Below, one piece after another: positions 1 to 64,000 of a stretch of 64,000 nt of DNA; the first letter of the stretch is position 1; each line of letters begins with the position of its first letter. Source of the DNA: Actinomycetales bacterium (GTDB taxonomy: Bacteria > Actinomycetota > Actinomycetes > Actinomycetales > Microbacteriaceae); assembly GCA_015654475.1 (NCBI GenBank), contig JAATGV010000037.1, forward strand, positions 1 to 64,000, read 5' to 3'. The translations under genes were made by a program, and so were the position numbers. The notes under the pieces are model-generated. The model was not told the origin of the DNA and did not search any database. It worked only from the letters and a program-made list of their open reading frames with translations.

Positions 1-3000
1 CGTTGCTGTCGCCAAATAGTCGCAGGCTGATCCCAGGCGGCAAGAACGCCCCGAGCGACTGCCCCGCCGAACCCTCGAGCGTGACATCGATGGTTCCGGT
101 CGGCAGTCCTGCCTCGCCAAAAATCTTCGTCACTTCGTGACCGAGCATCGTACCGACAGCCCGCTCGGTGTTCTGCACCCGAAGCGAGATGCGCACGGGC
201 TCAGAACGTTGCAACGCATCGGCCGACAACCGGATCAGCTGATTGTCGAAATGCGCGTCCAGCTCATGATCTTGAGCCACCAGATTCCTGCGCGGCTCGT
301 CGGAAGGCACACCCGCGTCAGAGAGGATTGGCCCGAGGTCGAGACCATCGCGACGCCAGTACTCGATCGCCTCATTCGCCGCAAGCAACTCGGAGTGCCC
401 AATGACCTCCGCAATCGAGCGGAAGCCGAGTTGCGCCAGATACTCGCGCACCTGCTCGGCGATGTACTCGAAGAACGTCTCAACGAACTCTGGCTTTCCG
501 GTGAACCGCGCACGAAGCTCCGGGTTCTGGGTCGCCACGCCAACCGGGCAGGTATCGAGGTGGCAGACGCGCATCATGACGCAGCCTGAGACCACAAGCG
601 GGGCACTTGCGAAGCCGAACTCTTCCGCACCGAGCAACGCACCCACGATGACATCCCGGCCCGTCTTGAGCTGTCCGTCCACTTGCACGACCACACGGTC
701 GCGCATCTTGTTCATACGCAACGTCTGCTGGGTCTCGGCGAGCCCGATCTCCCACGGCGTTCCAGCGTGTTTGAGCGAGTTGAGCGGGCTAGCGCCGGTG
801 CCGCCATCATGGCCCGATACGAGGATAACGTCGGCCTTCGCTTTGGCCACCCCTGCCGCAACCGCGCCAATGCCGTCGTGCGACACAAGCTTGACGTGCA
901 CTCTCGCCGCCGGGTTCGCGTGCTTGAGATCGAAGATCAGCTGTTTGAGATCCTCAATCGAATAGATGTCGTGGTGCGGCGGAGGCGAAATCAAACCGAC
1001 GCCAGGAGTCGCGTGCCGGGTGCGGGCCACCCAGGGATACACTTTGGCTGGCGGCAGCTGTCCGCCCTCACCAGGCTTGGCCCCCTGGGCCATCTTGATC
1101 TGCAAGTCATCGGCGTGAGTCAGGTACATGCTTGTCACACCGAAACGCGCTGAAGCCACCTGCTTGATGGCACTGCGGCGCTCCGGGTCGAGCAGGCGCT
1201 CGGTGTCTTCTCCGCCCTCCCCAGTATTCGACTTCGCGCCAAGCCTGTTCATCGCAATGGCGAGTGTCTCGTGAGCCTCTTGAGAAATCGACCCATAGCT
1301 CATCGCACCCGTGGAGAATCTCTTCACAATCGATGCAACCGACTCCACCTCTTCAATGGGCACAGGGGGTCGATCCGGCACCAAGGTCAGCAGCCCCCGC
1401 ACAGTCATCAACTGTGCGGCCTGATCGTCGACAAGATCGGTGTACTGCTTGAAAATGTCATACCGCCGATTGCGGGTCGAGTGCTGCAGTTTGAACACAG
1501 TCTCCGGGTTGAACAGGTGCGGCGCTCCGTCACGACGCCACTGGTATTCGCCGCCCGTCTCGAGACGCTTATGGGCGGTCGCCGACGGCTCAAGCGGATA
1601 TGCAATCGCATGGCGGGCTGCAACATCCGCTTCGATCACATCCAATCCGACACCGGAAATGCGGCTTGGGGTTCCCGTGAAGTATTCGTCGATGAGTTCG
1701 CGGCTGAGGCCGACCGCCTCGAACGCTTGTGCACCCGCATAGGACGCAACAGTGGAAATGCCCATCTTGGACATGATCTTCAGAACGCCCTTGCCGAGCG
1801 CCTTGATCAGGTTCGCCACCGCCTTCTCCGGGGTCACACCACGAACAACGCCGGCCCGGACAAGCTGCTCACAACTCTCCATCGCCAGGTAGGGGTTGAC
1901 CGCAGACGCACCATATCCAAGCAGAAGCGCAACGTGGTGCACCTCGCGAACGTCACCTGCCTCGATGACGAGACCGACCTTGAGCCGCTGCTCGGTGCGA
2001 ACCAAGTGGTGTTGAATGGCAGCGCACATGAGCAATGAGGGAACGGGCGCGAGGTCACTGTTCGAATCACGATCAGAGAGCACGATGTAAGTCGCACCCT
2101 CCCTGATCGCCTCATCGACCTCGTGCCGCATCTCCTCGATGCGTTCCTGAATCGCCTCTTCGCCACGCCTGACGTCGTAGAGTCCCCGAATGGTGACAGT
2201 CACCTGGATGCCGCTCTTCGGATCCAGATGCTGGATCTTGGCCAGTCCGTCATTGTCTATGACAGGGAAATCGATAGTGATCTGCTTCGCACTGCCATTC
2301 GGCTCAAGTGCCAACAGGTTCGGCTCTGGCCCGAGGCCAAGGCTGAGAGAAGTGACGACCTGTTCCCTGATCGAGTCCAACGGCGGGTTCGTGACCTGGG
2401 CAAATGCCTGGGTGAAGTAATCGAAGAGCAATCGTGGTCGATCCGACAGGGCAGCGATAGGGGTATCCGTTCCCATCGCGCCGAGCGGCTCCGCGCCGGT
2501 GGCGGCCATCGGAGCGAGAAGCATGCGCAAGTCCTCTTCGGTGTAGCCGAAAGTGCGCTGGCGCCGAACGACCGATGCCGGAGTATGCAGAATGTGCTCG
2601 CGTGGGGGAAGCTTGCCAAGCGTGGTCTGCCCATCCTCGAGCCACTGAGCCCATGGCTTCATCGATGCGTACTCAGATTTGATCTCTTCATCGCTGATCA
2701 CACGGCCATTAGCAGTATCGACGAGGAACATGCGGCCCGGCTGCAACCGCCCCTTACGCACAACCCGGCTCGGGTCGATGTTGAGCACGCCTATTTCGCT
2801 CGCCAGCACAATCAGACCGTCTTCGGTGATCAGCCACCGGCCCGGCCGCAACCCGTTTCGGTCGAGGGTCGCGCCGACAAGCGTGCCGTCGGTGAAAGTG
2901 ATCGCCGCCGGCCAGTCCCATGGCTCCATCAGAGTGGCGTTGTACTCGTAGAAGGCCTTGAGCGATGGGTGGATGCCTGGCTGGTTTTCCCACGCCTCCG

Positions 3001-3976
3001 GGACCATCATCATCACGGCCTGCGGGATCGGGCGGCCACCGAGCTCGAGCAGTTCGAGCACTTCGTCGAACGACGCGGAGTCGCTGCCATCAGGAGTGAC
3101 GATCGGGAACAACGGTTTGAGATCGCCCATGAGTTCGGAGCTCAACTGAGCTTGGCGAGCTCGCATCCAGTTGCGATTGCCCTGCACAGTGTTGATCTCG
3201 CCGTTGTGCGCAATCATGCGGAATGGCTGGGCCAGCGGCCAAGACGGGAATGTGTTCGTCGAGTAACGAGAGTGCACTACGGCAAGTTTGGATTCGAACC
3301 GCTCATCGGAGAGGTCGGGATAAAACGGCTCAAGCTGCAGAGTCGTGACCATGCCCTTGTACACAAGTGTGCGGCACGACAACGACGGCAGATAGACCTC
3401 GGCCGAGTGCTCGGAGCGTTTGCGGAGCCGATACAGCAGGCGATCGAGGGCGACGCCGCTGACAGGGCGCCCGTCGGCTCCCGGCTGCCGCGCAGAGACA
3501 AACAGCTGTTCGAAAGCGGGCATCGTGCTTTTGGCGAGCTCACCTATCACGTCTGGCTGGGTCGGTACCTTACGCCAACCAAGCACCACCAGGTCCTCGT
3601 CTGCCGCAATCCGCTCCATCGCCGCCTTCGCCTTGACACGCTTCGCGGAATCAGATGGCAGATAGACAAGGCCAACACCGTATTGGCCCACCGCAGGAAG
3701 AGAGAACTCGGCGACTTCTCTAAAGAACCGGTCGGGAATCTGCGTCAGGATGCCAGCGCCATCACCGGTGCCTGCGTCCGATCCGACCGCGCCACGATGC
3801 TCGAGATGGCGTAACGCCTCAAGCGCCTGAGCAATGATGTCGTGACCGCCAAAACCACGCAAAGTCGCCACCATGGCAAGGCCACAGGAGTCCTTCTCGT
3901 TTTTCGGATCATAAAGCCCGGCCGCTTCAGGCCGCGCACCGAACCGTGAAAAAACAGGGCTAGCGACGTCAGTCAC
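1..3976 (-). CDS. gltB: Glutamate synthase large subunit (partial, C-terminus outside window)
   Basis: Glutamate synthase transfers the amide of glutamine to 2-oxoglutarate, giving two glutamates. The start is a GTG at 3976 behind GAGGGAG. The N-terminus carries the class II amidotransferase landmark EKDSCGLA, whose Cys is the nucleophile expected after propeptide removal, followed by [15 protein letters not shown]. Near the left edge (about 530-595) the frame reads [19 protein letters not shown], the three-cysteine 3Fe-4S motif of the FMN/synthase domain. About 1,325 codons lie in the window against roughly 1,500 for the family, so only the end of the C-terminal beta-helix domain is missing. 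The frame is open all the way to base 1. It follows lgt by 68 bases and may end the his/trp/lgt transcript. gltD is expected just outside the window, which I cannot see. Confidence 0.96.
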
Positions 3977-4044
3977 AGAACTCCCTCACTCTCGCTTGAG
4001 GATGTGGACGGCGCTGTCCGCGAACTACAGATGATCGTGATCGA

Positions 4045-5046
4045 TCAGGCCTTATCAGCTTCGCCCAACGTGCTTGTGGCGGGGGCGACTGGAACTTCAA
4101 CTGATTTGACTTCTGATTCTACATGAGACTTCGACAACTCGGACTCGTCCTGCGCGTCTTGCGCGGACTCCCCCGAATCTGCCTGATCTGCGGGCGACAC
4201 AACAGGCTCGCGGCCGGGAAGATACGGGCTTGGCTCAAGGCCAGGATGCCTGCGGGTGAGGAAGATGAACAAAACGACACCGAATACCGCGAAAACACCG
4301 GCGACAAGCTGGTTGATCTGAATGCCAAGCACCAGCTCCGTCGGGTCGATGCGCAAGCCCTCCAGAAAATAGCGTCCCACGCCGTACCACACCGCATAGA
4401 GCGCCAACGTCCTGCCCCACTGAAGCGAGAACTTGCGAGACGCCCAGATCAGCACGAGGCATCCGACAACGTTCCATATTGCCTCATACAAGAAAAGGGG
4501 GTGGAACAGCGTCGTCGCAGGCAATCCATGCGGGAAAACAGGGTTATCGACAGGGATCTCCAGGCCCCACGGAAGGTCGGTAGGCACGCCGAAAAGCTCG
4601 TGATTGAACCAGTTTCCCAGCCTCCCAACGGCCTGAGCCAGCAACATCGCCGGAGCCACCGCATCCAAAAATGCGGAGAAACGAATCCCGGCAATCCGCG
4701 TGCCGATCCAGATACCGAGCAGCCCGCCGATCATGGCGCCGAAAATTGCGATTCCACCATCCCATATGCGCACAACCGCCCACGGGTCCGCCCCAGCAAA
4801 AAAATAGTCGGTCGGGTGAGTGAGCACATGGTATGCGCGGGCAAAGATCACACCAAGAGGCACTGCCCAGAAGGCCACATCGATGACAATGCCAGGGTCG
4901 ACGCCGCGCCTCTTCAAACGGATCGCCGTCATCCATAGAGCAAGCACGATCCCGAGCAAAATGCAGAGCGCATAGGCCCTGATGGAGAATGGCCCGATGC
5001 TAAAGCCGTTCCAGTTGGGACTTGGGATGCTCAACGGAAGTAGCAT
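4045..5046 (-). CDS. lgt: Prolipoprotein diacylglyceryl transferase
   Basis: Lgt is an integral membrane enzyme that moves diacylglycerol from phosphatidylglycerol to the lipobox cysteine of prolipoproteins. The product is about 333 residues with multiple hydrophobic segments. It contains GGIAIFGAMIGG and the family signature VGRLGNWFNHELFG. I chose the ATG at 5046 because GGAAGG lies 9 bases upstream; a TTG at 5055 would add three residues but sits directly on that Shine-Dalgarno. The last ~60 residues form a hydrophilic acidic tail beyond the catalytic core, with runs rich in Asp, Glu and Ser, presumably cytoplasmic. It lies 45 bases after trpA, the usual actinobacterial arrangement, so co-transcription with the trp genes is likely. 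A lipoprotein substrate, MetQ, and the next enzyme, LspA, are also encoded in this window. Confidence 0.95.
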   Translation of the reverse strand: MLLPLSIPSPNWNGFSIGPFSIRAYALCILLGIVLALWMTAIRLKRRGVDPGIVIDVAFWAVPLGVIFARAYHVLTHPTDYFFAGADPWAVVRIWDGGIAIFGAMIGGLLGIWIGTRIAGIRFSAFLDAVAPAMLLAQAVGRLGNWFNHELFGVPTDLPWGLEIPVDNPVFPHGLPATTLFHPLFLYEAIWNVVGCLVLIWASRKFSLQWGRTLALYAVWYGVGRYFLEGLRIDPTELVLGIQINQLVAGVFAVFGVVLFIFLTRRHPGLEPSPYLPGREPVVSPADQADSGESAQDAQDESELSKSHVESEVKSVEVPVAPATSTLGEADKA

Positions 5047-5091
5047 GACGGTCAACCTTCCAAACTCATCTGCACCACGGGAAAACCTTCA

Positions 5092-5928
5092 TCATCCTAC
5101 CTGGATGCCCTCAGCATGCGATCCACCAGCGAATCGTCCGGCGGCGAGGGCCGCCGCAACCTCAGTCACACCTGCAACCCCGCCATCGGCTAGGGCGCTC
5201 ACGAGCGCCGAACCAACAATCGCTCCGTCGGCGTAGCTGTTCACATCACTCACCTGCTCAGGTGTCGAGATGCCGATACCGACGCACAAGGGTCGGTCGG
5301 TCACTGCACGCAGTCGGGAGACGAGTGTGCGTGCGGCCTGATCGACCTCGTGCCTTGCTCCTGTGATCCCCATCGTCGAGACCACATAGACAAAGCCTCG
5401 CGACAGCCGGGCGATCATCTCGAGGCGCCCGTCGTTCGATGTCGGGGATGCGAGGAACACGCGCTCCAGCCCTGCCTCGTCGGAGGCGGCCAACCATTCC
5501 CCGGCCTCATCCGGAATCAGATCAGGCGTGATCACTCCGGCCCCTCCCGCTGCCGCGAAGTCACGAGCGAACTCGGAAACCCCATACTGGAGCACAGGGT
5601 TGAAATAGGTCATCGTCAGAACCGGTGCACTCACCGCGGAGGTGATCCTGCGAACGGCATCGAAAACATAGCGGACATGGAAACCACCCTCAAGAGCCGC
5701 AGTGGTCGCCCGTTGAATGACCGGTCCATCCATCACCGGGTCGGAATAGGGAATGCCCAGCTCGAGCACGTCCACTCCAGCCCGCACAATCGCGATGGCC
5801 GCCTCAACGCTCGTATCGAGATCGGGGAAACCAATGGGAAGATAGCCGATCAGCGTTCCCCGCCCCGCCTCGGCGTTCGCCCGAATGGTCTGCTCGACGC
5901 CGAGACGCGCCGCCTTCTCAGCCAACAT
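5092..5928 (-). CDS. trpA: Tryptophan synthase alpha chain
   Basis: The alpha subunit cleaves indole-3-glycerol phosphate to indole and glyceraldehyde 3-phosphate and channels indole to TrpB. The 278-residue product shows the TIM-barrel catalytic segment [15 protein letters not shown], with the conserved acid residues of the family. The start is the ATG at 5928, preceded by AGGGAG at 6 bases; upstream in-frame codons belong to the trpB end read in another frame. The original trpB reading frame overlaps this start by 11 bases, the tight coupling typical of trpBA. Because trpB now stops 143 bases earlier at an in-frame TAG, translational coupling to trpA may be weakened, although trpA keeps its own ribosome-binding site. 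Confidence 0.96.
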
Positions 5929-7162
5929 ATGTTTCTCCCTCACCCAAAAGCCCGAAATACTGGGCAGCAGTGTGCATGTCTTTATCGCCGCGACCCGACA
6001 GCGACACGATGATGACCGCGTCTTTGCCGAGCTCGCGACCAAGCGTCAACGCGCCCGCGAGCGCATGAGACTACTCGATGGCCGGGATGATTCCTTCGGT
6101 GCGGCACAGCAAACGGAACGCATCCATCGCCTCTGCGTCGGTGACCGCGCGATAATCCACACGGCCGATGCTCTTGAGCCATGCGTGTTCCGGACCGACA
6201 CCGGGATAGTCAAGACCGGCCGAAATGGAATGGCTCTCTATCGTCTGCCCATCAGCATCTTGAAGCATCAGGCACTTGGCCCCGTGCAAGACACCGAGCG
6301 TCCCCTTGTTCAGAGTCGCCGCATGCTTGTCGGTTTCGATACCGAGGCCGGCCGCCTCGCACCCGATCAGCGCCACACTGGGGTCGTCGAGGAAGGCGTG
6401 GAATATGCCGATCGCATTCGACCCTCCCCCGACGCACGCAACGACGGCATCTGGCAAGCGCCCCTCGGCCACGAGGATCTGTTCTCTGGCCTCCTCGCCG
6501 ATAATGCGGTGGAACTCGCGGACCATCTCGGGGAATGGGTGCGGGCCTGCCACCGTACCCATCAGATAGTGAGTCGTCTTTGTGTTGGCGACCCAGTCGC
6601 GCATCCCTTCATTGATTGCGTCTTTGAGAGTGCGCGACCCGCTCGTGACAGCGACCACCTCTGCGCCAAGCAATCGCATGCGCGCCACGTTGAGGGCCTG
6701 GCGTTCGGTATCCACCTCTCCCATGTAGATCACGCATTCCATGCCGAACAGCGCCGCGGCGGTCGCCGTGGCCACCCCATGCTGACCAGCACCGGTTTCG
6801 GCGATAAGCCTCGTCTTGCCAAGGCGTTTGGCAATGAGCGCCTGGCCGAGCACATTGTTGATCTTGTGGCTGCCCGTGTGGTTGAGGTCCTCACGTTTGA
6901 GATATATGGTCGCGCCGCCTGCGTGCTGCCCAAACCTGTCCGCACGCGTGAGCAAGGATGGCCGTCCTGTGTAGTCACGGTGGAGTGCAGCGAGTTCGGA
7001 AGCAAAACTCGGGTCGACTCGCGCCTTCTCGAACTCCGCGGTCAACTCGTCGAGAGTCGCAATGAGCGACTCCGGCACGAAACGCCCGCCGAAGCCGGTA
7101 AACGAATCCGTTGCCCCGAAAAAGGGCCCATGCGCGTCCCTCAAATGGGTTGCTTCTGTCAC
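5918..7162 (-). pseudogene. trpB: Tryptophan synthase beta chain, interrupted by in-frame TAG
   Basis: TrpB condenses indole with serine using PLP. From a GTG at 7162 the frame encodes a normal beta chain through 363 residues, including the PLP-lysine segment [15 protein letters not shown] and the phosphate loop VGGGSNAIG. It then hits TAG at 6073-6071 directly after GIIPAIE. The same frame continues for about 51 codons with well-conserved family sequence ([14 protein letters not shown], then SGRGDKDM) and ends at TGA 5920-5918, overlapping trpA. In homologues the position of the TAG is serine (IESSHA), so a single TCG-to-TAG change explains it. The lost segment includes the serine that contacts the PLP ring nitrogen, so the truncated chain should be inactive. 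TAG is an ordinary stop elsewhere here (gmk, rpe, rpoZ). Alternatives are a sequencing error, a recent mutation or amber suppression. Confidence 0.85.
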
Positions 7163-7187
7163 TATTCCTGTCTCATCTTTCTCACAT

Positions 7188-7970
7188 TTACGCGTTGATA
7201 CGCGAAAAATCGGCGAACAACGCCATTGGATTGCCCCTCACGAGCGCCTCGCCGACCAATACCACATCCGCTCCTGCGGTGCGGTACTTCTCGACGTCCG
7301 CCGCAGTCTTGACCGCAGACTCGGCTACTCGAACGACACCATCGGGAATCGCCGAAACCATCTGGCCGAACAAGTCGGTATCCAAGCTGAAATCGTGCAG
7401 ATTTCGCGCGTTGATACCGACGATCTCAGCACCCGCCTGCAGCGCCCGATCCACCTCGTCAGGGTTATGAGTCTCAACGAGAGCCGACATTCCGAGGTCC
7501 GCGGCCAGCTCCCGAAGGCGCACAAGTTCGCCATCAGCCAGAGCCGCGACAATAAGCAGGATGAAGTCGGCACCGGCCGCACGGGCCTCGAGCACCTGGT
7601 ATTCGGTAACCATAAAATCTTTGCGCAAAACGGGCACCGTCACCGCTGCCCGCACTGCACGCAGGTCGTCGAGGTTGCCGAGAAATCGCCGCTGCTCGGT
7701 CAATACCGAAATTGCAGAAGCGCCAGCTGTCTGATAGAGCTTGGCGTGTGCGGCAGGATCGGGGATCGGAGCGAGATCGCCTTTAGAAGGGCTTGCCCTC
7801 TTAATCTCGGCGATGATCTTGACGTGACTTGCCGGAGCGAGCGCCTCTCGTGCGTCTCGTACAGCAGGAGCGTTCAACGCCTCGCGCTCAAGAGAAGTAT
7901 GATCGACGAGTTTCTGTCGTCTCCGGGAGTCTTCGACCGCTCCGGCGACGAGGTCTTCAAGAATAGTCAT
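7188..7970 (-). CDS. trpC: Indole-3-glycerol phosphate synthase
   Basis: This enzyme closes the ring of carboxyphenylaminodeoxyribulose phosphate to give indole-3-glycerol phosphate, the substrate of TrpA. The 260-residue TIM barrel has the family signature [13 protein letters not shown] near residue 50. Further on are PVLRKDF, GINARNL and VAESAV, matching the catalytic and phosphate-binding strands. It is a monofunctional TrpC with no fused TrpF domain. It lies 2 bases after the small membrane protein gene and 25 bases before trpB, so it is in the same transcript. Confidence 0.97.
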
Positions 7971-7972
7971 CG

Positions 7973-8212
7973 TCAGTGCGCCTTCGGCTTATATTTCGGC
8001 CCATTGACGCCCCACCCGGCTTTCGCCATCACCCAACCGGTGAGGAGGCCGATAAAGATAAGAGCGACACCGATGAATACACCGACCGGAACGTTGGTCG
8101 TGAAAAAAAGCGTTCCAACCGAAACTCCGATCAGCATGATGATGACCGCGCTCCAGGCTGCGGGTGAATGTCCGTGTCCCGGTTCAATGGGACCGTGAAT
8201 CGCATCGTTCAT
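7973..8212 (-). CDS. HGxxPAAW-type small membrane protein of the trp operon
   Basis: This 79-residue protein has an N-terminal HGHSPAAWSAV motif and two hydrophobic helices, about residues 20-40 and 44-63, followed by a basic tail ending in YKPKAH. Proteins with this HGxxPAAW signature are found next to trpC in many Actinobacteria; their function is unknown to me. It lies 2 bases upstream of trpC and 29 bases downstream of the other trp-operon membrane protein, so the three are almost certainly co-transcribed. Context suggests a role linked to tryptophan or aromatic metabolism at the membrane, but nothing in the sequence proves this. Confidence 0.85.
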   Translation of the reverse strand: MNDAIHGPIEPGHGHSPAAWSAVIIMLIGVSVGTLFFTTNVPVGVFIGVALIFIGLLTGWVMAKAGWGVNGPKYKPKAH

Positions 8213-8241
8213 CGGATTCTCCTAGTGATGGGTGATTCCCC

Positions 8242-8823
8242 CTATTTTAGGGGTTCTGTCTCGGATTGAGTGGGATCCGCACCCCGACTGAGCCTATCCC
8301 AGGTGGCGATGGAGTCGGTGGGATCCACGTCGCGGTTCACCCCGTGACGCTCCGGGCGGTTTGTCCACACCGCAGATTTGATGACAACAAGGCAACCCAG
8401 AATCGCCGCGAGAGATGCAGCGACGATGCTGACGTACGGCCACCCCATTACCGAACTCGACACAACCAGAGCGCCGAGCGCCGAGCGACCCGCCACACCG
8501 GTGGCTGAGCCCACAACCGCCCCAGACGCTGAAATCGGATCGGCCAGAACGACAACCATGATCCCGACGAGACCCACTCCGAGGAGCGCCTGAAGCACAC
8601 CGAGTACAGCGATGCCGCGTCGCTTGGCAAGACTGAGGGCAGCGACCAAAGCGACGAGCGCCAAGCACATCGGCGCTATCCCAGCGGCTGCCTCGCTGCC
8701 GGTCACGCTGTGCACGCCGCCGCCTACCAGCGTTACCCGAATCCACTCCTGAGTCGAAGCACCGAGCGCGATGAGAGCAAGCGCCGCCGTCAAGAACAAG
8801 ACGGGGCCGCGCCTATTCAGCAT
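8242..8823 (-). CDS. Trp biosynthesis-associated membrane protein
   Basis: A 193-residue membrane protein with about four hydrophobic helices. The C-terminal cytosolic segment reads TWDRLSRGADPT, matching the conserved C-terminal motif of the actinobacterial trp-operon membrane protein family. I chose the ATG at 8823 (protein begins MLNRRGPVLF), which has AGAGG 8 bases upstream; a longer in-frame start at 8880 would add an unlikely charged leader. It lies 75 bases downstream of trpE. The biochemical role of the family is unknown; persistent linkage to trpE and trpC suggests a membrane function coupled to tryptophan synthesis. Confidence 0.88.
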   Translation of the reverse strand: MLNRRGPVLFLTAALALIALGASTQEWIRVTLVGGGVHSVTGSEAAAGIAPMCLALVALVAALSLAKRRGIAVLGVLQALLGVGLVGIMVVVLADPISASGAVVGSATGVAGRSALGALVVSSSVMGWPYVSIVAASLAAILGCLVVIKSAVWTNRPERHGVNRDVDPTDSIATWDRLSRGADPTQSETEPLK

Positions 8824-8898
8824 GACTCCATCCTCTGCTTGGCGGCACGCCTGAGCGACACGCTGCCTCTGCCGCAGCACATATTCGCCATCAAGGTA

Positions 8899-10440
8899 TC
8901 AGCCATCGAGCCTGATCATAGTTTTGGCGATAGAAATGGCTCGCAACGCAGCCGCAGCCTTGTTCTGGGACTCTTCGAGCTCAAGCTGAGGCACCGAGTC
9001 GGCGACGATGCCACCGCCGGCCTGCACGTAACCACGGCCGTCCCGGATCACTGCGGTGCGAATCGCAATCGCCAAATCGCTATCGCCGGCAAAGTCGAAA
9101 TACCCGACGACGCCACCATAGAGGCCACGCTGGCTCGGTTCCAATTCATCGATGATCTCCATGGCCCGAGGCTTCGGGGCGCCAGAGAGCGTGCCCGCGG
9201 GGAAAGTGGCCCGAAACACGTCGATCGAGTCCTTCCCCGGGCTGAGCACTCCCTGCACCGAAGAAACAATGTGCATGATGTGACTGAACCGCTCGATCTG
9301 CATAAACTCCGTAACCTCTACGGATCCCGGCTCACAGACCTTCAACAGGTCGTTGCGAGAAAGATCGACGAGCATCAAATGCTCGGCTCTCTCCTTTTCG
9401 TCAGCCAACAGTTCGACACCGATCTGAGTGTCACGCTCGACCGTCGCACCGCGAGGTCGCGAACCAGCGATCGGATGCGTTATCACCGTCGATTCCGTTA
9501 CCTTCACAAGCGCCTCGGGCGATGCACCGACGATGTGATAAGGCAAACCATCGGCGTCAACGAGGTTGAGCAGGTACATGTACGGGCTCGGATTGAGCGT
9601 TCGCAGCACTCGATACACGTCAAGTGGGTCGCCGTCGAAATCGAGCTCAAACCTCTGGCCGATCACCACCTGAAAGATGTCGCCCGCCCGGATGTATCGC
9701 TTCGCCACCTCGATCGACGAGATGAATTCCTCTGCCGAAGTACGGCGAACAGGCTCCTCAGCCGCGCGAAAATCGACCCGCGCCAAGCTTGCCTGGTTTG
9801 GTTTGGACAAGGCGAGTTGCATGGAGTCCAGCCGCGCACGCGCGTCGTCCCACAACTGCTCGGGGTCGGCCTCAGGCTGTGCAAGCACATTCGCGATAAG
9901 GCTGACCGTGCCGTATCGATGGTCGAGCACGATGAGATCGCGCACAAGAGCGAATGTCATGGGTGGGATCGAATACTCGGCCTGCTTGGTGTTGGGCAGT
10001 CGCTCGATCTGCCGCACGGCCTCCCACCCGAAGTGACCGACCAGCCCTCCCGTCAAAGGCGGCAGCCCGGGAAGGCGCGGCGTGCGCCAACGGCGACAGA
10101 TTTGCTGAAGCGCATCAAGATAGCTCGGCGGAAGAGGCTCATCGCCGAATGCCTCGGCCTGGCTAAGACCCATATCGATCCAAGTCACTTGCTGAGCATC
10201 GGTGACAGTGACAAGGCCATACGCACTCACGCCGACAAAAGAAAACTGCGACCAGATGCCGCCCTGCTCGGCAGATTCGAGGAGGAAAGCCCCCGGATTT
10301 CCCTGAGCCGTCTTGCGGTACACACCCATCGGCGTCTCCGAATCGGCGAAAAGCCGACGAACAACCGGTACGACACGATGGTTCTTGATCCGGCTACGGA
10401 ACTCATCCGGCGTGGTCTGGAAACTCCCAGAGTCACTCAT
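8899..10440 (-). CDS. trpE: Anthranilate synthase component I
   Basis: TrpE makes anthranilate from chorismate, with ammonia from a TrpG partner that is not encoded in this window. The 513-residue protein has the N-terminal LLES tryptophan-feedback element ([14 protein letters not shown]). The catalytic chorismate-binding landmarks are [32 protein letters not shown] and [18 protein letters not shown]. The start is the ATG at 10440, which overlaps the end of hisI by 8 bases and has GAGGGGAG just upstream. That overlap leaves no room for a leader-peptide attenuator, so regulation is either at the head of the joint his/trp transcript or by feedback on the enzyme. Confidence 0.97.
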
Positions 10441-10789
10441 CGATGCTCCCCTCACCCGGCGTCGGCCACAGCTCTCGCGTATCGAAACAGCTATGAGTTC
10501 CCGTGTGGCAAGCCGCTCCGACCTGTTCCACGCGAACCAGGATGGCATCGCCATCGCAGTCAATCGATAGGGACTTGACCGCCTGGGTGTGCCCGGAGGT
10601 ATCGCCCTTGCGCCAGTACTCCTGACGCGACCGCGACCAAAAGACCGTTCGCCCCTCAGCGATGGTGCGTTCGAGTGCAGTACGATCCATCCAGGCGAGC
10701 ATCAGCACCTCGCCGGTGTCGTGTTGCTGAACGATGGCAGGGATGAGGCCGTCTTTCCCGAAACGCACTTGGTTACTCGTGATCGGCAT
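10433..10789 (-). CDS. hisI: Phosphoribosyl-AMP cyclohydrolase
   Basis: HisI opens the purine ring of phosphoribosyl-AMP, the third step of histidine synthesis. The 118-residue single-domain protein contains [17 protein letters not shown] and CHTGTHSCF, which supply the zinc and magnesium ligands. It is not fused to HisE, which is a separate gene here. The ATG at 10789 lies inside the end of hisF (17-base overlap), preceded by AGAGAGG. The 3' end overlaps trpE by 8 bases, joining the histidine and tryptophan genes into one translational relay. Confidence 0.97.
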
Positions 10790-11558
10790 TGCTTACCTCT
10801 CTGATGGGAAAACCTGCTGCCGCGATCGCCGCTTTGACATCGGCGATGGATATCGCGCCCGTATGAAAAACGCTTGCCGCGAGCACCGCGTCCGCGCCCT
10901 CGCGAACGGCTGCCACGAAATGCTCGACCTTGCCGGCGCCACCGGATGCGATGACCGGGACGCTGGAGACGGCGCGAACAGCGCGAAGCAGCTCAAGGTC
11001 AAACCCCAGCTTGACCCCGTCCGTGTCGATCGAGTTGACAAGCAACTCTCCTGCACCCGCGTCAATAGCACGCTCGGCCCACTCGATCGCGTCGATGTCG
11101 GTCTTGTTGCGACCACCGTGTGTTGTCACGCAAAAGCCGGAAGCAGTGTCGACGCTCCGGGTGATATCAAGCGAAAGCACGCATACCTGAGCGCCGAACC
11201 TGTCGGCGATCTCAGTGATCAGCCTCGGACGCGCGATGGCAGCACTGTTTACGCCAATCTTGTCTGCACCACTGGCAAGCAAACGACCGACGTCGTCGAC
11301 GCTGCGCACCCCGCCGCCCACGGTAAGCGGAATAAACACCTGTTCGGCTGTGCGACGGACCATGTCGTAGGTCGTCTCACGACCTTCGACCGTTGCCGTC
11401 ACATCGAGGAACGTCACCTCATCGGCGCCTTCCGCAAAATAGCGCGACGCCAACTGCACAGGCTCGCCCGCATCCTTGAGGTTGCGAAAATTGATGCCTT
11501 TGACCACCCGACCATCAGCCACATCGAGACAGGGGATGACACGAATAGCAACGCCCAT
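10773..11558 (-). CDS. hisF: Imidazole glycerol phosphate synthase cyclase subunit
   Basis: HisF uses ammonia delivered by HisH to make imidazole glycerol phosphate and AICAR. The 261-residue (beta/alpha)8 barrel shows [14 protein letters not shown] with the catalytic Asp near residue 11, and the second catalytic Asp in VLSLDITRS. The phosphate-binding loop LTVGGGVRS is also present. Its partner hisH, and hisA and hisB, are not in this window. It overlaps hisI by 17 bases and follows hisG by 8 bases. Confidence 0.97.
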
Positions 11559-11566
11559 ATCTCCCC

Positions 11567-12424
11567 CTAGATTCGCGCAGCTGCGATGGAACTGACCAGA
11601 ATGGCTCGTGCACCCACCTCGTAGAGCGCATCCATAGTGTCATTCGACTGATCGCGCCGCACCATGGCGCGCACGGCGAACCAACCGGTGTCAGCCAGCT
11701 GAGAAATCGTCGGAGACTCGAGGCCCGGAGTGATCGCCGCCGCCCTATCCAGATGCTCGGCCGGGACGTCATAGTCGAACAGAACATACTGCCTGGCAAC
11801 CCTCACGCCGTGCAGTCTGCGCGATAGCTTCAACGCCTTGTCGCGCAGCGTGCCATCCGGGGCGGACTCCGGCGAACCGATAAGGATCGCTGTCGATTCA
11901 AGGATGACCGGGCCAAAGATCTCAAGGCCGGCGTTGCGAAGTGTGGTGCCGGTCGAAACGACATCGGCGATCACGTCGGCGACGCCGAGCTTAATGGCAG
12001 ACTCGACAGCGCCATCCAGCTGAATCAGCGTTGCATCGATATCGTTAGCGGTCAAGAAATCCTGGACAAGGCCGACATAGCTTGTCGCGACGCGCAGCCC
12101 CTGAATTTGGGAGAGGTCGGTAAATTTGCCGACAGGACCGGCAAATCGGAACGTCGAATCACCGAACTCGAGAACGGCGACCTCGTTCGCATCGGAGTGC
12201 GAGTCGAGCAACAGATCGCGCCCGGTGATACCGACATCGAGCGCGCCGCGACCAACATAGGTCGCGATGTCCCGCGGACGAAGGTAGAAGAACTCGATGT
12301 CGTTGTGCGGGTCGAACAGCACGAGTTCGCGAGTGTCGCGACGAGTCAGATACCCCGCCTCGCGCAGCATGTCGACCGACACCTCGGACAGCACACCCTT
12401 ATTGGGCACGGCGACGCGCAACAT
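11567..12424 (-). CDS. hisG: ATP phosphoribosyltransferase (long form)
   Basis: HisG condenses ATP with PRPP, the committed and feedback-inhibited step of histidine synthesis. At 285 residues it is the long HisG form, with two catalytic lobes and a C-terminal regulatory domain (about the last 75 residues) where histidine binds. Landmarks are [10 protein letters not shown] at the start and the PRPP-loop region [15 protein letters not shown] chose the ATG at 12424, whose A overlaps the TGA of hisE (TGATG), with GAGGAG 5 bases upstream; a GTG one codon earlier is possible. Confidence 0.96.
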
Positions 12425-12687
12425 CACAGCTCCTCATAGACAGCGCTGAGCGCAATGCCCTTTTTTATCAGCATCACCTGGAGGTGATAGATCAGTTGAC
12501 TTGCCTCAAGTGCGAGAGCCTCATCTGTCTCATACTCGGCTGCCATCCACACCTCGGCGGCCTCCTCGACGATCTTCTTGCCGATCGCATGCACGCCGGC
12601 ATCCAATTCGCGCACGGTTCCTGACCCTGGATCAGCTGAGCCGGCTTTGGCCGACAGTTCGGTAAACAATTCGTCGAAAGTCTTCAC
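12424..12687 (-). CDS. hisE: Phosphoribosyl-ATP pyrophosphatase
   Basis: HisE removes pyrophosphate from phosphoribosyl-ATP, the second step of the histidine pathway. The 87-residue all-helical MazG-like protein carries [13 protein letters not shown] and the [13 protein letters not shown] segment with the acidic metal ligands. Family members begin with KTFDxLF, so I favour the GTG at 12687; a TTG at 12696 would add three residues. Neither has a strong Shine-Dalgarno. It is the first his gene of the operon and overlaps hisG by one base. Confidence 0.93.
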
Positions 12688-12735
12688 AAAGAACAAGGCT
12701 ACCCGCTTGCCGCCGTCGTTGCAGGCGCATACGGG

Positions 12736-13407
12736 CTAGCCGGCGACCGCCGCACGCAGACCAGCGATCGCAGCGGCCGGATCCTGTCCCCCGGGAGCAC
12801 CATAGACCGCCGAACCAGCGACAAAACAGTTCGCACCAGACGAGGCGGCCGTCACGATCGTCTCGCGGGTGATGCCGCCATCCACCTGAACGTGGATATC
12901 GCGCCTGGACGCTGCGACGGCATCCGCCACCTGACGCACTTTGGGCATCATGTCGGCCATGAAGGACTGACCGCCGAATCCTGGCTCCACCGTCATGACG
13001 AGGATCTGGTCGAACTCAGGCAGATTCGCAAGGTACGGATCAGCGGGCGTGCCCGGTTTGAGGGCGATCCCCGCCCGTGCCCCGAACGATCGAAGCACGC
13101 ACGCCGTGTCGATGACCTGACCGAGGTCCAGTGCAGACTCCACATGGAATGTGACGCTGTAACAGCCCGCCTCAGCGTATGCCGGTGCCCACCTGGCCGG
13201 ATCATCGATCATCAGGTGTACGTCGAGCGGCACAGGCGTGACCTGCTGCAGCCGACGCACAACGGGGAGGCCGAAGGTCAGATTGGGTACGAAGTGGTTG
13301 TCCATCACATCGACATGCGCCATATCTGCTGTGGCGATCTGGCGCAGAGAAGCCTCGAAGTTGGCAAAATCGCACGACAAAATACTGGGGCTAATGATCA
13401 CCGTCAT
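12736..13407 (-). CDS. rpe: Ribulose-phosphate 3-epimerase
   Basis: Rpe interconverts ribulose 5-phosphate and xylulose 5-phosphate in the pentose phosphate pathway. The 223-residue TIM barrel has ISPSILSCDF, the metal-binding signature HVDVMDNHFVPN, HLMIDDP, and the phosphate-site strands VQVDGGI and FVAGSAVYG. It lies 37 bases after rsmB and about 48 bases before hisE. Placement just ahead of his/trp genes fits their shared need for PRPP derived from the pentose pathway, but this is context only. Confidence 0.97.
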   Translation of the reverse strand: MTVIISPSILSCDFANFEASLRQIATADMAHVDVMDNHFVPNLTFGLPVVRRLQQVTPVPLDVHLMIDDPARWAPAYAEAGCYSVTFHVESALDLGQVIDTACVLRSFGARAGIALKPGTPADPYLANLPEFDQILVMTVEPGFGGQSFMADMMPKVRQVADAVAASRRDIHVQVDGGITRETIVTAASSGANCFVAGSAVYGAPGGQDPAAAIAGLRAAVAG

Positions 13408-13444
13408 GCGTTCTAGACTACGGCCGAGCTCCCGCCCCGACGTG

Positions 13445-14797
13445 CTACTTCTTGGTCAACAACGAAATAAACATGGCATCGGAGCGATGCGCGTGCGGCC
13501 AGAGCTGAACCCCAGCACGCTGACTGCCGAGCTGGATGCCCGGTGCAATGCGTTCGACAACGGCGCGCACATCGAGCAGCGAAAGCTCGTCGTGTCGTCT
13601 CAGCGCGCCCTCAACCTGGCGCTGCGTCTCGGCGAGGTGCGGCGAACAGGTCACATAACCGAGAACCCCTCCTCGCCGCAATCCGACGACAGCAGCATCG
13701 ATCAACTGGGCCTGCAAAGCCGTCAACGTCGAGAGGTCGGCCGGGCTCTTGCGCCATCGCGCCTCGGGACGACGACGGAGCGCCCCGAGACCTGTGCATG
13801 GCGCATCCACAAGAATGCGATCCCAGGTGTCTGGGTTTTCGTTCATCAGTTCGCGAGCGTCGCGCTGGTGACCAGACGATGGGAACGGGATTTTCTCGAT
13901 GGCACGGTGCACCAGGCCCACTCGGTGTTCAGCGATCTCGTTCCACTCCAGTTCGACGTCTCCCGCACCCTCGGCGAGAAGAATGGCCGCCTTGCCGCCC
14001 GGTCCTGCGCATGCATCCAGCCATCTTTCGCCAGGCACAATCGGGCGCGCCCGGGTCAGCGACAGCGCGGCGATCTGGGATCCTTGGTCCTGCACGCGGA
14101 CCTTGCCAGGAACGGTTACGTCGGCGGGATCGCCATGCGGCGCATACATGCCGATTGGGGAATACTCGGTCGGCGGAAAATCCGCCGTTGCAAAATCCTC
14201 ACGGGATGCCAGGCCAGGCAAAGCGGTCAACGTGACTGCCGGTGCGGCATTGTCGGCCTCCATCAGTTCACGAAGATCGCCGTCTCGTCCATCGGATTTC
14301 AGTGCGCTGCCGAGTGCACGCGCAATCCACACTGGGTGAGAGAAGCGTGCGGCTTCGAAACCCTCCCGGCTCATGGACTCGCTCAGCACCGAATCCCACT
14401 GGTCGACGCTCCGCTCGGAAACTCGTCGCAGTGCCGCGTTGACGAGGCCGGCGGCACGAGTCACCCCGATCTCGCGGGCAGCATCCACCGTCTCGGCAAT
14501 AGCTGCGTGAGCCGGAACCCGCATCGAAAGCAACTGGTGAGATCCGAGCCGCAGCGCCACCCTCACGGCGGCATCCAAATCATCGACGCCCTTCGGGGTG
14601 CAATTGGCCAAGATGGCGTCGTACCAGCCTCTGTTGCGCAACGTGCCATAAACGAGCTCCGTCACGAACCCGGCGTCCCGGCCGTGCATGCCCGCTCGCG
14701 AAAGCTTCGTCGGCAACAAGAGGTTTGCATAGGCGTCGGCGGATTCGACCTGAAGCAACACTTCGGCTGCAAGCGACCGAGGGGTGTAGTCGATCAT
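13445..14797 (-). CDS. rsmB: 16S rRNA (cytosine-C5) methyltransferase RsmB family
   Basis: The product (450 residues) combines an N-terminal NusB-like RNA-binding domain (about 1-140, e.g. AAEVLLQVESADAYAN) with a C-terminal SAM-dependent m5C methyltransferase. SAM motif I is LDACAGPGGKAA. The two mechanistic cysteines are in DAPCTGLGALRRRP and VTCSPHLAETQ. It is expected to methylate C967 of 16S rRNA (E. coli numbering). I chose the ATG at 14797 because it forms an ATGA overlap with the fmt stop; longer in-frame starts would lie inside fmt. Confidence 0.95.
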   Translation of the reverse strand: MIDYTPRSLAAEVLLQVESADAYANLLLPTKLSRAGMHGRDAGFVTELVYGTLRNRGWYDAILANCTPKGVDDLDAAVRVALRLGSHQLLSMRVPAHAAIAETVDAAREIGVTRAAGLVNAALRRVSERSVDQWDSVLSESMSREGFEAARFSHPVWIARALGSALKSDGRDGDLRELMEADNAAPAVTLTALPGLASREDFATADFPPTEYSPIGMYAPHGDPADVTVPGKVRVQDQGSQIAALSLTRARPIVPGERWLDACAGPGGKAAILLAEGAGDVELEWNEIAEHRVGLVHRAIEKIPFPSSGHQRDARELMNENPDTWDRILVDAPCTGLGALRRRPEARWRKSPADLSTLTALQAQLIDAAVVGLRRGGVLGYVTCSPHLAETQRQVEGALRRHDELSLLDVRAVVERIAPGIQLGSQRAGVQLWPHAHRSDAMFISLLTKK

Positions 14798-15744
14798 CCC
14801 AACACCACCCGACCACGCTTGCCGAGCAACCATGCGCTTGCGGTCATCGACTTCTTTCCAGCGGGTTGAACTGTGTTGACGGGCAAGAAGCCGTCGCGGC
14901 ACTGCACGAACACAGCGCCGGACTCAACGACCACTCGGCCAGGCTGACCGTCCTTGTCTTCGTCGAGGCGAGCGATGCGGGATGCGGGTCCTGCCGCAAG
15001 AATTTTGATCGGCTCGGCACCGTCCATGGTCCACGCGCCGGGCTCGGTCGTCATGGCTCGCACCAGGTCATATACCTTTGTCACCGGTTTCGTCCAATCG
15101 ATTCGGCCGTCTTCTCGCGACAGCTTGTGAGCATAGCTTGGTTCGCCGACCTGCGGCGTCGGAGTCGGTGCGGTGCCATCGGCGAGCTGCGCCACCAGCG
15201 TGGCCAGGTCTGCGGCACCCGCCTGCGCGAGGGCGGTCAATGCAGCGGACCCCGTGATGTCCGGGCCGAGGTCGATGACGCGCTGCCGGTATACGGGGCC
15301 TGCATCGAGTTCGGCAACCACCCGAACCAGGCTGATGGATGGCGGATCGCCGGCGGCGATGCTGCGTTGCGCTGGGGCCGCACCCCGCCACTTGGGGAGC
15401 ATGGAAAAGTGCAGATTCACCCAGCCAAGGCGGGGAATGGAAAGCACCTCATCGGGGATGATCGCCCCAAAGGCGACAACAATTCCGAGGTCTGGTGCCA
15501 GCCCGACAAGGCGAGCCGTCACCTCTTGCGTGAACCTGTTCGTCTTGACAACAGGAAGACCCAGCTCCGTTGCGATCTGTGCCACCGGAGAAGGCGTGAG
15601 CACGCGGCGTCTACCCACCGGGGCATCTTCCCTAGTGATGGCGAGTACCGATCCATCGACCTGTGCTGAGCCATTTGCCAGAGCCGCAACAGCCCGCAAC
15701 GGCTCGACGGCCGCCTCAGGCGTGCCGGCGAAGACGATACGCAT
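14794..15744 (-). CDS. fmt: Methionyl-tRNA formyltransferase
   Basis: Fmt formylates initiator Met-tRNA using 10-formyltetrahydrofolate. The 316-residue protein starts MRIVFAGTPEAAVEPL and contains the catalytic segment WVNLHFSMLPKWRGAAPAQR. The C-terminal OB-like tRNA-binding domain follows (about 210-316). It lies 33 bases after metI and overlaps rsmB by 4 bases. Adjacency of methionine uptake, SAM synthesis and initiator formylation is a recognisable functional grouping here. Confidence 0.97.
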   Translation of the reverse strand: MRIVFAGTPEAAVEPLRAVAALANGSAQVDGSVLAITREDAPVGRRRVLTPSPVAQIATELGLPVVKTNRFTQEVTARLVGLAPDLGIVVAFGAIIPDEVLSIPRLGWVNLHFSMLPKWRGAAPAQRSIAAGDPPSISLVRVVAELDAGPVYRQRVIDLGPDITGSAALTALAQAGAADLATLVAQLADGTAPTPTPQVGEPSYAHKLSREDGRIDWTKPVTKVYDLVRAMTTEPGAWTMDGAEPIKILAAGPASRIARLDEDKDGQPGRVVVESGAVFVQCRDGFLPVNTVQPAGKKSMTASAWLLGKRGRVVLG

Positions 15745-15777
15745 GACGATAGTGACACCTTCCTCAAGGTATCTAGC

Positions 15778-16440
15778 CTATCGGCGCAAAGCCTTTCGCG
15801 AGAGAGCGTTGCCGAGCAGCTGCGCAAGTTGCACGATGGCGATGATCACAACCACGGTGACAAACGTCACTGTCCAGTCGTACCGCTGATAGCCGTATTC
15901 GAGTGCAAAGGAGCCAAGGCCTCCGCCACCAATTGCGCCCACCATAGCGCTCATATCCACAATGGCGACCATGACGAATGTGTAGCCGAGAATAAGCGGC
16001 CCAAGGGCCTCAGGAATCAGCACAGACCAGATGATCCGCAGAGGACCCGCCCCCATCGCCTTCGCGGCTTCGATCACGCCAGGATCGGTCGCAACCAGGT
16101 TCTGCTCCACTATTCGGCTGATGCCAAAGGTTGCCGCAACACACATGACGAAAACAGCCGCATTGACCCCGAGAGTCGTGCCGACGACGGCTCGCGTAAC
16201 CGGACCGATCGCGAACACGAGAATGATGAACGGGATCGGCCGCACAATGTTGACCACGATGTTCAGCACCGTGTACACCCATACGTTATGCAAGATTCCA
16301 CCACGGCGGGTCGTAAACAGCAGGATCCCGACAACCAGACCAAGCAGACCGGCGATGACGACAGTCGCCGCGACCATGTAGAGCGTCTGCCCGAGGGCTG
16401 TAACAAGAAGTGCGATCAACCGATCAAACTCCAGTTTCAT
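15778..16440 (-). CDS. metI: Methionine ABC transporter permease
   Basis: This 220-residue integral membrane protein has about five hydrophobic helices and the ABC-permease coupling region EAAKAMGAGPLRIIWSVLIP (EAA loop). The N-terminus reads LVTALGQTLYMV, as in MetI. It is the membrane pore of the methionine importer with MetN and MetQ. It overlaps metN by 4 bases and is the last gene of the importer set. Confidence 0.95.
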   Translation of the reverse strand: MKLEFDRLIALLVTALGQTLYMVAATVVIAGLLGLVVGILLFTTRRGGILHNVWVYTVLNIVVNIVRPIPFIILVFAIGPVTRAVVGTTLGVNAAVFVMCVAATFGISRIVEQNLVATDPGVIEAAKAMGAGPLRIIWSVLIPEALGPLILGYTFVMVAIVDMSAMVGAIGGGGLGSFALEYGYQRYDWTVTFVTVVVIIAIVQLAQLLGNALSRKALRR

Positions 16441-17462
16441 CGCACGACCTCCTCAACCGTCGCGACAACATTCAAGTGGTCCGCGAACGCCTCGACATCC
16501 GCGGTTTTGCCAGTGACCTCGATCGTGAGGGTTCCGAACGGTCTGCCCTGCAATTCAGTGATCCCGCCGAACACGACTGCGACGGCAACGCCAAACTGCT
16601 TTGCTGCCGCCGAGAGCAGGCCGCTCGTCTCGCCGTTGTCGCGAACGGGAAGAATGAAGAGTCGGCCCGGGTAGCGGGTCTTCAGAACCTCGAGAACATC
16701 ATCGGACGGAATGTCAGTGAGCACAGTGCTGAGAAATCGTCGTGTTGTCTCCGTCTTCGGGCTTGAGAACACGTCGTACACCATGCCCGACTCGACGATC
16801 TTTCCCGCATCCATCACCGCGACCCTGTCCGCAATCGATCTGACGACGTGCATCTCGTGGGTGATCACCACGATCGTGACGCCCAACTCGTCGTTGACAC
16901 GCTCGAGCAGACGGAGCACATCGCTCGTAGTCTCGGGGTCGAGCGCGCTGGTCGCCTCATCTGCGAGCAGAATCTCGGGCTTGGTCGCGAGCGCGCGAGC
17001 GATACCGACACGCTGCTTCTGGCCGCCGGAAAGCTCACTTGGGTATGCTCTGGACTTTTCGGCGATCCCCACAAAATCCAAGAGCTCGGCGACGCGCTCC
17101 CGTCGGCGCTTTTTATCCCAGCCAGCAAGGATCAACGGATACTCGACGTTGGAGGACACCGACCGTGACTCGAACAGATTGAATTGCTGAAAGATCATGC
17201 CGATTCGCGAGCGCAATGCTCGAGTCTCACGCCCAGACAGCTCACGAACCGGGCGGCCGAAAACACTCACGGTTCCGGTGGTTGCGGACTCGAGCCTGTT
17301 GATCAGGCGAACGAGCGTGCTCTTCCCCGCGCCGGAATACCCGATGATTCCAAAAATCTCGCCCTGCTGGATCTCCAAACTCACCCCGTCGAGCGCGACA
17401 TGCGCGCCGCGCTTCTGCGGGAAGACCTTGGTCACCTGGTCAAAATTGATAACGGCAGTCAA
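16437..17462 (-). CDS. metN: Methionine ABC transporter ATP-binding protein
   Basis: MetN (341 residues) powers methionine import. It has Walker A GYSGAGKST, the ABC signature LSGGQKQRVGIARAL, Walker B ILLADEATSALD, and the H-loop in VVITHEMHV. The C-terminal ~80 residues form the NIL domain that binds methionine and inhibits transport in characterised MetN proteins. The start is a TTG at 17462 with AAGGAG 10 bases upstream. It lies 140 bases downstream of metQ and overlaps metI. Confidence 0.96.
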   Translation of the reverse strand: MTAVINFDQVTKVFPQKRGAHVALDGVSLEIQQGEIFGIIGYSGAGKSTLVRLINRLESATTGTVSVFGRPVRELSGRETRALRSRIGMIFQQFNLFESRSVSSNVEYPLILAGWDKKRRRERVAELLDFVGIAEKSRAYPSELSGGQKQRVGIARALATKPEILLADEATSALDPETTSDVLRLLERVNDELGVTIVVITHEMHVVRSIADRVAVMDAGKIVESGMVYDVFSSPKTETTRRFLSTVLTDIPSDDVLEVLKTRYPGRLFILPVRDNGETSGLLSAAAKQFGVAVAVVFGGITELQGRPFGTLTIEVTGKTADVEAFADHLNVVATVEEVVR

Positions 17463-17602
17463 TTGCCCGTCGCTCCTTGCTACTCACTTCACGATGACGC
17501 TTCCGACTTACGCCGAACTTCTGGCTTGCACCCAAAAGTCTCGGGCGACAACACCGCGAAGTGCGTCACCCGAGGCTTATGGAGTGTCAGCAGGGCACAG
17601 AC

Positions 17603-18493
17603 CTAGCTGGCTGCTCTGATCTGTTCTTGCAGTGTGGCAAGGATACTCTGCAGGTCAGCAGCGCTCACATCGGTCTTCTGAACGGCGGTTCCGTCAGAGT
17701 CCGCTTTCACCTGGTCGGTGATCTCCGGAGTGTTGTACAGCTCGACGATCTTGAGCAGGGTTGGGTTGTCCTTGTCTGCGGCGCGAACAGCGAACACGTT
17801 GATATATGGATCGCTCAGGTTGCTGTCGGCGTCGCTATACAACGCGCTGGTCGCATCAATGCCGGCGTCTTTCAGGTAGTTCTGGTTGATCACGGCCGCG
17901 TCCACATCTTGCAGAGAGTTTGCGGTCTGGTTGGCGTTCACCGTGGTGACTTGAACTTTTGACTGGTCGGCGATGATGTCATCCGGTGTGGAGAAGGCCG
18001 TTCCGCCATCCTTGAGCGAGATGAGGCCCGCACCCTGCAAGACCAGAAGTGCTCGAGACTGGTTTGTGGCATCGTTCGGAATTGCGACTGATCCGCCCTG
18101 GGGAATGTCGGCAAGCGCGGTGTGCTTGGACGAATACAACCCGAGCGGGTAGACGAAAGTAGCACCGATCGGGGTGAGGTCCTGCCCGGCGTTCTCGTTA
18201 TAGTTCGCGAGGAAAAGCAGGTGCTGGAACTGGTTGATGTCGAGCGATCCGTCGGTCAGTGCTGGATTGGGCTGCTGATAATCGGTGAAACCGACGACGT
18301 CCAGCGTGATGTCCTCTTTCGCCGCGAGATCTTTGAGCGTTGTCCAATACGCCTTTGACGCATCGGCGACCCCGATTTTTACCGTCGTCGCCGTTTCGGA
18401 GCTTGACGATGTCGTTGTCGAGCATGATGCGATGCCGAGGGCGAGCGGGATGGCTGCAATCGCCGCAATGATTTTCTTCGCCGTGTTCGTCAC
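17603..18493 (-). CDS. metQ: Methionine-binding lipoprotein (MetQ/NlpA family)
   Basis: MetQ is the substrate-binding lipoprotein of the methionine importer. From the GTG at 18493 the protein is 296 residues and begins with a lipoprotein signal: two lysines, a hydrophobic stretch, then lipobox GIASC with Cys at residue 24. The family segment DITLDVVGFTDYQQPNPAL follows. AAAGGAA lies about 8 bases before the GTG, which decides this start over an ATG about 40 bases further upstream that would bury the signal. Lgt and LspA, which process it, are also encoded here. The gene is preceded by about 107 bases after priA; I saw no SAM riboswitch there. Confidence 0.95.
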   Translation of the reverse strand: MTNTAKKIIAAIAAIPLALGIASCSTTTSSSSETATTVKIGVADASKAYWTTLKDLAAKEDITLDVVGFTDYQQPNPALTDGSLDINQFQHLLFLANYNENAGQDLTPIGATFVYPLGLYSSKHTALADIPQGGSVAIPNDATNQSRALLVLQGAGLISLKDGGTAFSTPDDIIADQSKVQVTTVNANQTANSLQDVDAAVINQNYLKDAGIDATSALYSDADSNLSDPYINVFAVRAADKDNPTLLKIVELYNTPEITDQVKADSDGTAVQKTDVSAADLQSILATLQEQIRAAS

Positions 18494-18600
18494 AAGTGTG
18501 ATTCCTTTCTTAGTGGCAGGTTCAAGGATCGTCATTGGAAGCGATATCGACAAATGCCGATGCAACATTGCGAAACGATATGCCTGTTAAGAAATGCTCT

Positions 18601-20553
18601 TTATAGGCTCTCGACGTCATCGAATCGCACCCGGATCGGTGACGCCGACGCCGGCTGCCTGGCTATCCCCCACTCAGGAAACCGTTGTGGCGCCTGCCTG
18701 GCTGCTGCCTTGAGCCGGCGTGCGACCTCTGCCCCCGCCGAGTATGCGACGGTGAACAAGGTACGTTCCCTTGCCGCGCGCGTGGTGTCGATGGAATCCG
18801 GATCGACAGCCACCGTACCGATGACGGTGACGATGTCCGAGATCCCGGCCAGATCTATCACTCTGCGAGTGGATCCCGCAGGCCCCATCACTGCACAGAC
18901 ACGGTATGCGGGCGGAAAGTGAGCCGCACGACGAGCGGCGAGTTCGTCGGCAGCGAAGACGTCCGGACGCCACAGGTTCAGGGCCCGAGCAAGCCTGCCC
19001 TCAACACCCATCGCGATCACTCGCCCCGAATCCGATACAAGAGTCGCGGCGGTAAGCCATTGCCGCATCGCGTCCTCGACGGCGAGCAGTCCTTCCCTGC
19101 CGAGCATCCACTCGCAGTCGAGCAGAATCACGACGTCGTATCCACCGACGTCTGGTAACGGCTCCACACCCGGAGTCGCAAGCGCGACCGCCCGGCCTGG
19201 CCGGAGACGGTCGACCGGCATGTCCCCTGTGGATGTGACGATGCGGGCCCTTGGAAAGGCCCGGCCGATGTCCTGACTGGTTCGCTCGACTCCAGGGGCG
19301 GCCTGACGCAGCTTCGTGTGCCCGCAGACGGTGCAATGGAAGCTCGGCTCCTCATGCCCGCACCAGCGGCATTGTGGAATCGACTGTGCGTCGTTAGCAA
19401 GCCCGAGCGGGCCGCCACATCGAGAACATCGGGCCGGCGTGCGGCATTGCTCGCAGAGCAGCATCCGCGCGTACCCACGCCGGGCGACCTGGATCAGCAC
19501 CTGCCCTCCGGAGTCAAGTGCTTCGCTCGCCATGCGCCAGACCGGCTCGGGGATGCCAGCCCTCCCGTCGTCTGCCCCGGCCAATTGGCCGCTCGGGATG
19601 ATCGTCGCCGCCGCCCCCAATGACTCTTCGCGAAGCCACCCGATCTCCACGAGTCGCTGCACGGCGGTGCTCCGACTGTGTGAGGCAAACACCAATGCGA
19701 CGCCTTCGCGAGTATGCCGCATCATGGCGACGTCGCGTGCATGCGCATACGGAGCGTGCGGTTCAGCGTGCAGCGGGTCGCCGTCTTCCCACACGTAGAT
19801 GCAGCCGAGCCCCAGAACCGGGGCATACACCGCCTGGCGATTGCCGATCACAAGGTCGGCAGCGCCGGCAAGCACGTCAAGAAACGATCGATAGCGGGCA
19901 GCGACATCGGTGCCCGCATCCAACCGCACTACCGTCAAGGTCGGTGCAACCGCCGCAACTGCCTCGGCGACTACTGCGATGTCCCGTTTGTCTGGCACGG
20001 CGACGAGCATGCGCTTGCCCAGCGCCCGAAGTTCTCTCGCCCGGCGCGCGATGTCGAGCGCCCAGAGTGGGTGCCACCGGTTCTCGACCGCTGCCCCCCC
20101 GCCGCGCACGAGGAGTGCAACACGCGATGGAATCTCTGCCTCCGATGGGAAAACGAGTTCGGGCTGGTTGGCCAGCTTCTCGATGTCAACCCTGTGCGCC
20201 CACGCCTTCTCTTCTCTTGCATGACGCGGAGGCACCGCGAGTCGCACCACGTCTGCGGCGACACCCGCCTGACGATCGGCCACAGCTCGCGCCAATTCCC
20301 AGATTTGGGGAGTGAGAACGGGAACAGGCGACACAACCTTTTCGATGTCTACTAGGGTCACCCCCGGCTCGGCGCGATCCGTCACCTCGACGATAAAACC
20401 GTCAAGCAGGCGTCTCCTTGTGCCGAACTGCACTTTGACGCGCACCCCGACTCGGGCGTCGGCAGCTAGCCGATCGGGAATGCGATAGTCGAAGAGATGA
20501 TCGAGATTGCTGAGCGGCGAAACGACGACAACCCGGGCGACGCGTGCTGGCAT
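18601..20553 (-). CDS. priA: Primosomal protein N' (actinobacterial PriA, degenerate ATPase)
   Basis: The 650-residue protein has the N-terminal PriA DNA-binding domain (RVARVVVVSPLSNLDHLFDY) and the paired zinc-binding cysteines of the helicase core (CEQCRTPARCSRCGG, then CRWCGHEEPSFHCTVCGH). The Walker A region that should read GxTGSGKT is replaced by LLVRGGGAAVENRW, and the DEEH box by VWEDGD. Actinobacterial PriA proteins commonly lack these ATPase motifs, so it may act as a structural loader of replication restart, not a helicase. The ATG at 20553 has GGAGG 7 bases upstream; a longer in-frame start overlaps metK and is rejected. It lies 13 bases after metK. Confidence 0.93.
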   Translation of the reverse strand: MPARVARVVVVSPLSNLDHLFDYRIPDRLAADARVGVRVKVQFGTRRRLLDGFIVEVTDRAEPGVTLVDIEKVVSPVPVLTPQIWELARAVADRQAGVAADVVRLAVPPRHAREEKAWAHRVDIEKLANQPELVFPSEAEIPSRVALLVRGGGAAVENRWHPLWALDIARRARELRALGKRMLVAVPDKRDIAVVAEAVAAVAPTLTVVRLDAGTDVAARYRSFLDVLAGAADLVIGNRQAVYAPVLGLGCIYVWEDGDPLHAEPHAPYAHARDVAMMRHTREGVALVFASHSRSTAVQRLVEIGWLREESLGAAATIIPSGQLAGADDGRAGIPEPVWRMASEALDSGGQVLIQVARRGYARMLLCEQCRTPARCSRCGGPLGLANDAQSIPQCRWCGHEEPSFHCTVCGHTKLRQAAPGVERTSQDIGRAFPRARIVTSTGDMPVDRLRPGRAVALATPGVEPLPDVGGYDVVILLDCEWMLGREGLLAVEDAMRQWLTAATLVSDSGRVIAMGVEGRLARALNLWRPDVFAADELAARRAAHFPPAYRVCAVMGPAGSTRRVIDLAGISDIVTVIGTVAVDPDSIDTTRAARERTLFTVAYSAGAEVARRLKAAARQAPQRFPEWGIARQPASASPIRVRFDDVESL

Positions 20554-20566
20554 CGTCGTGCCTCCA

Positions 20567-21769
20567 TCATTCCCATCCGGCTGCCGCGGCAAGCGCCGTG
20601 ACCCGATCCAGATTCTCCCATGTGAAATCGCGGTCGCTGCGCCCGAAATGGCCATAGGCGGCCGTCTTGCGGTAAATAGGACGCAGCAGGTCGAGATCAC
20701 GGATGATCGCGGCCGGCCTCAGATCAAAGACCTCGCGAACAGCACGGATGATATTGGGTTCAGGCACCTGAGCCGTGCCGAATGTGTAAACATACAGGCC
20801 AACCGGCTCGGCTTTGCCGATGGCGTAGGCCACCTGAAGTTCCACCCGATCGGCCAAGCCTGCCGCAACGATGTTCTTCGCAATCCACCTGGTCGCATAC
20901 GCCGCCGACCTATCGACCTTCGACGGGTCTTTGCCACTGAACGCCCCACCACCATGCCGCGACATGCCGCCGTAGGTGTCGACGATCACCTTGCGACCGG
21001 TCAATCCCGCATCGCCCATCGGCCCACCAAGCACAAACGAACCGGAAGGGTTCACCAACACCTTGAGATCGGGATAATCTAGGCCGCTCTCCATGATGAC
21101 AGGTCGGATGACGGCCTCGACGATGTCTGCCTCGATACGATCGTGAGACAGGTCTGGAGCATGCTGAGCCGAAACGACGACCGTATCGACGGTGCGAGGC
21201 CTACCGGCGTTGTCGTAGCCGATAGTGACCTGGGTTTTGCCATCCGGGCGCAAGTAGGGCACAACACCCTCCTTGCGCACCTGCGCGAGGCGTTGCGCAA
21301 GCCGGTGGGCAAGCCAGATGGGAGTGGGCATGAACGCGCTTGTCTCGTTTGACGCATAGCCGAACATGATGCCCTGGTCACCCGCACCCTGCAGGCTCAG
21401 CGAATCCGAGCTGTGCTCGACCCGAATCTCGTGTGCAGTCTCGACGCCGGCACGGATCTCCGGCGACTGCTCGCTGAGCGACACGGATATTCCGCAGGAT
21501 TCGGCGTCAAAGCCGTACTTGCTGCGGGTATAGCCGATCTCGGCGACGGTCTTGCGCACGATAGAGGGGATGTCGACCCATGCCTCGGTCGACATCTCGC
21601 CGATGATGTGCACGAGGCCCGTCGTGACAACGGTCTCAACCGCGACTTTGCTGTTGGGATCTTGCTTGATCGCCTCATCCAGGATTGCGTCCGAGACTTG
21701 ATCGCAGATCTTGTCCGGATGGCCCTCCGTGACCGATTCACTCGTGAATAGGCGCAATTCCGTCGTCAT
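20567..21769 (-). CDS. metK: S-adenosylmethionine synthetase
   Basis: MetK makes SAM from methionine and ATP. The 400-residue protein carries [12 protein letters not shown] near the N-terminus and the two family signatures [12 protein letters not shown] and GGGAFSGKD. The start is an ATG at 21769 with GAAGGA upstream. It is followed 13 bases later by priA and then metQNI, so methionine import and its use may be transcribed together. The 138-base upstream gap shows no SAM-riboswitch signature I can recognise. Confidence 0.98.
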
Positions 21770-21907
21770 CGTGCTGTTCCTTCAGATCTCAATTAAATTT
21801 TTCACGTCATTGGCCGAACGCCACGACGCCACACAGCCACGGCGAAAAGGGCACACAGTGCATGCATGATCGTCGTCCCGCGGCGGCGCTTGCCCGAGGC
21901 AGTGCCG

Positions 21908-23107
21908 CTAGACGATCAGGTCAAGTACCCTGTCGGCAACGTCCCGCTTCGTTCCTGCAGCCTCGGCGACTACCTCCCCAGCACGGTCGATGACCACGAC
22001 TGAATTGGTCTGCTCACCAAAGCCGATGGAGTCGCCAACTGCATTGATGACGAGAAAATCGCACTTCTTGCGAGCCATCTTCTCGCGGCCAAGTGCAAGC
22101 AACTCATCACCATCTGCCGTCTCGGCGGCAAAACCAATAATGGGCCCAGCCACCGACTTTTCCAGGACCAAACTGGCAAGAACGTCACGATTCTTCACAA
22201 GCTTCACGGTGAGTCCGTCACCGATCACATCTTTTTTGAGTTTTCTGGCCGACTTCTCGACAGGCCGATAGTCCGCGACCGCGGCCGCCATCACGACCGC
22301 ATCACATCCACGGGACCGCGTCAGCACCTCATTCGCAAGCTCTTCTGCGGTCACAACCGACACGATCTCCACGCCACCCGGAACGGGGCCATCGACATTC
22401 GCCGCGACCAGAGTCACGTGTGCACCCCGCGCCGCTGCCGCAACGGCAAACGCGATGCCTTGCTTGCCGGAAGAGTTGTTGCCGATATATCGCACCGGGT
22501 CGAGCGCCTCATGCGTTCCACCAGCCGTGACGAGGATTCGGCGTCCGTCAAGATCGCGAGACTCCGATCCGGGAATCAAGGCAAGGGCCTCTGACACGAT
22601 CCGTTCGGGTTCTGGTAGCCGTCCTGGCCCAGAATCGTCTCCAGTGAGCTGACCGTCATCCGGCTCGATGATCGTGATGCCCCGCGACCGCAGGGTCGAG
22701 ACATTGTGTTGAGTCGCCGCATTGCGCCACATCTCGGTGTGCATCGCCGGCGCGATCACTATCGGTGCCGTCGCGGTGAGCAGCGTGGTCGTCAACAAGT
22801 TGTCGGCTATTCCGGCCGCGATCTTAGCTATCGTGTTCGCGGTAGCCGGCACCACAACGACCAAGTCGGCCGCCTTGCCGAGGCTGACGTGCTGCACTCG
22901 ATCCACGTTGTCGAAAAGGTCGACTCGAACGGGTCGGTGCGAGACCGCCTCGAAAGTGGGTCTGCCCACGAATTCGAGCGCGGCACGAGTAGGAACGACC
23001 GTTACCTCATGCCCCTGCAACGTGAGGAGCCGCACGACATGTATTGCCTTGTATGCAGCGATGCCGCCGGTAACGCCGACAATGATCGAGAGTGGACGCG
23101 ACGACAC
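21908..23107 (-). CDS. coaBC: Bifunctional phosphopantothenoylcysteine decarboxylase/synthetase
   Basis: CoaBC makes 4'-phosphopantothenoylcysteine and decarboxylates it in coenzyme A synthesis. The N-terminal flavin-binding CoaC half (about 1-180) has GVTGGIAAYKA, PATANTIAKIAAGIADNLL and PAMHTEMW. The C-terminal CoaB half contains ILVTAGGTHEALDPVRYI and GCDAVVMAAAVADYRP. The segment equivalent to the ACGDxGxGR active-site loop reads LTGDDSGPGRLPE and has no cysteine. The start is a GTG at 23107 with a weak ribosome-binding site, 21 bases after rpoZ. Confidence 0.96.
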   Translation of the reverse strand: MSSRPLSIIVGVTGGIAAYKAIHVVRLLTLQGHEVTVVPTRAALEFVGRPTFEAVSHRPVRVDLFDNVDRVQHVSLGKAADLVVVVPATANTIAKIAAGIADNLLTTTLLTATAPIVIAPAMHTEMWRNAATQHNVSTLRSRGITIIEPDDGQLTGDDSGPGRLPEPERIVSEALALIPGSESRDLDGRRILVTAGGTHEALDPVRYIGNNSSGKQGIAFAVAAAARGAHVTLVAANVDGPVPGGVEIVSVVTAEELANEVLTRSRGCDAVVMAAAVADYRPVEKSARKLKKDVIGDGLTVKLVKNRDVLASLVLEKSVAGPIIGFAAETADGDELLALGREKMARKKCDFLVINAVGDSIGFGEQTNSVVVIDRAGEVVAEAAGTKRDVADRVLDLIV

Positions 23108-23128
23108 GTTCGTGCGCTTTACTCGCGA

Positions 23129-23389
23129 CTAGACGGCATCAATGGGACGCACTGTCAGCTTGCCCTCATTGATTTCGCGCAATGCCACAGAGAGCGGCTT
23201 ATCTTCGATGCTTGAGTCGACGAGCGGGCCAATGTTGTTGAACAGTGAGCCCTCTTGAAGATCGGTGTAATAGGAGTTGATCTGTCGCGCACGCTTGGAG
23301 GCAAAAATCACCAACGCATACTTCGAATCGACCGTTGTGAGCAATTCGTCAATGGGTGGATCGATGATGCCGAGAGCTTTATTGGCCAT
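23129..23389 (-). CDS. rpoZ: RNA polymerase omega subunit
   Basis: The 86-residue omega subunit assists RNA polymerase assembly. It contains [30 protein letters not shown] (the conserved omega core) and [15 protein letters not shown]. The gmk-rpoZ-coaBC-metK order is standard in Actinobacteria. It lies 84 bases after gmk and 21 bases before coaBC. Confidence 0.97.
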
Positions 23390-23473
23390 GACTGGGGTGA
23401 CTCCTCAAGTGGTTGGAACATTTTCGCGCGGATGTTGAAAGACAGTTTACGCCGGAAAGCCGGAAAGCGTCGG

Positions 23474-24352
23474 CTAGCAACTCATCAGACCAACGACTTC
23501 ACGGGCAGCACGACCAACGTCGTCGTTGAGAACAATGGCATCGAATTCCGACACGGAGGCCAGCTCGACCTTCGCCGTCTCCAAGCGGCGAGCCTGCTCT
23601 TCCTCGCTTTCGGTGCCTCTCCCGATCAGGCGGCGAACCAGTTCGTCCCATGATGGTGGCATCAAGAACACGCGGTACGCGTTCGGCATTTTCGACTTGA
23701 CCATGCGGGCACCCTGCAGATCGATCTCAAGCAGAACTCGTCTTCCCGCCGCGAGAGCCTCCTCAACGGGCTTGCGCGGTGTGCCATAGCGAAATGCGTT
23801 GTGAACTGTGGCCCACTCTAAGAACTCACCATCGGCGATCATCGAGTCGAACGTGGCATCATCGACAAAGTAGTAGTTGGCTCCGTCGACTTCGCCGATG
23901 CGGGGCAACCGCGTAGTCGCCGAGATGGAAATCATGATGTCTGGCTCTTGATTATGGATGTATGCGGCCACCGTCCCCTTGCCGACCGCCGTCGGTCCCG
24001 CAAGGACGAAGAGCCTGTTCTGTGCTCGTTCGGCGCGGGTGATGCCACGAGCCAGGTAGCGGGCAAGGCTCTCGGCCTGACGCACGCCAAGACCGCCGAG
24101 ACGTTTGCGGGGCGAGACACCCACCTCGTCGAGGATGTCCTCGGCACGCCGCGGGCCGACGCCCGGGATGCTTGTCAAGAACTCGGTCACCCGCATCCGT
24201 TCATAGCTGCTACCCGGCGCGTCACGCAATGCACGAACTGGCGGCAACTCACCTGCGGAAATCCGGGCCTTGACCGCGGCTCTGGCCTGCCTTGCGGCGA
24301 TGGATCGTTGGGCAGCTGCCACGCGGTCGACGGGTGGTACATTCGCGCTCAT
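23474..24352 (-). CDS. gmk: mIHF-guanylate kinase fusion
   Basis: Guanylate kinase phosphorylates GMP to GDP. This 292-residue protein has two parts. Residues about 1-100 resemble the actinobacterial integration host factor: helical Arg/Ala-rich start (AAAQRSIAARQARAAVKARI), then FLTSIPGVGPRRAEDILDE and KRLGGLGVRQ, a helix-two-turn-helix DNA-binding fold. Residues about 113-292 are guanylate kinase: P-loop AGPTAVGKGTV, then SATTRLPRIGEVDGANY with the GMP-binding residues, and EIDLQGA. In most Actinobacteria mihF is a separate gene immediately upstream of gmk, so this is a gene fusion; the frame is continuous. It lies between pyrF and rpoZ. Confidence 0.93.
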   Translation of the reverse strand: MSANVPPVDRVAAAQRSIAARQARAAVKARISAGELPPVRALRDAPGSSYERMRVTEFLTSIPGVGPRRAEDILDEVGVSPRKRLGGLGVRQAESLARYLARGITRAERAQNRLFVLAGPTAVGKGTVAAYIHNQEPDIMISISATTRLPRIGEVDGANYYFVDDATFDSMIADGEFLEWATVHNAFRYGTPRKPVEEALAAGRRVLLEIDLQGARMVKSKMPNAYRVFLMPPSWDELVRRLIGRGTESEEEQARRLETAKVELASVSEFDAIVLNDDVGRAAREVVGLMSC

Positions 24353-24411
24353 GATCTCTCAAGCCTAGCGGAGGCCAGTCTGCGCTCGTGCGTCGTGCGC
24401 TATCAAGTCGG

Positions 24412-25283
24412 CTATGAAGCCGCGCCGACCTCTGCCTGCGCAGCGCGAATTCGGTCCGCCAACGCATCCCGTGGCCCTGCAAGCACCGAGCGCGACACAC
24501 TCGCGAGCAGACGCTCCGAGGCGTCAGGAAAAATCCGATACACGTCTGCAAGAATCGCGCCCTGGGCACCGAATCCCGGCGCAAGGATCGGCACCGTGGC
24601 CGGAAGACGCTGCGGGTCGATGCCACGCGCGTTCAAATCGAGAGTCGCACCGAGCACGACGCCGGCAGAGCCGATCCCGACCTCGCCGACCTCGGCAGAG
24701 TTCCATACTTCGGCCACCCGAAGCACTGAGGATGCAATGGTTCCCTCATGCCCCTCGTCGCCACCTCCGGTAACCCACGCGGTCTGGACCTCGGCGGCCT
24801 CCGGATTGCTTGTCGCCGCAAGCACATACACGCCCCGTCCAGAATCCAGCGCCTCATGTGCGATGTCAGCAAGGGCTCGTACTCCAAGGTACGGGCTGAC
24901 AGTAAGTGCGTCGCAATAAAACGGCGACTCGGCGCGCAACCAGGCAGCAGCATATCCTGCGTTACTCGAACCAATGTCTCCCCGTTTGGCGTCGGCAACC
25001 ACGATCAGCCCAGCGTCGCGCGCTTCCCGAAGCACCCGTTCCAGGGCGGCGAAGCCCACAGATCCATACGCCTCGAAGAACGCCACCTGCGGCTTGACCG
25101 CGGCAACGCCGACGGCCTGCGCCGCCTCAACAACACGCCGACCAAACTCGCCCACCCCGCTCGCAGAGGAGGCAAGGTCCCATTCGGCAAGCAGCGCCGG
25201 GTGCGGGTCTATGCCGATGCAGAGGTTGCCGCGCAGCGCGATCTGCTCGGCTAGCCGCACCCCGTACGGTCGTCTCGGATCAG

Positions 25284-25287
<4 letters not shown>
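24412..25287 (-). CDS. pyrF: Orotidine 5'-phosphate decarboxylase (type 2)
   Basis: PyrF decarboxylates OMP to UMP, the last step of UMP synthesis. At 291 residues it is the longer type 2 subfamily found in Actinobacteria. The catalytic Lys/Asp tetrad segment reads [18 protein letters not shown] and the substrate region [12 protein letters not shown]. Its start overlaps the carB stop by 4 bases. It is followed 59 bases later by gmk. Confidence 0.96.
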
Positions 25288-28586
<3,299 letters not shown>

Positions 28587-28589
28587 GAG

Positions 28590-29768
28590 CTATGCTTCCT
28601 TTCTTGCCGTGGCTACGTCACGGCCGCGCAAATTATCGACCACGAGATCGCGGAAGCGGCGGAACAGGTAATGGGAGTCGTGGGGGCCGGCAGCGGCCTC
28701 AGGATGGTACTGCACGGAGAAGGCAGGGATGTCGAGGCAGTTGAGCCCCTCCACCACGTTGTCGTTGAGGTCGACGTGGCTTACCTCGACTCGACCGAAT
28801 CCCTCTGAGCTGTCGGTGACGCCATCGAGCGGGGCGCTGACGGCGAAACCGTGGTTGTGGGTCGTGATCTCAACCCGACCGGTCGCCCTGTCGAGGACCG
28901 GCTGGTTGATTCCGCGATGGCCGAAAGGCAATTTATAGGTGCCGAATCCCAGGGCGCGTCCGAGCAGTTGGTTGCCAAAGCAGATTCCGAAGAACGGCAG
29001 GCCGTCGCGCAGCAGGGTGCGCAACGCATCCACATGCCGATCGGATGCGCCAGGATCGCCTGGTCCGTTCGAATAGAACAGAGCATCGGGCGAGAGCGCC
29101 CGGATCTCTGCGACACCAAAACTCTGCGGCACAACCGCGACCTCGAACCCTTCGTCGGCCAAATAATTGAGCGTCGACTCTTTGACCCCAAGATCGAGGA
29201 CGACGACACGGCCGATTCGCTCGCTCCGAGGATCGATGATGCGCACGTCGACGGTGCTCACGCTCGCCGATAGGTTCTGGCCGCTCATCTGCGGCGAGGC
29301 CGCGACGATGGCCAATTGCTCGTCTGGCTCGGTCGGCGCGTCTCCGGAGAAAATGCCCGCCCGCATGGCGCCAGAATCGCGCAGATGCCGGGTCAGCGCG
29401 CGAGTGTCGATTCCGCTGATGCCGATAACGCCGAACGAAGCGAGTTCGTCTGTAAGACTTCTCTTGGCGCGGAAGTTGGAGACCATACGCGATGGATCGC
29501 GAACGACATAGCCAGCAACCCAGATACGGGACGACTCAGGGTCTTCGTCATTGACGCCGGTGTTTCCGATGTGCGGTGCCGTCTGCATCACAATCTGCCC
29601 TGCATACGACGGATCGGTCAGCGTCTCCTGGTATCCCGTCATCCCTGTGGCGAAAACGGCCTCGCCGAGGGTTACGCCGGTGGCGCCGAATGCATGCCCC
29701 TCGAATCGAGTGCCATCTTCGAGAACAAGGACAGCGGGCGCATTACGCCGGTATGCAACTTCAGTCAC
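28590..29768 (-). CDS. carA: Carbamoyl-phosphate synthase small chain
   Basis: CarA is the glutaminase subunit that feeds ammonia to CarB. The N-terminal domain has [18 protein letters not shown]. The class I amidotransferase domain carries the nucleophile in [11 protein letters not shown] and the catalytic His-Glu in [17 protein letters not shown] favour the GTG at 29768, with AAAGAG 8 bases upstream, over a TTG two codons earlier. The operon order, between the PH-like membrane protein and carB, is typical of Actinobacteria. Confidence 0.96.
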
Positions 29769-29812
29769 GCTCAATACTCTTTCATCTCGTCGGTTCCATT
29801 GTCTCAGGTGTC

Positions 29813-30340
29813 TCAGGGCTGGGGATGTCCAGGGCCGCTGCCTGACAGTTCCGAAATTGCCTCGAAGATCGCCGCTTTGTCGGCCGAACGGCGCGGCCGC
29901 AGGGTCGTCACGACCGGCAGCTTGCCCAGTCTCCAGGCAATCGCCACCATGCCGTCTGTCTCGACTCCCCGATCGATAGCTGTCGATGCCGGTTCAGCCG
30001 CCGTGATGTCTGCGGCGGGCACGAAAAATCCGCGTTCCCCCTCCCGGTCGAGAACGATCCCATCCGCGGCGGCGAAGAACGTCGCGTTGCCACGAAACCC
30101 GAGGCCATGCGCCATGATGCGGGCGAACGGATCGTCGCCCCGAGTCGTCGCGACGTAGGAGACCGGAATCCCGGGCAATGCCGCCGCACTCGCACCGCGA
30201 GCCCACTGCTCGGGGACAGCGGTTGGTTCGGGGTAGAGCGTCTCCTGCCTCATCCGCTGACGAGACCAGCCGAGCCACATGGCTGCGGCGATGGCCACGA
30301 AGAATACTAGGGAAATTGCTGCGACGACAGTGTAATTCAC
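29813..30340 (-). CDS. PH-like domain membrane protein of the pyr operon
   Basis: A 175-residue protein with one N-terminal membrane helix (about residues 4-26) and a soluble domain that resembles the bacterial PH-like proteins encoded between pyrC and carA in Actinobacteria. Conserved-looking segments are [24 protein letters not shown] (quoted only in part by family alignments) and [11 protein letters not shown]. The start is a GTG at 30340 overlapping the pyrC stop by 4 bases. Function is unknown; a structural or regulatory role at the membrane near pyrimidine enzymes is only a guess from synteny. Confidence 0.85.
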
Positions 30341-31644
30341 GCTGCCACCTCATCGACGGGCACGAGTGTGCCGCTGGATACGGTCGCACGCCCGCGGAAG
30401 AATGTCCACTCGACTCTGCCCGGCAATGTCAGGCCAATATAGGGAGAGTTGCCGGACTTGCCAGCCAAGCGATCTGTGGTGAAGACAGATGCGGCTGCCG
30501 GATCGATGAGTGTGATGTTGCCAGGGGCTCCAGTCGCAAGCGAATGGCCTTGCCCTGCCACACGACCGATCGAAGCCGGAGTGACCGACAGGATGCGTGC
30601 GACATCGTCCCAGTCGATCATCCCCGTATTGACGAGGGACTCTTGCACTACGGACAGCGCCGACTCGAGCCCCACCATTCCGAAGGCCGCTGCTGCCCAT
30701 TCGCAATCCTTGCTTTCGATGGGGTGTGGTGCGTGGTCGGTGGCAATGATGTCGATCGTGCCGTCGGCCACGCCTTCGCGCACCGCCTGCACGTCCTCGC
30801 TGGTGCGAAGCGGCGGGTTGACCTTGAACCGGGCATCGTAGCTTCGCAGATTCTCGTCAGTGAGGAGAAGGTGGTGCGGAGTCGCCTCGGCGGTCACACG
30901 GATGCCACGCTTTTTCGCCCAGCGAACCAGCTCGACTGAGCCTGCGGTCGACAGATGGCAGATATGCAGCCGGCTGCCCACGTGTTCAGCGAGCAGGATG
31001 TCGCGGGCGATAATGGCCTCTTCGGCAACAGATGGCCACCCTGTGAGGCCTAGCTCGCTTGCGACCGCGCCTTCGTTGGCTTGCGCTCCCTCGGTAAGTC
31101 TCGGATCTTGAGCATGCTGGGCGATCACACCGTCAAAGCCGCGCACGTATTCGAGCGCGCGTCTCATGATCAGCGGATCCGATACACATTTCCCGTCATC
31201 GCTGAACACGCGCACCGCTGCCTCTGAGCGAGCCATCGCCCCGAGTTCGGCGAGGCGGGTTCCCTCAAGTCCTGCTGTCACGGCCCCGACTGGGCGCACC
31301 TCCACATAGCCCGCGCTGCGACCGAGGTGGTATATCTCGTCGACGACGCCCGCGGAGTCGGCGACCGGAAATGTGTTCGCCATGGCGTGCACGGCTGTGA
31401 AACCTCCCGCTGCCGCCGCCTGGCTACCAGAGAGCACGGTCTCTGACGCTTCGTATCCAGGCTGACGCAAATGGGTGTGCAAGTCGACGAGACCGGGCAG
31501 CGCGACCAGCCCATCCGCATCGATCACGGTGGCACCATTGGCAGAAAGCCCCACCCCGACCTCGGCGATCACTCCCCCTGAGACATGAATGTCTGCTCGG
31601 TCGCCGGCGCCTATGGTCGCCTCGCGAATAAGGTAGCTGGTCAT
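30337..31644 (-). CDS. pyrC: Dihydroorotase
   Basis: PyrC closes carbamoyl-aspartate to dihydroorotate. The 435-residue amidohydrolase has the zinc-binding motif [11 protein letters not shown] near residue 60, a further metal His in [11 protein letters not shown], and the catalytic Asp region [13 protein letters not shown] chose the ATG at 31644 because it overlaps the pyrB TGA (ATGA) and has GGGAGA 5 bases upstream; longer in-frame starts run back through pyrB. It is a class I dihydroorotase, downstream of pyrB as usual. Confidence 0.97.
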
Positions 31645-32606
31645 TCGGGTCTCCCTAAAATGTCGGCGTCGGGCAGCGCGCTTAGCGCATACAACACGGC
31701 CATCCGCACGGACACCCCGTTGGCCACTTGCTCCAGCACTGTGGCTTGGGCGGAGTCGGCGGCCTCGCTTGAGATCTCTAGTCCGCGATTCATTGGCCCC
31801 GGATGCATGATCAACGCTTCCGGTTTGAGGCCACGGTACCTGTCTTGGTCTAGGCCCCATAGACGCGCATATTCGCGCTCGGTCGGGAAGAATGCATTGC
31901 GCATGCGCTCGGTTTGGATGCGCAACATCATTACCACATCCGGTTTGACGGCGAGAGCCTCGTCGAAGTCGTGGACGACGTCGACCGGCCAGCGGTCGAT
32001 GGCGAGGGGCACGAGTGTGGCCGGTGCCGCAAAGGTGACATGCGCACCGAGGGTCGTCAGCAGCCACAAGTTTGACCGGGCAACGCGCGAATGCACGATG
32101 TCGCCGACGATGAGCACCGTGAGGCCTTGCAAGTCGGCACCGCGCGACGATGAACCATGGATGCGCCGACGAATCGTGAATGCGTCAAGTAGCGCTTGCG
32201 TTGGATGCTCATGCGTACCGTCGCCCGCGTTGACGACGCCTGAGTGGATCCAACCCGACTGGGCGAGAACCTGAGGCGCACCCGATGCGGAGTGGCGCAC
32301 CACGACGAGGTCGGCACCGATCGCCTCAAGCGTCTGAGCCGTGTCTTTGAGGCTCTCGCCCTTGGATACGCTCGAGCCCTTAGCGGAAAAGTTGATGACA
32401 TCGGCCGAAAGCCTCTTTGCAGCGGCCTCGAATGAGGTGCGGGTGCGGGTGGAGTCCTCGAAGAACAGGTTGACGACGGTTCTGCCTCGCAACGTGGGAA
32501 GCTTCTTGACTTCGCGCGTGCGCACCTCTGCCATGTCTTCGGCGATATCGAGCAGTTCGATCGCTTGCGCTTTGGTGAGGTCGGCGGTTGAGAGAAGGTG
32601 TTTCAT
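31641..32606 (-). CDS. pyrB: Aspartate carbamoyltransferase catalytic chain
   Basis: PyrB condenses carbamoyl phosphate with aspartate. The 321-residue protein has the carbamoyl-phosphate motif [13 protein letters not shown], the 80s-loop region [11 protein letters not shown], and [12 protein letters not shown]. No regulatory pyrI is nearby, as expected for an actinobacterial enzyme. It overlaps pyrR and pyrC by 4 bases each. Confidence 0.97.
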
Positions 32607-33130
32607 CCGATCACCACACGATCAGTGCCATCGACTTCGGCGAGGTCGACGCTGACCCGCTCCTGGCGTGCGGAGGGAATGTTTTTGCCGACGTAGTCTG
32701 CCCGAATAGGAAACTCGCGGTGCCCCCTGTCGACGAGCACAGCGAGCCGCACCGCCGTCGGTCTGCCGACATCGGAAAGCGCATCGAGGGCCGCCCGAAT
32801 GGACCGACCAGAAAAAAGCACGTCATCGACGAGAACGACTGTGGTGCCGTCTATCCCGGTTGACGGCACATCGGTTGGGCGCGTGACGCGTAGCGGGTTT
32901 CGGGCGATGTCATCGCGATACATCGTGATGTCGAGCGACCCGGCGAAAACGGGCACACCGCCACTTGCGGCGCTGATCTTGGCGGCGATACGCGCGGCGA
33001 GCGGGGTACCGCGGGTGGGAATGCCGAGGAGAACGAGGCCCTCGGGGCCTTTGTTGCCTTCGATTATTTCGAAGGCGATGCGCGTGAGCGCTCGATCGAT
33101 ATCGGCTGCTTGCATAAGCACAGCGTCCAT
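32603..33130 (-). CDS. pyrR: Bifunctional pyr operon regulator / uracil phosphoribosyltransferase
   Basis: PyrR is a PRTase-fold protein that binds pyr mRNA when UMP is abundant and often has uracil phosphoribosyltransferase activity. The 175-residue protein contains the PRPP-binding motif [20 protein letters not shown] and the N-terminal [16 protein letters not shown]. It is the first gene of the pyr operon. An RNA hairpin of the type PyrR binds lies immediately upstream and includes the ribosome-binding site, so autoregulation by translational repression is likely. Confidence 0.97.
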
Positions 33131-33133
33131 GTC

Positions 33134-33162
33134 GACCCCCTTCTCCGCCTCACAGGACGGTC
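33134..33162 (-). promoter_or_regulatory. Putative PyrR-binding RNA hairpin over the pyrR ribosome-binding site
   Basis: Read on the minus strand the leader contains GACC, then GTCCTGTGAGGCGGAG, then AAGGGGGTC, ending 3 bases before the pyrR ATG. GACC can pair with GGTC and an inner TCC with GGA, leaving a TGTGAGGC loop and a purine-rich bulge. This matches the general form of PyrR-binding loops, and mycobacterial PyrR is known to repress translation through a leader hairpin that covers the Shine-Dalgarno. Here the 3' arm is the Shine-Dalgarno itself. Pairing was done by eye. Confidence 0.7.
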
Positions 33163-33257
33163 ATTAAAGGATGTCTTTGAGGTCAACCATACCATCGACG
33201 CCGGAGCACTCGGCGCCCTACGACAGACCGCAGGTCAAGTGTGCCGAGATGACGCGG

Positions 33258-34154
33258 CTACCGTTCGGCCGGCGGCGTGAACGCCCTTCCCAATCCTTTA
33301 AGCGCCTCGGTCAATTCGCTCGGCACGATCCACAGCTTGTTCGCCTGGCCTTCCGCGAGTTTCGGCAGTGTTTGCAGGTACTGGTATGCGAGAAGCTCGC
33401 TGTCTGGTCGGCCTTCATGAATTGCCGAGAACACGGTGGCGATCGCCTTGGATTCGCCGTCGGCTCGCAGCACCGCAGCCTGCGCATCGCCTTCAGCAGT
33501 CAAGATGGCGGCTTGCCGCGCACCTTCAGCCTCAAGGATGAGCGACTGCTTGGTGCCTTCCGCGGTGAGGATTGCGGCGCGACGGTCACGCTCTGCCCGC
33601 ATCTGCTTCTCCATCGCGTCTTTGATTGAGGGAGGTGGCTCGATCGCTTTGAGTTCGACGCGGCCGACACGAATGCCCCACTTGCCCGTCGCCTCGTCAA
33701 GAACAACGCGAAGCTGGCCGTTGATCGAGTCACGGCTCGTCAACGCCTTCTCCATGTTGAGCCCGCCGACAACGTTTCTCAGCGTGGTCGTGGCCAGCTG
33801 TTCGACCGCCCACAGATAGTTGTTGATCTCATAGGTCGCTGCACGCGGGTCGGTGACCTGGAAATAGACGACAGTGTCGATGCTGACCACCAGGTTGTCT
33901 TCGGTGATGACAGGCTGCGGGGGGAAGGCCACGACCTGCTCGCGCATGTCGATAAGCGGCCGCACCCGGTCGAAGAAGGGAATCACGAAGCTCAGCCCCG
34001 GGCCAAGCACCCGATGATATTTGCCCAGCCGTTCAACGATCGCCGTGCTCGCCTGCGGGACAATGCGAATCGACTTCGCCACCACGGTGATCGCAAAGAT
34101 CACTACGAGAATCAAGACGATCGCAGTCACGATCCAGCCGCCGCTATTGTCCAT
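33258..34154 (-). CDS. SPFH/Band 7 domain protein (paraslipin/QmcA-like)
   Basis: A 298-residue membrane-anchored protein with one N-terminal helix (about 8-28), then an SPFH domain (VPQASTAIVERLGKYHRVL, PLIDMREQVVAFPPQPVITE). A long Ala/Glu-rich coiled coil follows (RAERDRRAAILTAEGTKQS onwards). Such proteins form oligomeric scaffolds at the membrane, usually encoded with an NfeD partner, as here 4 bases upstream. The ATG at 34154 has AAAGGGG 7 bases before it, deciding the start over longer frames. It ends about 127 bases upstream of pyrR and is probably a separate unit. Confidence 0.92.
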   Translation of the reverse strand: MDNSGGWIVTAIVLILVVIFAITVVAKSIRIVPQASTAIVERLGKYHRVLGPGLSFVIPFFDRVRPLIDMREQVVAFPPQPVITEDNLVVSIDTVVYFQVTDPRAATYEINNYLWAVEQLATTTLRNVVGGLNMEKALTSRDSINGQLRVVLDEATGKWGIRVGRVELKAIEPPPSIKDAMEKQMRAERDRRAAILTAEGTKQSLILEAEGARQAAILTAEGDAQAAVLRADGESKAIATVFSAIHEGRPDSELLAYQYLQTLPKLAEGQANKLWIVPSELTEALKGLGRAFTPPAER

Positions 34155-34158
34155 GGAA

Positions 34159-34635
34159 TTACCCCTTTGATTGATACGTGGTCGGTATGTCTGCGCTGAC
34201 GACGACGCTCGCACCACGCACTTCGATGACCCGCACCAGTGCGCCGACACCAAGCCCCTGAGGCTGCACCGAAAGCGTCCAGGTCTCGCCGTTCTCGAGG
34301 CGAACGAGTGGCAACTCGCCCGGGATCGAACTGTCGACCAGCTGGCCGCGAAGACCGACGATGGCATCGATATTCGTCACATCGTGCGACGTCTTGCTGC
34401 GCACAAGCCGAATCACCGGTGGGCGGACGAAAACAAGCAACGCGATGGCAACCGCCGCGAAGACAACCACTTCGACGATGAATGACACGCTCGACAACGA
34501 CACGAGAAGACTTGCAACGGCACTGACCGCTATCGCCGCAGCAGTCAGCTCGAGAGTAAACATTTCGATGACGCCGAAAATCAGAAACGCGGCCGCCCAC
34601 AGCAGCCACGTATTGTTGGCAATGTAGTCGACCAT
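34159..34635 (-). CDS. NfeD-like membrane protein
   Basis: A 158-residue protein with two to four hydrophobic helices in the first ~85 residues and a C-terminal soluble domain (about 90-158, DAIVGLRGQLVDSSI and LGVGALVRVIEVRG) that fits the OB-like fold of NfeD proteins. It is the short form with no protease domain. The ATG at 34635 follows GAGAGGGG by 6 bases. It precedes the SPFH gene by 4 bases, the typical NfeD-stomatin pair thought to organise membrane proteins or their turnover. Confidence 0.9.
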   Translation of the reverse strand: MVDYIANNTWLLWAAAFLIFGVIEMFTLELTAAAIAVSAVASLLVSLSSVSFIVEVVVFAAVAIALLVFVRPPVIRLVRSKTSHDVTNIDAIVGLRGQLVDSSIPGELPLVRLENGETWTLSVQPQGLGVGALVRVIEVRGASVVVSADIPTTYQSKG

Positions 34636-34739
34636 TGAGCGCCCCTCTCGATTGGTTTCTAACCTATCAGTACCCTGTGACACGGCGCGCGTCTAGCCGA
34701 CAACAAGCCCGCGATCCGTCGGACTGTGCTGCCACACAC

Positions 34740-36044
34740 CTACTGGAAGCGAGCCGAAACAGCCTCGCCATGTGCAGGCAAGTACTCCGCCTCGGCAAAC
34801 GCGACGATGCCATCCGCCAGTTCGCTGAGCCCCTCGCGCGTGTAATCGATGAGCTGCTGCGGGCGCAGGAAGCTGTATGCGCCGAGCGCAGCCGAGAATC
34901 GCGCCTGTCCCCCTGTCGGCAGCACATGGTTCGAACCAGACGAGTAATCGCCAAGGCTGACCGGCGAATATGCACCCAAAAAGATAGCCCCGGCATTGTC
35001 GATGCGCTCGGCAAGCGCATGCGGATCCGCAGTGTGCAACTCAAGATGTTCCGCGCCATAAGCGTTGGCGACATCGATTGCGGCGTCAAGGCTGTCGACA
35101 AGTATTGTGCCCGACTGAGGACCGGTCAGCGCGGTGATCGCACGCGCACTGTTCGGGGTGGCAGCGGCCCGAACGGCAATACGCTCGTCCACCGCACTGG
35201 CAAGCGCCTCGTCGGTGGTGACGAGAACAGAGCCGGCCTGCTCATCGTGCTCTGCCTGACTCAGCAGGTCGGCGGCGATGAGGTCGGGATCTCCGGTCGA
35301 ATCCGCGACGATCATGATCTCGGTCGGTCCCGCCTCGGCGTCGATGCCACAGACGCCACGCACAATCCGTTTGGCCGCCGCAACATAGATATTGCCTGGT
35401 CCGGTGATCACATCCACCGGATCCAGCCCAAGCTCAGGCACCCCATAGGCGAACGCCGCAATGGCACCGGCGCCCCCCATCGCAAACACGTGCTGCACCC
35501 CAAGAAGACCGCAGACAGCGAGAATGAGCGGATGGATGGCACCGCCGAAGTTGGCCTGGGCTGGCGAGGCCACCACAATCTCGGGTACACCAGCCACCTG
35601 GGCGGGAACCACGTTCATGATCACGCTCGACGGGTAGACAGCCTTGCCGCCCGGGACGTACAACCCGACGCGACGAACCGGCCGCCAGCGCTGGATAACG
35701 CGAGCGCCAGGAGCCAACTCCGTGACGACGGTGGAATGGACTTGAACCGCGGAGGCCTCGCGCTGCCGCCGGATCGACTCTTCGATGGCCGCGCGTAGCG
35801 CGGGATCGAGGTGGTCGACGGCCTCGTCGATATCCTGCGCAGGCACCGAGACGTGCCCAGAGGTGACGCCGTCAAACTGCTCCGCCTGACGGATAAGAGC
35901 CGCAGCACCATTTGCGCGCACATCCTCCATCAAGGGCATCGCCCGCGCCACGGCCTGCTCGACATCGAGCTCGGCGCGTGGCAGCGTGGCAAGGAGTGTG
36001 GCGTGATCGGTTTTCTGACCCCGGAGGTCGATCAGTCGAAGCAT
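34740..36044 (-). CDS. hisD: Histidinol dehydrogenase
   Basis: HisD oxidises histidinol to histidine with two NAD. The 434-residue protein shows GGKAVYPSSVIMNVVPAQVAG, EAGPTEIMIVAD and LLSQAEHDEQAGSVLVT; the last contains catalytic and zinc-ligand residues, and SGSNHVLPTGGQAR follows. The ATG at 36044 has only a weak upstream Shine-Dalgarno. It lies 5 bases after an unrecognised gene and more than 20 kb from the hisEGFI genes, so histidine genes are split between at least two loci. Confidence 0.97.
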   Translation of the reverse strand: MLRLIDLRGQKTDHATLLATLPRAELDVEQAVARAMPLMEDVRANGAAALIRQAEQFDGVTSGHVSVPAQDIDEAVDHLDPALRAAIEESIRRQREASAVQVHSTVVTELAPGARVIQRWRPVRRVGLYVPGGKAVYPSSVIMNVVPAQVAGVPEIVVASPAQANFGGAIHPLILAVCGLLGVQHVFAMGGAGAIAAFAYGVPELGLDPVDVITGPGNIYVAAAKRIVRGVCGIDAEAGPTEIMIVADSTGDPDLIAADLLSQAEHDEQAGSVLVTTDEALASAVDERIAVRAAATPNSARAITALTGPQSGTILVDSLDAAIDVANAYGAEHLELHTADPHALAERIDNAGAIFLGAYSPVSLGDYSSGSNHVLPTGGQARFSAALGAYSFLRPQQLIDYTREGLSELADGIVAFAEAEYLPAHGEAVSARFQ

Positions 36045-36049
36045 GACTT

Positions 36050-37330
36050 TCAGTCTAGCGGCGTGTGATCTTCCCTCGCCTCGACTTGCTCTTTGAAAGC
36101 GTGGCGATAGCGCCGAGCGGCGAGAAACAGAAGTGTTTGGGACGGAACGACCAAAACTACAAGCACGATCGCCGTGACAGGCCGGAAGGCAAGCCAACCA
36201 GCCTCTCCAGTCAGCAACCATCGAGTAATTTGTGTGATCCCTAAGAGAATGCACAGCGCGATATAAACAAGATGCGCCGTCGGATGATTATTCAGCCACC
36301 GTTGCGGTACCGCGTACCACTCAGCTCCGGAATAGTTGCGATCTGCTGAGCTACTTTCACCACCAACCGCAAGCAAGAACGACGCCTTGAGCACTGCGTG
36401 TCGGGTGGGCTCCACTGTTATCGCGGTCACGCCTTCGTCAGACCAGGTGCCGGTCGAGATCGCCTGCTTCACCCCAATTGGCAACCGAAGAAGATCGACA
36501 GCACGATCGAACCCGGTCGCAACGTCGTCATCTCGAGAAGCCGAGGCAAGCGCAGCAATGGACTCCTCCGAGAGGCTCCGCTCCTGCGCCAACGCCTCAA
36601 GGTTCTTGCAGCCCCACAACTCGTCTCGAAGAACGCTCGCGTAAGGATTCGTCGGCAAGCTCCAATCTGGGAAGAATGGCCGTCGAGGTGCGTCCGTCCA
36701 CGTCATGACTGCATATTCCTCTGCACCGGACTTCATCTCCCGTGAAAAATTGATGCTCCTGTCGCCGTCTGGCCATTGCACGCAGCAAATGAGGGCGGGG
36801 AAGAACTCACTCGATGGCATTGGGATAGCATCAGGAACCAAAATGACAATGTCCTCGCCATCGTCGATCACCGACACTTTTTCGTCCGTCGCCCCGGCTA
36901 ATAGCATGCCCATGGCACGAAGACCGGATTCCGTGGTCTGGGCGGATCGAAGGCGCGACCGAGGAACAACAATCACGGTATGTGCTTCAGCCACCGCACT
37001 TGCGTCGAGCACCGAATCGATGTCGTCGTCATCGTACAGCTCGTCTTCCGTCACCATCGAAAGACCGGTCAATTCACGCAGTTGCCGGTCGAGGAGGCCA
37101 ATATCGGGCAGCGGGATGGGGTCCGTTCCGGGTGGTGCGATAAAAACTCGCTCGTTTTTGTCGAGGCACAATCCAACGACTAGTCGATGGATCCCACCGA
37201 GAATCGTGTAAGAACTCCACCCAATAACGTGTCGGGCCGCGAAAAACTCTGCCGCTGCGGCTGCCAATTCAGGAGTAGCAGGTTCACGAGAATAAAACAC
37301 CTCAACATAAAAGTCGTCGACCGGATCCAT
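36050..37330 (-). CDS. Unrecognised protein with two C-terminal membrane helices
   Basis: I do not recognise this 426-residue protein. It has a long soluble N-terminal region with an acidic stretch (EDELYDDDDIDSV, about residue 95) and no catalytic motif I can name. Two hydrophobic helices lie at about 354-372 and 386-406, followed by a short charged tail. The soluble part would be cytoplasmic if the helices form a hairpin. I chose the ATG at 37330; a GTG seven codons upstream is possible. It lies 63 bases after dnaE and 5 bases before hisD, so it probably shares the hisD transcript. There is no sign of mobile DNA around it. Confidence 0.75.
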   Translation of the reverse strand: MDPVDDFYVEVFYSREPATPELAAAAAEFFAARHVIGWSSYTILGGIHRLVVGLCLDKNERVFIAPPGTDPIPLPDIGLLDRQLRELTGLSMVTEDELYDDDDIDSVLDASAVAEAHTVIVVPRSRLRSAQTTESGLRAMGMLLAGATDEKVSVIDDGEDIVILVPDAIPMPSSEFFPALICCVQWPDGDRSINFSREMKSGAEEYAVMTWTDAPRRPFFPDWSLPTNPYASVLRDELWGCKNLEALAQERSLSEESIAALASASRDDDVATGFDRAVDLLRLPIGVKQAISTGTWSDEGVTAITVEPTRHAVLKASFLLAVGGESSSADRNYSGAEWYAVPQRWLNNHPTAHLVYIALCILLGITQITRWLLTGEAGWLAFRPVTAIVLVVLVVPSQTLLFLAARRYRHAFKEQVEAREDHTPLD

Positions 37331-37393
37331 GTCGTCATTATCCGCTAACACAAACGGCCCGTGCCCCGCTGCGGCAGATATGCGGACATCCCA

Positions 37394-40300
37394 TTAGTCG
37401 AAGACAAGGCAATTCGAGCCGAGCAATGCCTTCAACTCTGCATACAAGTCGGCAGTCAATGTGACCTCGTAAGGGATCTCGAAAATCCGGGATGTGCCCC
37501 CCTCGCGGGTGAGTTTCAGCCTGACAGGAGTAGGGCCGACGTGCCGAACCAAAATGGCACCGAGCTCTTCGACAATTTCTTGCGTGGCCGCGATCTCGGG
37601 GATAGCCAAGACGAGCGGAAGATCGTGATCGGCCGTGTCGATGTCGGGAGAAAAGATCGACGCTGCGTGAAGCACGACCCCGTCATCACGCACGTTGACC
37701 CTTCCACGAATCACGACAATGGAGTCGGGAATCAGCGCCGGCGAGAACTCTTGATAAGTCTTGCCGAGGAAGAGCGCCTGCACCTCACCAGTGAAATCCT
37801 CGAGCACGACTGTCGCATACTCGTTACCACTGGCTCGTGCGATGCGTTTATTGACGCTTGTGAGCAGTCCCGCGAGGGTGACGGTCTCGCCGTCTTTAAT
37901 CCCTTCGCCCTCCGTAAGTTCGATGACACTCAATTGGGCGTGGCGCGAAAGCTTCGCTTCCAAACCGGCCAACGGATGGTCGGAGACGTACAGCCCGAGC
38001 ATTTCCCTCTCGAATGCCAACTTGTTGCGTTTCGACCACTCCGGCCGATCCGGAACCGACTGTCCGGTGCCGTCGAGCTCGAAGAGCCCACCAAAAATAT
38101 CCACTTGACCGTTTGCTTCGTTTCGCTTGAGCGCTGCCGCGGACTCCACGGCCTCCTCGTGCACTTCGAGCAGAGCCCTTCTGGTCGACCCCATCGTGTC
38201 GAACGCCCCCGCCTTGATGAGCGACTCCATCGTGCGCTTGTTGCACACCGAAATGGAGACCTTGGCGAGGAAATCGTGCATAGACGTGAATGCGCCTTTT
38301 GCGGTGCGGGATTCGACAATGTTGGCGACGACGTTCGCCCCGACATTGCGCACGGCACCAAGGCCGAATCGGACGTCCGCGCCAACGGCAGTAAAGCCGA
38401 GCGTCGATTCGTTCACGTCCGGCGGCAGCACGCGAATTCCCATCTTCCGGCACTCGTTGAGGTAAAGGCCGAGTTTGTCTTTGGCGTCCCCGACACTTGT
38501 CAGGAGTGCCGCCATGTATTCCGCTGGATAGTTCGCTTTGAGGTAGGCAGTCCAGTACGACAGGAGGGCGTATCCGACGCTGTGAGACTTGTTGAAGGCG
38601 TAGCCGGCAAATGGCTCAAGCGTGTCCCACAGCGTCTTGACCGCTTCGCTGGAATACCCGTTCTCGAGCGCGCCCTTCTCGAAGTTGGCGTACTGCTTGT
38701 CCAGCTCGGACTTCTTCTTCTTGCCCATCGCCTTGCGCAACAGGTCCGCCTGACCAAGCGAGAACCCGGCTACCCGCTGGGCCGCGGCCATGACCTGCTC
38801 CTGGTAGACGATCAGGCCATACGTCTCGCCGAGAATGTCGTGCAGCGATTCGTCCAACTCAGGATGGATGGGCGAGATATGTTGCAGCCCATTCTTGCGC
38901 AGAGCGTAGTTGGTGTGGGAGTTCATGCCCATTGGCCCGGGGCGGTATAGCGCGATCACCGCAGAGATGTCTTTGAACGAATCGGGGCGCATTTGCCTGA
39001 GCAGAGTTCGCATTGCGCCGCCATCGAGCTGGAACACACCAAGCGTGTCGCCGCGACCAAGCAACTCATAGGTCTTCTGATCGTCGAGAGCCAACTCACC
39101 AAGCACGAGTTCGTGACCAGTGTTCGCCGCGATCGCGTCAAGAGCGTCACCGAGAACGGTGAGGTTGCGCAAGCCGAGGAAATCCATTTTCAGGAGTCCC
39201 ATTTCCTCGCATTGCGGATAGGCGAATTGCGTAATGATTGCGCCATCGTCTTCGCGCCGCATCACAGGAATATGGTCTTGGAGCGGCTCGGCAGACATGA
39301 TCACACCCGCAGCGTGCACGCCCCACTGGCGTTTCAATCCCTCAAGCCCACGCGCAGTGTCGAGCACTTTCTGGTTGACCTCATCGGCGGCCACCAGCTC
39401 CCGGAACTCACTGCTCTCGGCATACCGATCAGAGTCGACGTCGAACAGTTCCGTCAGCGTGACTTCGTGACCCTGTACCGCCGGAGGCATTGCCTTGGTG
39501 AGCTTCTCCCCAACGGAATATGGATAGCCAAGCACGCGAGAGGCGTCTTTGAGCGCCTGCTTCGCTTTGATGGATCCATAGGTCACAATCTGCGCGACCC
39601 GGTCGTCCCCGTATCGTTCAGTCACATACTTGATGACCTCGGAGCGGCCGCGATCATCGAAGTCGACATCCACATCGGGCATGGAGATGCGCTCGGGGTT
39701 GAGAAAACGCTCGAAAAGAAGACCATGCTCGAGCGGATCGAGCTCCGTGATGCCCATGGCGTAGGAGACGATGGAACCCGCTGCGGAGCCACGACCCGGT
39801 CCGACGCGAACACCATTGTTTTTGGCCCACTCGATGAAGTCGGCGACAACCAAAAAATAACCGGGAAAACCCATCTTTTTGATGATGCCCACTTCGTAAT
39901 CGGCTCGCTCCCGATGCTCTGGCGAAATCCCGTCGGGGAACCTCTTGTGGAGTCCGCGCTCCACTTCTTTCTCGAACCAGGTGTATTCGGTCTCGGAGTC
40001 TGGCACGGGGAATCGTGGCATCAGGTCACGAGTCACGAAGTTCGTCTCGCAACGCTCGGCGATCAGCAGGGTGTTGTCGCACGCTTCGGGATGGTCACGG
40101 AACAAGGTGCGCATCTGCTGAGGAGACTTGAGATAAAACTCGTTCGACTCGAATTTGAATCGTTTGGGATCGTCGAGCGTCGAGGCAGACTGCACGCACA
40201 ACAGGGCCGCATGCGAGCTGGCATCCTCCGCATGCGTGTAGTGCAGGTCATTGGTCGCCAGCAACGGCAAATCCAGTTCCTTGGCGAGTTTGATCAGGTC

Positions 40301-40909
40301 GGTGATGGTGCGGCGCTCGACCTCGATTCCGTGATCCATGATCTCGGCAAAGAAGTTCTCTTTCCCGAAAATGTCGCGGAACTCGGCAGCCGCGGCAACA
40401 GCTTCGCGGTACTGCCCCATACGCAAACGCGTCTGAACCTCGCCACCGACACAGCCCGTCGTGGCGATGACGCCCTTGCTGTATTTCGAAAGAAGTTCGC
40501 GGTCCACCCGCGGCTTGAAATACTGCCCCTCGATCGATGCGAGCGAAGCCATTTTAAATATGTTGTGCATGCCTTCGTTGTTCTCAGAAAGCAGGGTCAT
40601 GTGGGTATAGGCACCGCGACCAGACACGTCATCCCCCTGGCCGTCGCCCCACTGCACCCGAGTCTTGTCGGTTCGGTTGGTGCCCGGCGTGACGTACGCC
40701 TCGATGCCGATGATCGGCTTGATCCCCTTGGCACTCGCTGTCTTATGGAACTCGTATGCGCCGAACAGCTGACCGTGGTCAGTGATGGCAATCGCGGGGC
40801 TTCCCTGCCGCACCGCCTCATCGATGAGGGGCCCGACTTTGGCGGCGCCGTCGAGCATCGAGTACTCGCTGTGCACGTGCAAATGCACGAATGAATCGTT
40901 CTGTGACAC
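37394..40909 (-). CDS. dnaE: DNA polymerase III alpha subunit
   Basis: The 1,171-residue replicative polymerase starts with a PHP domain that keeps metal-binding residues (FVHLHVHSEYSMLDGAAK, AITDHGQLFGAYEF). The polymerase core has VGPGRGSAAGSIVSYAMGI and the active-site acids in PDVDVDFDDRG. Thumb, fingers, helix-hairpin-helix and OB-fold regions follow. The intact PHP domain suggests built-in proofreading, as in mycobacterial DnaE1. The start is a GTG at 40909. It follows the RluA-type gene by 62 bases. Confidence 0.98.
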   Translation of the reverse strand: MSQNDSFVHLHVHSEYSMLDGAAKVGPLIDEAVRQGSPAIAITDHGQLFGAYEFHKTASAKGIKPIIGIEAYVTPGTNRTDKTRVQWGDGQGDDVSGRGAYTHMTLLSENNEGMHNIFKMASLASIEGQYFKPRVDRELLSKYSKGVIATTGCVGGEVQTRLRMGQYREAVAAAAEFRDIFGKENFFAEIMDHGIEVERRTITDLIKLAKELDLPLLATNDLHYTHAEDASSHAALLCVQSASTLDDPKRFKFESNEFYLKSPQQMRTLFRDHPEACDNTLLIAERCETNFVTRDLMPRFPVPDSETEYTWFEKEVERGLHKRFPDGISPEHRERADYEVGIIKKMGFPGYFLVVADFIEWAKNNGVRVGPGRGSAAGSIVSYAMGITELDPLEHGLLFERFLNPERISMPDVDVDFDDRGRSEVIKYVTERYGDDRVAQIVTYGSIKAKQALKDASRVLGYPYSVGEKLTKAMPPAVQGHEVTLTELFDVDSDRYAESSEFRELVAADEVNQKVLDTARGLEGLKRQWGVHAAGVIMSAEPLQDHIPVMRREDDGAIITQFAYPQCEEMGLLKMDFLGLRNLTVLGDALDAIAANTGHELVLGELALDDQKTYELLGRGDTLGVFQLDGGAMRTLLRQMRPDSFKDISAVIALYRPGPMGMNSHTNYALRKNGLQHISPIHPELDESLHDILGETYGLIVYQEQVMAAAQRVAGFSLGQADLLRKAMGKKKKSELDKQYANFEKGALENGYSSEAVKTLWDTLEPFAGYAFNKSHSVGYALLSYWTAYLKANYPAEYMAALLTSVGDAKDKLGLYLNECRKMGIRVLPPDVNESTLGFTAVGADVRFGLGAVRNVGANVVANIVESRTAKGAFTSMHDFLAKVSISVCNKRTMESLIKAGAFDTMGSTRRALLEVHEEAVESAAALKRNEANGQVDIFGGLFELDGTGQSVPDRPEWSKRNKLAFEREMLGLYVSDHPLAGLEAKLSRHAQLSVIELTEGEGIKDGETVTLAGLLTSVNKRIARASGNEYATVVLEDFTGEVQALFLGKTYQEFSPALIPDSIVVIRGRVNVRDDGVVLHAASIFSPDIDTADHDLPLVLAIPEIAATQEIVEELGAILVRHVGPTPVRLKLTREGGTSRIFEIPYEVTLTADLYAELKALLGSNCLVFD

Positions 40910-40971
40910 GGATGGCTTTCGATGAGTTGGGTTTGTCCATTCATCCTAAGACCTCGGAAGTCCAACAGCGG

Positions 40972-41892
40972 TTAGGTGTCGGCTATTGCCTTGAGCGCGC
41001 CCTGCAAGTCGTCAGGATAAGAACTGGAGAACTGCACAAGCTCAGTTGTCGCCGGGTGAACGAACGATAACGACACAGCGTGGAGCCACTGCCGTTCGAG
41101 GCCAAGCCTGCGCGAAAGCGTCGGGTCTGCGCCATAAAGTGGGTCGCCGACCAGCGGATGCCTCTGGCTCGCCATGTGCACACGTATCTGGTGCGTCCGC
41201 CCCGTCTCCAGCGTGACTTCAACGAGGCTCGCGAAACGGAACGCTTCGAGAGTCTTGTAGTGCGTCGCGGCAGGCCGGCCATCGGCGACGACGGCAAATT
41301 TCCAGTCATGGGCCTGGTTTCGGCCGATTGGTGCATCGATGGTTCCGTTGAGGGGATCGAGTTGGCCCTGTACAAGAGCGTGGTACACCTTGTGCACTGT
41401 TCGTTCTTTGAAAGCCCTTTTGAGCACGCTGTACGCCCGCTCGCTCCTGGCGACGACCATCAGGCCGCTCGTGCCGACATCCAGCCGCTGAACAATGCAA
41501 TTGCGTTCTGGCGGGCCACCCGCCGCAACGGTGATACCAAGCGCTGCGAGTGCGCCGAGCACCGTTGGCCCGGACCAGCTCGTCGCCGGGTGAGCCACGA
41601 CGCCGACCGGCTTGTCGACAACGACGATGTCATCGTCGAGATGCACGATCGTCAGCCCGTCAACCGGGGTCTCGACAACCCGAAGCGGCTCTGCCTCCGT
41701 CCAAGTCACGTCAAGAATGTCGCCGGAAAGCACACGGTCTGACTTGGTCAGTACCTGCCCGTTCGAGAGCACGGTGCCCGCAGCGAGCACGCCCTGTGCA
41801 GTAGTTCGGCTGAACCCGAGGAGCCGGGAAAGCGCCATGTCGGCACGTTCACCATCGAGCCCCTCCGGCACAGGAATCATGCGAGTTGGCAC
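40972..41892 (-). CDS. RluA/RluD-family pseudouridine synthase
   Basis: The 306-residue protein converts specific uridines in large rRNA to pseudouridine. An N-terminal S4-like RNA-binding region (about 15-65) precedes the catalytic domain, which has [11 protein letters not shown] and the catalytic Asp in [22 protein letters not shown] and [10 protein letters not shown] complete the family pattern. I chose the GTG at 41892, with AGGAA 7 bases upstream and only one base after the lspA stop. RluD is the closest family name, but the exact target cannot be told from sequence. Confidence 0.94.
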
Positions 41893-41893
41893 G

Positions 41894-42550
41894 TCAATTT
41901 TCCTGAGTGATGGGTTTTTCGTCCTGGCCAGACTCTGGGTTCGGGCGCTCTGCACTCGACGAGCCGGTCGACTCGTCTACGTCTGCGGCGTCTGTCGTCG
42001 CGTCGGCATCCACAGCGTGTGGGCGGGTGCCTTCGACTGTGACGCCTCTGACAATGAGAATCACAAAAACGACCACCGCAGCAGTGATGAACACATCCGC
42101 CATGTTGAAGATTGCAAAATACTTGACCTGGATGAAGTCGACGACGACGCCCTGTCCAAAAGGCCTACCGACCGGTGCACCTTGCTTAGGTACGAGTCTG
42201 TCAGAGAGGTTGCCAAGTGTGCCGCCGAGCAATAGGCCGAGGCCGAGCGCCCAACCGAAGCTTCGCAGGCGTCGCGCCACCCAGATGATGCCGACCACAA
42301 CGGCGAGTGCGATGAGCGAGAATACCCAGGTCACACCGCCGGCGAAGCTGAATGCAGCACCCGGATTGAAAACCAGGGTGAACGAGAGCAGGTCGCCAAT
42401 GACGGCCACAGGATATCCGACGTCGAGTCGAGACAGCGCCAGCATTTTGGTGCCGAAATCAACGACAAACGCCGAGGCAGCAACCACACTCAGGATAACG
42501 AATGCGGCATATCCTCGACGTCTAATCGCCGTGCGCGTGGAATGCTCCAC
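41894..42550 (-). CDS. lspA: Lipoprotein signal peptidase
   Basis: LspA cleaves the signal peptide of diacylated lipoproteins at the membrane. The product is 218 residues with four hydrophobic helices. The catalytic aspartates lie in [15 protein letters not shown] and MADVFI, and the family motif [11 protein letters not shown] is present. The last ~45 residues form an acidic Asp/Thr/Ser-rich tail, longer than the minimal enzyme. The start is a GTG at 42550, 9 bases after divIVA. It lies one base before the pseudouridine synthase gene, a common pairing. Confidence 0.95.
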
Positions 42551-42559
42551 TCGCGAGAT

Positions 42560-43165
42560 CTACTTGTTCGCGTCGCCGGCGAATGGTGCCGAGAACGTTC
42601 CTGACGACTCAAGCAGCGAAAGCTGGCTATCGATGAACGACTTGAGCTTCGAGCGATAATCACGCTCGAAAACTCGCAGTTCGTCGATGTTCTGCTCAAG
42701 AACGGCTTTCTGCTGTTCAAACTGCTGAATCTGCTGGCGATGGGTGGCCTCTGCTTCAGATACGAGACGTGCTGCGGTGGCCTCGCCCTCGGCGATGAGC
42801 GCGTCTCGCTTCTGCAGGCCCTCGCGGACATGTTCTTCATGAAGACGACGAGCAAGCTGCAGCAAGTTTGTGGCGTTCTCCGAATCGAGCTCCGGGCTCT
42901 CGCTGACCGGTTGCACTGGAGGCGTGACGGCCTGAGCAGGTGCGGCAGCCTCTTCAGCAAGAAGTGGAGCCTCGGCGGCGGCCACCGGCGCACCCTGTTC
43001 TGCAGCAGAAAGGCGCTGACGAAGATCCTCATTTTCATGAGTGAGGCGGCGCAATTCACCAACGACCTCGTCTAAGAAGTCATCGACCTCATCCTGGTCG
43101 TAGCCTTCGCGAAACTTCGTTGTCTGGAAGCGCTTATTGACGACGTCTTCGGGAGTCAAAGCCAT
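42560..43165 (-). CDS. divIVA: Polar growth/division scaffold DivIVA (Wag31-like)
   Basis: DivIVA is a coiled-coil protein that marks negatively curved membrane and organises polar growth in Actinobacteria. The 201-residue product has the N-terminal membrane-binding module MALTPEDVVNKRFQTTKFREGY in its usual form, followed by an Ala/Pro/Glu-rich linker (about 55-95). A second coiled coil spans about 100-185. It lies at the end of the division cluster, 90 bases after yggT, as in other Actinobacteria. Confidence 0.96.
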   Translation of the reverse strand: MALTPEDVVNKRFQTTKFREGYDQDEVDDFLDEVVGELRRLTHENEDLRQRLSAAEQGAPVAAAEAPLLAEEAAAPAQAVTPPVQPVSESPELDSENATNLLQLARRLHEEHVREGLQKRDALIAEGEATAARLVSEAEATHRQQIQQFEQQKAVLEQNIDELRVFERDYRSKLKSFIDSQLSLLESSGTFSAPFAGDANK

Positions 43166-43255
43166 CTCTTATTCACCTTCACAATCTATCATTCGGGGAA
43201 ACCCCCCACAGTTTTCCTGTCGCAGTTGCCACTCACGTGGCGACCCTTCGCCTAC

Positions 43256-43570
43256 CTACCTTAGTGCCGCAACCACGTTCAGCAGGAGCGAACACGACAA
43301 AAGCGTCAAAAGGAGCCCAAAATCTAGGGCGAACCCACCGAACCGAACCTGAGGAATCAGCCTACGAAATAGTTTAATCGGGGGGTCGGTCAATGTGAAT
43401 ATGATCTCTAATACAACCACCCAACCACGCCGAGGCGTCCAGCGCGGATTAACCGACATGACAAGGTCTGCAACAAATCTCGCCCAAACCACAAGCACAT
43501 AAAGATAGATTGCGTAATAAATAATTCCCGCGATCAATGACACCGCGGGGTTTGTTTCGGTTCCGATCAC
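43256..43570 (-). CDS. YggT family membrane protein
   Basis: The 104-residue protein has two main hydrophobic regions (about 10-38 and 80-102) separated by WTPRRGWVVVLEIIFTLTDPPIKLFRRLIP, which contains the TDP.....R.IP pattern of the YggT family. The start GTG overlaps the sepF TGA (GTGA). The family has an unclear role in membrane or osmotic homeostasis and is conserved between sepF and divIVA. Confidence 0.94.
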   Translation of the reverse strand: MIGTETNPAVSLIAGIIYYAIYLYVLVVWARFVADLVMSVNPRWTPRRGWVVVLEIIFTLTDPPIKLFRRLIPQVRFGGFALDFGLLLTLLSCSLLLNVVAALR

Positions 43571-44031
43571 CGTTCAGCGAAAAATGCTGGATCCTCCGAC
43601 GATGCACCATCTGCAGACGACTGCCCCGAGACAGTCACATACGACGGCGAAAGGAGAAACACCTTTGGGGTGACCCGCTCAATTTTGCCAAGCAGGCCGG
43701 ACGCGAGGCCCGATGAAAAGTCAATCAAGCGACGTGCGTCTGGTTCGGACATTTGGGCGAGACTGATGATCACAGGCACACCGTCGCGAAAGCTTTCTGC
43801 GATTAGCTGAGCGTCTGCATACTTCTTGGGGTACACCGTGAGGATTTCATTCATCTCGGGGGAAACCGCCTTTCCTGATGGACGCCGAAACTGCGTGACA
43901 GTCGGCTTTGCGGCCGCTTGCTGAGCCGAAACCACAGGCTGGACGGGCGCAACCGAGGCCTCGTCCTCTTCCATGAGGTTCTCCTCGGCGAGTCCGAGGT
44001 ACTCGAGGGTCTTGCGGAATGCGTGCGCCAT
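43567..44031 (-). CDS. sepF: Cell division protein SepF
   Basis: SepF tethers FtsZ to the membrane and is the main membrane anchor of the Z-ring in Actinobacteria, which lack FtsA. The 154-residue protein has an N-terminal amphipathic segment (AFRKTLEYLGLAE), a variable linker, and the SepF core with YPKKYADAQLIAESFRDG and GLASGLLGKIERVTPKVFLL. The ATG follows a near-perfect AGGAGG. It lies 88 bases after ftsZ; the ylmE and pgeF genes that often sit in this gap are absent. Confidence 0.97.
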   Translation of the reverse strand: MAHAFRKTLEYLGLAEENLMEEDEASVAPVQPVVSAQQAAAKPTVTQFRRPSGKAVSPEMNEILTVYPKKYADAQLIAESFRDGVPVIISLAQMSEPDARRLIDFSSGLASGLLGKIERVTPKVFLLSPSYVTVSGQSSADGASSEDPAFFAER

Positions 44032-44119
44032 TTTTCCTCCTAGCGGTTGCCTGTACTGAGGCTAATGCCCCGACCAGGCGTTTACGTGGATTTCGCGATT
44101 CGGATCCGACCGTGTCGCC

Positions 44120-45319
44120 CTACTTGAGAAAGTCGGGAACATCGAGCTCTTGCTGGTCGAGTTCGGCAAGCGAGATCGCTTGAGTGGCATACGGATCTGC
44201 AGAGGCATCCGGCGTTCCTTCGCGAGAAGACTCGGGCTTGCCTCCATACGGTGCGTTACCTGCAACGGTTCCGCCCTGGTCGGTCCCCTGCTCGGCGTCC
44301 TCGTCTGTCGCGTCGACGGCAAGACCATTTGGTGCAGCGTGATTGCCCGGGGTCGCCGCGCGGGCGGCCGCCTCTCGCTCAGGATCGAATCCAGCAGCGA
44401 TAACCGTGACCCGAACTTCATCGCCGAATGCATCGTCGATGACGGTACCGAAGATGATGTTCGCCTCTGGGTGCACGACCTCCTGGACGAGTTGGGTGGC
44501 CTGGCTGATTTCCTGCATACCCAGGTCGGAGCCACCTTGAATCGAGATGAGCACACCATGCGCGCCATCGATGCTTGCTTCGAGAAGCGGAGACGATACG
44601 GCCAATTCGGCAGCTTTGACTGCACGATCGGCGCCGCGAGCTGAGCCGATCCCCATCAAGGCGGTTCCCGCGCCCTGCATCACCGACTTCACGTCTGCGA
44701 AGTCGAGGTTGATCAGACCGGGAGTAGTGATGAGATCGGTGATGCCCTGCACGCCGGCAAGCAACACCTGGTCGGCCGTCGCAAACGCGTCGACGATGCT
44801 TATCGAGCTATCGCTGATCTCGAGAAGTCGATCATTGGGAACCGTAATGAGCGTATCCACTTCGGCGCGCAATGCTTGAATACCATTTTCAGCCTGTGTC
44901 ATGCGTCGTCGACCCTCAAAAGAGAATGGCTTCGTGACGACACCAATCGTCAATGCGCCAATCGACTTGGCGATGCGGGCTACGACGGGTGCGCCGCCGG
45001 TGCCGGTGCCGCCGCCCTCACCAGCCGTAACGAATACCATGTCTGAGCCCGAGAGCGCTTCTTCTATTTCTTCGAGGTGTTCTTCTGCTGCTCGTCGACC
45101 GACCTCCGGGTCGGCCCCCGCTCCAAGTCCGCGCGTGGTTTCGCGACCGACGTCAAGCTTCACATCCGCGTCACTCATCAACAGCGCTCGAGCGTCAGTA
45201 TTGATGGCGATGAACTCAACCCCTCTGAGGCCTTTGTCAATCATGCGGTTGACCGCGTTGACCCCGCCACCACCGACCCCGACAACCTTGATGACGGCAA
45301 GATAGTTCTGATACGACAT
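44120..45319 (-). CDS. ftsZ: Cell division GTPase FtsZ
   Basis: FtsZ polymerises into the cytokinetic ring. The 399-residue protein contains [18 protein letters not shown], the tubulin signature [10 protein letters not shown], and [12 protein letters not shown] disordered linker (about 320-390) leads to the C-terminal peptide DVPDFLK, which binds SepF and other partners. GGAGG lies 9 bases before the ATG. It is preceded by a 164-base gap with promoter-like sequence, so ftsZ probably has its own promoter in addition to read-through. Confidence 0.98.
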
Positions 45320-45345
45320 GTCGCCCGGCCTCCAAAACTTTTACC

Positions 45346-45395
45346 CTAAGGTAGAAGGTTAGTGTTATAGTACTTCTGGATCGCTCCGTCCCCAA
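45346..45395 (-). promoter_or_regulatory. Candidate ftsZ promoter and downstream stem
   Basis: Minus strand. A possible -35 TTGGGG (45395-45390) and -10 TACTAT (45372-45367) are 17 bases apart. Just downstream is a short stem TACC-TTAG-GGTA. Both boxes are imperfect, so this is a weak call supported mainly by position, between ftsQ and the ftsZ Shine-Dalgarno. Confidence 0.3.
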
Positions 45396-45423
45396 TGACG
45401 GTAGCCCACTTATGCATCCTCGC

Positions 45424-45462
45424 TCACAAGAATGCAGGGTGTGTCGCAAAGTCTCGCATCAT
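45424..45462 (-). CDS. Possible 12-codon leader ORF between ftsQ and ftsZ
   Basis: Right after ftsQ the minus strand has GGAGG, five bases, then ATGATG and a 12-codon frame (MMRDFATHPAFL) ending in TGA. The Shine-Dalgarno is as strong as those of the neighbouring real genes, yet the frame is tiny and ends about 100 bases before ftsZ. It may be a leader peptide, the remnant of a lost gene, or chance. No similarity can be judged at this length. Confidence 0.25.
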   Translation of the reverse strand: MMRDFATHPAFL

Positions 45463-45483
45463 AAAAACCTCCAGAGAGTACGC

Positions 45484-46464
45484 CTACCCGACGACAGGAA
45501 CGTCCGGTGCCGAGATATCGATCTTTCGGGCCTTCGGTGCCGACTTCACGACTGCCTTCAAGACTGTGGCCTTGAACTCAGACTGGCTTGCATCTCCCCA
45601 CACGATCGCAAGTCCTGAGTCAAGAGTTACCGTGACGTTGTCCCGCGTGGTGCCGGAGATAGCCTTCACCTGAGACCTGATCGAATCGGGAAGTGCGTCG
45701 AGCACCGCGACGGCCGACCGGAATCCGACATCATCCACCGAAACTCGAGACACCTTGAACACGGGCAGGTCTTTCGGGGCCTTGTCCACTTTCTGAATAG
45801 TCACGCCCGCCGCATCGAACACTACGTAGCCCTTGCCCGATTTGGCAGCCCCGAGAGGGGTTCGTTCGGTGACCGATACCACCAGCGTCGACGGCAACTG
45901 CGACTCGATCGAGATCGACTTGATCAATGAAAATTCGGACAGCCGATCAGCAACCCGACCGTAGTCGACAAAAGCGATCAACCCGCCGACCTCGGGCTGC
46001 AACGCCGTCTGCACGTCGGCGACGCTCACGCGAGACGTCCCCTCCACGACGATTTCGCGCACCCGAAGCACCGGCGACGTGACGATGGCCGCGACAAGAC
46101 CGATCAGAGCCACGACAAGGCCGAGCGAGATGGCAGAGCGACGGGCTGCCCTGCGGGAACGCTCGGTGAAATGATGAACCTCGCGTCGCTCGAAACGCTT
46201 TCGTTCCCGAGATCGACGTCGCACTTCCCGACGAGCCTGCCAAGCCGAGATCGGGCTGGCGCTCGCCCCGGCATCCGCGTTCGACTCTGCTGCGCCACTG
46301 ACCGGTTGGCTACCAGAACTCGCCGGATTTGGGTCGCCACGCTTCGCCGCCGGCGGTGCCGGATCGCCCTTGACATGATCCTCCTCCGAACGTCCTATGA
46401 CACGCGACCACCAAGATTCACGTTGCGGCCTTGTCGTCGCGTTGACGTTTGTCGGTCTTCTCAC
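45484..46464 (-). CDS. ftsQ: Cell division protein FtsQ
   Basis: FtsQ is a bitopic divisome protein linking early and late division proteins. The 326-residue product has a long basic and Ser/Ala-rich cytoplasmic region (1-110), one membrane helix (AISLGLVVALIGLVAAIVTS) and a periplasm-side POTRA domain. That domain starts RVREIVVEGTSRVSVADVQ and is followed by the beta domain. The GTG start overlaps the murC TGA. The cytoplasmic part is longer than in Gram-negative FtsQ, as is usual for Actinobacteria. Confidence 0.95.
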   Translation of the reverse strand: MRRPTNVNATTRPQRESWWSRVIGRSEEDHVKGDPAPPAAKRGDPNPASSGSQPVSGAAESNADAGASASPISAWQARREVRRRSRERKRFERREVHHFTERSRRAARRSAISLGLVVALIGLVAAIVTSPVLRVREIVVEGTSRVSVADVQTALQPEVGGLIAFVDYGRVADRLSEFSLIKSISIESQLPSTLVVSVTERTPLGAAKSGKGYVVFDAAGVTIQKVDKAPKDLPVFKVSRVSVDDVGFRSAVAVLDALPDSIRSQVKAISGTTRDNVTVTLDSGLAIVWGDASQSEFKATVLKAVVKSAPKARKIDISAPDVPVVG

Positions 46465-47870
46465 GCCGGCGCGGTCTCCAAGGCCGCCATGAGCTGCGGA
46501 ATTATCCGGTAAACATCACCGCACCCGAGTGTCACTACAACATCTCCGTCATGAGCCACCCGAGCAACCTCATCCGCCGCAGCTGCCCAATCGGGGCGAT
46601 ACGCCGCACGTGACACGTCATCGTAGTTATCGAGAAGCAATTGGCCTGTCACGCCGGCAATCGGGTCTTCCCGCGCCCCGCACACATCCAGCACAACGGT
46701 GTAATCCGCGTCGTGCTCGAGCACCTGGGCAAACTGGCCAGCCATCGCCTGCGTGCGCGAATACAGGTGCGGTTGCTGCACGGCAATCACGTGACCTCCA
46801 GGTGCTGTCAAAGTGCGAGCAGCGGCAAGCGCCGCAGCCACCTCGGTAGGGTGATGCGCATAGTCGTCGAAAACCCGGACCCCCCGCACCTCTCCATGCA
46901 GATCGAGCCTCCGCTTCGTTCCGGCAAAGGCCTCGACCGCGCGCGCCGCATCGGCCAGCGCATAGCCCAAGGTGACCAGCACGCCTATCACGCCCACCGC
47001 ATTGACAGCGTTATGGGCTCCGGCAACGGACAACGAGATCGGCTCAGGGTTACCCGCACCAACAGCGACAGAGGTGTCGGTGCGGCCGCCTGCCGACGTC
47101 ACTGGACCGACATGGATATCCGCATTGTCGGCAAAACCGAAGGTGACGATCTCTGGCGCGGCGATACGTGGCAAAATCGCCGTGCATAGTTCGTTGTCCG
47201 ACGAAATCACCACTGCCTCGCGTGCACCTGATGTGAACTGCACGAATGCCGCCTCAAATGCATCGATCGAACCATAGTGATCGAGATGATCGGTGTCGAT
47301 GTTCGTGACAAGCGCCACCGCGGGATCATAGAGCAGGAACGAGCCATCCGACTCATCCGCCTCAATGACAAACAGCTCTCCATCACCGACTCCGGAACTG
47401 GCGCCCAGCTGTGAGACGATCCCGCCGTTGACCCAGGACGGATCAGCACCGAGATGCTGCAACGCGACGACAAGCATCCCCGTGCTCGTCGTTTTGCCGT
47501 GCGCACCCGCCACAGCGATAAGGCGTTTACCCCGCGTCAGCCATGCCAATGCCTGGGAGCGATGCAACACTGTGATTCCGCGCTCCTTCGCGCGGACCAG
47601 CTCGGGGTTGTCTGGCCACAGAGCACTCGTGACAACAACAGTGTCGACATTCTCCACGTGCGCCGCGTCATGGCCGATAAATATCTGGATGCCCTCGGAA
47701 GCGAGCGCATCGGTCGAATAGTTGCGCTCTCTGTCCGAACCGGAAACGACCAGACCGCGGCGTTGCATGAGCCGTGCAATGCCGCTCATCCCAGAGCCGC
47801 CAATGCCCACAAAATGAACTCGCCCGAGTTCATCGGGAATCTCACCAGTCGTATCGAGCTGAACTACCAT
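46461..47870 (-). CDS. murC: UDP-N-acetylmuramate-L-alanine ligase
   Basis: MurC adds L-alanine to UDP-MurNAc. The 469-residue Mur ligase has the N-terminal VHFVGIGGSGMSGIA, the ATP-binding loop VAGAHGKTTSTGM, and the EADESDGSFL and DDYAHHPTEV segments. I chose the ATG at 47870, with AGGAG 10 bases upstream; a TTG nine codons further up is possible. It lies between murG and ftsQ with a 4-base overlap to ftsQ. Confidence 0.97.
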   Translation of the reverse strand: MVVQLDTTGEIPDELGRVHFVGIGGSGMSGIARLMQRRGLVVSGSDRERNYSTDALASEGIQIFIGHDAAHVENVDTVVVTSALWPDNPELVRAKERGITVLHRSQALAWLTRGKRLIAVAGAHGKTTSTGMLVVALQHLGADPSWVNGGIVSQLGASSGVGDGELFVIEADESDGSFLLYDPAVALVTNIDTDHLDHYGSIDAFEAAFVQFTSGAREAVVISSDNELCTAILPRIAAPEIVTFGFADNADIHVGPVTSAGGRTDTSVAVGAGNPEPISLSVAGAHNAVNAVGVIGVLVTLGYALADAARAVEAFAGTKRRLDLHGEVRGVRVFDDYAHHPTEVAAALAAARTLTAPGGHVIAVQQPHLYSRTQAMAGQFAQVLEHDADYTVVLDVCGAREDPIAGVTGQLLLDNYDDVSRAAYRPDWAAAADEVARVAHDGDVVVTLGCGDVYRIIPQLMAALETAPA

Positions 47871-47909
47871 GACCTTCTTGTCTCCTGCCTTCACCAACCC
47901 ACCGGCAAG

Positions 47910-48995
47910 CTAGCGACCGTAAGCCGCACTCGCCAAAGCGTCGTGGATGAGTGCAACCATCTTCGCACTCCCATCTCTGAACCCCGACCGCCCCGCCGCC
48001 GACGCCATTTCTGAGACACGGCAACTGTCTGCGAGAAGCGGCAACAAATGCTCGTCCACCCACGCAGCTGTGAAGTTGGCGTCGTCGACGATCAACGCGC
48101 CACCTGCAGCCTCCATCGGTTCAGCGTTGAGGCGCTGCTCCCCATTCCCGAAAGGCAGCGGCACGTAAACGGCGGGAATCCCGAGCGCGGCGAGTTCCGA
48201 CACCGTTGCAGCACCCGCACGCGCCACTGCGAAGTCGGCCACAGCCAAAGCCAAGTCCATTCGATCGAGGTAGTCGAACATGCGATAGCCCGGCAGCCCC
48301 GGATCCGGCACCGGGTTCGCCGACCCCCCGACATGCACAACCTGCCAGCCTGCGGCAACGATCGACTCAGCCGCAGACACAATAGCCTCGTTGACCCGAA
48401 GCGAACCGAGCGATCCGCTCGTCACGAGCAACACCGGTTTGAGCGGATCGAGGCCAAGTTCGGCAGCTGCGCCAGAGCGATCCGCAGCCTTATCGATGCT
48501 TTCGACCTCACGCCGAAGCGGCATGCCGACAAGGCGTGCATGCGGCAACGCGGTGCCGGCGAACGTGACACCGACAAACCTTGTCCACCGGGCGCCAAGC
48601 CGATTAGCCAGACCTGGTAGGGCGTTCGCCTCGTGGACGACAAGCGGAATTCTCCCGCGCGCCGCAACATAGGCGGGCGTCGACGCGTATCCACCAAAAC
48701 CAACTACCACGTCGACCTCCCGCTCTGCGCAGAGCCGCCGCAGTTGCCGGACGCTTCGCCAAAACCGAAATGGGAAGACGAGCGCGTACCGGCCGGGCCG
48801 GCGCGGGAACGGCACGCGCGGAATCGTCACCAGCTCGAAGCCAGCAGCGGGAACGAGGCGGGATTCCAGGCCTTCGCGAGTCCCCACGACGATAATCGTC
48901 GCGTCAGGATCACTTTCAACGATCGAGCTGGCGACCGACAACAATGGGTTCACGTGTCCTGAGGTTCCGCCACCGGCGAGAAGATAGGTCGTCAC
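47910..48995 (-). CDS. murG: UDP-GlcNAc:lipid-I N-acetylglucosaminyltransferase
   Basis: MurG makes lipid II on the inner face of the membrane. The 361-residue GT-B enzyme has AGGGTSGHVNPLLSVA at the N-terminus, GFGGYASTPAYVAA, VHEANALPGLANR, and the C-terminal donor site ARAGAATVSELAALG. The GTG start overlaps the ftsW stop. The loop usually read GGTGGHxxPA is GGGTSGHVNP here, the actinobacterial form. Confidence 0.97.
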   Translation of the reverse strand: MTTYLLAGGGTSGHVNPLLSVASSIVESDPDATIIVVGTREGLESRLVPAAGFELVTIPRVPFPRRPGRYALVFPFRFWRSVRQLRRLCAEREVDVVVGFGGYASTPAYVAARGRIPLVVHEANALPGLANRLGARWTRFVGVTFAGTALPHARLVGMPLRREVESIDKAADRSGAAAELGLDPLKPVLLVTSGSLGSLRVNEAIVSAAESIVAAGWQVVHVGGSANPVPDPGLPGYRMFDYLDRMDLALAVADFAVARAGAATVSELAALGIPAVYVPLPFGNGEQRLNAEPMEAAGGALIVDDANFTAAWVDEHLLPLLADSCRVSEMASAAGRSGFRDGSAKMVALIHDALASAAYGR

Positions 48996-50215
48996 ACGCG
49001 CTCCTTAGCGATTTCGGCCTGTTGTTGCCCTGCTGCGTTGCCGCTCTTAGCGATCGCCAGCACAAAGCCCATCGCGACAAGTGCGCTGAGCAACGCCGAC
49101 CCCCCGGAAGACACGAACGGCAACGGCACGCCGAGAACCGGCAGCAGACCAATCACCACCGCGATATTGACAAACGCTTGGCCGACGATCCAGATAAACA
49201 CTCCCCCGACCAGTACCCGCCCGAACACGTCTGGTGCTGCCACGATGATGCGGCCAAGAACAAACGCGAGAACAACGAACAGCAGCAAAACGGTGACAGC
49301 ACCGAGCAACCCCAGCTCCTCTCCGATGATCGCATAGATGAAGTCGTTTTCCGCTGCAGGCAGCCACGACCACTTGGCGACCGAGTTGCCGAGACCGACC
49401 CCGAATATGCCACCGTTTGCCAGCGCCCAGGTGCCATGGATCGACTGCCAGCACGAACTCAGATAATCGCTGCACTGGGGCCCGACGAACTGGACGATGC
49501 GAGCAAGGCGGTTGGGGCTCGCCAAGGCGAGCACCAGCACCGCGGCTCCAGCAACGGACGCGAGCAGCAGCAGGTACCTCATCGGGATCCGGGCAAAGAA
49601 GAGACAACCGAACAGCGCTGCGGCCATGATCATGGCCGTGCCAAGGTCGCGCCCAAGCAGAACGAGGCCGATCGCCGCGAACGCCCCGACAAGTGCCGGC
49701 ACACAAATCTGACCGAAAGAGGTAAGCCTCCGGCTCTTGTTTGCGAGCACGGCCGCAAGCCACAGAATCATGGCGACCTTAAGCAGTTCAGACGGCTGCA
49801 CGCTTCCGACGGGTGTGCGCAACCAGTTTCTGTTCCCGTTCACGGCAATGCCAAGCGGAGTAAGTACCAGAGCCTGAGCAAATAGCATCAAACCGAAAAA
49901 CGGCCACGCCAGGCGGCGGATTGTTTTCACCTTCAGGTGCCCGATGGCAAGCATTGCAGGCACGCCGACAAGAGCAAACCATCCCTGCTTAAAAAAAACA
50001 GTGAAAAAACTGTCGCTCGACGTGTATGAGTCAATCGCCGACGACGACAACACCATCACAAGGCCGATGACGACCAGGAGCAATACAACCGCAAGCAGGA
50101 GCACATAATTGGACGAATACGCCTCGGTAATGCGGTGCACCCGAAGCCGCATCATCCAAGCAGACCGCTCGGTACGCGGTTCGCCGACAAGGTCAGGCTG
50201 CCCTGTGCGTGTCAC
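48992..50215 (-). CDS. ftsW: Septal peptidoglycan polymerase FtsW
   Basis: FtsW is a SEDS-family glycosyltransferase that polymerises lipid II with FtsI. The 407-residue membrane protein has about ten hydrophobic helices and SEDS landmarks: GNRNWLRTPVGSVQPSELLK, LGRDLGTAMI, GGIFGVGLGNSVAKWSWLP, ENDFIYAIIGEELG and PFVSSGGSALL. I prefer the GTG at 50215, where GAAGG is 8 bases upstream, to a GTG three codons earlier. It lies between murD and murG. Confidence 0.96.
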   Translation of the reverse strand: MTRTGQPDLVGEPRTERSAWMMRLRVHRITEAYSSNYVLLLAVVLLLVVIGLVMVLSSSAIDSYTSSDSFFTVFFKQGWFALVGVPAMLAIGHLKVKTIRRLAWPFFGLMLFAQALVLTPLGIAVNGNRNWLRTPVGSVQPSELLKVAMILWLAAVLANKSRRLTSFGQICVPALVGAFAAIGLVLLGRDLGTAMIMAAALFGCLFFARIPMRYLLLLASVAGAAVLVLALASPNRLARIVQFVGPQCSDYLSSCWQSIHGTWALANGGIFGVGLGNSVAKWSWLPAAENDFIYAIIGEELGLLGAVTVLLLFVVLAFVLGRIIVAAPDVFGRVLVGGVFIWIVGQAFVNIAVVIGLLPVLGVPLPFVSSGGSALLSALVAMGFVLAIAKSGNAAGQQQAEIAKERV

Positions 50216-50272
50216 GCCCAACACCTTCGACTAGCCGGTTGAGGAAGAGGAACCACCACTGTTGCGCCTCCT

Positions 50273-51739
50273 CTAGGCTTGCCCGTTCACCCTGTTCGCG
50301 ATCGCGTCGGCAAAAGCCTTGCCGCGATCTGCATAGTCACGGAACTGATCCATTGATGCTGCCGCCGGAGCAAGCAACACAACGTCACCCGCGCGAGCCA
50401 GCGACGCGGCGCTTGCCACCGCCGCATTCATGACCCCCCTAGTTTCGCGCGGGTCCACTGCCACAACCGGAATATCGGGCGCGTGTCGCTTGAGAGCGTC
50501 GAGCACCGGCTGCTGATCGACACCGATGACAACCGCGCCACGAAGGCGACCGGCATTACCGATGATCAACGGATCGATGTCGACACCCTTGAGCAGACCG
50601 CCAACGATCCAGACGATCGAATCGAACGTGCCGAGAGCCGCCGCCGCCGAGTGCGAATTGGTCGCCTTCGAATCATCGATCCAGAGCACCCCGTCTACAT
50701 CGGCGACAGGTTGGATGCGGTGCGCGCCGAGAGTAAAACTTGCGAGCGCCCGTGCGATCTCTTCATGGCTTGCACCAGCCGACATCGCCAACGCACTTGC
50801 CGCAAGAACATCGGCGATCAAGTGAGGCGCTGCGAGCCCCGATCTGGCGAGCAAATCCATCGATGCGATCTCAGTCCCATGTGTCCATCGCTCGTCGATG
50901 AATGCGCGATCGACGAGCAGATCCTCGACGACGCCGACCATCGAAACGCCTGATGTACCAAGGGTGAAACCGACAGCCCGGGCACCCTCGACGACATCCG
51001 CTCCCTCGACAAGTGCTTCAGTGACAGGGTCATCGACGTTGTACACGCACACTGACCTGACCTCTTCGAAGACCTTCGCCTTTGCTGCCACATAAGCTTC
51101 TTTGGACCCATGCCAGTCGATGTGATCGTCGGCGATATTGAGGCATGCGCTCGACCACGGCGAAATGCGATGCAGGTAGTGCAATTGAAAGCTCGACAGT
51201 TCGACTACGAGAAAATCAAAGCCCTCAGGATCGCGAATTCGATCCAAGACAGGAATCCCGATGTTGCCGCAGACCGCCGCGCGTTTGCCAGACGCTTCGA
51301 TCATGGCTGCCGTGAGTTGGGTGGTTGTTGTCTTGCCATCTGTTCCCGTGATACAAATCCACTCGGCTTTGCGCGGCGAAAGATCACGAAGCAACCAGGC
51401 CAAGTCGATATCGCCAAGCAGCGGGATACCCGCCGAGTCGATGTGACGGACCAGTTCGCTGTCTGGACGGTAGCCCGGCGAGATCACCACGACATCCGGT
51501 TCTATGTCTGCGATCGCCGCGATGGCGTCAGCGTCAGCCGGCGTCTCACGGGTATTCACGCCAATGACCTCGAGCACATCCCGCTTCGCCGGATCGCTTT
51601 TGGCCGCGAGCACGGTCACCCGGGCGCCGATATGAGCGAGAGTATCAGCCGCCGAAAAACCCGTGACTCCCAACCCGAGAACCACGACTCGCACGTCGGC
51701 CCAGTCTTGGATCGTTGCGGGAACCTGTCGTGTTGTCAT
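50273..51739 (-). CDS. murD: UDP-N-acetylmuramoylalanine-D-glutamate ligase
   Basis: MurD adds D-glutamate to UDP-MurNAc-Ala. The 488-residue ligase has [17 protein letters not shown], the ATP loop [25 protein letters not shown] and [13 protein letters not shown]. The start ATG overlaps the mraY TGA (ATGA). It is followed by ftsW after 57 bases. Confidence 0.97.
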
Positions 51740-52830
51740 CCTGTCGCCCACTCCAAATAAAACACGCCGATACCAACTGCGGCGCAAATGCCGGAAATAA
51801 TCCAGAACCGAACGACGACGGTAACCGGCGCCCAGCCCTTGAGTTCGAAGTGATGATGCAGAGGGCTCATGAGGAAGATCCGCTTGCCGCCGGTGAGTTT
51901 GAAGTAGACGCGCTGCAGAATGACCGAACCCGAGACGATCACGAATAGGCCGCCCATCAGCACAAGCAGAATCTCGGTGCGAGTCAGGATGGCAAGAGCC
52001 GCGATGGCCCCACCGATGCCAAGCGAGCCCGTGTCACCCATAAACAGGTGTGCAGGAGAAGTGTTCCACCACAAGAATCCGACAAGCGCGCCCATCAGCG
52101 CCGCGGCGACGACCGTCAGATCGAGCGGATCGCGAACCACATAACACTGACTGGCACTGATGAAGTCGCGACCAGTGGAGAAACACCATTGGTTGAACTG
52201 CCAGTAGCCAATGATCACGTAACCGCCTGCCGCGATGATGGCCGCTCCGGCCGCAAGCCCATCGAGCCCATCCGCCACATTCACCCCATTCGAGGCAGAC
52301 GCGATGATGAGATACATCCACACGCCGAGCAGGATTCCGCCAAGCACCAATCCGGCCGAACTGAAGTCGATAGGGAGGTCCCGAACGAACGAGACGCTCC
52401 ACGACGCCGGCGTCGTGCCATGTTGGTCGGGAAACTGTAAAGACAGCACGATGAACACCACCGAGACAACGCCCTGCAAAACAATCTTGGCCCAGCCGCC
52501 CAGCCCAAGGGAGCGGTGCTTTCGCACCTTGATGAAGTCGTCAATGAAACCAACCAGGCCGAGACCGAGCATCAAAAACAGCGCAAGCAGCGCCGATGCC
52601 GTCACCGAACTGTCGGTGAGGAGGTGAGCGAGGAAATAGGCAATGGTGGTTCCACCGAGAATGACGATGCCACCCATCGTTGGTGTTCCACGCTTCGTCT
52701 GATGGGTGACCGGGCCGTCTTCCCGGATGAATTGTCCCCATTCCAGCCGATGTGCAAGCCGAATGTAGAAGGGCATCACGAGCAAGTTGATTATCATCGC
52801 AATAGCTGCGGCAACGAGTACGGTCTTCAC
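51736..52830 (-). CDS. mraY: Phospho-N-acetylmuramoyl-pentapeptide transferase
   Basis: MraY attaches phospho-MurNAc-pentapeptide to undecaprenyl phosphate, giving lipid I. The 364-residue membrane enzyme has about ten helices and the motifs [33 protein letters not shown] (catalytic aspartates) and [15 protein letters not shown]. Overlaps of 4 bases with murF and murD show tight coupling. The start is a GTG. Confidence 0.98.
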
Positions 52831-54233
52831 TCGCCCGCCCCACCCGTAGCCAGAAGATCGCCAAGGAAACGCAATCCATACGTCATCGATGACTTCACGA
52901 GCACAATGTCTCCCGAGCGCAGATAGTCAGACAGCATGGCCGAAGCCGCAGCTGCATCAGGTACGATCACGGACTCTCCTCCCCAAGAGCCCTCTTGGCT
53001 CGCCGCCAGGTGAATAGGCATCGCAGGTGCACCGACACAAACAAGTTGATCAATACCAAGCCGAACCGCGAGACGCCCAATCTTATCGTGCTCGTCGTTC
53101 GATATTTCGCCAAGTTCGGCCATCCCGCCGAGAACGGCTACTACCCGGTGCCCCGGACCACGAAGGCCAGCCAAGGTACGCAACGCAGCAGCCATCGACG
53201 TCGGGTTCGCGTTGTATGCATCGTTGATGATGGTCACGCCGTCTTGCCGAGGCATCACCTGCATGCGCCACCGCTCGCCCGACTCGACCGCCTCAAGCGC
53301 ATGGGCGACCTCGCCAAGACCGAGTCCGGTCACGACGATGGCACAGGCTGCAGCGGCCGCAGCGTTGCTCGCGTTGTGCTCGCCGAGCAACCGCAATGAC
53401 ACCGGCCGCGAGTCGCCCCCCGAGCTCAGGCTGAACCGGATGCCGCCAGGCGTCGACTCCACATCGCCGAACCGGACGTTTGCCTCAGGATGGGAGCCGA
53501 ACCAGACCACCGTCGCGTCTGTCGCCTCAGCCATCGAGGCCACCCGCTCGTCATCCCTGTTCAAAACAACGAAGCCGTTCGAGCTCACCGCCTCCACCAT
53601 TTCGCGTTTGGCAACCGCGATATTCTCGACACCGCCGAACTCTCCGGCATGCGCCATGCCAACGCACAAGACACAGCCGACATCAGGCGGGGCAATGGAT
53701 GTGAGCGCCGCAATGTCGCCGATGTGGCTCGCCCCCATCTCGAGAACCACATACTTCGTATCTGCCTCGATACGCATTACCGTCAGTGGTAACCCGACCT
53801 CGTTGTTGAACGACTTCTCAGGCCAGAGCGTCGGGGCAACGGTGGCAAGCACGTGGCCGAGCAGATGCTTGGTCGTGGTCTTCCCCACAGAACCTGTGAT
53901 GGCGATCACACGTTCGACCTCGCCAGTCGCACGCATGAATGCCAGGTAGTTTCGAGCAAGGTCGGCAAGCGCGGTGACTGCGTCGGGGACGACGACTTGC
54001 GTGATATCGACATCCACAGGATGCTCGACGATCGCAAGCACAGCGCCTGCAGCACGAGCGGCCTCGACGAAATCATGGCCGTCGGCTTCTTCGCCGCGTT
54101 TCGCCACGAAGACTCCCCCGGCGAGAGGCTCGCGCGAGTCGGTCTGTACAGGCCCAGAAGCGACCATAGTCGCGTCTCCGACGACAGTCCCCCTCGTCCA
54201 TTCGGCGATGGTTGCCGCATCACGGGCGATCAC
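52827..54233 (-). CDS. murF: UDP-MurNAc-tripeptide-D-alanyl-D-alanine ligase
   Basis: MurF adds the D-Ala-D-Ala dipeptide. The 468-residue ligase has the ATP loop [28 protein letters not shown], and the C-terminal [15 protein letters not shown]. It overlaps murE and mraY by 4 bases each. No unusual features were seen. Confidence 0.97.
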
Positions 54234-55855
54234 TGGTCCACAACCTTTCGTACTGCTTCACGAACGGGCAATCCTCGGGCGCGCAAAGCATCGCGAGCCT
54301 CGTCACGCGCCGAGTACGGAATCTCTTGCGTTCCAACCGCGCGGTAATCTTCATCACCGGGTCCAAGCACAACGAATGTATCAGAGGGCTCAAGGAGGGC
54401 GATAGCGGCTCTGATCGCTTCGGCCGGATCGGCGATCTCCCTCAACTGCGCGTCCGGCACTTCCCAGGCTGCTGCAAGCAACTCAGCACGGATACCCGCC
54501 GGATCCTCCGTGCGAGGATGAGCATCGCAGATGAAGACAAGGTCGGCATTGGTTGCTGCCGCGATCGCCATGCCGCGACGCTTGAACGGATCACGCCCGC
54601 CATCGGCCCCGAAGGCCGTAATGAGCCTGCCCCGAGTGCGGCGACGAAGCTCGACGAGGGTATCCGCCATCGCGGCCGGGGTGTGCGCATAGTCGATGAT
54701 GACGAGCGGCCCGTCATTGCCCGAGACCTGTTCGAGCCGGCCGGGGATATACGTATCCTCAAGGACGCCGCGGTTCAACGCCCCTTCTATCAGACCAGGA
54801 TCGACACCCAGCGCCGAAACGAGTGCGATCGCCATCGCGGCGTCGACCGCAACGTGCCTGCCGGGAAGGCCCGCCCGCACCGGGAAGCGATGACCACCTG
54901 GAGCGACAACGATGCACGCACAACCCGTTTCGGTATCGTTGAACTCGGTCACGAGCCATTGCGGAGCCGAGCGAACGTTGTAAGTTGTCGTGCCGCCGGA
55001 GAAATCATCCCACCAGCTTGCCCGCAATGTCTCAACCGGGATCTCGCACTCCCCTACAAGCCGCAGCGCCCACTCATCGGCGAGGGCAATCACCGCACGA
55101 GAGGCATACTCAGCGCGAAACAGCCCACGCTTAGCCTCGTAATAGCTCTGCATGTCGGCATATTCGTCAAGATGTTCCGCGTTGAGGTTCATGAACCCGA
55201 CAGCATCGAACCTCACGCCGGCAATGCGGTGTTTGGTGACCGCCTGGGCAGAGACCTCAAGCGCGAGCGCGGTGGCTCCCAGTTCGCGCATGCGCGCGAT
55301 CATTCCCTGCAGGACGGGGGCCTCGGGGGTGGTCAGCCCGCTGCCCACGACGGTGCTTCCCACATGCCGTTCGGGGGTGGCGCTCATTCCGGTCAGATAA
55401 CCGGCGCCGGCGAGGATCGCCTCAGCGAAATAGGTGACCGTCGTCTTCCCGTTTGTTCCCGTGACTCCAAGCGTCTTGATTCGCTGAGAGGTGTTGCCAT
55501 AGATTGCCGCGGCAATGGGCCCCAATGCCCGGCGTGGATCGGCGCTCACGATAACAGGAAGGTCTGTCGTGCCGTCGTCACGGCGCAACAGCGCCAGCCC
55601 CCGCTCATCGGTAAGGACTGCAACTGCACCCTTTTCTCTCGCTGCAGACACAAACTGGGCGCCGTGCGAGTTGGCCCCGGGCAGCGCCGCAAAAAGGTCG
55701 CCGAGCTGCACAAGCCGAGTGGCGTTGGCAACGCCGGAGACGAGAACTCGCATATCTCCTTCGATGCGCGAACTAGGATCGAAAGCCACGAGATCTGCAA
55801 TGACGGTGTCGCGGATCGCGCGAGGCCGCACATCTACAACTGTCTGTGTACCCAT
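54230..55855 (-). CDS. murE: UDP-MurNAc-L-Ala-D-Glu:diamino acid ligase
   Basis: MurE adds the third stem-peptide residue, usually a diamino acid. The 541-residue ligase has VTGTNGKTTVTYFAEAI and NLNAEHLDEYADM. The C-terminal substrate loop reads FICDAHPRTEDPAG at about 441-454. Where meso-DAP enzymes have DNPR, this one has AHPR, so the third residue may not be meso-DAP. I chose the ATG at 55855, with AAGGA a few bases upstream; an in-frame extension to 55963 lacks Mur sequence. The 111-base gap after ftsI has a direct repeat CGCTGTTAG. Confidence 0.96.
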   Translation of the reverse strand: MGTQTVVDVRPRAIRDTVIADLVAFDPSSRIEGDMRVLVSGVANATRLVQLGDLFAALPGANSHGAQFVSAAREKGAVAVLTDERGLALLRRDDGTTDLPVIVSADPRRALGPIAAAIYGNTSQRIKTLGVTGTNGKTTVTYFAEAILAGAGYLTGMSATPERHVGSTVVGSGLTTPEAPVLQGMIARMRELGATALALEVSAQAVTKHRIAGVRFDAVGFMNLNAEHLDEYADMQSYYEAKRGLFRAEYASRAVIALADEWALRLVGECEIPVETLRASWWDDFSGGTTTYNVRSAPQWLVTEFNDTETGCACIVVAPGGHRFPVRAGLPGRHVAVDAAMAIALVSALGVDPGLIEGALNRGVLEDTYIPGRLEQVSGNDGPLVIIDYAHTPAAMADTLVELRRRTRGRLITAFGADGGRDPFKRRGMAIAAATNADLVFICDAHPRTEDPAGIRAELLAAAWEVPDAQLREIADPAEAIRAAIALLEPSDTFVVLGPGDEDYRAVGTQEIPYSARDEARDALRARGLPVREAVRKVVDQ

Positions 55856-55966
55856 GCCGTCCTTATTGTGTTGCGCCGCGGCGCGAGTTGGCGCTGCTAA
55901 CAGCGGCGTGCGGCGCGCCAGACAATTATCTAACAGCGAGCACCCAGCCAACGCATGCGACACCCA

Positions 55967-57712
55967 TTACCACGTGATGGGAAGCTTTGCCGCCTTTGTC
56001 GTCGACGGGGTGACGTCGAACTTTTTGAGTACATAGCTCATCACCGATGCAAACGACGATGCAAACGTGAAGGTCTGCTCGCCCGCCTTGTAGGCGAACA
56101 CGCCAACCACATATTGTGGGTCCTCCGCGGGTGCAGTGCCTACGAAAGACAAGGTGTACTTGTTGCTGAGGTATTTCCCGTTCTCGGCGATTTGGGCTGT
56201 GCCCGTCTTGCCTGCGACGCGATAGCCGCTTACCGCAGCGATGGGGGCGCCTCCCTGCGTCACGGCAGTTTCGAGCATCGAGATCGTCTTGTCTGCAGAA
56301 TCTTCGGAAACAACCTGCACCGGTGTCGCCTGTGCGTTGGTCGCCACTGTGCCGTCGCTTCCCGTGCAACTGGCAACAAGCCTTGGAGAGATGCGCGAGC
56401 CGCCATTGGCCAGCGCCTGGTATACCCCGGTGACTTGCACCGCGCTTGCGGCCACAGGGCCTTGTCCGAACATCTCCGTGAGCGCCGAGTGCGCGTCCCA
56501 GTCTTTGTAGTTGGTCAGAGTTCCGGTCGTCTCGCCAGGGAAGGCGACCGCAGTAGGCTCTCCGATACCGTAGCTCTTCAGGTATTGATAGCGAGTCTTC
56601 TCGCTCATGTCATCCCCGACCATGGTGATTCCCACATTCGACGAATAACGCAGGATGCCAGTTGTCGTGAGCCTGAGTGTACCGTGCGAGAATGCGTCGG
56701 AGAAAGTGGTGCCGATCGACGTGGTGCGGCTGCCAGCGACCTTGTACTTTGACTTGGTCGTGGTGACCCCCTCGTTGAGTGCAGACGACGCGGTAATGGA
56801 TTTGAAGGTGGATCCCGGTTCAAAAGAGTCTTGAAACGATCGCGCCCCACGATCGTCGGAAGATGACGCGAGGAAGTTGGATGGGTCAACGCTCGGCGCA
56901 TCGGCCACCGCAACAAGATCGCCCGTCTTCGCCTCCATGACAACGACAGATGCCCAGTCGGCACTCACCTTCTTGGCGGCTTGGGCAGCCACTTGCTGCG
57001 CATACCACTGGACATCCCTGTCTATGGTGAGGGTCACGTCACCGCCATTCACAGCCTGGGTGGTCACGTGAGTCGTGCCCGGAAGGCGGACGTTGGACGT
57101 GGATCCGCTGCGAACATACGTCTCTTCGCCATCGGTACCGGTCAGGCACGAGTCGTATGCGTATTCGATTCCTGCCAATGCGGCTGAATCAGAGCCCAAG
57201 TAGCCGAGCAGGTTTCCTCCAACGGCCCCAGATGGATAGGTGCGATACGAAGAGGCTTTGAAAAGCAGCCAGGGCACGTCGAGAGCGTGAACCTTTTCAT
57301 ACGCATCGACATCGAGGCCTTCAAGCACCACCGAGTATGACTTTGTACCCGTCAACGACGCAAGCACCGTCGACTCGTCGGTATTCGCTATGTCCGCAAG
57401 CTTTTTCGCCACACTTGCGACGGTGATCGTCGTGTCCGACACCACGTAGTCACTCACATTGCGCTGATCGACGACAACCGTGTAACGCAGCACCGTCTCG
57501 GCGAGCACGTTGCCGTTTCGGTCAAGAATTCGTCCGCGCTGCGCCGTTATCGTCGCCGTCGCCTCGAGTTGTTGCGCCGCAGACGACTCGAGGCTTGCAG
57601 CCTGAACCACCTGCACATCGATCAGTTTGGCGGTAAAGGCGACGAACACGATGACCAAGACGATCAGACTGGCAACCACCCGTGTTGAGACACGACCTAG
57701 CCGAGCGGCCAT
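55967..57712 (-). CDS. ftsI: Septal transpeptidase FtsI (PBP class B)
   Basis: FtsI cross-links septal peptidoglycan together with FtsW. The 581-residue protein has one N-terminal membrane helix (about 12-34), a dimerisation domain (TAQRGRILDRNGNVLAETV) and the transpeptidase domain. Its three catalytic motifs are all present: SxxK in FEPGSTFKSI, SxN in RYSSNVGI, and KTG in VAGKTGTAQI. GAGG lies 8 bases before the ATG. The stop is 111 bases ahead of murE. No PASTA domain is present. Confidence 0.97.
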   Translation of the reverse strand: MAARLGRVSTRVVASLIVLVIVFVAFTAKLIDVQVVQAASLESSAAQQLEATATITAQRGRILDRNGNVLAETVLRYTVVVDQRNVSDYVVSDTTITVASVAKKLADIANTDESTVLASLTGTKSYSVVLEGLDVDAYEKVHALDVPWLLFKASSYRTYPSGAVGGNLLGYLGSDSAALAGIEYAYDSCLTGTDGEETYVRSGSTSNVRLPGTTHVTTQAVNGGDVTLTIDRDVQWYAQQVAAQAAKKVSADWASVVVMEAKTGDLVAVADAPSVDPSNFLASSSDDRGARSFQDSFEPGSTFKSITASSALNEGVTTTKSKYKVAGSRTTSIGTTFSDAFSHGTLRLTTTGILRYSSNVGITMVGDDMSEKTRYQYLKSYGIGEPTAVAFPGETTGTLTNYKDWDAHSALTEMFGQGPVAASAVQVTGVYQALANGGSRISPRLVASCTGSDGTVATNAQATPVQVVSEDSADKTISMLETAVTQGGAPIAAVSGYRVAGKTGTAQIAENGKYLSNKYTLSFVGTAPAEDPQYVVGVFAYKAGEQTFTFASSFASVMSYVLKKFDVTPSTTKAAKLPITW

Positions 57713-57717
57713 AAAAG

Positions 57718-58557
57718 TTACCTCGAATTCGGGGTTGGCATCTGATTCGCGCTCAACGTTAGCTCGCCAGAAGAAGTGCCCTGCTTTGCCGCTCCGGAAG
57801 TCGTGGAGTTCTCAGCAGACTGTAAACTTTGCTGCGGCGCTGCCTCCGTTGCCTCGGCATGAGTCGTACTCGACATGGGCGGCTGTGCACTCTTTTCGAC
57901 TGCCGCCTGCGGCTGTGCTGCGTTCGTCGATGTCGTGTCGTCAGACGTTGCGGCCTGTGCGAGGCCGATCAATGACGTGAATGCCGTATCCAAGTCCTCT
58001 TTGGTTGCACCGACCGCAGAGCTGACCCCTGTTGTCACGGCCGCAGAAGTGGACAGGTTGGAGTTGGCGATCAGATTGCCACTTATCGTCATGGCGTACG
58101 TGTCGGCGGTCTGCTGATACGCGTTGCTCAACGTGGCGACCGTCTTGATCTTCTTGCCATCGCTGAGGCGAATGAAGGTGCTGCTCGCCGAGCTCTGCAT
58201 GCCGAGTTTGTCGGCCTGCTCCGCCAGGTATTGCGGAGATTCGAGCACAGTCAGTTCTTCCCTCAGCGACTGAGTCGACCGACTGAGCTGAGTCGACTTG
58301 TTCGTCAATGCCGCGATCTCATACGAGCCCTGAGCGAGCGCAAGGCTTACCGCAAGCTGAATTGCGCCGACAACCCCGACTGCGGCGATCGCGATAAGTG
58401 CGTACATGACGGTTGGTCGCATGGCCGGCCGCCGCTTCGCACCGGCACGTGATCGGTTGTCGCCGCCAATGCTTCGAGTCGCAGTCGCTCCAGACTCATA
58501 CTCCTCGACGCCGAAGTCGTCATCGATCGACCTCAATACGTTCTGTGAAGCGCTCAT
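57718..58557 (-). CDS. ftsL: FtsL-like division protein with long low-complexity tail
   Basis: Between rsmH and ftsI, where ftsL belongs. The 279-residue product has a cytoplasmic N-terminus, one membrane helix (about 50-75) and a coiled coil rich in Leu/Gln/Ser (STQLSRSTQSLREELTVLES). A conserved-looking YLAEQADKLGM follows. The last ~130 residues are Ser/Thr/Ala/Gln-rich and probably disordered outside the cell. Ordinary FtsL is far shorter, but actinobacterial versions are longer. It overlaps rsmH by 4 bases and is 5 bases from ftsI. Named by position and architecture, since FtsL sequences diverge strongly. Confidence 0.8.
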   Translation of the reverse strand: MSASQNVLRSIDDDFGVEEYESGATATRSIGGDNRSRAGAKRRPAMRPTVMYALIAIAAVGVVGAIQLAVSLALAQGSYEIAALTNKSTQLSRSTQSLREELTVLESPQYLAEQADKLGMQSSASSTFIRLSDGKKIKTVATLSNAYQQTADTYAMTISGNLIANSNLSTSAAVTTGVSSAVGATKEDLDTAFTSLIGLAQAATSDDTTSTNAAQPQAAVEKSAQPPMSSTTHAEATEAAPQQSLQSAENSTTSGAAKQGTSSGELTLSANQMPTPNSR

Positions 58558-59528
58558 TCCTTTGCCCCCTGCTGTTTTTGCGCGGCACGCAGCCGCACTG
58601 ATGCCGACCTCGGGTTACTCAGTTTTTCTTGCTCACTCGCCAGCTGCGCCCCCCGAGTGATCAGGTGGATGCGAGGGCCATGCCCTGGAAGTGACACGGG
58701 AAGCCCTGCAGGACTTGAGTCAGTGGAGGCCTGCGCAAAAGCACGCTTGACGATTCGGTCCTCGAGAGACTGATACGAAAGCACGACGATGCGGCCGCCC
58801 TCCCTCAACGAGTCGATCGCCGCAGGTATCGCCGCTTCGAGTACTGAGAGTTCCTGGTTCACCTCGATACGGATCGCCTGAAAGACCCGTTTCGCAGGAT
58901 GCCCGCGTTTCGCCTGCACGGCACGCGGCACGACATCTGCCGCGATCTGAGCGAGTTCACCGGTTGTAGCGATAGCTGAGACTCGCCGGCGTTCGACGAT
59001 TCGCTTGGCAATCTTGCCGGCGAACGGCTCCTCCCCGTATTCACGGAGGATTGTGGTGAGTTGCTCTACGGAGTACTCGTTCACAATTTCGGCCGCAGTG
59101 ATACCCTCTGTCGGATCCATTCGCATATCGAGCGGTGCGTCAGTCGAGTACGAAAAACCTCGTGAGGTGTCGTCGATATGCAGCGATGACATCCCGAGGT
59201 CGAAAAGGATGGCGGATGCCGGGGTTTTCCCAGCCGCCACGATCGTACCGATGTGGTCGTATGTGGCTTTCTCGATGCGAAACCGGCCCGAAAAGGGCTT
59301 GAGCCGCTCAGTTGCGAGTTCGATCGCCGCGGGGTCGCGATCGATTCCGATCGCGTACGACTCGGGAAATGCGGCCAGGATCGCCGCCGTATGACCACCC
59401 ATGCCACACGTCGCATCCACATACAACGCGCCCGGCTCCGTCAGCGATTCGCCGAGGATTCGCACGCAATCGGCGAGCATGACTGGCTCGTGGATCTTGG
59501 TGAGGTCTATTGGTCGGTCAGAGGCCAT
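58554..59528 (-). CDS. rsmH: 16S rRNA (cytosine1402-N4) methyltransferase
   Basis: RsmH methylates C1402 of 16S rRNA. The 324-residue protein has HEPVMLADCVRIL, the SAM-binding DATCGMGGHTAAIL, ILFDLGMSSLHIDD and RGFSYSTDAPLDMRMDP, the usual landmarks. I chose the ATG at 59528 (MASDRPIDL); a longer frame to 59609 adds an unrelated leader. It lies 104 bases after mraZ. Confidence 0.97.
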   Translation of the reverse strand: MASDRPIDLTKIHEPVMLADCVRILGESLTEPGALYVDATCGMGGHTAAILAAFPESYAIGIDRDPAAIELATERLKPFSGRFRIEKATYDHIGTIVAAGKTPASAILFDLGMSSLHIDDTSRGFSYSTDAPLDMRMDPTEGITAAEIVNEYSVEQLTTILREYGEEPFAGKIAKRIVERRRVSAIATTGELAQIAADVVPRAVQAKRGHPAKRVFQAIRIEVNQELSVLEAAIPAAIDSLREGGRIVVLSYQSLEDRIVKRAFAQASTDSSPAGLPVSLPGHGPRIHLITRGAQLASEQEKLSNPRSASVRLRAAQKQQGAKE

Positions 59529-59632
59529 AGCTTTCCCGTGTGTGTCCCGGACCGAGAACCTCCAACCGTATTTCGATCTGGCAACGGGGAAGTTTGCCAG
59601 AGCGATCACGATTGAAAGTTCTCAGCCAGGGC

Positions 59633-60067
59633 TCAGAACAGTCCGGGAATCACCTCCTCCGCAGTATCCGCAAATGGTTCTTCATGCTCGGCCAAGTACT
59701 TCTCCCATGCAGGGGCGGCCCAGATCTCTGCCCGATTACCGGCCCCGATCACGACCAGATCGCGCTCAAGGTCGGCATAGGTGCGCAACATCGCAGGAAC
59801 AGTGACTCGCCCCTGCTTGTCGGGAACCTCGTCGGAGGCACCGGAGAGAAACAGTCGCATGAAGTCTCGCGCCTGCTTGTTCGTCAAAGGCGCTTGACGG
59901 ATCTTCTCCTGAACGTCGTCGAACTCCCGCGCGCTGAAGACGAAGACACAGTGTTCGAGCCCGCGTGTGAGCACCACTCCCCCGGCCAATTCGTCGCGGA
60001 ACTTGGCGGGCAAGATGAGGCGCCCTTTCTCGTCCAGCTTGGGGAGGTGAGTGCCAAGCATTGTCAT
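59633..60067 (-). CDS. mraZ: Transcriptional regulator MraZ
   Basis: MraZ is an AbrB-fold DNA-binding protein that represses the division cluster in E. coli. The 144-residue product has the two SpoVT/AbrB-like repeats: [17 protein letters not shown] near the start and [16 protein letters not shown] about residue 82. The ATG at 60067 has GGAAGGGG 8 bases upstream. It heads the cluster, and GTGG-type boxes with 10-base spacing lie 37-64 bases upstream of the start, so autoregulation is likely. Confidence 0.97.
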
Positions 60068-60103
60068 GCGGAACGCCCCTTCCCAACCGGCCTGCGAGAA
60101 TTT

Positions 60104-60131
60104 CCCCCCACATTACCCCACTATTCACCAC
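60104..60131 (-). promoter_or_regulatory. MraZ-box: three GTGG repeats at 10-bp spacing
   Basis: On the minus strand the upstream region reads GTGGTGAATA, GTGGGGTAAT, GTGGGGGG. The repeat starts are exactly 10 bases apart (60131, 60121, 60111). MraZ is known to bind direct TGGGN repeats separated by 5 bases near its own promoter. The first copy is TGGTG, not TGGGG. A candidate -10 (TACTAG) lies just upstream, but no clear -35 was seen. Confidence 0.7.
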
Positions 60132-60382
60132 AAACCTAGTATTTCGGCTCTTTTTGGACGTGATGGTGCCGAGACTTCCCAACAAAATAGGGGGAAGTAT
60201 AGAGTGGAGGGAAATCTTGCGTGTTGCACCAGATCTGGCACAATCATGAGGTCTGTGCACGTCAAGACGCGCTACGGGCGGGCCTTGATAACGGCTCTAG
60301 GCCGTTCCGCATTGGGCTCAACCGTGGTCAACTGATTCAGCACCGCCTAAAGACGTCTAGGCTCGCCCGCAATGGGCCCCAC

Positions 60383-60402
60383 TCTGCAGACGCCCCCATC
60401 CG
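60383..60402 (+). repeat. GC-rich repeat copy a
   Basis: TCTGCAGACGCCCCCATCCG. It is a perfect 20-base inverted partner of copy c (60575-60594). The 13-base core GCAGACGCCCCCA is common to all four copies. Confidence 0.85.
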
Positions 60403-60474
60403 GACGCTCCCGAGGTACACGAAGTGTCAGCGTTGCTCACGCAACGCACCGCGACTATCGGTCCGCTGTCCGGA

Positions 60475-60491
60475 GCAGACGCCCCCACGCG
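60475..60491 (+). repeat. GC-rich repeat copy b
   Basis: GCAGACGCCCCCACGCG. It is a perfect 17-base inverted partner of copy d (60671-60687) and has the same orientation as copy a, whose core begins 89 bases earlier. Confidence 0.85.
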
Positions 60492-60574
60492 CATCCCGGT
60501 TCCACAGCACGAGCAGAACTCTTTGCCCGATACTTCGGGCTGCGACCACATCGCGTATCGGGAGGCAAGACGTT

Positions 60575-60594
60575 CGGATGGGGGCGTCTGCAGA
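60575..60594 (-). repeat. GC-rich repeat copy c (inverted)
   Basis: CGGATGGGGGCGTCTGCAGA on the plus strand, the reverse complement of copy a. It continues AAAAAGGGAG, nearly the same as the flank of copy d. Confidence 0.85.
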
Positions 60595-60670
60595 AAAAGG
60601 GAGCGCAGCTATAGGCAGGGACTAGACGGCCGGGGCAGGGTTGTACGGCGCTGTCGCTGCGGTGGGTGCT

Positions 60671-60690
60671 CGCGTGGGGGCGTCTGCAGA
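60671..60690 (-). repeat. GC-rich repeat copy d (inverted)
   Basis: CGCGTGGGGGCGTCTGCAGA on the plus strand. Its first 17 bases are the reverse complement of copy b. It continues AACGGGAG, so copies c and d are close direct repeats over about 25 bases. Confidence 0.85.
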
Positions 60691-60800
60691 AACGGGAGGT
60701 ACGGCTCGAAATGAGGAGGATGGGTCTGCTGTTCCGGGCCACGCGTCTTCGACAAAACCCACAAATGCTCAGCGCTTGCATGCATTCGGCATCGACACAC

Positions 60801-60832
60801 ACCAAAAGTACAAAAGCCCACCGAAGTGGGCT
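60801..60832 (-). terminator. Intrinsic terminator of the DUF3040 gene
   Basis: On the minus strand AGCCCAC-TTCG-GTGGGCT forms a perfect 7-bp stem with a stable TTCG tetraloop and is followed by TTTTGTACTTTT. It lies about 42 bases after the DUF3040 stop and would end that transcript before the division cluster. Confidence 0.9.
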
Positions 60833-60838
60833 GATGTC

Positions 60839-60856
60839 TTGGTCTAGCTAGACCAA
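60839..60856. other. 18-bp perfect palindrome
   Basis: TTGGTCTAGCTAGACCAA is its own reverse complement. It lies between the DUF3040 stop codon and its terminator. It could be an operator-like site or a second RNA hairpin; no binding protein can be named. Confidence 0.6.
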
Positions 60857-60873
60857 ATGTCGAATTGACCGGG

Positions 60874-61257
60874 CTATTCGCCGCGACGCTTCGCCCACCG
60901 ACGTTGCATCGTCTGGGAGAACCCATCGCCCGCCCCACTGGGTGCCTGTCCGGCCTTGCGAGACGAACGCCCGGCATCCGGGCTTTCGGGGCCTGCCGAC
61001 TTTGCCGGTCGTAGAGCAAGGAAAACACCAAGAGCCATCACGATGAACCCAAGCACCCCGATCGCCGGTTGCTTGATGACCACCCCAACGATGAGAGCAA
61101 CCAAGCCGACGACCACGGCTATCGAGCCGAGGACAATGCCGCGAAGGTTGACATGCAAGCTGCCACCCTTGGGAGAGGTCACAACATCGGCCTCCGAACT
61201 ATACAGGTTGCGTTCCATCTCATCGAGGAGTCGCTGTTCATGTTCTGACAGTGGCAT
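60874..61257 (-). CDS. DUF3040 family membrane protein
   Basis: The 127-residue product begins MPLSEHEQRLLDEMERNLY, the typical start of actinobacterial DUF3040 proteins. Two membrane helices follow (about 43-62 and 66-86), then a Ser/Gly/Arg-rich tail. The ATG at 61257 follows GGGAGG by 8 bases. Function is unknown. It is commonly found near the division cluster. It is transcribed alone, diverging from the prenyl synthase, and ends at a strong terminator. Confidence 0.92.
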   Translation of the reverse strand: MPLSEHEQRLLDEMERNLYSSEADVVTSPKGGSLHVNLRGIVLGSIAVVVGLVALIVGVVIKQPAIGVLGFIVMALGVFLALRPAKSAGPESPDAGRSSRKAGQAPSGAGDGFSQTMQRRWAKRRGE

Positions 61258-61382
61258 CGAAGGCACCTCCCTGGGGGCTATTTACAATGCAAGTATGCCA
61301 CCATCTGGCAACGTCAGCACTGGGATATTTCTGAGAGTTGCACGAATAGACGGCTGCGTGAAAACTCCTCGCGAACAATAGA
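61258..61382. promoter_or_regulatory. Divergent promoter region
   Basis: The 125 bases separate two divergent genes and must contain both promoters. On the plus strand TACAAT at 61284-61289 is a good -10 for the prenyl synthase, with no matching -35. On the minus strand CTGACG and TTGCCA at 61318-61307 are possible -35 elements for DUF3040, without a clear -10. Individual sites are uncertain. Confidence 0.35.
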
Positions 61383-62513
61383 ATGTCTCGCGTGGACGCA
61401 ACTCAGGCACTCCTTACGCACCTCGACACGGCAATCACCAGCGGACTCGCGGGCAGGAAGGCACATCTCGAGACCATCAGCGTGGATGCCGGCCCACTGG
61501 TCGATGCGGCAGCCGCCCTGTTGAGCCGCGGCAAGAGGCTACGGCCGCAATTCTGCTACTGGGGGTGGAGGGCCATCGCAGACAACGCCGTCCCAGACGT
61601 TTTGCCGCAGGCCGAGGCCGGAGACAGCGAGCTGGCCTGCATCCTGCGTATCTCGGAGGGGCTGGAATTCTTCCACGCGGCTGCCCTCGTACATGACGAC
61701 ATTATTGACCGGTCAGATTCCCGAAGGGGCCAGCCGAGTGCGCACCGCCGCTTCGAACTGCTTTACGGCCACGAAGACGATCCCGCCGGAAGAGAACACT
61801 TTGGTCAATCCGCCGCCATCTTGCTCGGCGACCTACTTTTGACGTGGAGCCACGAACTATTCGCCACAGCAATGAATTACCCGTTCGCCTCGGAGCGCAA
61901 ATTAACCACGCAGCACCGCATCAACCAGATGTGCACCGAAGTCATGGCCGGCCAGTATCTCGATGTGTTCGCCGAGAGCGCCTGGCAGCATCGCACGCCA
62001 GAGGCCGCGCTGGCTGAATCGCTGACTGTGCTCAGATACAAATCTGCGAAGTACTCGGTCCAGGCACCCTTGCTCATCGGCGCGTCCGTGGCCGGCGCGA
62101 CTGTAGGCCAAGTGGATGCGCTGTCACGCTACGGGCTCGCGCTCGGTGAGGCTTTCCAACTTCGGGATGACATCCTGGGAGTCTTTGGCGATCCAGAGAC
62201 AACGGGCAAGCCTGCCAGCGACGATATTCGCGAAGGCAAACGGACATACCTCGTGCTCTTGACCCGAAACGGCTTGCCGCGAAGCATGCAGAGAGTGCTC
62301 GACGAGATGATGGGTAACCCTGCGCTTGATGCTGAACAGATCGATGCAGTGCGGCGGCTTGCCTCCGAAACCGGGGCGGTCAAGGCGGTGGAGGCCATGA
62401 TTTCAGAGCGAGTGGACACAGCCCGAGCCGCCATCGCCGAAGGAGATTTCCCCGCAGAGGCATATTCCGAACTCGATCGACTCATCGCTGCGACGGCCTA
62501 CCGCACCGTCTAG
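61383..62513 (+). CDS. Polyprenyl diphosphate synthase (geranylgeranyl-type)
   Basis: The enzyme condenses isopentenyl diphosphate with allylic diphosphates. The 376-residue protein has the first Asp-rich motif DDIIDRSDSRRG and the second LRDDILGVFGD, both with full metal-binding aspartates. RGKRLRPQF supplies the IPP-binding Arg. Chain length (GGPP or longer) cannot be fixed by eye; the position matches idsA2 (Rv2173) next to Rv2175c/pknL in mycobacteria. The ATG at 61383 has no strong Shine-Dalgarno; a GTG three codons in is possible. Confidence 0.94.
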   Translation: MSRVDATQALLTHLDTAITSGLAGRKAHLETISVDAGPLVDAAAALLSRGKRLRPQFCYWGWRAIADNAVPDVLPQAEAGDSELACILRISEGLEFFHAAALVHDDIIDRSDSRRGQPSAHRRFELLYGHEDDPAGREHFGQSAAILLGDLLLTWSHELFATAMNYPFASERKLTTQHRINQMCTEVMAGQYLDVFAESAWQHRTPEAALAESLTVLRYKSAKYSVQAPLLIGASVAGATVGQVDALSRYGLALGEAFQLRDDILGVFGDPETTGKPASDDIREGKRTYLVLLTRNGLPRSMQRVLDEMMGNPALDAEQIDAVRRLASETGAVKAVEAMISERVDTARAAIAEGDFPAEAYSELDRLIAATAYRTV

Positions 62514-62578
62514 CCGGATGCCAGACATAGCCGGGCGAATGGATGGGTAATTACTGCCAGCGGATAGTGGGGACGCGA

Positions 62579-62938
62579 TCAGAATGCGAGCATCTGCACT
62601 GCTTGGCGCACGATCGTCTTCCGTGATTGACGCAGCGCATCAATCGGAGTGGCACCCACCATGTCATTCGGTGTGAGCATCCACGTGCATGCTTCGTCGT
62701 CGCCGTATCCCGCGTCGTGCAATGAGATCAAGGTTCCCCTGAGGTGCTGGAGAGGCTGACCGTCGCGGAGGAACACGTCGGGAATGCGGCGCTGCCCGTC
62801 TTGAAAGCGAGATCCCAGGTCTTTGTTCTCGACGAGTCGCTTGACTCTGGCACGCGAAACACCGAGCGCCTCGGCGGCTTCGTCGTAGCTCAGCCAAGTG
62901 ATGGAGTTCTCTGGCTCTCGCGGATTGTCCTGTGGCAC
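62579..62938 (-). CDS. Rv2175c-like DNA-binding protein
   Basis: A 119-residue protein with an N-terminal winged or helix-turn-helix region (WLSYDEAAEALGVSRARVKRLVE) and a C-terminal ~60-residue domain (LRGTLISLHDAGYGDDEACTWML). It matches the actinobacterial Rv2175c family, whose M. tuberculosis member binds DNA and is phosphorylated by the kinase PknL. Here too it is next to a Ser/Thr kinase gene, transcribed in the opposite direction. The start is a GTG at 62938. It converges with the prenyl synthase gene. Confidence 0.92.
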   Translation of the reverse strand: MPQDNPREPENSITWLSYDEAAEALGVSRARVKRLVENKDLGSRFQDGQRRIPDVFLRDGQPLQHLRGTLISLHDAGYGDDEACTWMLTPNDMVGATPIDALRQSRKTIVRQAVQMLAF

Positions 62939-63023
62939 GCTCTCATTTTTTCACGTCTGCACGCCATGTGGTAATCGAACCCGGAAAAAGATACCCAACT
63001 GTGCCGATGTCTTCGGTTTTCGA

Positions 63024-63056
63024 GTGGCAAAAGTACACATCAGTCACTTTTGTCAC
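63024..63056. repeat. Imperfect inverted repeat between Rv2175c-like and kinase genes
   Basis: Arms GTGGCAAAAGT (63024-63034) and ACTTTTGTCAC (63046-63056) match at 10 of 11 positions with an 11-base spacer. The right arm overlaps a 9-base tandem GTCACTTTT GTCACTTTC. Its location between divergent promoters suggests an operator, possibly for the Rv2175c-like protein, but that is inference. Confidence 0.5.
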
Positions 63057-63122
63057 TTTCACCACATCCGTTTACTGTGACAACACACCCAATTGCTTCA
63101 CGTTGCTACCCCCACGCGAACC

Positions 63123-63128
63123 TAGAAT
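63123..63128 (+). promoter_or_regulatory. Candidate -10 for a leaderless kinase mRNA
   Basis: TAGAAT lies 6 bases before the GTG start of the kinase gene, the distance expected between a -10 box and a transcription start. No Shine-Dalgarno is present, so the message may start at the GTG itself, as is common in Actinobacteria. No clear -35 was found. Confidence 0.5.
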
Positions 63129-63134
63129 GAACCC

Positions 63135-64000
63135 GTGACCGAACAGCCGCCGATCAGCGACCCCATCGTTGGGCGAACCATCGACGGCCGCTATCACATC
63201 GACGAGGTCATCGCCTCCGGTGGGATGGCCACCGTGTACCGCGCAACCGACGTTCGCCTCCAGCGCTCGGTTGCCGTCAAGGTCATGCATGCGCACCTCG
63301 CGGCCGATCAGCAGTTCCGCGACAGGTTCCTCAGCGAGGCCCTTGCCTCCGCAAAGCTCGCACATCCCAACATTGTCAACGTCTACGATCAGGGTCATGA
63401 GGCCGGACTCTGGTATCTGGTGATGGAATATGTTCCTAACATCACGCTCCGTGACCTGCTGCGCAAGAGACGATCGCTCAGTCCTCACGAAGCATTGAGC
63501 ATCTTCAGCCCGGCCCTTGCCGGACTTGCCGCCGCACACGATGCAGGCATTCTTCACCGAGACCTTAAACCAGAAAACATCCTTCTCGCCGACGATGGCC
63601 GCGTCAAACTTGCCGACTTCGGCCTCGCGCGCGCCGTCAGCGACCATACCTCGCCGACCCAGAGCCTCATCGGCAGTGTCGCGTACATGTCTCCCGAGTT
63701 GCTTTCCCGCGGCCGCGCGGATGCTCGTAGCGACATTTATGCGATGGGCATCATTCTCTACGAAATGCTTGTCGGAGCCCGGCCGTTTCGCAGCAAAGAT
63801 GCGGTACAGATCGCGCTGCAGCACGCGAACGATCCCGTTCCACTACCATCGGCAAGCAATCCGAATATCCCGGTAGACGTTGACGAACTCGTGCAGTGGG
63901 CCACCGCGAAACAACCAGATGATCGGCCGAGGAACGCCCACATCCTGCGCGAGCAAACCGACGACATCATCGCCACACTCGGCACAGACAGCGGGAGCGT
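63135..64000 (+). CDS. Serine/threonine protein kinase (PknL/PknB-like, partial)
   Basis: A GTG at 63135 opens a frame that runs off the right edge (288 codons visible). The kinase domain is complete in its key parts: Gly-loop IASGGMATVYRA, Lys in VAVKVMH, catalytic loop HRDLKPENILL, DFGLARA, and the activation-segment end GSVAYMSPE. These mark an active Hanks-type kinase of the PknB group. Membrane helix and any PASTA repeats would lie beyond the window. Beside an Rv2175c-like gene, PknL is the best-fitting name by synteny. Confidence 0.95.
   Translation, partial: MTEQPPISDPIVGRTIDGRYHIDEVIASGGMATVYRATDVRLQRSVAVKVMHAHLAADQQFRDRFLSEALASAKLAHPNIVNVYDQGHEAGLWYLVMEYVPNITLRDLLRKRRSLSPHEALSIFSPALAGLAAAHDAGILHRDLKPENILLADDGRVKLADFGLARAVSDHTSPTQSLIGSVAYMSPELLSRGRADARSDIYAMGIILYEMLVGARPFRSKDAVQIALQHANDPVPLPSASNPNIPVDVDELVQWATAKQPDDRPRNAHILREQTDDIIATLGTDSGS

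Follow-up and report, generated by a model that had tools for sequence, protein, structure and literature searches.

Does an amber codon within trpB, in a genome placed in the Microbacteriaceae by inference from named matches, reflect a real lesion in tryptophan synthesis, a wrong base in the assembly, or a gene that is still decoded to its end? The question arises in a window of 64,000 nucleotides, by which we mean the whole stretch of DNA that was analysed; the genome assembly comprises 2,406,751 bases in 42 contigs and is 98.33% complete.

The interrupted gene and its surroundings

Translation confirmed the observation behind the original prediction, namely that the beta-chain frame meets a TAG at 6073-6071 after GIIPAIE and then stays open to a TGA overlapping trpA. 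The sense part before the TAG spans 363 codons and ends in EGIIPAIE, and the frame closes at 5920-5918, beyond the trpA ATG at 5928, so that its end overlaps the trpA start. The open tail stood as described, but its length was slightly overstated, at about 51 codons where 50 sense codons were counted (Table 1).

Table 1. Coordinates of the trp locus in the window, listed in minus-strand order (trpE, ORF, trpC, trpB, trpA, lgt)
Feature	Position	Strand	Remarks
trpE, intact	8899..10563	minus	NCBIfam match over cut-off
ORF, membrane-protein-like by eye	8242-8880	minus	no NCBIfam match at E 1e-25
trpC, intact	7188..7970	minus	NCBIfam match over cut-off; upstream of trpB
trpB, whole frame	5918-7162	minus	415 positions on translation, both stops counted
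trpB, translated part, 363 aa	6071..7162	minus	GTG start at 7162 to in-frame TAG; TIGR00263 558.1 bits (cut-off 392.45)
Premature amber codon TAG, codon 364	6071..6073	minus	Ser/Thr column in 109/109 relatives' loci
Conserved trpB tail past the stop	5918..6070	minus	50 sense codons including SGRGDKD, then TGA
trpA, intact	5092..5928	minus	TIGR00262 232.1 bits (cut-off 102.35)
lgt	4045-5055	minus	downstream of trpA

The translated part exceeds the TIGR00263 cut-off by itself, and reading through the stop raises the score to 608 bits. It contains the PLP-binding lysine, K100 in HTGSHKINN, which matches HxGxHKxN, the motif around this lysine in TrpB. The SGRGDKD motif, at residue 389, lies only beyond the stop at 364 and hence outside the translated TrpB, as had been claimed. 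The lost part had further been said to contact PLP, and the serine of SGRGDKD in this TrpB is, we presume, the residue known as Ser377. According to the published account, a beta-subunit serine interacts with the PLP nitrogen and the S377A beta subunit is about 300-fold less active (PMC9105233), so that on this source the claim is sound. Loss of the whole C-terminal end should be worse than S377A, also for folding. The gene is a damaged trpB, and we do not claim its product as a working TrpB.

The other steps of the pathway that were tested are intact: trpE, trpC and trpA carry no internal stop and exceed their family cut-offs, PriA is intact and over its own cut-off, and two trpD-like genes (L165, G000:C36:60413-61411, and L166, G000:C15:25666-26667) both exceed the trpD cut-off. 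The former of the two adjoins an ORF that is cytochrome-oxidase-III-like by eye. Since a Shine-Dalgarno-like GAGGGAG (5941-5935) is located six bases upstream of the trpA ATG, trpA need not be silent. The idea of a mobile trpB copy found no support from plasmid or viral-contig searches: window positions 5000-8300 had no plasmid match, and the 27-base stretch across the stop had no exact match in viral contigs, records of the genome itself possibly being excluded in both searches.

Conservation of the tail and the codon that was lost

Alignment to solved TrpB chains covers residues 6 to 408 of the 414 obtained when the stop is read through, and the tail is therefore no chance match. The tail retains all 15 of its near-invariant columns, defined as those with the same residue in at least 95% of relatives. 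The mean tail identity minus head identity is -0.07 in the window gene, with a median of -0.09, and the difference ranks 73rd of 101 counting from the lowest; this comparison used 42 tail and 297 head columns in 100 relatives and the window gene, leaving out eight loci in which the sequence pattern failed (L098, L133, L140, L141, L143, L144, L146 and L147) as well as L086. In codon use the tail scores +10.1 over 50 codons, per codon among the higher values of the window's coding-like frames. A decayed tail is ruled out by the 15 columns kept and by the lack of drift relative to the head, and, judged by its alignment to relatives, the tail has not drifted. Because the tail retains the look of a TrpB sequence under selection, the lesion would be either young or not real.

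At the position of the stop, relatives carry serine in 89 and threonine in 20 of the 109 loci compared (29 genome loci and 80 database-record loci, the latter being the best 80 of at least 593 stretches, and some species possibly occurring in both sets). The column was located by sequence pattern in 104 of these loci, and the remaining 5 were read separately. Ten codons were seen there; TCG, used in 34 of the 109 loci, is the only one of them that lies one base away from TAG, which makes a change from TCG to TAG the simplest path. The original prediction of such a single change thus stands as the most economical route; as the genus is represented by this one genome only, the earlier codon is deduced and not read directly.

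A second gene, suppression or read-through

The original prediction named two ways in which the strain might escape the lesion, a second trpB and an amber-suppressor tRNA; both were searched for, and neither was found in the 98.33%-complete genome. The PALP profile, TIGR00263 and the trpB protein query disclosed no second trpB. Six matches to the PALP family occur in the genome, only one of which is trpB, and NCBIfam models, scanned against domain stretches only, assigned the other five elsewhere: L001 matched threonine ammonia-lyase best and L003 cystathionine beta-synthase, each below the cut-off of the respective model, while L002 and L004 matched cysteine synthase A and L005 threonine synthase. 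The protein query gave one further match, of 29% identity over 79 residues, which is L001 again.

No CUA anticodon occurred among the 45 tRNA matches of the genome, all of which were assigned anticodons by ARAGORN. Missing from these matches is tRNA-Glu, and one contig (C26; L177, G000:C26:4900-5652) ends 19 bases past a tRNA-Asp gene, where a repeated tRNA-Glu gene probably broke the assembly. A gap thus probably contains at least one tRNA, and the absence of a CUA tRNA is not absolute; more generally, the missing part of this incomplete genome could hold a further trpB or an amber-suppressor tRNA. Elsewhere in the genome, a tRNA-like sequence (L162, G000:C17:128323-128406, minus strand) combines good acceptor and T arms with an odd, enlarged anticodon arm. 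ARAGORN called it Gly-GCC at 44.4 bits, it lies directly upstream of a possible ORF start, no CUA anticodon is seen by eye in a plausible loop, and it is perhaps a tRNA remnant.

Release factor 1 is present, over its cut-off at 480.5 bits and free of internal stops, and no PylS exceeded the cut-off of 178.15, the one match in the genome scoring 21.2 bits. A codon-usage caller marked 39 frames of the window as coding-like, 37 of them with their stop inside it (17 TGA, 17 TAG and 3 TAA, the trpB TAG counted), and TAG terminates 16 of the 36 frames other than trpB. Five of the 16 have a coding-like frame directly behind them in the same phase. Considered as possible read-through genes, these five were rejected, the two sides of the TAG being different genes in each pair (permease and fmt; carA and carB; murG and murC; a DivIVA-like and an lspA-like gene; rpe and a PRA-PH, hisE-like, gene). 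Within the part of the frames scanned, trpB was the only TAG-ended frame in the window found to continue as the same gene past its stop.

Across the family, a trpB match at E 1e-80 was obtained in 388 of 398 genomes, the window genome included, in which the family-wide TIGR00263 search placed trpB as a single copy. Of the 150 matches listed, an internal stop occurs only in that of the window genome; the other 149 have none. Because their scores were low or absent, eight of the 398 genomes were re-examined: trpB is split by frame on one contig in two, lies in pieces on two contigs in each of four, and was not found in two. The two split genes (L185 and L188 in G293, L181 in G340) have their halves in different frames of the same contig and are frameshifts. 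Broken trpB genes in assemblies thus occur elsewhere in the family.

These data bear on two ways in which the window gene might still yield an active enzyme. If the TAG were read as a residue, by a suppressor tRNA, recoding or natural read-through, full-length TrpB would result; the tail is conserved, as read-through requires, and gaps could hide a tRNA, but the tRNA matches with no CUA anticodon, the intact RF1, the absence of a PylS over its cut-off and the regular use of TAG to end other coding-like frames of the window all argue against it, and the 149 other matches listed give no sign of a conserved family device. We regard it as very unlikely. Alternatively, the tail could be restarted at one of the in-frame TTG, GTG or ATG codons that it does contain, and the two pieces could assemble; no clear ribosome-binding site is seen by eye before the in-frame TTG, however, the nearest ATG past the TAG is out of frame, and the other matches listed show no internal stop, the splits in G293 and G340 being frameshifts, which leaves this proposal barely credible. 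Even taken together, read-through and a two-piece enzyme are unlikely, and the related notion of a working TrpB, made by low-level amber read-through or from a restarted tail as a natural throttle on tryptophan synthesis, is highly improbable.

Mutation or assembly error, and comparison with known systems

The in-frame TAG and the conserved tail behind it are confirmed, and all the findings agree with the alternative originally posed, a recent mutation or else an error. In our judgment, a recent loss-of-function nonsense mutation in trpB, with the strain a predicted tryptophan auxotroph, is the probable explanation. The course of events would then be as follows: (i) a single nonsense substitution, its TAG base taken to be real and not an error, would have arisen at codon 364 of trpB, a gene found only once in this Microbacteriaceae genome; (ii) translation would end at that codon, giving a 363-residue product that lacks roughly the last 51 residues, the PLP-nitrogen serine among them; (iii) because the end bearing this serine is lost, the truncated beta subunit would very probably lack activity, which predicts tryptophan auxotrophy in the strain; (iv) trpA would still be translatable from its own start; (v) the mutation would be recent, given that the tail still resembles a selected TrpB tail.

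Against the nonsense reading it has to be said that intact trpE, trpC, trpA, two trpD-like genes and PriA suit an error equally. The main rival, next after a nonsense mutation, is accordingly a wrong base in the assembly, or an allele of a minor strain carried into the consensus, the real trpB being intact and the strain able to make tryptophan; we hold this to be possible but doubtful. One wrong base would suffice, the tail shows no further damage, the other pathway genes tested are intact, and the assembly is a 42-contig draft that has no second genome of the genus for comparison. The change would be C-to-A, which on the opposite strand is G-to-T, and oxidised guanine in libraries produces substitutions of this class too. 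The trpB genes of G293 and G340, broken by frame on one contig, point the same way, assembly error being a usual cause of such splits.

The wider genome is relevant here. Internal stops were found in 2 of its 127 family matches (the total over the families searched, some matches sharing a gene), the TAG of trpB and a TAA in an ABC exporter gene. The latter gene (L176, G000:C14:20500-25500) has its in-frame TAA at C14:23522-23524, within the nucleotide-binding domain and just before RSVGEAGAELSGGQRQK; coding continues in frame past the TAA, and a second ABC exporter gene adjoins. A second conserved gene with an internal stop speaks against a base error, as 2 in 127 would probably exceed what low-rate random errors produce, but with a poor assembly both stops might be errors.

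If the stop is real, the strain would be a tryptophan auxotroph of recent origin, with the other tested parts of its pathway intact, and a small example of how amino-acid dependence arises. It would also warn against inferring prototrophy from the mere presence of genes, the damaged trpB scoring well over its profile cut-off. The stop opens no long-standing question: this is ordinary gene damage and no new kind of system, and it gives no sign of a special decoding trick. Literature searches brought up no account of a nonsense mutation in trpB among Microbacteriaceae.

Set beside known systems, the gene resembles a TrpB (TIGR00263) of a trpC-trpB-trpA arrangement in that it exceeds the family cut-off although truncated, retains the PLP lysine, adjoins trpC and trpA and is present in single copy; its best-matching solved chains (5tcf, 2o2e and 5ocw) are all tryptophan synthase beta chains. 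Unlike a normal TrpB, it is interrupted at residue 364 by an amber codon that precedes the SGRGDKD loop. The split trpB genes of G293 and G340 share with it an interruption within one contig and differ in that their halves lie in different frames, whereas the stop of the window gene is in frame. Nonsense alleles of trpB and loss of trp genes in auxotrophs are familiar from laboratory amber mutants of E. coli and from the damaged trp genes of Chlamydia. The present case is like these in combining one lesion in one gene with a pathway that is otherwise intact, as tested, and unlike them in coming from a Microbacteriaceae genome, in which a real allele is the likelier account and an assembly error a lesser possibility.
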